A stretch of DNA of 22,989 nt from a virus, in the IMG/VR virus record IMGVR_UViG_3300034947_000032, positions 1 to 22,989 of that record. The stretch is one strand, 5' to 3'. The position numbers and the translations under genes were made by a program. This document shows positions 1 to 22,989 of this stretch, one piece after another. The notes beneath the pieces are model-generated. The model ran no database searches. It was not told the DNA's origin and saw only the letters and a program-made list of their open reading frames with translations. The number at the start of each line of letters is the position of its first letter. Positions within the stretch are counted from its first letter, which is position 1.

Positions 1-2211
1 GCCGAGGTGTTCCTCCTCCTTCAGTCGTTGCCCCTGCTGGAACCGCTCCTCGCTTTGACGCAGCCGCTGCTGATTCTTCTGCTCCTCGATCTGAGCCTTG
101 GACTGGGCCTGGATCTGCAACCCCTGGACCTTGGCCTGGGTGAGAGCCAGTTCCCGTTGGACCTTGGGATCGGTTCCCTGGCCGTTCTGCTGAGCCTGCT
201 GCTGGACCGCCTGGAACCACTTCTGCAGTTGCTGCCCGATTTGATCGAGCTGGATGGTAGCGGCCTCGATGAGCTGCTTGTTGGCCTCGTCCTGGGCAGC
301 GACCGCCATGTACTTCTGGATCGTCACCCCGAAGTTGGCCAAGCCGGCCAGCTCGCCCATGGTCGGCGTTCCCGTGGTAACCTGGATTTTTCGCATGACC
401 TGGTTGAGAGCATTGATCAAAGCCATAACCATCTGCGCGGGATCCTGGCCCCGGCGCGGCCTGACCTGGACACCAGCCATGAGGGATCCAACCATCAATT
501 CGGCATCGTGCACGGTTTCGGTAACCAAAATCGGCTTGTTGGGAATCCACCTGGTCGCCAGTCGTGGATCGTCGCTGTTCGCCTGAACATACATGCGCAA
601 GACGTCGCGCTGAGCATCGGGGTCCAAAAGCGGCCGCACGGCCATGAGTTTGTCAGCCATGGCCACTTGCAGCATCTTGTTGCCTGATCCCAGGACTTGC
701 TCGGGGTCAACGTCCCAGTAATCGGCATCGAGGTACTGAGGAGGGACTTCCTGCTTCAAACAACGCAGTCTGAATTTTCGGACCTCGGGATCATCCGAAT
801 TCTTTTTCATGAACCGGCGCACGATCTCGAGGTATTGCTGCTTTTGATAGGTATAGGAAAGGGAGAGCATGGTTCCCACCAAAGCATTAGCGGCGTTGAC
901 TTCCGCCATGATCTCCGTAGCTGTCTTTTCCTTTTGAACCCCCGTGTCCCTGCCTTCTCGGAATTGCGCGGCCGCTTCATTCATTTGCTGCCGGTTGTCG
1001 GCCATGGTGCCCATGACCAGGTTGTGATTGATCTGCCACCTATCATTCTGATTGACGAAGTCTACACCCTCGGGCACCACCCCATAGTTATGTAGATCGA
1101 TCTTAGTCAACCTCTCTGCATCATCAGCATTGGAGACTCGGAAGTAGTTGAGTAGGTTCTCGAAGGTCGCATCATTGACCTTACAGCGCAGTCGATTCTG
1201 AAGGTTGCATACTGCGTAAATCAGCCAGCCAAGTGATCGGACGCTATGATACTTGAACGGAGACTTCGGACTGAGATCGCCAAACTGAAAGTGTAGGATC
1301 TCGTTCAATTGATTCGCATAGATCCTGTTTTTGCCATTGTATAACCACTGCTGCGTGTCCAGGCCGAGCTTTTGCAGTGTGATCTTGCTATCATTGATTT
1401 CGCCCCTCGGGGGAGTGTCCAAAATCATGCGTCTGCGCCAGCCGTGATTCTTGCCTTCGGTCGAATAGAAGTAGAAGTCCCAGGTGTCAATAGTAGGAAC
1501 CACGTCGGATGAATAGTAGACCCCGTCCTGCTTGATCTGCTCCACCAGCTTCTCGGGTCGCAGTGAATCCCAATCAGTGATCTGTCCGGTTGGTTGCGCC
1601 ACGCACCACTTAACCGCCTTCCTGGCCAGCTCTGTGTTCCAGCCTGGATCCACATGCTTGCGCTCGATCATGTCCGACATTTCATAGGCAGTGTATTGCC
1701 GGAAGATCGCGAAGTGGTTCAGGTTCTCCATCGATAAGAGCGTGTTCGACGGGATGAGCAAATCCGCGATTTCGAGCGGCCGTGGTTTCCATCTGTATTT
1801 ATCCGCCCAGTGAACCGGACCAATCCCGTGCAGAACCGTGGCCGCCATTTGGGATCGAACCATCTCAAAGTAGACCAGGGAATTCTTGAGGATCCGATTA
1901 ATCTCATCGGTTACGATCGCGCCCCAGGTGCCCCGCATTCGGCTGGGCCCATAGTTCAAAGTCAGGGTGAAGTAATGTGCCGGCTTGATGTAAGCGTTGT
2001 AATAGCTGCGCCTGGCATCGGCACCGAGCTTGGGGGCATCCAAGAAATTGACGTTTGTATTGATCCTGGCCGACTCGGCTTCTTCGTTGGTCCAGGGCGG
2101 GAACCCGTTAAAAAGTCTGTCGATAAGTGCCCGATTTGTCGCCCGGGGGAAGTCAGCCTGGCGCATTTCTTGGACTATCTGATCCACGTAGGAGGCAGTC
2201 GAAAAGTTCAT
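1..2211 (-). CDS. Phage portal (head-tail connector) protein, 3' end cut by window edge
   Basis: Reading the minus strand from the ATG at 2211 gives 737 open codons with no stop before the window edge, so the C-terminus is missing. Portal proteins form the dodecameric ring at the capsid vertex through which DNA is packaged. Visible support: an N-terminal alpha/beta part with 'LHGIGPVHW' and 'PRPLEIADLLIPSNT' (wing-like region), and a helical part with 'QKEKTATEIMAE' near residues 426-436, which resembles the TATE-type segment of podophage-like portals. From about residue 655 the protein is very Gln-rich and probably coiled coil (barrel or tail extension). The length is nearer P22-type than T7-type portals. 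The ribosome site is weak (GGATTA about 10 nt upstream). It is the only structural gene seen, and the rest of the morphogenesis genes presumably lie to the left. The family call comes from remembered motifs, not a search. Confidence 0.75.
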   Translation of the reverse strand, partial: MNFSTASYVDQIVQEMRQADFPRATNRALIDRLFNGFPPWTNEEAESARINTNVNFLDAPKLGADARRSYYNAYIKPAHYFTLTLNYGPSRMRGTWGAIVTDEINRILKNSLVYFEMVRSQMAATVLHGIGPVHWADKYRWKPRPLEIADLLIPSNTLLSMENLNHFAIFRQYTAYEMSDMIERKHVDPGWNTELARKAVKWCVAQPTGQITDWDSLRPEKLVEQIKQDGVYYSSDVVPTIDTWDFYFYSTEGKNHGWRRRMILDTPPRGEINDSKITLQKLGLDTQQWLYNGKNRIYANQLNEILHFQFGDLSPKSPFKYHSVRSLGWLIYAVCNLQNRLRCKVNDATFENLLNYFRVSNADDAERLTKIDLHNYGVVPEGVDFVNQNDRWQINHNLVMGTMADNRQQMNEAAAQFREGRDTGVQKEKTATEIMAEVNAANALVGTMLSLSYTYQKQQYLEIVRRFMKKNSDDPEVRKFRLRCLKQEVPPQYLDADYWDVDPEQVLGSGNKMLQVAMADKLMAVRPLLDPDAQRDVLRMYVQANSDDPRLATRWIPNKPILVTETVHDAELMVGSLMAGVQVRPRRGQDPAQMVMALINALNQVMRKIQVTTGTPTMGELAGLANFGVTIQKYMAVAAQDEANKQLIEAATIQLDQIGQQLQKWFQAVQQQAQQNGQGTDPKVQRELALTQAKVQGLQIQAQSKAQIEEQKNQQRLRQSEERFQQGQRLKEEEHLG

Positions 2212-2298
2212 GGCTTAATCCAATCAATCCTAAGTTGTCTGTTCACTGGAATCCCATATTGGCTTGAAGACCGTCCGTTTCAAGCCCATAACGGCCGT

Positions 2299-2913
2299 AT
2301 GCCCTCAACTTACGGCCTACTCAGCAAGACCGATATCGAAATCCTCGAGCGCATTTTGACCGACATTGTGGAGGCCCGAGTGGCCGGTCTGGCGGTCACG
2401 ATTCTCGAGATTGGTGTCTGGAACGGGAACACTGCCAGGTCGATGCGCGACTTCCTGAAAAGCAAAGGAACACCGATTGCGTACACTGGAATCGAAAACG
2501 GAGTGGGTTCCGAATCCGAACTCAAACCGCCCTTCGATGGTGCCTGCAGAATCATCAAGGCCGACTCGATCGCTGCCCGGGCCCAGGTCTACGACTACCA
2601 GCAATTTGACCTGGTGCTCATCGATGGTTGCCATTGTCTGACTCATGCCTGCATGGATTTCCTTTGCTACCAATCCCTGGTCACTCCTGGCGGGTATGCG
2701 CTATTTCACGATATCAATCCAGCCTTCCAACATGTGCCCCAACACCATGCCAGCAAGGATCATGAATCCATGCCGCTCCAGGTCGCGGTAGTCGATGCGC
2801 TCAAACTGCTGGGACTGCTGGACAACAAGTTCCCCGGTTGGTCCGGTCGGATGACCAAATACGAACCGGAAGTTTCCAACGGGTTCTTTGTTGCCAGGAA
2901 ACTCACATCTTGA
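2299..2913 (+). CDS. Class I SAM-dependent methyltransferase (Methyltransf_24-like)
   Basis: A 204-aa protein. 'ILEIGVWNGNT' (residues 35-45) is the glycine-rich SAM-binding motif I. 'FDLVLIDGCHCLTHACMDF' (103-121) followed by 'LVTPGGYALFHDI' (127-139) is the typical motif II/III stretch of the Methyltransf_24 / cephalosporin-hydroxylase-like family, often linked to sugar or small-molecule methylation. The frame is open further upstream, but that part lies antisense to the portal gene, so I take the ATG at 2299. No clear Shine-Dalgarno precedes it. It stands alone on the plus strand, divergent from the portal gene (87-bp gap) and convergent with the next gene, overlapping it by 11 bp, which is a moron-like position. 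The gap holds a weak promoter candidate (TTGTCT 2235, TATTGG 2257, 16-bp spacer). The substrate is unknown; given the neighbours a glycan is plausible. Confidence 0.8.
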   Translation: MPSTYGLLSKTDIEILERILTDIVEARVAGLAVTILEIGVWNGNTARSMRDFLKSKGTPIAYTGIENGVGSESELKPPFDGACRIIKADSIAARAQVYDYQQFDLVLIDGCHCLTHACMDFLCYQSLVTPGGYALFHDINPAFQHVPQHHASKDHESMPLQVAVVDALKLLGLLDNKFPGWSGRMTKYEPEVSNGFFVARKLTS

Positions 2914-3682
2914 GCAATTTGAACACCTTCTGGGCAAACAGCACATTATGCTGTCTGCATCGTTCCAGGTAGTCATAGACCTGCGCAGGAGCCCTCATAG
3001 TCGAATGGACCTTGTACCAGTTTTGCTCGTTCACCCGATAGTGGAGGGGCTCCAAGCTGTAGAATTTTGACGAGAACGGTTTCCAGCAAAGCACCTTCCT
3101 GGCCAGGAGCATCGCCCAGTAAACCCCGTGGTAGGAGCTGGTCACGACGGTTTTACCCGAAGCCAGGAACATCAGCACCTCCCGGTATTTCTCGGCCGGA
3201 TGTTTGTTGTTCATCTTGGCTCGGCCTTTGATCTCCTTGATCTGGCAGAGTGGATGCTCGTAGACCACCACGTCATGACTCGGCGCGGTATCCCGGGCCT
3301 CATCGAAAAGCGGACTCATGCAACTCGGGCACGGGACGTAATCCCACGGATTGCCAAAATCGCGCAGGCCGATGAGGTCAAACTCCTTGGTCCACTCTGG
3401 CCATTTGACCAGGTGCTCGAGGTGATCGTTGGCCCCGACTCCCCATAAGACCATTGGATGGTTCTTCCGGTTCAGTGCTTTTCGGAGCACTTCTGCCGTG
3501 TCTGGGTAGAAAAGGCCGCTGCCACCGAAGATGGCCGCTTTCTCGCCGAATATGTCCAGATCCTCCACGTCATTGGGCAAAACCTCCACATCGGCGAGCT
3601 CTTTGAAGTAGGTTGTGGGGCGGCAAACCTGCTCGGCCAGGTTATCGGGATTGACCGTCATCCAGCTGATCGTAGGTATCAT
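2903..3682 (-). CDS. Polysaccharide pyruvyl transferase-like protein
   Basis: A 259-aa protein resembling the polysaccharide pyruvyl transferase family (PF04230-like), whose members add ketal pyruvate to exopolysaccharide or cell-wall sugars and have a GT-B-like fold. Visible motifs: 'AIFGGSGLFYPD' (50-61), 'VLWGVGAND' (78-86), 'LIGLRDFG', and near the C-terminus 'VVTSSYHGVYWAMLLARKVLCW', which matches the family's 'SxRxHG...A...G.P' acceptor/phosphate-binding stretch. The frame extends eight codons further upstream, but the ATG at 3682 is preferred because AAGGTGG lies about 7 nt before it. The 3' end overlaps the end of the convergent methyltransferase, and the 5' end overlaps the small upstream minus gene by 41 bp, suggesting co-transcription. 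Known in phages only occasionally; a surface-glycan role is inferred. Confidence 0.72.
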   Translation of the reverse strand: MIPTISWMTVNPDNLAEQVCRPTTYFKELADVEVLPNDVEDLDIFGEKAAIFGGSGLFYPDTAEVLRKALNRKNHPMVLWGVGANDHLEHLVKWPEWTKEFDLIGLRDFGNPWDYVPCPSCMSPLFDEARDTAPSHDVVVYEHPLCQIKEIKGRAKMNNKHPAEKYREVLMFLASGKTVVTSSYHGVYWAMLLARKVLCWKPFSSKFYSLEPLHYRVNEQNWYKVHSTMRAPAQVYDYLERCRQHNVLFAQKVFKLLKM

Positions 3683-3836
3683 TCTGCACCACCTTTTCCG
3701 CACCAATGCCTACCGATGCAACCAAAAAGGGCACAACAAACCTGAAAAGCTGGCGGCGAGACACCCTGGCCTCGTACTCCACGGCGTGATTAGGAGAACC
3801 AGGCTTTCCCAGCTCGCCAACCTTCGTCACTGCCAT
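3642..3836 (-). CDS. Small hypothetical protein with possible membrane segment
   Basis: A 64-aa frame starting at the ATG at 3836, preceded by GGAAGG seven bases upstream. Residues about 31-47 (FRFVVPFLVASVGIGAE) form a hydrophobic stretch after two arginines (RRQLF), so it could be a single membrane segment or a short export signal. The C-terminus is acidic and polar. It overlaps the downstream pyruvyl transferase-like gene by 41 bp on the same strand, consistent with a two-gene operon. I do not recognise a family. The good ribosome site and position favour a real gene; the short length and the long overlap argue against. Alternatively it is a leader frame for the downstream gene. Confidence 0.45.
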   Translation of the reverse strand: MAVTKVGELGKPGSPNHAVEYEARVSRRQLFRFVVPFLVASVGIGAEKVVQNDTYDQLDDGQSR

Positions 3837-3940
3837 ATGTATGCCTTCCATCTTCACAGCTGAACACTACTTCTGATCAGCATAGACGGCAACACATTTG
3901 AACGCTTGCAAATCTCTGCCCATTTGGGCTAACCCTGGTC

Positions 3941-4624
3941 ATGCTCAAGTCGAGAACAATGTGGCCACCTGGAGGGTGGCAATACTTCGAGCCGGCTACA
4001 GGGTGGAAAGCACCAGTAGGTTTGACTTTCCAGCAGGTAGTTGCGCGTATCATCCAGCACCGACTTGCCAACAAGCAGCATCGGCTCTCGACCGATCCCG
4101 ATGTTGTGGCCCAGCAACTCGATGACTTCACTTGTGCCAGGTTGAACGACAACCCTTCCTGGTGTGCAAATCTAACCGTGCCGCCGTCTTTTACAGTGCC
4201 CCTGCCGAGTCGATCCCTCCGCGCAGGGGCAGGCGATGTTGCGGGAGGAGCTAGGTTCCTCAAGAACGCAGGAGCTGGGATCAAAATCTGGATCGATTGG
4301 TTTGGCGAAGGCAAGCCGGTCGGTAAAACCCTTGCAGAAAATCGCGCCGGAATCTGCGCCACCTGCCCCCAAAACGATCAGAAGAAAGGAGTCTTCGCGT
4401 GGTTTACCGGAAAGGCCGTGGCTGAGATCAAGGCGATCTTTTCTGCCCTAAACGACTTGAACATGCACACCTCCCAAGACGATAAGCTCAAAGTGTGCAA
4501 AGCCTGCGATTGCCCACTGAAAGCCAAAGTCTGGGCCCCGCTTCACATCGTCAAAAAGCACATCACAGTTGAGGCCTCGAGCAGGCTGGACGAACGATGC
4601 TGGATTTTGCATGAGGAGGAGTAA
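3941..4624 (+). CDS. Cys-rich phage hypothetical protein (probable zinc-binding)
   Basis: A 227-aa protein (221 aa from the alternative ATG at 3959). From residue 7 the N-terminus reads 'MWPPGGWQYFEPATGWKAP' followed by 'TFQQVVARIIQHRLAN', a pattern I recall from a phage family of unknown function. The C-terminal half has 'ICATCPQND' (C139, C142) and 'VCKACDCPLKAKVW' (C186, C189, C191) and a further Cys near the end, spaced like one or two zinc sites. The start at 3959 matches where the conserved sequence begins, but neither start has a strong ribosome site. It lies 14 bp upstream of the two-domain glycosyltransferase and heads that plus-strand run. A metal-binding structural or regulatory role is likely; nothing more specific can be said. 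Confidence 0.75.
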   Translation: MLKSRTMWPPGGWQYFEPATGWKAPVGLTFQQVVARIIQHRLANKQHRLSTDPDVVAQQLDDFTCARLNDNPSWCANLTVPPSFTVPLPSRSLRAGAGDVAGGARFLKNAGAGIKIWIDWFGEGKPVGKTLAENRAGICATCPQNDQKKGVFAWFTGKAVAEIKAIFSALNDLNMHTSQDDKLKVCKACDCPLKAKVWAPLHIVKKHITVEASSRLDERCWILHEEE

Positions 4625-4638
4625 GGACTCAAACCGCC

Positions 4639-6129
4639 ATGCTGTGTGTCCTGCCAGTCTACACAAAGGACGTCCCTCGACTGCTTAACCTGCTGAAATG
4701 GATCCACCAGCTCGGTGGATGCAAGGATCATTCCGCCATCATTGTGGCCGATGCAGCCACGTCGGCCCCGGCGATCTTTGACCTCCAGCAGGAAGCGCAG
4801 AAATCCTTCCACTGCGTCGAAGTCTCAACGACCGCCAAGTCGGTCAATGGCTGGCCGCAAGGCCCCAACGAACTCTTCCTTCGAGCTGCAGAGGTAGCAA
4901 GGTCGCACCACATGCACTGGCTCTTTTTGGAGCCTGATGCAGTGCCACTCTGCCCGGGTTGGCTGGACAAGATCGATATCCACTACCGCGCCAAAGGAGC
5001 CATTTACTTCGGCCAGGTGGTGCCATGCAACAAGCCAGACTTGCCTCCAAGCCACTTCACCGGCGTTGGGGTTTACCCGGCCAATGCCTTCGATGAGGTC
5101 GCGGCTTATGTCCGTAAAAGACCCGACATGGCTTTCGATATTTCTACGGCACAAGTCCTGGTGCCGAAGGCGACCCACAGCAACCTGTTTCAGCATCTTT
5201 GGGGTGAGGTGGGCAATCCGCCAACATTCGCAGAACGTGGGATCCCGAGGACAGAGGTTTTCGATTTGAACTACCTGCGCAAGGATGCGGTCCTTTTCCA
5301 CCGGACCAAAGACGGCAACTTGATCGAGCTCCTGCGCCGGCAGCTCGGGGTGGTGACCAAAGTCAACCTGGACAAACCGTTCATCCAGCTGGGCCGCTTC
5401 GGGGACATCATCCTACTGCTGCCGGCAATGAAGTATCTCTACGACACGACCGGAGTCCGACCCAAAATGATCGTGTCGAAAGATTACGGCTCAGTGCTGG
5501 ATGGGGTTTCCTATGTAGAGCGGTTCTCGCTGCCGGTTCATTGGTTCATGGGGATGCCCCGGGCCCGGGCATGGGCAGACGAGAGATTCGGAGGGCACAC
5601 CGTGCTCCAATGCCATGGGCACCAGTGGGGAATCAATCTGAAGCAATGGCCAAACTTCATGACATCGATGCTGGATCGCACGGGGGTACCGCTTCACCTG
5701 TTTCGGGAACTTCCGCTGGTTTTCGATCGGCGCAACTCTGAACGAGAAAAGGCAGCCATACCCAGGACCAACGGCAAGCCTTACATCCTGGTCAATACCC
5801 TTGGAGTCTCCAGTCCGTTTCCTCATGGCCCAAAAATCTTCTCAGCCCTCAAGCACCTAATGACCCAGGTGGCAATCATCGACATGAGTCGGATCCGGTG
5901 CCACCGCATCTTTGACCTGCTGGGCCCGATCGATGCAGCCATTGGTATGATCACGACCGACACCGCCACGTTGCACCTCGCCCATGGATCTCCCAAACCC
6001 TACATTGCACTCACCGTCGACGGTTGGTGCACTAGCAGTCCAAGAGGCAATTGCGTTCTAGAAGTGAAGTACTCGCGATTCATGGGATCACTGGCCGCCA
6101 TCGTGGAAACCGTAGAGAAGTGGCTATGA
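4639..6129 (+). CDS. Two-domain glycosyltransferase: GT-A-like plus GT9 (heptosyltransferase-like)
   Basis: A 496-aa protein with two sugar-transfer modules. Residues about 1-225 look GT-A-like: 'MLCVLPVYTKDVPRLLNLLKW' is a typical nucleotide-sugar-binding start and 'WLFLEPDAVPLCPGWLDKI' (E98-P-D100) fits the acidic DxD-type metal site. Residues about 245-496 look like GT9, the ADP-heptose:LPS heptosyltransferase group: 'IQLGRFGDIILLLPAMKYL' from residue 249 is the N-terminal hallmark and 'ITTDTATLHLAHGSPKPYIAL' from 438 is the C-terminal nucleotide-sugar site. Such enzymes act at the cytoplasmic face of the inner membrane on lipopolysaccharide core or similar acceptors. The start ATG follows the previous gene by 14 bp. 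The stop overlaps the next start (ATGA), so translation is coupled. The acceptor and donor are unknown. Confidence 0.78.
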   Translation: MLCVLPVYTKDVPRLLNLLKWIHQLGGCKDHSAIIVADAATSAPAIFDLQQEAQKSFHCVEVSTTAKSVNGWPQGPNELFLRAAEVARSHHMHWLFLEPDAVPLCPGWLDKIDIHYRAKGAIYFGQVVPCNKPDLPPSHFTGVGVYPANAFDEVAAYVRKRPDMAFDISTAQVLVPKATHSNLFQHLWGEVGNPPTFAERGIPRTEVFDLNYLRKDAVLFHRTKDGNLIELLRRQLGVVTKVNLDKPFIQLGRFGDIILLLPAMKYLYDTTGVRPKMIVSKDYGSVLDGVSYVERFSLPVHWFMGMPRARAWADERFGGHTVLQCHGHQWGINLKQWPNFMTSMLDRTGVPLHLFRELPLVFDRRNSEREKAAIPRTNGKPYILVNTLGVSSPFPHGPKIFSALKHLMTQVAIIDMSRIRCHRIFDLLGPIDAAIGMITTDTATLHLAHGSPKPYIALTVDGWCTSSPRGNCVLEVKYSRFMGSLAAIVETVEKWL

Positions 6130-6791
6130 TCTATCACGTTTATTCCACCTACAAACCGAAGGATCCTAATACGGCCAGGAGAATGCGTCTGGCTCAAATC
6201 ACCTGGTCAAAGCAACCATGGGAAGAAATACCAATCACTGATGACGAGGTCAGATGCTACAGGGATCACATGGGCCAGGTGCCCTATGTCAGGGATCTAA
6301 TAGCCAAAGGAGTCGCCGGCAAAAAGCCTGAAGACATCATCGTATTCACCAACTCAGACATCTGCGTTGCGGAGGCCTGCAGCTTCAAGGTGGTCATGGC
6401 TTTTCAGAGCATCGATGCCGCCTATTGCTTTCGCCGGGATTTCCACAAATTCACTGAGCCAATTCCAGATGACCAGATCAAGAGGGGCTACCCATATTGC
6501 GGCAGTGACTTCTACGCTTTCAGGGTTGGATGGTGGCTCGAAAACGGCCCAGACTTTCCAGACATGCTCCTCGGCCGCGAGGCCTGGGACTCGGTTTTGC
6601 GGATCCTCATCGAAATGACGCACCCAAAACAGAACGTCACCCTGCACAACCTGATCTATCATGAGCGACATGCATCGGTCTGGGAGAACCCACAAAATCG
6701 CAGGAGGATACCGAGCCAGCTCCTCAATATCAGTGTCGCCAGGGATTGGATGTTGAGTTTCGGGCACAATCCCCGCAGCATCGGAATATGA
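6126..6791 (+). CDS. GT-A-like hypothetical protein, probable glycosyltransferase
   Basis: A 221-aa protein beginning at the ATG that overlaps the stop of the preceding glycosyltransferase by 4 bases (ATGA) and ending in another ATGA overlap with the FkbM methyltransferase. The N-terminus 'MIYHVYSTYKP' and 'EDIIVFTNSDICVAE' (acidic 'NSD' turn after a beta strand) resemble a nucleotide-sugar binding GT-A core. 'GSDFYAFRVGWW', 'PDMLLGREAWDSVLRILIE' and 'NLIYHERHASVWE' resemble conserved segments seen in uncharacterised GT-A-like proteins. The tight coupling on both sides argues that the three products act in one pathway. I cannot assign a sugar. The frame also opens 25 codons further upstream, inside the previous gene, but the coupled ATG is the better start. 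Confidence 0.65.
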   Translation: MIYHVYSTYKPKDPNTARRMRLAQITWSKQPWEEIPITDDEVRCYRDHMGQVPYVRDLIAKGVAGKKPEDIIVFTNSDICVAEACSFKVVMAFQSIDAAYCFRRDFHKFTEPIPDDQIKRGYPYCGSDFYAFRVGWWLENGPDFPDMLLGREAWDSVLRILIEMTHPKQNVTLHNLIYHERHASVWENPQNRRRIPSQLLNISVARDWMLSFGHNPRSIGI

Positions 6792-7450
6792 GTCTTAACT
6801 CCCTGCTCGACCTCGAAGAGATCCACGGCCTTTTGATTCCCAGGAAAGACACATCCGCCTGCAAGCACATTCGCAAAACAGGCAAGCTGGCCTGGAATCC
6901 GGCTTTCACCGGACTCAAAGTTTGGAATGAGCTTAAACCCGGGTCAGTTGTATTTGATATTGGCGCATTCATTGGCGACACAGCCCCGGTTTTTCTCGAT
7001 CGACAATGCGAGGTCCACGCCTTCGAGCCTAAGCCGGATATGTTTGTCTGCCTTCTCCACAACTGCCCTAGAGCCTTTTGCTACAATCTCGCAATCGGTG
7101 ACGGCACCAGGTTCGACCTCTCCAATAAAACCGGGAACATGGGCGGCCAATCACTGCTACCTGGCCAGCGTTACAGCATCCGCCTCGATGACCTGAACGT
7201 GGAACGGCTCGACGTCCTCAAGATCGACGTGGAAGGCTTTGAGCTGAAGGTGCTCGAGGGGGCCGCTGAAACCATCAGGCGGTTTCATCCGATTATCCAC
7301 ATCGAACTCAACGTCAATGGACTAAAGCGTTTTGGCGCGACCCCTGAAATAACCCGCAAAATGCTGGCGAATTTGGGCTACCTTAGCCAGCAGGTGGTGC
7401 ATCATCACGATGAGGGGTATAACAGTCATTGCGACATGATCTGTCGTTGA
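6788..7450 (+). CDS. FkbM-family SAM-dependent methyltransferase
   Basis: A 220-aa class I methyltransferase. 'SVVFDIGAFIGDTAPVF' (53-69) is the SAM-binding motif and 'EVHAFEPKPDMF' the second-strand acidic site. 'LDVLKIDVEGFELKVLEGA' is the signature of the FkbM family, whose known members O-methylate sugars and small molecules and are frequent in polysaccharide clusters. Translation is coupled to the upstream GT-A-like gene by an ATGA overlap, so I infer it methylates the glycan built by the two preceding products. The frame opens 14 codons earlier inside the preceding gene; the coupled ATG is preferred. The protein is of ordinary length for the family, with no visible loss of key residues. 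Confidence 0.88.
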   Translation: MSLNSLLDLEEIHGLLIPRKDTSACKHIRKTGKLAWNPAFTGLKVWNELKPGSVVFDIGAFIGDTAPVFLDRQCEVHAFEPKPDMFVCLLHNCPRAFCYNLAIGDGTRFDLSNKTGNMGGQSLLPGQRYSIRLDDLNVERLDVLKIDVEGFELKVLEGAAETIRRFHPIIHIELNVNGLKRFGATPEITRKMLANLGYLSQQVVHHHDEGYNSHCDMICR

Positions 7451-7454
7451 GGCC

Positions 7455-7886
7455 ATGAGTAAACTGGATCCGAAGAATCTTCCCGAGAACATCCGGCGGT
7501 GCATGGAGCCCCGGGTCCGCAAGGAGCTCAAAACACCCACGGTTGACGAAGCCCTCGAAAAGCAGGACCGCAAAGAGGAACTGGAAATGCACCGGCAGCT
7601 CGAGGCCTATTGCAACGTGGCCGACATTGCGATCGTCCACAGCCGCACCGACAAGAAGTCCACGACAAAGAAAGGCACCCCTGACTTTGTCCTGCTCTGG
7701 AACGGCCGAGGCTGCGCGATCGAACTCAAAGGCCCCCACGGCAAGCTGACCGATGAACAGAAAACGACCATTCAAGCATGGATGGAAAAATCCAAAGTTC
7801 CATGCCTGGTGTCTTCAAACCTGGCCCAGGCAATCGATTGGGCCCGAAAACAACTAGGAATGCCGCCTAGAGGTACTTCGGTGTGA
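7455..7886 (+). CDS. VRR-NUC domain nuclease (PD-(D/E)xK superfamily)
   Basis: A 143-aa protein whose central part matches the VRR-NUC fold: an acidic helix residue near E44, then 'KGTPDFVLLWNGRGCAIELKGPHGKLTDEQ', with D77 in G-x-P-D and E90-x-K92 as the catalytic triad and the trailing D/Q typical of phage VRR-NUC proteins. These are structure-specific or Holliday-junction-type nucleases common in phages. The start follows GAGG in the short gap after the FkbM gene, so it may be the last gene of that transcript although it belongs functionally to DNA metabolism. The 3' end overlaps the convergent HTH gene by 20 bp. Confidence 0.87.
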   Translation: MSKLDPKNLPENIRRCMEPRVRKELKTPTVDEALEKQDRKEELEMHRQLEAYCNVADIAIVHSRTDKKSTTKKGTPDFVLLWNGRGCAIELKGPHGKLTDEQKTTIQAWMEKSKVPCLVSSNLAQAIDWARKQLGMPPRGTSV

Positions 7887-8202
7887 CCGTTTCTGAGATC
7901 TCCTGAATGACTTTTCGCTGGATCGCTCGAACAGCAACTTCCGTTTCCCAGCTTTCGCCATTTCGGAATCTAGCCCTGGCACCAATAGCCTCGCCCTTCC
8001 AGATCCGATACTGGACCTTGCTTTTGCTAATACGCAAAATCTCGGAAATGCGCTTGGTGCTCACCCCTGCCCTAGCCAATACCACGCATCGGACCTCTTC
8101 CACAGCCTTCTCGAATGTGGCAGTTTCCCGAGTTATTGGGAACCTGATCTGATGCCGGTTAGCCTTGCCATTGCCAGACTTCTGGCTTTTGCTTTTTGGC
8201 AT
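7867..8202 (-). CDS. Helix-turn-helix phage protein, putative regulator
   Basis: A 111-aa basic protein from the ATG at 8202, chosen over a GTG two codons upstream because AAGGTG sits five bases before it. Residues about 46-66 ('VSTKRISEILRISKSKVQYRIWKGE') form a clear helix-turn-helix. The rest is a short N-terminal basic arm and a helical C-terminus with 'GARARFRNGESW'. I recall similar small HTH proteins in many phages without known function; they are thought to be transcription regulators, and a small-terminase role cannot be ruled out. It lies 13 bp downstream of the C2H2 protein gene on the same strand, so the two form an operon reading from the divergent control region at 8576-8721. 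Confidence 0.7.
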   Translation of the reverse strand: MPKSKSQKSGNGKANRHQIRFPITRETATFEKAVEEVRCVVLARAGVSTKRISEILRISKSKVQYRIWKGEAIGARARFRNGESWETEVAVRAIQRKVIQEISETVTPKYL

Positions 8203-8215
8203 ACTCACACCTTGT

Positions 8216-8575
8216 TCACACCTTCGCTGCCGCCATCATGGCAATGGCCAGTTTGTCTAGATCCAGACCGCATCGAGGGCAATGGTGCAATTCAACCGAA
8301 TGACCATTTTGGAACACGTCGATGCGACGACGGGGAAGTCTGCCTGATTTTAGCTGAGCCCTCCGATCGCGCTGGTATTGCCGGCGACGTTCCTTCTGTT
8401 CTTCGGTGAGCGGTTTTCTGCCGGTGGTGACAGTTGGTGCATCCTGGTGCAAATTGGTGCCACCGTTTTTGATGTTTCCATGCACTCGTCCTACGTGCAT
8501 CCGAATGGCCATTTCGGCCTCCTTTTTAGTGCGCTTCTGGAATTCCTTCCCGCACTGTTCACAACTTATTCGCAT
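8216..8575 (-). CDS. C2H2 zinc-finger protein with second CxxC knuckle
   Basis: A 119-aa protein. The N-terminus 'ISCEQCGKEFQKRTKKEAEMAIRMHVGRVHG' has the C-x2-C...H-x4-H spacing of a C2H2-type finger. The middle 'LTEEQKERRRQYQRDRRAQLKSGR' is a strongly basic helix suited to nucleic acid binding. The C-terminus carries 'VELHHCPRCGLDL', a second metal knuckle in which two His precede CxxC. Phages often carry such small zinc proteins near regulators; the target is unknown. It is the first gene of the leftward unit and its start faces the divergent intergenic region. Its stop is 13 bp from the start of the HTH gene. Confidence 0.75.
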   Translation of the reverse strand: MRISCEQCGKEFQKRTKKEAEMAIRMHVGRVHGNIKNGGTNLHQDAPTVTTGRKPLTEEQKERRRQYQRDRRAQLKSGRLPRRRIDVFQNGHSVELHHCPRCGLDLDKLAIAMMAAAKV

Positions 8576-8721
8576 AACTGTGGTTTTGACTGTTAATAAC
8601 TATTTTCGCGGCGGAACTTCCGCCACCCAAAGACCTTGCCTGGAAGTGTATATACAAAGCAAGCCAAATCATTACTTCCCGACTTGTCAGCCTGAAAATA
8701 GGGGGCTGTAATTCGAGCCCT
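8576..8721. promoter_or_regulatory. Divergent control region with GTATATAC palindrome and start-site hairpin
   Basis: This 146-bp AT-rich gap separates two divergent units that both start with DNA-binding proteins. It contains the 10-bp perfect palindrome TGTATATACA (8647-8656), whose core recurs at three other non-coding sites. No good -35 box sits 17 bp from it on either strand, so it may be an operator rather than a -10 box. Just before the plus-strand gene, ATAGGG-gg-CT at 8698-8707 pairs with AGCCCTAT at 8716-8723, placing the start codon in a hairpin arm. The promoters for both directions presumably lie here. Confidence 0.5.
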
Positions 8722-8883
8722 ATGCCGAGAAAACCCAAGACCGAAACCAAGAGTTTTCGATTCCCACCCAAGATCTGCCGCTGGCTTGAAAGGAAGAAAA
8801 AGGAGAGTGGTAGAACCCACACCTGGATCCTCCTCGATGCGCTTGCTGCCAAGTACCCAGAGGTTCAAAATCTAAAGCCATGA
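8722..8883 (+). CDS. Small ribbon-helix-helix-like DNA-binding protein
   Basis: A 53-aa frame. 'ETKSFRFPPKICRWLERKKKESGRTHTWILLDALAAKYPE' fits the ribbon-helix-helix pattern: a beta strand with alternating residues (SFRF), a helix A, the turn SGRT, then helix B. Such proteins are dimeric repressors or antitoxins. Its stop overlaps the next gene's start (ATGA at 8880), so the two are translationally coupled and co-transcribed. A hairpin covers its start codon (see the control region), which may be an operator for its own product. There is no strong Shine-Dalgarno. No partner toxin is visible, so a phage repressor role is likelier than toxin-antitoxin. Confidence 0.65.
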   Translation: MPRKPKTETKSFRFPPKICRWLERKKKESGRTHTWILLDALAAKYPEVQNLKP

Positions 8884-9083
8884 CGGATCAAACCAACCAA
8901 CCGAACGAGGACCGACTGCTGTCTTATGGAGAGACTGCAGAACGGATGGGAATTTCTGAATCGACCCTTCGCCGCAAAGTGCGGGAGGGCAAAATCCCAG
9001 TCATCGACATGGGGCATCAGATCAAACGCTTTCACTGGCCGACTGTCCTAAAGGCACTCAACCAGGGGAAATCCTCCGAATAA
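8880..9083 (+). CDS. Excisionase-like / MerR-type HTH protein
   Basis: A 67-aa protein with 'LLSYGETAERMGISESTLRRKVREGKIPVIDMGHQIKRFHWPTVLKAL', the winged-helix pattern of HTH_17/excisionase proteins: a helix-turn-helix ending 'STLRRKVREGKIP', a short wing, and the 'R-h-x-x' strand followed by 'VLKALN'. Members act as directionality factors for integrases or as small transcription regulators. No integrase is visible in the window, so a regulatory role is at least as likely. It is coupled to the RHH gene by ATGA and followed by two hairpins before the RecT-like gene. Confidence 0.75.
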   Translation: MTDQTNQPNEDRLLSYGETAERMGISESTLRRKVREGKIPVIDMGHQIKRFHWPTVLKALNQGKSSE

Positions 9084-9131
9084 TTCACAGGTGGATCTGT
9101 GAACCTCAATCGAGGGGGCAAAACGCCCTCG
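9084..9131 (+). promoter_or_regulatory. Two tandem hairpins in the leader of the RecT-like gene
   Basis: TTCACAG (9084-9090) and CTGTGAA (9097-9103) form a perfect 7-bp stem with a 6-nt loop. Directly after, CGAGGG-gg-C (9111-9119) pairs with GCCCTCG (9125-9131) with a small bulge. Neither is followed by a T-run, so these do not look like ordinary terminators. The first could also be a dimeric operator. They fill the 73-bp gap before the RecT-like start, which lacks a clear ribosome site, so a role in RNA-level control is possible. Confidence 0.4.
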
Positions 9132-9156
9132 GAACCGACTCCTACTCCCAACGACT

Positions 9157-10206
9157 ATGAACGAAATCGCAATCTACAAGAAAATGGAAGACCCGCTGGC
9201 CGCTATCGACCGAGTGGGCGAATTCTTCACCAGGTCAGGCATGTTTGGCTGCACCAGAACCGAGCAGGGCAAGGTGCTGGCCATGGTGTGCATGACCAAG
9301 AACATGACACCCGATGAGGTCGCCGCCAGGTACCACCTGATCGACGGCAAGATCTCCAAGAAGTCCAGCACCGTCCTGGCCGACTTCCGCCGGCTTGGAG
9401 GCAGGCACAAATGGATCGACGGTGGCTTTGACGGCAAGAAAGCCACGGCCGAATTCACCTTTGAGGGAAACACGATCGAGGTCAGCTTCAGCATCGAAGA
9501 TGCGAAACGCCAAGGCCTGGTCAAAAAGGATTCTGGCTGGGAAAAGACACCAGCCAACATGCTCCGCGCCCGGGTCATCACAACGGCCGTTGGAATGCTC
9601 GCGCCTGAAGTCTGGGCTGGCAGCGAAGAAGACGAGGGAGTCACAACCGTGACCGCCGAGCCGGGACTTGATCTCGGTCAATCCGAGCCCTCGAAGCCGA
9701 CCGCGCAGGCAACCGGCAAGGTTGTCGATGCCGAGGTCGTGGAACCCGAGAAACCCAAGGAAATCAAAACCGAGGAGGAGGAGCTGGCCGATCAAGGCCT
9801 CGCGCCGGCGACGCCAAAACCCAAGAAGGCAAAGAAGGCCAAGCCGACCATCGAGCCTGGTGACGACGGGGACGAACCGATCCCTCCACCGCAAAAGACC
9901 ATCGAGCCGGAAGCGGCCGCCGAGCCGGCACCCTCGGTCGAACCTGGGCCCGGGCCCGAGGCAGAAACCCTGAGCCCCGACCTGGTCGATCAGATGGGCC
10001 ACATCATGCAAGGCAACTTCGTTAAGGTTGCCAATTGGATGATTGAGAACCAATGGATCGAGCCTGCGAGCAAGGAGCTCAAGACCGAAGCCCAGGCTGG
10101 AGCCCACCTCCAGAAGACACTTCCAACCCTAAGCCCCGCCAAAGCGAAAAAAGTACTAACCCAAAAGATGGCTTTCATGCGAGCCATCGAATCAATCGAA
10201 CCATGA
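9157..10206 (+). CDS. RecT-like single-strand annealing protein with long charged linker
   Basis: A 349-aa protein. Residues about 1-165 look like a RecT-type recombinase core: 'CMTKNMTPDEVAARYHLIDGKISKKSSTVLADFRRLGGRHKWI' and 'GWEKTPANMLRARVITTAVGMLAPEVWAG', the latter close to the RecT 'W..xPxxMLxxRAxxxxxRxxxPE' signature. RecT proteins anneal single strands during phage recombination. Residues about 175-275 are a low-complexity Pro/Lys/Glu linker (runs such as KPKKAKKAKP), then an extra helical C-terminal domain of about 75 residues follows ('VDQMGHIMQGNFVKVANWMI...'). The start lacks a good Shine-Dalgarno; the ATG at 9184 is an alternative. The stop overlaps the next gene by ATGA, coupling it to the nuclease, its usual partner. 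Confidence 0.78.
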   Translation: MNEIAIYKKMEDPLAAIDRVGEFFTRSGMFGCTRTEQGKVLAMVCMTKNMTPDEVAARYHLIDGKISKKSSTVLADFRRLGGRHKWIDGGFDGKKATAEFTFEGNTIEVSFSIEDAKRQGLVKKDSGWEKTPANMLRARVITTAVGMLAPEVWAGSEEDEGVTTVTAEPGLDLGQSEPSKPTAQATGKVVDAEVVEPEKPKEIKTEEEELADQGLAPATPKPKKAKKAKPTIEPGDDGDEPIPPPQKTIEPEAAAEPAPSVEPGPGPEAETLSPDLVDQMGHIMQGNFVKVANWMIENQWIEPASKELKTEAQAGAHLQKTLPTLSPAKAKKVLTQKMAFMRAIESIEP

Positions 10207-11261
10207 ACAAACTCAAACCCACAGCAAGCAGATATAGACCGTCCGCATTGCCCATGCTCGCCCAGTGCCCCAAGTTTGAAGGCGCACCGAGCGAGTACAC
10301 GGATGAGGGCAAAAAACGCCACAACGTCCTGGCCGAGTACCTGAAAGGCAACAAAAAGGTGCTCGAGGAGGTGAACGAAAACTTCAGGGAAGACCTGGAG
10401 TGGGCACTTGAATACATCGATATCAATGGCCCCAAACTCGATCATCCGACCATCATCGAAACCATGCAAGAGGGGGTGCTACCAAACGGCCTGCCGATCA
10501 GAGGCACACCGGACGTAGTAATCGGACCAGAGGTCTTTGACCTTAAGTGGAGGCCTCGAGACTACCGTCCCCAAATGGCAGCCTATGCTTACATGATTTT
10601 GGATAGCCAAGAGGCGATCACCGAAATCAGAACCCACCTCCTTTTCGGGAGCACCCAAACCGTGCGAAAGCACAAATGGACCAAGGAGTCAGCCTGGGAC
10701 TGCATCCGCGAAATCATCGCGAACGTAGAGTCAGCCTGGGCAGCTCCTATACCATGCGAATATTGCGGATGGTGCGCCAAGCGACCGGACAAGTGCGAGG
10801 CACTGATCCAGCAGGTGAACATCGCCCTGGCCAGTAACCCAGAATGGAACCTGCCGCAATGGCACTCTTCGGAAATAAAGACCGCCGAGCAAATGGGCAT
10901 GGCATTACGGATTGCCAGAACGCTGGCTGATTGGTGCGAGTCGGTCGAATATCACGCCAAAGAAATGGCGATCAAGCAGGGCATGGTGCCCACTGGCTTT
11001 GCGATCCAAAACCGGCAAGGAAACCGGTTCATCGATGACGTTTCGGCAGCGTTCAAATCCAGCACTTTGCCGCAAGACGAATTCATCAAGGCCTGCGCGG
11101 TTAAGCCCAGGATTCTCTTTGACACTTACGCCGCATTCCATGGGATGGCCAAGAAAGCGGCCGAACGCGAACTCGAGCAGAAGTTGGGCGCGATCATGCA
11201 ACGCAAGGCCCCGTCCTCTTTTCTCGTCACCGAAAGAACCTCCAAAAAGAAAGACAAGTAA
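10203..11261 (+). CDS. Cas4/RecB-like PD-(D/E)xK nuclease, probable Fe-S protein (DUF2800-like)
   Basis: A 352-aa protein, likely the exonuclease partner of the RecT-like protein. 'RYRPSALPMLAQCPKFEG' places a Cys at 22. H40 in 'KKRHNVLAEYL', 'RGTPDVVIG' (D104), 'VFDLKW' (D113-x-K115) and 'YRPQMAAYAYMI' (Q124, Y128) give the RecB-family H...D...D/ExK...QxxxY motif set. 'PCEYCGWCAKRPDKC' (C185, C188, C191, C198) with C22 fits the split Cys set of Cas4/AddB-type iron-sulfur nucleases. Residues after about 200 form a helical domain as in phage DUF2800 proteins. The start overlaps the previous stop (ATGA), and only two bases separate it from the next gene. Confidence 0.82.
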   Translation: MNKLKPTASRYRPSALPMLAQCPKFEGAPSEYTDEGKKRHNVLAEYLKGNKKVLEEVNENFREDLEWALEYIDINGPKLDHPTIIETMQEGVLPNGLPIRGTPDVVIGPEVFDLKWRPRDYRPQMAAYAYMILDSQEAITEIRTHLLFGSTQTVRKHKWTKESAWDCIREIIANVESAWAAPIPCEYCGWCAKRPDKCEALIQQVNIALASNPEWNLPQWHSSEIKTAEQMGMALRIARTLADWCESVEYHAKEMAIKQGMVPTGFAIQNRQGNRFIDDVSAAFKSSTLPQDEFIKACAVKPRILFDTYAAFHGMAKKAAERELEQKLGAIMQRKAPSSFLVTERTSKKKDK

Positions 11262-11263
11262 CC

Positions 11264-11767
11264 ATGCCAGTTTTCCAAGATTCCCAATCCGCCTATGAGG
11301 TCGTGCCCGAAGGCGATTACATCCTTTGCGTGTACGAATTCACCATGGACTTTTCCAGCGGGAAAAAGACCTCCGGTGCTGAACGCTACAATATCGTGTT
11401 CAACATTGAGGGGACAAAGTCCAAGCTCAAGGAAGTCTTGATCGACCATGAATCGACGTTATGGAAAATCGATACGTTCCTGAAATCAGCCGGCATCCGA
11501 AGCCTTAAGAAAGGCCAGTCGTTTCACTTCCTCGAGGACAAAGCCGAGGAGCTGGGAGTGCCCTGGATCAATCCGATGGGGCTGCGTTGCTGGGCCCAGG
11601 TCATCCATGACAAATACACCTCCGAGCGATCCGGCCGCGAGGTGACGAAGAACAAGGTCGGAACCTTTTACACCGACCGCGAGGTTCTTAAACCCGACCC
11701 AGAATTGCGCGGTAAGCCGACCGGCACTGCCGACAGCAATGGAGAGCAGAAGAAAACTCCGTTCTAA
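11264..11767 (+). CDS. DUF669-like, probable single-strand DNA-binding protein
   Basis: A 167-aa protein resembling phage DUF669 proteins, which sit beside recombination genes and are thought to bind single-stranded DNA. The N-terminus 'VVPEGDYILCVYEFTMDFSSGKKTSGAERYNIVFNIEGT' is the beta-strand OB-like start seen in this group, followed by 'RCWAQVIHDKYTSERSGREVTKNKVGTFYTD', a beta-hairpin typical of the second half. The last residues (...GEQKKTPF) end in Pro-Phe like bacterial SSB tails but lack the usual acidic run. It is located between the nuclease and the helicase, two bases after the former and one base before the latter. Confidence 0.6.
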   Translation: MPVFQDSQSAYEVVPEGDYILCVYEFTMDFSSGKKTSGAERYNIVFNIEGTKSKLKEVLIDHESTLWKIDTFLKSAGIRSLKKGQSFHFLEDKAEELGVPWINPMGLRCWAQVIHDKYTSERSGREVTKNKVGTFYTDREVLKPDPELRGKPTGTADSNGEQKKTPF

Positions 11768-11768
11768 G

Positions 11769-13271
11769 ATGAAGCCCCGGCCGTATCAGGCAAAGGCACT
11801 CGAATGCATCCAGTCAGCATTCAAAGAATTCAAGCGACTGTTAGCGGTCCTCCCAACTGGCTCTGGGAAGACCATTATCTTTGCTTGGCTAGCTCAACTC
11901 ATCCAGCCTAAGCGCACATTGATCTTGTGCCACAGGGAGGAGTTGATCAACCAGGCCAGGGATAAGATTTGGGCGACCACCGGGATCGTTCCTGAAATCG
12001 AGAAGGCAGAGCAAAAGGCCTCTGTGTATGCGCCGATCGTTGTCGCGTCGGTGCAAACCATGATCAGGAGACTCGACCGGTGGCCGTCCAATCACTTTCA
12101 CCTGGTGGTAGCTGACGAGGCCCACCACGCCATAAGCGAGAGCTGGCAGGGAGTGCTCTCACACTTCGAGGCACATGTGCTGGGCTGCACGGCCACGCCA
12201 GACCGAGGCGACAAACGAACCCTCGCCGAGTATTTCGAGAGTGTCGCCATCGATGTCCCGCTCATCGAATTGATCAAGGAGCAGTTCCTTTGTCCAATTA
12301 CGATCAAAAGTCTCCCGCTCAAAATCGACCTTTCAAAAGTCAGACTCCTGGCCGGCGACTTCAACGACAAGCAGCTCGGCCATATCTTGGAGCCCTACTT
12401 GGATGACATCGCCTGGTCAATCCGCAAACACGCCAGCTTCCGCAAAGTCCTGGCTTTCCTGCCGCTCATCGCCACCAGCCACAAGTTTGTCGACGCCTGC
12501 AGAAACGTCGGCCTGGTCGCCCAGCATGTGGACGGTGGATCCCCCGACCGCCAGGAGATCCTGGCCAGGTATGCCGCCGGGGAATTCGATGTCCTGAGCA
12601 ACGCCATGCTCCTGACTGAGGGCTATGACGACCCCACAATCGACTGCGTGGTAGTCCTGCGACCCACCAGGTCCAGGCCACTCTTTGCTCAGATGGTCGG
12701 CCGTGGCACCAGAATCCATGAAACCAAGGACAACCTGCTCCTGCTGGATTTCCTCTGGCTTCATGAAAAACACCGCATTGTCCATCCTGCCGATCTGCTG
12801 GCTAAAGAGCGCGAGGATGCCGACCGAGCAACGGATATGGCGGCCGGGGCCGGCGAGGAGCGCGACCTGGTCGATCTTTACCGGGATGCCGTCGCAGAAC
12901 GCGAAGCGACCCTGCGCGAGCGGCTCGAAAGGCTTGCCAAACGCAAAGCCAAATACATCAGTGCCGAGCAATTCTGTATGTCGCATGACAACTTCGAGGC
13001 TGCCGATTATCAGCCCACCATGCACTGGGAAACGCAGTCGGTCACAGAGAAGCAGGCCAAGTACCTCGAGGAGGCAAACATTGACATTGAAACCGTTCGA
13101 GGAAGAGGTCATGCATCGGTGCTGCTGGACATGGTTTTTCAGGACAAAGACCTGGAGCTCGCCAGCCACAAGCAACGGTGGGCGATGTATCAGAGGGGGC
13201 ACCCTGACCCATGGAAAGCAACCAAATCCGAGGCCAGACAGTTTTTTGCAGACGTGAACCGAAAACGCTAA
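11769..13271 (+). CDS. SF2 DEAH-box helicase (SSL2 / type III Res-subunit-like)
   Basis: A 500-aa superfamily 2 helicase. Motifs in order: Q-like 'RPYQAKAL' (4-11), Walker A 'LPTGSGKT' (28-35), Ia 'ILCHREELINQ' (52-62), 'VASVQTM' (92-98), II 'VADEAHH' (114-120), III 'TATP' (141-144), 'TEGYDDP' (motif V region) and VI 'QMVGRGTR' (308-315). After the two RecA domains there is a charged helical C-terminal region of about 180 residues, probably for binding DNA or a partner. In phages such helicases take part in replication restart or recombination. The ATG at 11769 is chosen as it follows the previous stop by one base; an ATG ten codons earlier lies within the preceding gene. Confidence 0.9.
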   Translation: MKPRPYQAKALECIQSAFKEFKRLLAVLPTGSGKTIIFAWLAQLIQPKRTLILCHREELINQARDKIWATTGIVPEIEKAEQKASVYAPIVVASVQTMIRRLDRWPSNHFHLVVADEAHHAISESWQGVLSHFEAHVLGCTATPDRGDKRTLAEYFESVAIDVPLIELIKEQFLCPITIKSLPLKIDLSKVRLLAGDFNDKQLGHILEPYLDDIAWSIRKHASFRKVLAFLPLIATSHKFVDACRNVGLVAQHVDGGSPDRQEILARYAAGEFDVLSNAMLLTEGYDDPTIDCVVVLRPTRSRPLFAQMVGRGTRIHETKDNLLLLDFLWLHEKHRIVHPADLLAKEREDADRATDMAAGAGEERDLVDLYRDAVAEREATLRERLERLAKRKAKYISAEQFCMSHDNFEAADYQPTMHWETQSVTEKQAKYLEEANIDIETVRGRGHASVLLDMVFQDKDLELASHKQRWAMYQRGHPDPWKATKSEARQFFADVNRKR

Positions 13272-13275
13272 TCCT

Positions 13276-13827
13276 ATGAAACCCATCAATGGCATCTATC
13301 CCACCCAGTGCGTGACCTTCCCGAGATCCGGCCACATCATCCTCCAGCGAGTGCTGAAAAAGTATTTCGGCGACAAACTCAACTGGACCGATGTCTACAA
13401 ATGGCCCGAGCGCGGGTTTGCGAAGAACAAGGAATGCAACCTGGAGAAAACCCATGATTTCGACCTGGACGTCCCAATCAAACCGGATCGGTTGTATTTG
13501 GTCCAAATCAGAAATCCATTCAATGCCTTGGCCGGATGGAAAGTCATGCACCTGGACGAAGGCGTGACGAAGAAGGATTGGCGGCCGTGGTTCCGGCAGA
13601 AGGCCAGATATTGGATGCAATTCACCCACAAGTGGCTTTACAGCCCAGTGCCCAATCGCCTGGTCGTGCCTTACGAAAAGCTCACCGCCAATCCGGTCTA
13701 CGCTTTCAGCCGGATCATCGTTTTCATGACCAAGGCCGAACCCGACCTGGCCAAGCTCACGGTTGCGTTAGGAGATGAGAAATTGAGCCCCCGAGAATCG
13801 AAGCCGGTTCCCTATGACACAATCTAG
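13276..13827 (+). CDS. Sulfotransferase-like protein
   Basis: A 183-aa protein with the pattern of PAPS-dependent sulfotransferases. 'CVTFPRSGHIILQRVL' (12-27) carries the PRSG-type loop that binds the 5'-phosphosulfate. 'RLYLVQIRNPFNALAGWKV' resembles the 3'-phosphate site ('RxPxxxxxSxxx'), though the usual Ser is replaced by Ala/Gly. 'NRLVVPYEKLTANPVYAF' is the common 'vxYExLxxxP' element. It is short for the family (usually about 250-300 aa), so part of the lid or acceptor region is missing. It lies 4 bp after the helicase and overlaps the next gene by 14 bp, so it is expressed with the recombination genes. Target unknown; phage, host glycan and lipid are all possible. Confidence 0.72.
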   Translation: MKPINGIYPTQCVTFPRSGHIILQRVLKKYFGDKLNWTDVYKWPERGFAKNKECNLEKTHDFDLDVPIKPDRLYLVQIRNPFNALAGWKVMHLDEGVTKKDWRPWFRQKARYWMQFTHKWLYSPVPNRLVVPYEKLTANPVYAFSRIIVFMTKAEPDLAKLTVALGDEKLSPRESKPVPYDTI

Positions 13828-14095
13828 CTATTACACCATGCAGGACTGCGAGAAGACTCTCGCGGAAATGGTTGCCTGCGCTCGGCGCGAGTTCAACATG
13901 CGGAAGCGGGTTTACCCTCGATGGGTCGAGGGAGGCAGGATGACTGCCGAAAAAGCCAACCATGAAATCGAAACCATGGAATGTATCTACTACACACTTT
14001 TCCGCCTAAAAGAACTGCAGGAGGCCTCCGAGGAAATGATCGCCCTGGAGGAAAAACGCCAAAAACAAAACGAACAAACCCAACTCAAGTTATGA
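13814..14095 (+). CDS. Small conserved phage hypothetical protein
   Basis: A 93-aa, mostly helical, charged protein. The middle 'ACARREFNMRKRVYPRWVEGGRMTAEKANHEIETMECIYYTL' matches a pattern I recall from short phage proteins of unknown function ('RExxMRxxVYPRWVxxGRM...A..EIxxMexI'). The C-terminal 25 residues are a likely coiled coil rich in Glu, Lys and Gln. It overlaps the sulfotransferase-like gene by 14 bp and the DHH gene by ATGA, so it is a middle member of a tightly packed operon. There is no catalytic signature. Confidence 0.75.
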   Translation: MTQSSYYTMQDCEKTLAEMVACARREFNMRKRVYPRWVEGGRMTAEKANHEIETMECIYYTLFRLKELQEASEEMIALEEKRQKQNEQTQLKL

Positions 14096-15057
14096 ATGGA
14101 CAAAAAGTCTACGTGCTCTATCACGGCAATTGTTACGATGGATTCGGTGCCGCCCTGGCGGCATGGATCCACTTCAACAACCAAGCCATTAACGCCGAAT
14201 ACATCCCGGTTCTCTACGGCAAGGAACCGCCCAAGATGGAGAAGCTGTCTGACGTCTTCATCGTTGACTTCAGCTATCCGCCGGCGGTCCTGCTGGAGAT
14301 CGCCCAGGACAAAAACACAGTGGTGGTCCTAGATCATCACGCAACGGCCGAAAAGGATCTCTCCTTTGAATCCTGGCTGGCAGCCTTGGGCCCAATGCAG
14401 ACGATCAATCTTGCCAAAAAAGATGCGACCGGCTGGCTGCAGTGCAAAAATATCCACCTCAAGTTCGATATGACCAAATCCGGCGCGGTCATGGCCTGGG
14501 AGTATTGGCACCCCACGCTCAAGGTGCCGAAGATGTTCCAGTACCTGCAGGACCGCGACCTTTGGCAGTTCAAACTGCCACATTCGGAAGCGATCAGCAT
14601 TTACATGCGGACACTCCCGTTCGACTTCGGGGTCTGGAGGCATGTCATGAGCGAGATGGATAGTGAGATCGGGAAACGAGAGATTGTCTCTGCCGGCGTC
14701 GCCTGCCTCAAGCTCACCAGGCAGATGGTGGACATGATGGCTGACCATGCGCGGATGATGCTCTTCGACATGCGCAACGATCCTCCCAGGATCGTGCCGG
14801 CCGACTTCGAGCCCCAAGAAGGCCAGTATCTAGTGCCGGTCAGCAACGCGACGGTTTTCTTTTCCGAGGTCGGCAATGAGCTTTTGTTGCGGCACCCCCG
14901 AGCTAAGTTCGCAGCCTATTATCTCGATCGCAAAGACGGTATGCGCCAGTGGGGCCTGCGATCGCGGGATGACTTCGACTGCTCGGCCATTGCCAAGGCC
15001 TTTGGTGGAGGTGGCCACAAACAATCCAGCGGGTTTGTTGAACCCATCGGGGCATGA
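14092..15057 (+). CDS. DHH-family phosphoesterase (RecJ / oligoribonuclease-like)
   Basis: A 321-aa protein with the DHH set of metal-binding motifs: 'YHGNCYDGFGAA' (motif I, D16), 'VFIVDFSYPP' (motif II, D59), 'VVVLDHHATAE' (motif III, D81-H82-H83), then 'AWEYWHP...YLQDRDLW' (motif IV). The C-terminus 'AKAFGGGGHKQSSGF' is the DHHA1 substrate-binding GGGHxxASG signature. Known relatives are RecJ single-strand exonucleases, nanoRNases and cyclic-di-nucleotide phosphodiesterases. In a phage, end-trimming of DNA or degradation of short oligonucleotides or signalling nucleotides are both possible. Start ATG overlaps the previous stop (ATGA); an open frame 37 codons upstream is shadow of the previous gene. 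Confidence 0.88.
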   Translation: MNGQKVYVLYHGNCYDGFGAALAAWIHFNNQAINAEYIPVLYGKEPPKMEKLSDVFIVDFSYPPAVLLEIAQDKNTVVVLDHHATAEKDLSFESWLAALGPMQTINLAKKDATGWLQCKNIHLKFDMTKSGAVMAWEYWHPTLKVPKMFQYLQDRDLWQFKLPHSEAISIYMRTLPFDFGVWRHVMSEMDSEIGKREIVSAGVACLKLTRQMVDMMADHARMMLFDMRNDPPRIVPADFEPQEGQYLVPVSNATVFFSEVGNELLLRHPRAKFAAYYLDRKDGMRQWGLRSRDDFDCSAIAKAFGGGGHKQSSGFVEPIGA

Positions 15058-15296
15058 GATATCCCTATCGTCACTATGAAGTCCTTTATCGCGTAGAAGG
15101 ACCGCCGGAACGTGATGGAATGGTTTGCGCGACCCCCTATGAGCCGGATTTGAAAGCCGTCATTGAGAAAGCCAAAAATTTTCCCAGTGGACTCGATCGC
15201 GAGAAATTCACTGTGGTGAAGAAAACCACCACGACCGTGATCGAGAAATTCAGCTGGCATTTGGCAACAAGTGGCAACAGATCCAGCCTCTGGTAA
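15054..15296 (+). CDS. Small hypothetical protein at end of recombination operon
   Basis: An 80-aa protein coupled to the DHH gene by an ATGA overlap. Sequence features: a Tyr/Arg-rich start ('MRYPYRHYEVLYRVEG'), a middle 'EPDLKAVIEKAKNF', and a beta-like 'KFTVVKKTTTTVIEKFSW' near the C-terminus. I do not recognise a family. It closes the run beginning at 9157; the next gene has its own promoter 10 bp downstream of this stop. Confidence 0.65.
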   Translation: MRYPYRHYEVLYRVEGPPERDGMVCATPYEPDLKAVIEKAKNFPSGLDREKFTVVKKTTTTVIEKFSWHLATSGNRSSLW

Positions 15297-15305
15297 AAAA
15301 AAGAT

Positions 15306-15334
15306 TTGTCATTACACATGCGCGTGTATATACA
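15306..15334 (+). promoter_or_regulatory. Sigma70-like promoter with inverted repeat in the spacer
   Basis: TTGTCA (15306-15311) and TATACA (15329-15334) are separated by exactly 17 bp, an excellent sigma70 match, 22 bp before the next start codon. The spacer carries TACAC (15313-15317) and GTGTA (15324-15328) as an inverted repeat with a 6-nt centre, a likely operator. The -10 box lies within the TGTATATACA palindrome (15325-15334), which also occurs at 8647-8656. Confidence 0.65.
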
Positions 15335-15355
15335 AACCGCACTCGAAACACAGTT

Positions 15356-15730
15356 ATGGATGATCAATCTGAATTCCCTTTGAACGATCCAAGAGGACGT
15401 CGCCCCATTACAGGCGAACCAACCGAGCAGCAGACAGTTCTTATCGATGCAGCAGTTAAATTCCACCAGGAGAACCCAACGGTCTACTATCTTCTGGTGG
15501 GGGCCTGCTTTGACATCATCCGGCACAAAGAACATTACGGCATCAGTCCGCTGTGGGAGCAATTGCGCCATTGGACACGGATCCAAACAACCGATCCGAT
15601 CTTTAAACTCAGGAATGAATACCGTGCCTTTTATGCACGGCTCCTGATGTATCGTTTCCCTGAATTCGAGGGGTTGTTCGTTATTAAAGAATCAGCCTTC
15701 GACTTTGTGGATTTTTCACTTATCCCATGA
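15356..15730 (+). CDS. Conserved phage hypothetical protein
   Basis: A 124-aa protein read from the promoter at 15306. 'KFHQENPTVYYLLVGACFDII', 'YGISPLWEQLRHWTRIQT', 'DPIFKLRNEYRAFYARLLMYRFPEFEGLFVIKES' match a pattern I recall from many phages ('FhxxNPxVY...LWExlRW...FKLxNxxxxxYARxxMxxxPxxxGxF'). Function is unknown; the invariant aromatic and charged positions suggest a small compact fold. Its stop overlaps a 34-aa frame by ATGA. It is the first gene of the unit that continues to the repeat tract. Confidence 0.78.
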   Translation: MDDQSEFPLNDPRGRRPITGEPTEQQTVLIDAAVKFHQENPTVYYLLVGACFDIIRHKEHYGISPLWEQLRHWTRIQTTDPIFKLRNEYRAFYARLLMYRFPEFEGLFVIKESAFDFVDFSLIP

Positions 15731-15831
15731 ACAGATTTCAGCGAAATCAGCTGATAAAAATTGACGAGCGACTGGCTGGCAGGTGCCAAAACCAATCGCT
15801 CGCCAAATACTCAAAACCACAGTTCGCGTAA
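15727..15831 (+). CDS. Possible 34-aa translationally coupled mini-protein
   Basis: ATG overlaps the previous stop (ATGA) and opens a 34-codon frame: 'MNRFQRNQLIKIDERL' followed by 'AGRCQNQSLAKYSKPQFA'. It is basic and partly helical. The ATGA coupling is the arrangement used repeatedly by the confident genes of this window, which supports it. The short length and the overlap with an inverted repeat weaken it. No family recognised. Confidence 0.35.
   Translation: MNRFQRNQLIKIDERLAGRCQNQSLAKYSKPQFA
15765..15802. promoter_or_regulatory. Imperfect 11-bp inverted repeat, possible RNA hairpin
   Basis: CGAGCGACTGG (15765-15775) and CCAATCGCTCG (15792-15802) are complementary at 10 of 11 positions, with a 16-nt loop that can itself fold (GGCA/TGCC). 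A second short palindrome, ATCAGCTGAT, lies just upstream at 15746-15755. On the minus strand the stem is followed by a run of five T (opposite 15756-15760), so it could end leftward transcription, but no leftward gene precedes it. Confidence 0.35.
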
Positions 15832-15857
15832 GTTTCTTCGCAAATTGGAGGGGTTGA

Positions 15858-15911
15858 GTGCAAGACAAAAACCAAAAACCAGAAAGAAGTCTCCATGAAA
15901 ATGAAGATTAA
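15858..15911 (+). CDS. Possible 17-aa leader peptide frame with strong ribosome site
   Basis: GGAGGGG (15847-15853) is the best Shine-Dalgarno in this part of the window. The start codon at proper spacing is GTG (15858), which opens a 17-codon frame ending inside the next gene at 15911. That next gene starts at 15895 in another frame. This arrangement fits a leader frame that couples translation of the 199-aa protein. Alternatively the GGAGGGG is chance and the downstream gene uses its own weak AGAAG site. Confidence 0.25.
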   Translation: MQDKNQKPERSLHENED

Positions 15912-16494
15912 AATCAAACTGTTCGAGGAGCTTCTGGCTACTAAACCGGACAATCCAGATGTGTTTGCCGATTACGTGGCCAGCAAACACCCCGATGGTC
16001 ACCCTGCCAAAGATGAACTCGAAAATGCCGAGAATGTAGAACAGCGAGGCACTTCGGTTTTTCACCGGCAGGAGGACTGCCCGGGGATCTACGACTACCA
16101 AATCAAGGGCTTCTTCAAAGATGCCTGTGGTGCCATGAACCGTTTCGATAAGGAATTTCGGGACGGCATGGACAAGCTGTCGGCTTACAAGAGTAAGATC
16201 GACGGGTGCATCTTTGTCTTCCCGCGATTCATCCCCATCACAATACCGGAGGGCGGTCAAATCAGTCTTTGCGAGCGGCCGCTCATTGCGGACACCGCCC
16301 AAGGTCGCCGTGTTTCGGTTGCCCGAAGCGAAACCGTTCCACCTGACAGCACTCTCGAGTGCGAGATAGAATGGTTCACCAAGGAATTGGGCCGGTGGAT
16401 TCAACTCTGGCTCGATTACGGCAAGCTCCGAGGCCTCGGCCAATGGCGCAATAGCGGCAAAGGTCGATTCACTTGGGGCCAACTCGATGGCTAA
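15895..16494 (+). CDS. Conserved phage hypothetical protein preceding the repeat tract
   Basis: A 199-aa protein. The conserved-looking core is 'CPGIYDYQIKGFFKDACGAMNRF' (about 61-83), 'SKIDGCIFVFPRFIPI', and 'CERPLIADTAQGRRVSVARSETVPPDSTLECEIEWF' (about 123-160), a pattern I recall from hypothetical proteins of other phages ('ERPLRAxTAQGxRVALARSExVP'). No catalytic signature is visible; the beta-rich C-terminal half suggests a binding or assembly role. Two Met codons lie close together at the start (15895 and 15901). It is the last recognisable gene before the 1.5 kb pentamer tract. Whether the two belong together is an open question worth checking by synteny. Confidence 0.75.
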   Translation: MKMKIKIKLFEELLATKPDNPDVFADYVASKHPDGHPAKDELENAENVEQRGTSVFHRQEDCPGIYDYQIKGFFKDACGAMNRFDKEFRDGMDKLSAYKSKIDGCIFVFPRFIPITIPEGGQISLCERPLIADTAQGRRVSVARSETVPPDSTLECEIEWFTKELGRWIQLWLDYGKLRGLGQWRNSGKGRFTWGQLDG

Positions 16495-18020
16495 GGCACG
16501 TCTGGGCGAGGCGTCACGGCGCGTACCTGAGCAAAGCAAAGGCACTGAGGTGCGCAACACCGTGGACCTACGTTTGGCATAGCCGCGATTCGCATGGCAC
16601 TGGCCAGGCTTTGGGATGAACCGTAACCCACAACGCAAAGCAAAGGCTGCTCCTCGCACCGATCTGCCTAGGCAGGGCGGCGAGCGGCTCTGGGTGGCGG
16701 CGGCATGGTCTGGCGCAAAACACCACAGCCTCGCGAAGGCAAAGCGGCCCGGGTCGACGCGACGCGATGGCAGTCCCTCTCATTGCTTAGCAACGGCGAT
16801 GCCCCGCGACACGACGAATCGCCACGGCACTTCAGCGCACAGCCCAGCCGAGCGCGGTTCCGGCGATGCAACTCCCCGCAAAGCCATGCCCAGTATCGGC
16901 TATGCAGAGACTCGCAGGGCGATGGCCGCGCATGGTTCCGTTCCGCCACGCTGGGGCTGGGCCGGTCTTTGCTCCGCGATACAAGGCATTGGGCAACGCA
17001 AAGCACCCCAACGCTCGTCCGCGCACCGGCTCAGTGCAGCTCCGCTACACGGGGCCTTGGCAACGCTAAGCATAGTTTCACGATGCGAAGGCGTGGCCTT
17101 GACTAGCAGGGCAGTGGCGAAGCCAAGCACGGCGAAGCGTAGTTTCGGCTATGCAGAGACTCGCAGGGCGATGGCCGAGCATGTCCCGGCCCATCTTGCC
17201 AACGCCCAGCAAAGGCACAGCTCAGCAAAGCCTTGCGAAGGCAGCCCTCGGACTGCTAGGCGATGGCGTGGTAACGCGAAGAATTGCCCCGGCACAGCTC
17301 AGCCCCGATTGGCATTGCCCCGATGGGCAGTGGCATGGCCAGTCCCGACAACGCGAAGCGATGGCGTCGCCACGCCGATCCTTGACCAGCACAGCAAAGG
17401 CGGGGCTCAACGTGACAATGCGGTGGCACGGTTCAGAACCGCTGGGCGAAGGCAAAGCGGCTCATCACTCCGCGACGGCACGGCACGGCAGTACGGTGCT
17501 AAGCAACGGCCAGTCATCGCGACGCCTGTTACAGCACCACTCAGTACCGCAACGGCGACGCTACGTGAATCCCCGCCTTGCAAAGGCAGAGTCCGGCTAA
17601 GCCTCGCACGACCTCGGCGACGGCACGTCAAGGCAAGTCGAAACCTCGCGCCGGCATGGCCGCTCGAAGCCAATCAATGCGATGCAGAGGCATTGAGTTG
17701 CTGCGCCCGTCCGAGCCAGTCTGAGCATTGCCAAGGCGAAGCGGGGCCCAGCGAATCGGTACCAAGCGATGGCAAGGCCAGGCAAGTCACGCCATGTCAA
17801 TGCGAAGGCCGAGCGGGGCGGGGCCCTGATGGCAAAGCAAGGGCTTTGCATCTCACGTCGAAGCAAGTCCAGGCCTGGCGTTGGCCTGGCTGGGTAGCAC
17901 ACTACGGCCCAACGCAAAGGCGCAGTCGTGCGACGCCGCACGGGTAGTTGCTCGGCGGTGGCGCGGCTGGGCAAAGCAGGGCACAACAAAGCGACGGGTG
18001 GGTTCATCCCCGCTCGTCGC
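16495..18020 (+). repeat. 1.5 kb non-coding tract of degenerate ~5-nt GC-ending words
   Basis: Between the stop at 16494 and the ribosome site at 18026 the sequence changes character. It is a patchwork of short words that mostly end in GC or GGC with roughly 5-nt spacing: AAAGC, GAAGC, AATGC, GATGGC, TATGC, CTTGC, AAGGC. By eye I count 15 GCAAAG and about 10 GCGAAG on the plus strand, while CTTTGC is rare, so the pattern is strand-specific. Frames across it are open only because stop codons are scarce in this composition; their translations are Ala/Arg/Ser/Pro-rich with no domain. It contains one 33-nt exact direct repeat and many small inverted repeats. Possible roles are a structured RNA, a replication origin beside the primase gene, or a recombination or packaging element; none is shown. 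Confidence 0.75.
16896..17177 (+). repeat. 33-nt exact direct repeat inside the tract (copies 16896-16928 and 17145-17177)
   Basis: The two copies, beginning TCGGCTATGCAGAG and ending GGCGATGGCCG, are identical over 33 nt and extend to about 39 nt with one mismatch. They are offset by 249 bp. Elsewhere the tract only repeats short words, so this is either a recent internal duplication or a conserved element such as a protein-binding or RNA-structure module. Confidence 0.85.
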
Positions 18021-18036
18021 TCCTTAAGGAGTAATC

Positions 18037-20145
18037 ATGGACGTATACGAACAAGCCAGAAAATATCTCAAAGCGATTCCGCCGGCAGTCAGCGGACAAC
18101 AAGGACATTCCCAAACTCTCAACGCCGCCCGGGCTTTGGTGGTAGGTTTCAACCTGCCCGAAAACGAGGCCATGGCATTGCTGCAGGAGTGGAACCAAAG
18201 CTGCCAGCCTCCATGGAGCCAGCGCGAGCTCCAGCACAAGATCACTGAGGCGCAGAATAAACCTTTCGACAAACCCCGGGGCTACCTTCTGACCCACCGA
18301 TCCACTCGACCTGGTCGACCCTCTTACATCGCACCTGGTGCGGCGTGGCGACCCGAGGCACCGAAGTTCGAGTATGACTTAAGCGAGGCCTCCAAGATCG
18401 ATTTACCCAAGGGCAAGCTCGACGGGTTCGAGCAGCTCCTCAAAACCTGCTTCCGACCAGGTGAAGGCGTGTCGGTTATGAGTGGCATCACCGAAGACGG
18501 TCTGGTCGGCTGCGATCCCCGAGGTGGCTGTGTGCTCCTGCAGGAGGAGTGGCTGGCCAAGCTCGAGAAGTATGGGGACATCAATGCCATGTATTATCGC
18601 CTGGGCGGTCCTCCGGTCGGCGTTTATATCAGAGTCAACCCCATGAACCCCGAGGGGCGCGGCCGCGACGACGACGTCACGGTTCACCGGCACTGCCTTT
18701 TGGAGTTCGACAAGATCCCACTGCGCGAGCAGTGGCTCCTTTTCACCAAGAGCAACCTGCCATGCGCGGCCGTTCTTTACTCGGGAAAGAAGAGCCTCCA
18801 CGCCTGGGTCAAGATCGATGCCAAGGACCGGAAGGAATACGACGAGCGGGTCGCGATCGTCTACAACCACTTTGCCAAGTATGAACCGGACACGCACAAC
18901 AAGAATCCCTCCCGGTTCTCCCGCTGCCCCGATGCCAAGCGTGGCGACACAAAGCAGATGCTCCTGGCCACTGACATCGGCTGCAGCTCCTTCAGTGAAT
19001 GGAGCCGGCACCTCCTGGTCCAGGGCATCGGCAAGACTTACGACGCGCAGACGATCCGGCTCTATCGGCCCGAGGACGACAGTCAAACCGTGGCCGGCAA
19101 TGGCTGGCTGCGCAAAGGTGGATCCGCGATCCTGGTCGGCCCCTCGGGGATCGGCAAGTCGAGCCTGGGCCGGCAGATCGCCATGGCCTGGTCGATCGGC
19201 AAACCGGTCTTCGGCGTGACCCCACCTGGTCCGCTCAAGGTTTTGATGATCCAGGCCGAGAACGACCTGGCCGACATGCACGACATGGACATCGGAATTT
19301 ACCGTGGCCTGGAGATCCTCGAGCATGAACCCTCCTTGAAGATGGTGGACGCTAACCTGGTGACCAACCACAACGTGAGTGACACCGGCGAGGCCTTCAT
19401 CCATTCCCTGCAGAAGCTGGTGGACCATCATGAACCCGATGTGGTGGTGGTGGATCCTCTGCTCTCCTTCATCGGCGATGACATTTCCAAGCAGGAGGTG
19501 GTCGGCCGGTTCTGCCGCAACTGGCTCAATCCGATCCTGACCAATTCCGGCGTGGCTTTCCTGGGCATCCATCACACCGGCAAACCGCCCAAGGAGTATC
19601 AGCCCTCGAGCAAGAAGCCCCGGGCCCAGCGATCCATGGCCGAGTGGAGTTATGTGATGATGGGCTCCAGCGAGCTGACCAACTGGGCCAGGGCGGTGAT
19701 GATCCTCAACCAGCTGCCCGACCAGACCTATGAGCTGATCTTTTCCAAGCGCGGTTCCCGCGCCCAGGCGGTCCATCCCAACGGGGATCCGACCCAGATT
19801 GTGCTGCTGCAGCATTCCAAGAGTGACATCTTTTGGATTCAGACCGATCCACCCGAGGAAGTGGCCTCGGCCACAACCACCGGCGAGGTCGCGGTCAAGA
19901 GCCGCAAGCTGGGTCCAGCGGCCGAGCGGATCGCGGCCGCCAACCTGCATGAGTTCACCGCCCTGATTCCACCCGAGGGAGAAACGCACACCTCGATCTG
20001 GAGCCGGCTGCGCACGTATGCGGCCAATGTCCTGGGCATCGACGTTCAGGAAACCAACGCCAAGAAGGCGATAGCCCTTTTGGTGGACAACAAGAAGCTC
20101 GGCAAAAACGAGCAAGGTCTATACACCAAAGGATCGAACAGTTAA
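18037..20145 (+). CDS. Primase-helicase: PriCT/AEP-like primase region plus RepA-like AAA ATPase
   Basis: A 702-aa replication protein with an ideal ribosome site (AAGGAG 18026-18031, 5-nt spacing). Residues about 1-75 ('ALVVGFNLPENEAMALLQEWNQSCQPPWSQRELQHKI') match a PriCT-type primase-associated domain. Residues about 200-310 look like a primase core of archaeo-eukaryotic type: 'HRHCLLEFDKIP', 'AVLYSGKKSLHAWVKID' (from about 244; S253-x-H255) and 'NPSRFSRCPDAKR'. Residues about 355-600 are a RecA-fold hexameric helicase like RepA: Walker A 'GPSGIGKS' (368-375), Walker B 'DVVVVDPLLS' (468-477) and 'FLGIHHTGKP'. The C-terminus ends with a small helical region. The fusion would prime and unwind phage DNA at the fork. 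It starts directly at the end of the pentamer tract. Confidence 0.87.
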   Translation: MDVYEQARKYLKAIPPAVSGQQGHSQTLNAARALVVGFNLPENEAMALLQEWNQSCQPPWSQRELQHKITEAQNKPFDKPRGYLLTHRSTRPGRPSYIAPGAAWRPEAPKFEYDLSEASKIDLPKGKLDGFEQLLKTCFRPGEGVSVMSGITEDGLVGCDPRGGCVLLQEEWLAKLEKYGDINAMYYRLGGPPVGVYIRVNPMNPEGRGRDDDVTVHRHCLLEFDKIPLREQWLLFTKSNLPCAAVLYSGKKSLHAWVKIDAKDRKEYDERVAIVYNHFAKYEPDTHNKNPSRFSRCPDAKRGDTKQMLLATDIGCSSFSEWSRHLLVQGIGKTYDAQTIRLYRPEDDSQTVAGNGWLRKGGSAILVGPSGIGKSSLGRQIAMAWSIGKPVFGVTPPGPLKVLMIQAENDLADMHDMDIGIYRGLEILEHEPSLKMVDANLVTNHNVSDTGEAFIHSLQKLVDHHEPDVVVVDPLLSFIGDDISKQEVVGRFCRNWLNPILTNSGVAFLGIHHTGKPPKEYQPSSKKPRAQRSMAEWSYVMMGSSELTNWARAVMILNQLPDQTYELIFSKRGSRAQAVHPNGDPTQIVLLQHSKSDIFWIQTDPPEEVASATTTGEVAVKSRKLGPAAERIAAANLHEFTALIPPEGETHTSIWSRLRTYAANVLGIDVQETNAKKAIALLVDNKKLGKNEQGLYTKGSNS

Positions 20146-20169
20146 AACCAAACCTAGAAAGGAATCGCA

Positions 20170-20823
20170 ATGCCCCTCAAACTCAGACAAAAAGGCCCCA
20201 CGTTCCCAGCCGATTACACCTCAATGGCCACGGCCTGGGCTCACTTCCTCAAGACCTGGTATGAACCGCCGGAAAACCCCATGGATGCCGATGAGATCCG
20301 CCACGCTTTCTTTGCCGGGGCGATCTACATGAAGAGCCTGGTGCACAAAGCCCAGAAGATGACCCCGGCCGAAGCCACCACCCACATCAGCCGACTCTAC
20401 AAGGAGCTGGTCGATGAGGCTGCGCGGAATGCGGCCGCTCCCTGGCTAAATCGACCCGCCGCGGCGACCCCAAAAGAACCGCGGTCGGCCCAGTCGCCCG
20501 GGATGGATCTGCCCCCGCCGGCACCGGACCCCAACCGGCACATCGTCATCACCAAAACCCCGCCGCAACCCGCGCCGACCCCGAGCGGCCAGGTGCAGGA
20601 GGGGACCACCACGCAGGAGAAGCCGATGATGTGGACCCTCTCCATGCTGCAGGAGTTCACCGTGGCTTATCAAACGGCCGCTCGAACCCAAGCCCCGACC
20701 TTCCCGTTCAAGGAAATGACCTTTCGCACGGCTGATGCGCCGGCGATCATCAATCACCTCCGAGGGGTCTTTGCCAAAGACCTGGAACCCCGGCAACCGC
20801 AGCAACCACCTCAAACTTCCTAA
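20170..20823 (+). CDS. Hypothetical protein with Pro-rich linker
   Basis: A 217-aa protein with a good ribosome site (GAAAGGA, 6-nt spacing). It has an N-terminal helical domain of about 93 residues ('TAWAHFLKTWYEPPENPMDADEIRHAFFAGAIYMKSLV...'), a Pro/Ala/Thr-rich flexible linker (about 94-152), and a C-terminal segment ('MWTLSMLQEFTVAYQTAARTQAPTFPFKEMTFRT'), ending in a Gln/Pro tail. I do not recognise a family. It follows the primase-helicase by 24 bp and begins a packed run of four small genes, so it may be a replication accessory or virion-related protein. Confidence 0.72.
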   Translation: MPLKLRQKGPTFPADYTSMATAWAHFLKTWYEPPENPMDADEIRHAFFAGAIYMKSLVHKAQKMTPAEATTHISRLYKELVDEAARNAAAPWLNRPAAATPKEPRSAQSPGMDLPPPAPDPNRHIVITKTPPQPAPTPSGQVQEGTTTQEKPMMWTLSMLQEFTVAYQTAARTQAPTFPFKEMTFRTADAPAIINHLRGVFAKDLEPRQPQQPPQTS

Positions 20824-20825
20824 AA

Positions 20826-21122
20826 ATGCCTGAAGACATCAACGAGATCGTGACACGCGAATTGCTTATGCAAATCGATGAGGAAATCGCAGAAGTCGAG
20901 GACCACTCCGACCAGTCGGACGACATGATGCGACGATTCATCCAACGCCGAGGCTGGTCGCAGACATCTGCTTGGCCGGATGCGGTTTGGCGATGGAAGA
21001 AAACCTTCCCTAAATGCGGCCAAATCACCACTTCCAGTGAGTCCGAAGCCTTCAGACTCGAAGTCCACCTTAACGTCACGGCCATGCTGGCCCATGATCT
21101 GGAACCGAGGAAACACTCATGA
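20826..21122 (+). CDS. Small acidic hypothetical protein
   Basis: A 98-aa protein two bases after the previous stop and coupled to the HAD gene by ATGA. The N-terminal half is acidic and helical ('EIVTRELLMQIDEEIAEVEDHSDQSDDMMRRFI'); the second half carries several Trp ('RRGWSQTSAWPDAVWRWKKTFP'). No family is recognised. Position and coupling on both sides make it a confident gene despite the unknown function. Confidence 0.68.
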   Translation: MPEDINEIVTRELLMQIDEEIAEVEDHSDQSDDMMRRFIQRRGWSQTSAWPDAVWRWKKTFPKCGQITTSSESEAFRLEVHLNVTAMLAHDLEPRKHS

Positions 21123-21526
21123 TCATCAAAGACCCCAACAAACACGGAGGCTGGATCGGCGTCGACCTGGACGGCACCCTGGCCCACTACGATGGCTTCA
21201 AAGGCCCCGACCACATCGGGCCGCCGATCCCAAAAATGGTGGCTTTTGTGCAGGATCTGCTCGCCAAGGGCTGGAAAGTGAAGATCTTCACCGCCCGGGT
21301 AGGCCCCCAAAAGCAACCCCAAGATCGGGTCCATGCCGCCCAGGCCATTCGGGTCTGGACCTTCCGGCATATCGGCGTAGAGCTCGAATCGACCCACGAA
21401 AAGGACTATGCCATGGCCTGGATGTTCGATGACCGGTGCACCCAGGTGCTGCCCAATACCGGGATCCGCCTGGAACCCCCCGAGTTCGAGGATGATGAGC
21501 CCAGTGCCATCGACCCGGGAATCTGA
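21119..21526 (+). CDS. HAD-superfamily phosphatase
   Basis: A 135-aa HAD-fold protein. 'WIGVDLDGTLAHYDGF' gives the motif I D16-x-D18-G-T nucleophile pair. 'KVKIFTARV' is the motif II strand ending in Thr. 'KDYAMAWMFDDRCTQVLPNTG' supplies the C-terminal acidic motif IV. This compact form without a large cap is common in phages; relatives act on 5'-nucleotides or on polynucleotide 3'-phosphates. Substrate is not predictable here. The acidic tail after about residue 122 ('PPEFEDDEPSAID') is probably disordered. The start overlaps the previous stop by ATGA. Confidence 0.85.
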   Translation: MIIKDPNKHGGWIGVDLDGTLAHYDGFKGPDHIGPPIPKMVAFVQDLLAKGWKVKIFTARVGPQKQPQDRVHAAQAIRVWTFRHIGVELESTHEKDYAMAWMFDDRCTQVLPNTGIRLEPPEFEDDEPSAIDPGI

Positions 21527-21533
21527 GGTTGCC

Positions 21534-21788
21534 ATGGGCAGATACTGGAACAAAGCGCGGCCCGAAGACCGCTCCCGTATCCTGGCCTTGATCGAAAAGC
21601 TCAAGCGGGAGCGTCCCGCCAACTGGAAAGCCGAGGCCCAGGCCTTGATCCACCGGTTGGAACGGCTCGAAGGTGGCTATCCCCGCATCCGCGAGCACGA
21701 CTTCAACACCGACCTGGGCGGCCACAAAGCTCGCCCCGTCCATGTGGTGCCCACCTTTGACGACTACGACGAGGAATCTGACCCGTAA
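21534..21788 (+). CDS. Small hypothetical protein, helical then acidic
   Basis: An 84-aa protein from the ATG at 21534, with GAGG five bases upstream and 7 bp after the HAD stop. 'MGRYWNKARPEDRSRILALIEKLKRERPANWKAEAQALIHRLERL' is a basic helical segment, followed by an extended part and an acidic end ('FDDYDEESDP'). The frame opens further upstream inside the HAD gene but that part is a shadow. Family unknown. A perfect hairpin follows its stop by two bases. Confidence 0.68.
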   Translation: MGRYWNKARPEDRSRILALIEKLKRERPANWKAEAQALIHRLERLEGGYPRIREHDFNTDLGGHKARPVHVVPTFDDYDEESDP

Positions 21789-21790
21789 TC

Positions 21791-21816
21791 CTGACACCCT
21801 GCTAGTGGGGTGTCAG
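21791..21816 (+). terminator. Perfect 9-bp hairpin after a stop codon (weak terminator or RNA processing site)
   Basis: CTGACACCC (21791-21799) and GGGTGTCAG (21808-21816) are perfectly complementary around an 8-nt loop, beginning two bases after a stop codon. No T-run follows, so full termination is uncertain; it may attenuate or protect the upstream transcript end. Confidence 0.45.
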
Positions 21817-21851
21817 TCCCCGAAACGAAACCCCCAAAGAAAGGAACGAAC

Positions 21852-22061
21852 GTGTCCGAAAACGAAAAACCCGTGGATCCCACGGAACTGAGCCCCGAAA
21901 CGGCTGCCAAAGCGGCCCCGACACCGGAAAAGGAACCCGAACCGGCCGCGCCGGAACCCGAATGCTGCGACTCGGCCCCCGAAACGGCAGACGGATCGGC
22001 ACCCTGCCCCGGGCCCCACACCGCCGAGGAACCGGCCCAGGAGCAACAACCTGAGCAATAA
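21852..22061 (+). CDS. Acidic Pro/Glu/Ala-rich low-complexity protein
   Basis: A 69-aa frame from a GTG at 21852, preceded by AAAGGA at 6-nt spacing; a GTG at 21810 inside the hairpin is an inferior alternative. Composition is dominated by Pro, Glu and Ala, with 'CC' and a further Cys in the middle, and it is likely disordered. No family. It could be a tail of a larger function or a small anti-host protein; nothing in the sequence decides. It ends just before a parS-like site and a strong hairpin. Confidence 0.5.
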   Translation: MSENEKPVDPTELSPETAAKAAPTPEKEPEPAAPEPECCDSAPETADGSAPCPGPHTAEEPAQEQQPEQ

Positions 22062-22066
22062 GAGCC

Positions 22067-22080
22067 GTTCCACATGGAAC
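22067..22080. promoter_or_regulatory. parS-like inverted repeat
   Basis: GTTCCACATGGAAC has 6-bp arms and differs at one central base from the parS core GTTCCACGTGGAAC; with its flanking bases it matches 14 of 16 positions of the general TGTTNCACGTGNAACA pattern (counting Ns). It lies 5 bp after a stop codon. It may be a real partition site or simply another hairpin near the operon end. No ParA/ParB gene is in the window. Confidence 0.3.
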
Positions 22081-22083
22081 AAT

Positions 22084-22119
22084 GGGGTGTGGGAATCTTA
22101 CCGCACTTTCCCACACCCC
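22084..22119 (+). terminator. Strong 12-bp hairpin, likely end of the replication/accessory transcript
   Basis: GGGGTGTGGGAA (22084-22095) and TTCCCACACCCC (22108-22119) are perfectly complementary around a 12-nt loop, 22 bp after the last gene of the run. The following bases (TCCTTACTCGTTACT) are T/C-rich but not a clean U-tract. It is the strongest terminator-like stem in the window. Confidence 0.6.
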
Positions 22120-22183
22120 TCCTTACTCGTTACTCGCTCACCGGACTAATCCAGACCAAAAAATCTCAAACTAGCCCACCCCC

Positions 22184-22387
22184 ATGCCCGACCCAGACCC
22201 AGAAAGACGGGTCAAACTCTGCGCCTGGAAAGAGTCCAAATTCTCCGATCCGCCCTCCGATGCAATCCTCCCCCACGAAATCCCCAAAAGCCTCTCCTTC
22301 TGCGACTGGATGCGCAACCAACGGGAGGCATTCGAGTTTCTCCACCCCAATAGCCTAAAACCCAAACGAAAACGAAAACGAAAATGA
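22184..22387 (+). CDS. Small hypothetical protein with KRKRKRK tail
   Basis: A 67-aa protein. The body 'RRVKLCAWKESKFSDPPSDAILPHEIPKSLSFCDWMRNQREAFEFL' has paired Trp and Cys residues, and the last seven residues alternate Lys and Arg, encoded by a CGAAAA/CGAAAC repeat. The tail could bind nucleic acid. The stop overlaps the next start (ATGA). There is no clear ribosome site; the upstream bases are C-rich (CCCACCCCC). Family unknown. Confidence 0.55.
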   Translation: MPDPDPERRVKLCAWKESKFSDPPSDAILPHEIPKSLSFCDWMRNQREAFEFLHPNSLKPKRKRKRK

Positions 22388-22689
22388 ACTCACACCCCCA
22401 AAAAACCCCGCCCCTCCTCACCATCACCATCAACCACCCAGGCACCGGCAAATCCGAACTCAAACTCCCCGTCCCCACCAAACCCCCTCGCCCCAATACC
22501 TACTTCGCCTCCCACGAAGGCAAACACCGTGTCGTCCTCCTCACCCCAGGCTGGCGCGGCGAAGGCAAAGCCCAAATCCCCGACCCCCAAATCCATGGCC
22601 TGGACTTCGATACCGCTGCCCGACTCCTCGCCGAAATCGCCCTGGCCATCCTCCGCATCGAACCCACCAATCAGAACCCCTCAACCTAA
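22384..22689 (+). CDS. Hypothetical protein, C-rich coding strand
   Basis: A 101-aa protein coupled to the previous gene by ATGA. 'PLLTITINHPGTGKSELKLPVPTKPPRP', 'FASHEGKHRVVLLTPGWRGEGKAQIPDPQIHGLDFDTAARLLAEIALAIL'. The GTGKSE string resembles a P-loop by chance; the protein is too short and lacks the other ATPase motifs. A short beta-rich domain with a terminal helix is likely. Together with the preceding gene its plus strand is strikingly poor in G and rich in C, unlike the replication genes. The last gene before the non-coding right end. Confidence 0.6.
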   Translation: MNSHPQKTPPLLTITINHPGTGKSELKLPVPTKPPRPNTYFASHEGKHRVVLLTPGWRGEGKAQIPDPQIHGLDFDTAARLLAEIALAILRIEPTNQNPST

Positions 22690-22703
22690 CCCAAAAACCC
22701 CGA

Positions 22704-22926
22704 GGGTCAGCTCGAGGGTCAGCTACCATTTTTTTTCCTGACCCGATTTCGCGTAAACCCTTGTAGCATTAGGGGTCAACTGAGGGTCAACTGTATATAC
22801 GTGTAATGATTGCCCATTTTTCCTAAGTTCTTGATTTTTAATACCCCATCATCGGGTCAGCATACGGTCCCCCTCCCTCCCCTAAAGGGGAGAGGGGAGG
22901 GGGGGCCCCCCGTAATTGCTTGACCC
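22704..22926. repeat. GGGTCA iteron-like repeats in a non-coding control/origin region
   Basis: After the stop at 22689 no gene is visible up to the window end. GGGTCA or its complement occurs at 22704, 22716, 22739 (inverted), 22773, 22784, 22854 and 22921 (inverted). Two pairs are spaced 12 and 11 bp apart, that is, about one helical turn, within CGAGGGTCAGCT and (A/G)GGGTCAACTG contexts. This is typical for iterons bound by a replication initiator or for clustered repressor operators. An AT-rich stretch with T8 (22729-22736) and a further AT-rich part (22811-22847) lie between the repeats. Confidence 0.6.
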
Positions 22927-22972
22927 CTGACGATGAACCCTACCCTTTTGCACCCCTGAACCCCGTATATAC
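22793..22972. promoter_or_regulatory. Two GTATATAC palindromes (22793-22800 and 22965-22972)
   Basis: Both copies of the 8-bp palindrome lie in the non-coding right end, one directly after the fifth GGGTCA repeat and one just before the window edge, where CGTATATACAAAA resembles the copies at 8648 and 15326. The last could be a -10 box (TTTTGC 22946-22951, 16-bp spacer, TATACA), a weak match. The first is followed by GTAATGA (22803-22809), also present near the other copies. Confidence 0.5.
22868..22911. repeat. Pyrimidine/purine mirror tract with G-runs
   Basis: A C/T run (22868-22883) is followed by an A/G run (22884-22905) with G-runs of 4, 4 and 7 and then six C. CCCC-TAAA-GGGG (22879-22890) forms the centre of a hairpin that continues imperfectly. 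The purine strand has enough G-runs for an intramolecular G-quadruplex. Confidence 0.6.
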
Positions 22973-22989
22973 AAAACCCGCCCCCGCCC

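Follow-up and report, generated by a model that had tools for sequence, protein, structure and literature searches.

In CRISPR systems, RAMP protomers assemble side by side along a guide RNA. VIPR, a phage system for RNA-guided recognition of DNA and of a kind known only since 2026, was described in a preprint in April of that year (PMC13142463). According to its main text, VIPR is comprised of a phage RAMP protein (Vipr) and vrRNAs of 9-16 YNNGG words, in which the NN bases pair with double-stranded DNA with a 1-nt skip (PMC13142463). The system is used against competing phages, and CRISPR has been proposed to descend from it; a vap accessory gene accompanies VIPR 'typically', not always, and for other VIPR types the main text mentions 'a related consensus' and staggered or overlapping arrays (PMC13142463).

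The locus considered here lies in a 22,989-nt stretch of viral DNA (IMGVR_UViG_3300034947_000032), the whole of which is referred to as the window. A guide-RNA-like array of pentamer words (GYNNN) occupies positions 16495-17990 of its plus strand. This tract begins directly after the stop codon (16492-16494) of the gene at 15895-16494 and ends at about 17990, where it is followed by a hairpin (17991-18020) and by the start of a primase-helicase gene at 18037. Identity at lag 5 within the tract was 0.417 (z=12.9 against 300 dinucleotide shuffles), the autocorrelation was also raised at lags 10, 15, 26, 31 and 36, and the Fourier spectrum peaked at 5.17 nt, with G, A and C as the carriers; Fourier analysis gave no comparable periodic signal in the rest of the window. 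The period amounts to 31/6, not to 5, in that most words are of 5 nt and about every sixth is of 6 nt: a Viterbi parse yielded 294 words, 245 of them 5 nt and 44 of them 6 nt long. GCAAAG occurs 15 times on the plus strand and twice as its reverse complement (1.5 in dinucleotide shuffles, maximum 5), and GCGAAG 10 times and not at all, respectively (1.0 in shuffles, maximum 4). An earlier note on this DNA, made from the letters alone, had described a strand-biased 1.5-kb pentamer tract, had counted the two words by eye at about 15 and about 10, and had held that the words are not tandem copies of one unit; each of these points was borne out, with the lag-5 signal well above that of the shuffles.

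One word block is present twice in the tract as a direct repeat (D6; 16878-16934 and 17127-17183, both on the plus strand; 57 nt, 86% identical). Repeat analysis of the window found no identical repeats of the CRISPR repeat-spacer kind in the tract, an Rfam search gave no match in the window, and BLASTN of the tract against phages returned short chance matches only. At the far end of the window (22001-22989) there is a strong C-over-G skew (GC skew -0.43 to -0.46), together with short tandem repeats.

The gene immediately upstream of the tract (15895-16494, plus strand) encodes a 199-aa RAMP/Cas7-like protein, the Vipr candidate, which is predicted to have the RAMP fold and a G-loop. An AF2 model of the protein, with 81 homologues, had a pLDDT of 87.3. 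Foldseek gave Csm3 and type VII Cas7 as the best PDB matches (E about 1e-7), and a match in BFVD with 48% identity is named 'Cas system-associated RAMP superfamily protein'. The profile of the protein matched PDB Cas7 (E=1.8e-4) and Csm4; the segment that aligns to both is the conserved C-terminal GLGQWRNSGKGRF, which we take to resemble the glycine-rich loop (G-loop) of RAMP proteins. A DHH phosphoesterase (PHROG 4771) is encoded further upstream of the Vipr gene, at 13981-15057, and a relative (L003) has a similar protein at the corresponding place; this gene is not a conserved neighbour across the clade.

Relatives of the locus were sought with both flanking proteins. The primase-helicase retrieved two related loci only, one of them 100% identical. 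The 199-aa protein found five relatives at first; a search with an alignment raised this to 241 among viruses and also gave ten loci on contigs of bacterial genomes, the bins of which include Verrucomicrobiota, Clostridia, Saccharibacteria, Endomicrobiellum and others. Eighty of the 241 viral relatives were kept, and 92 loci were scanned blindly for the lag-5 signal. A tract of at least 350 nt, the threshold used, was present in 82 of the 92, and 89 of the 95 tracts adjoin the gene, most directly downstream of it and the others directly upstream. The RAMP gene stays beside the tract in the relatives while the gene after the tract varies, and among the neighbours across relatives no conserved accessory (vap) or second gene was found beside the RAMP gene. 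Two related 73-kb phage contigs (L055 and L057) carry three arrays each, between which there are word-sized and 31-nt-sized indels (L055:2750-8700).

The word grammar was derived by fitting an unsupervised 5-state HMM separately to each tract. The result was G-Y-N-N-N, with an extra G after approximately one word in six, and the G sits on the strand of the gene whether the tract lies upstream or downstream of it. Words start with GC in GC-rich phages and with GT in AT-rich phages, the grammar being otherwise alike; as AT-rich phages use GT, it is the G that is fixed, and the pattern is a property of one strand. Viterbi parsing of all tracts produced 9433 five-nt words and 1903 six-nt words. 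The consensus of the latter is GCAAHG, consecutive ones are usually 5-7 words apart across all tracts, and their cores are mostly spaced by 26, 31, 36 or 41 nt, i.e., 1 mod 5. It is the recurrence of this 6-nt word that gives rise to the 31-nt superperiod.

Near-identical phages allowed the change of the tract to be followed word by word. One relative (L009; IMGVR_UViG_3300035161_000033) shares 99.5% identity with the window over 13.2 kb, the differences numbering 68. Between positions 15000 and 19000 there are 19 differences, every one of them inside the tract, and 17 of these are in two plus-strand blocks: a word block at 16903-16948 with 8 substitutions, and three adjacent words at 17272-17284 that have been replaced, with 9 substitutions in 13 nt. 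When near-identical pairs were pooled, the substitution rate was 0.019 at the G, 0.029 at the extra G, 0.041 at the Y and 0.081-0.084 at the three free positions; the scaffold G is conserved and NNN is hypervariable. Changes in these pairs cluster in blocks of a few words, many of the indels are multiples of words, and such pairs with swapped word blocks are direct material for the question of how the putative guides are rewritten. Elsewhere in the set, a block of about 16 words occurs twice in nearly identical form, and partly a third time, within one array (L094:1200-1825).

The hairpin that follows the array in the window (17991-18020, plus strand) is strong, with a 12-bp stem (z=-3.05), and is a possible 3' tail or terminator, although it has no U tract. 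Strong hairpins are found 3' of the array in several relatives as well, not in all. Across arrays, hairpins at the array end were in excess over control stretches (p=0.0036), the excess being carried by the downstream arrays. The many small stems that the earlier note had envisaged are not the pattern; the hairpin after the tract is the sole clear structure in the window.

These observations make it very probable that the tract serves a VIPR-type system as its guide array, with the 199-aa protein encoded upstream as the Vipr. From the published VIPR, as set out in the main text (PMC13142463), we infer transcription, formation of an RNP, pairing with DNA and repression. The array would be transcribed on the strand of the gene, probably as one long RNA that ends at the hairpin, and this RNA might then be processed or be used as overlapping guides. 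Vipr protomers would sit side by side along it, with one to each 5-nt word, and would hold the conserved G(Y), so that the variable bases of successive words could jointly pair with double-stranded DNA that belongs to a competitor, whether a phage or a satellite; once bound, the Vipr-RNA complex would block transcription. The half-helical-turn period proposed in the earlier note is better read, following the VIPR model in the preprint's main text (PMC13142463), as one putative protomer per 5-nt word. The GCAAHG words placed about every 31 nt may act as punctuation that sets the register, marks guide ends or provides processing sites; this role is a pure guess.

The composition of the middle variable base agrees with that of codon position 2 (L1 distance 0.06), as would suit targets that lie in coding DNA and are read in phase, but such agreement is missing at the other two positions. 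When ten pairing rules were applied to a pool of related loci (2.1 Mb), none yielded a target, and the guides showed no excess over word-shuffled guides there. Pattern scans of viral contigs with the duplicated window block and with the window/L009 block gave no matches, and no guides common to different phages rose above the null. A scan with the repeated block of L094 did give two matches; since both fall in unrelated genes and neither extends, they were dismissed as chance. Empty searches of this kind, in the related-loci pool and the viral contigs, would be expected if the array RNA were a decoy or an anti-CRISPR, i.e., a long scaffold that is coated by the RAMP protein, or that soaks up host Cas proteins, and that has no sequence-specific target; a phage-encoded RAMP and one long array without separate tails would also suit such an RNA. 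A decoy, however, would need no hypervariable triplets, whereas the NNN positions change in word blocks while the G is kept, as expected of retargeted guides, and the nearest characterised relative is described in the main text of the preprint as a DNA-targeting system (PMC13142463). A decoy is consequently regarded as improbable.

The earlier note had left two readings side by side, a directional RNA and a protein-coated DNA element such as an origin beside the primase-helicase. Replication genes are indeed near, and periodic G-Y steps could mark DNA. Against this, it is the upstream RAMP gene that relatives keep and the gene after the tract that differs between them; the signal follows the strand of the RAMP gene on either side; and GY becomes GT in AT-rich relatives, so the pattern is kept on one strand only. 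An origin or coated DNA element is therefore very unlikely, and what stands of that proposal is a directional, probably protein-bound RNA. Least probable of all is a protein-coding repeat, even though an ORF at 16616-17947 is open for 443 codons and is still open in L009. This ORF has no Pfam or PHROG match and differs from its counterpart in L009 by 9 non-synonymous and 4 synonymous codon changes, a reading frame is not kept through words of 5 and 31 nt, and relatives have stops in all frames of the tract. The tract is thus not a conserved coding gene in relatives, the outcome that the earlier note had seen as fatal to its proposal; it bears no sign of coding, and that note was right to suspect a class of element that gene callers overlook. 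Reading the triplets as codons was also tried: the decoded triplets of the window were protein-like and stop triplets were depleted, but TA is depleted at Y-a pairs too, so the depletion was treated as a general dinucleotide bias and the reading was set aside. A tblastn search of the decoded peptide against phages found nothing.

A putative guide array with an adjoining candidate Vipr invites comparison with VIPR type II, which is known from Escherichia phage SUSP1 and a Pseudomonas fulva prophage. Common to both systems, as far as the main text describes type II, are a phage RAMP of about 20 kDa with a G-loop and adjoining pentamer tracts on the plus strand, in which some positions are fixed and others hypervariable (PMC13142463). 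In the SUSP1 genome (KT454805) a RAMP gene matches that of the window in size, and the likely Vipr, vap1 and GGYNN arrays were located; relatives of SUSP1 were also found, one of which (L108) has five arrays of 12-18 GGYNN words. The SUSP1 system uses GGYNN words in separate vrRNAs of about 100 nt with a tail, and has a vap1 gene, whereas the window clade uses GYNNN words with GCAAHG about every 31 nt in one long tract, and no conserved vap gene was found in it. Profile similarity between the Viprs of the two clades is weak (hhalign P about 0.003, probability 10-12%) and greatest at the G-loop.

Three phages carry both kinds of Vipr. Besides a Vipr of the window clade, L072 encodes one that is clearly of the SUSP1 type (profile E=9e-53), and the additional Viprs of L078 and L067 are SUSP1-like but more distant (E about 1e-6); in each of the three, a GGYNN-rich tract follows the SUSP1-like Vipr. 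The GG share of the window-clade tract is 0.34 in L072 and 0.42 in L078, against 0.69-0.84 in the GGYNN tracts, and the far tract of L067 is intermediate (0.54). With two clades and two tract types in L072 and L078, the grammar goes with the protein. In L072 the region 6275-11330 contains Viprs of both clades, with a different array grammar for each, and a vap1-like gene after the SUSP1-type Vipr; a ROOL RNA (Rfam RF03087, 319 bits) is found at 13280-13871 of the same contig, a few kb from the two VIPR-like systems.

The class 1 CRISPR RAMPs (Csm3/Cas7 of types III and VII) resemble the 199-aa protein in predicted fold and G-loop. The window system differs from CRISPR-Cas in that it has neither identical repeats nor a conserved second gene beside the RAMP gene, and the combination of a repeat-spacer array with several cas genes is absent from it. 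With VIPR it shares a single RAMP protein with a predicted RRM core and G-loop, a mainly phage or prophage origin, and an adjoining pentamer tract; it departs from the GGY/NN consensus of VIPR, since the window and its relatives read GYNNN. As the similarity to the SUSP1 Vipr peaks at the G-loop and is weak outside it, the system is classed as a variant of VIPR and not as a plain member. The grammar of GYNNN with GCAAHG is absent from the main text of the preprint, and the clade may correspond to one of the seven types already published; among the other types mentioned there, 'staggered' and 'overlapping' arrays would fit its long continuous array (PMC13142463).

The clade has its own word grammar, GYNNN with GCAAHG, as opposed to the GGYNN of the SUSP1 type. 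More tentatively, this grammar might be a distinct code with three readable bases per word, not two, and with GCAAHG about every 31 nt as register or guide ends, and one long RNA might supply many guides that overlap and that change target through block swaps. The GYNNN/GCAAHG clade is a large branch with a different word rule from that of SUSP1-type VIPR, and the two together provide a natural comparison, even within single phages, for how a RAMP protein sets the word of its RNA.
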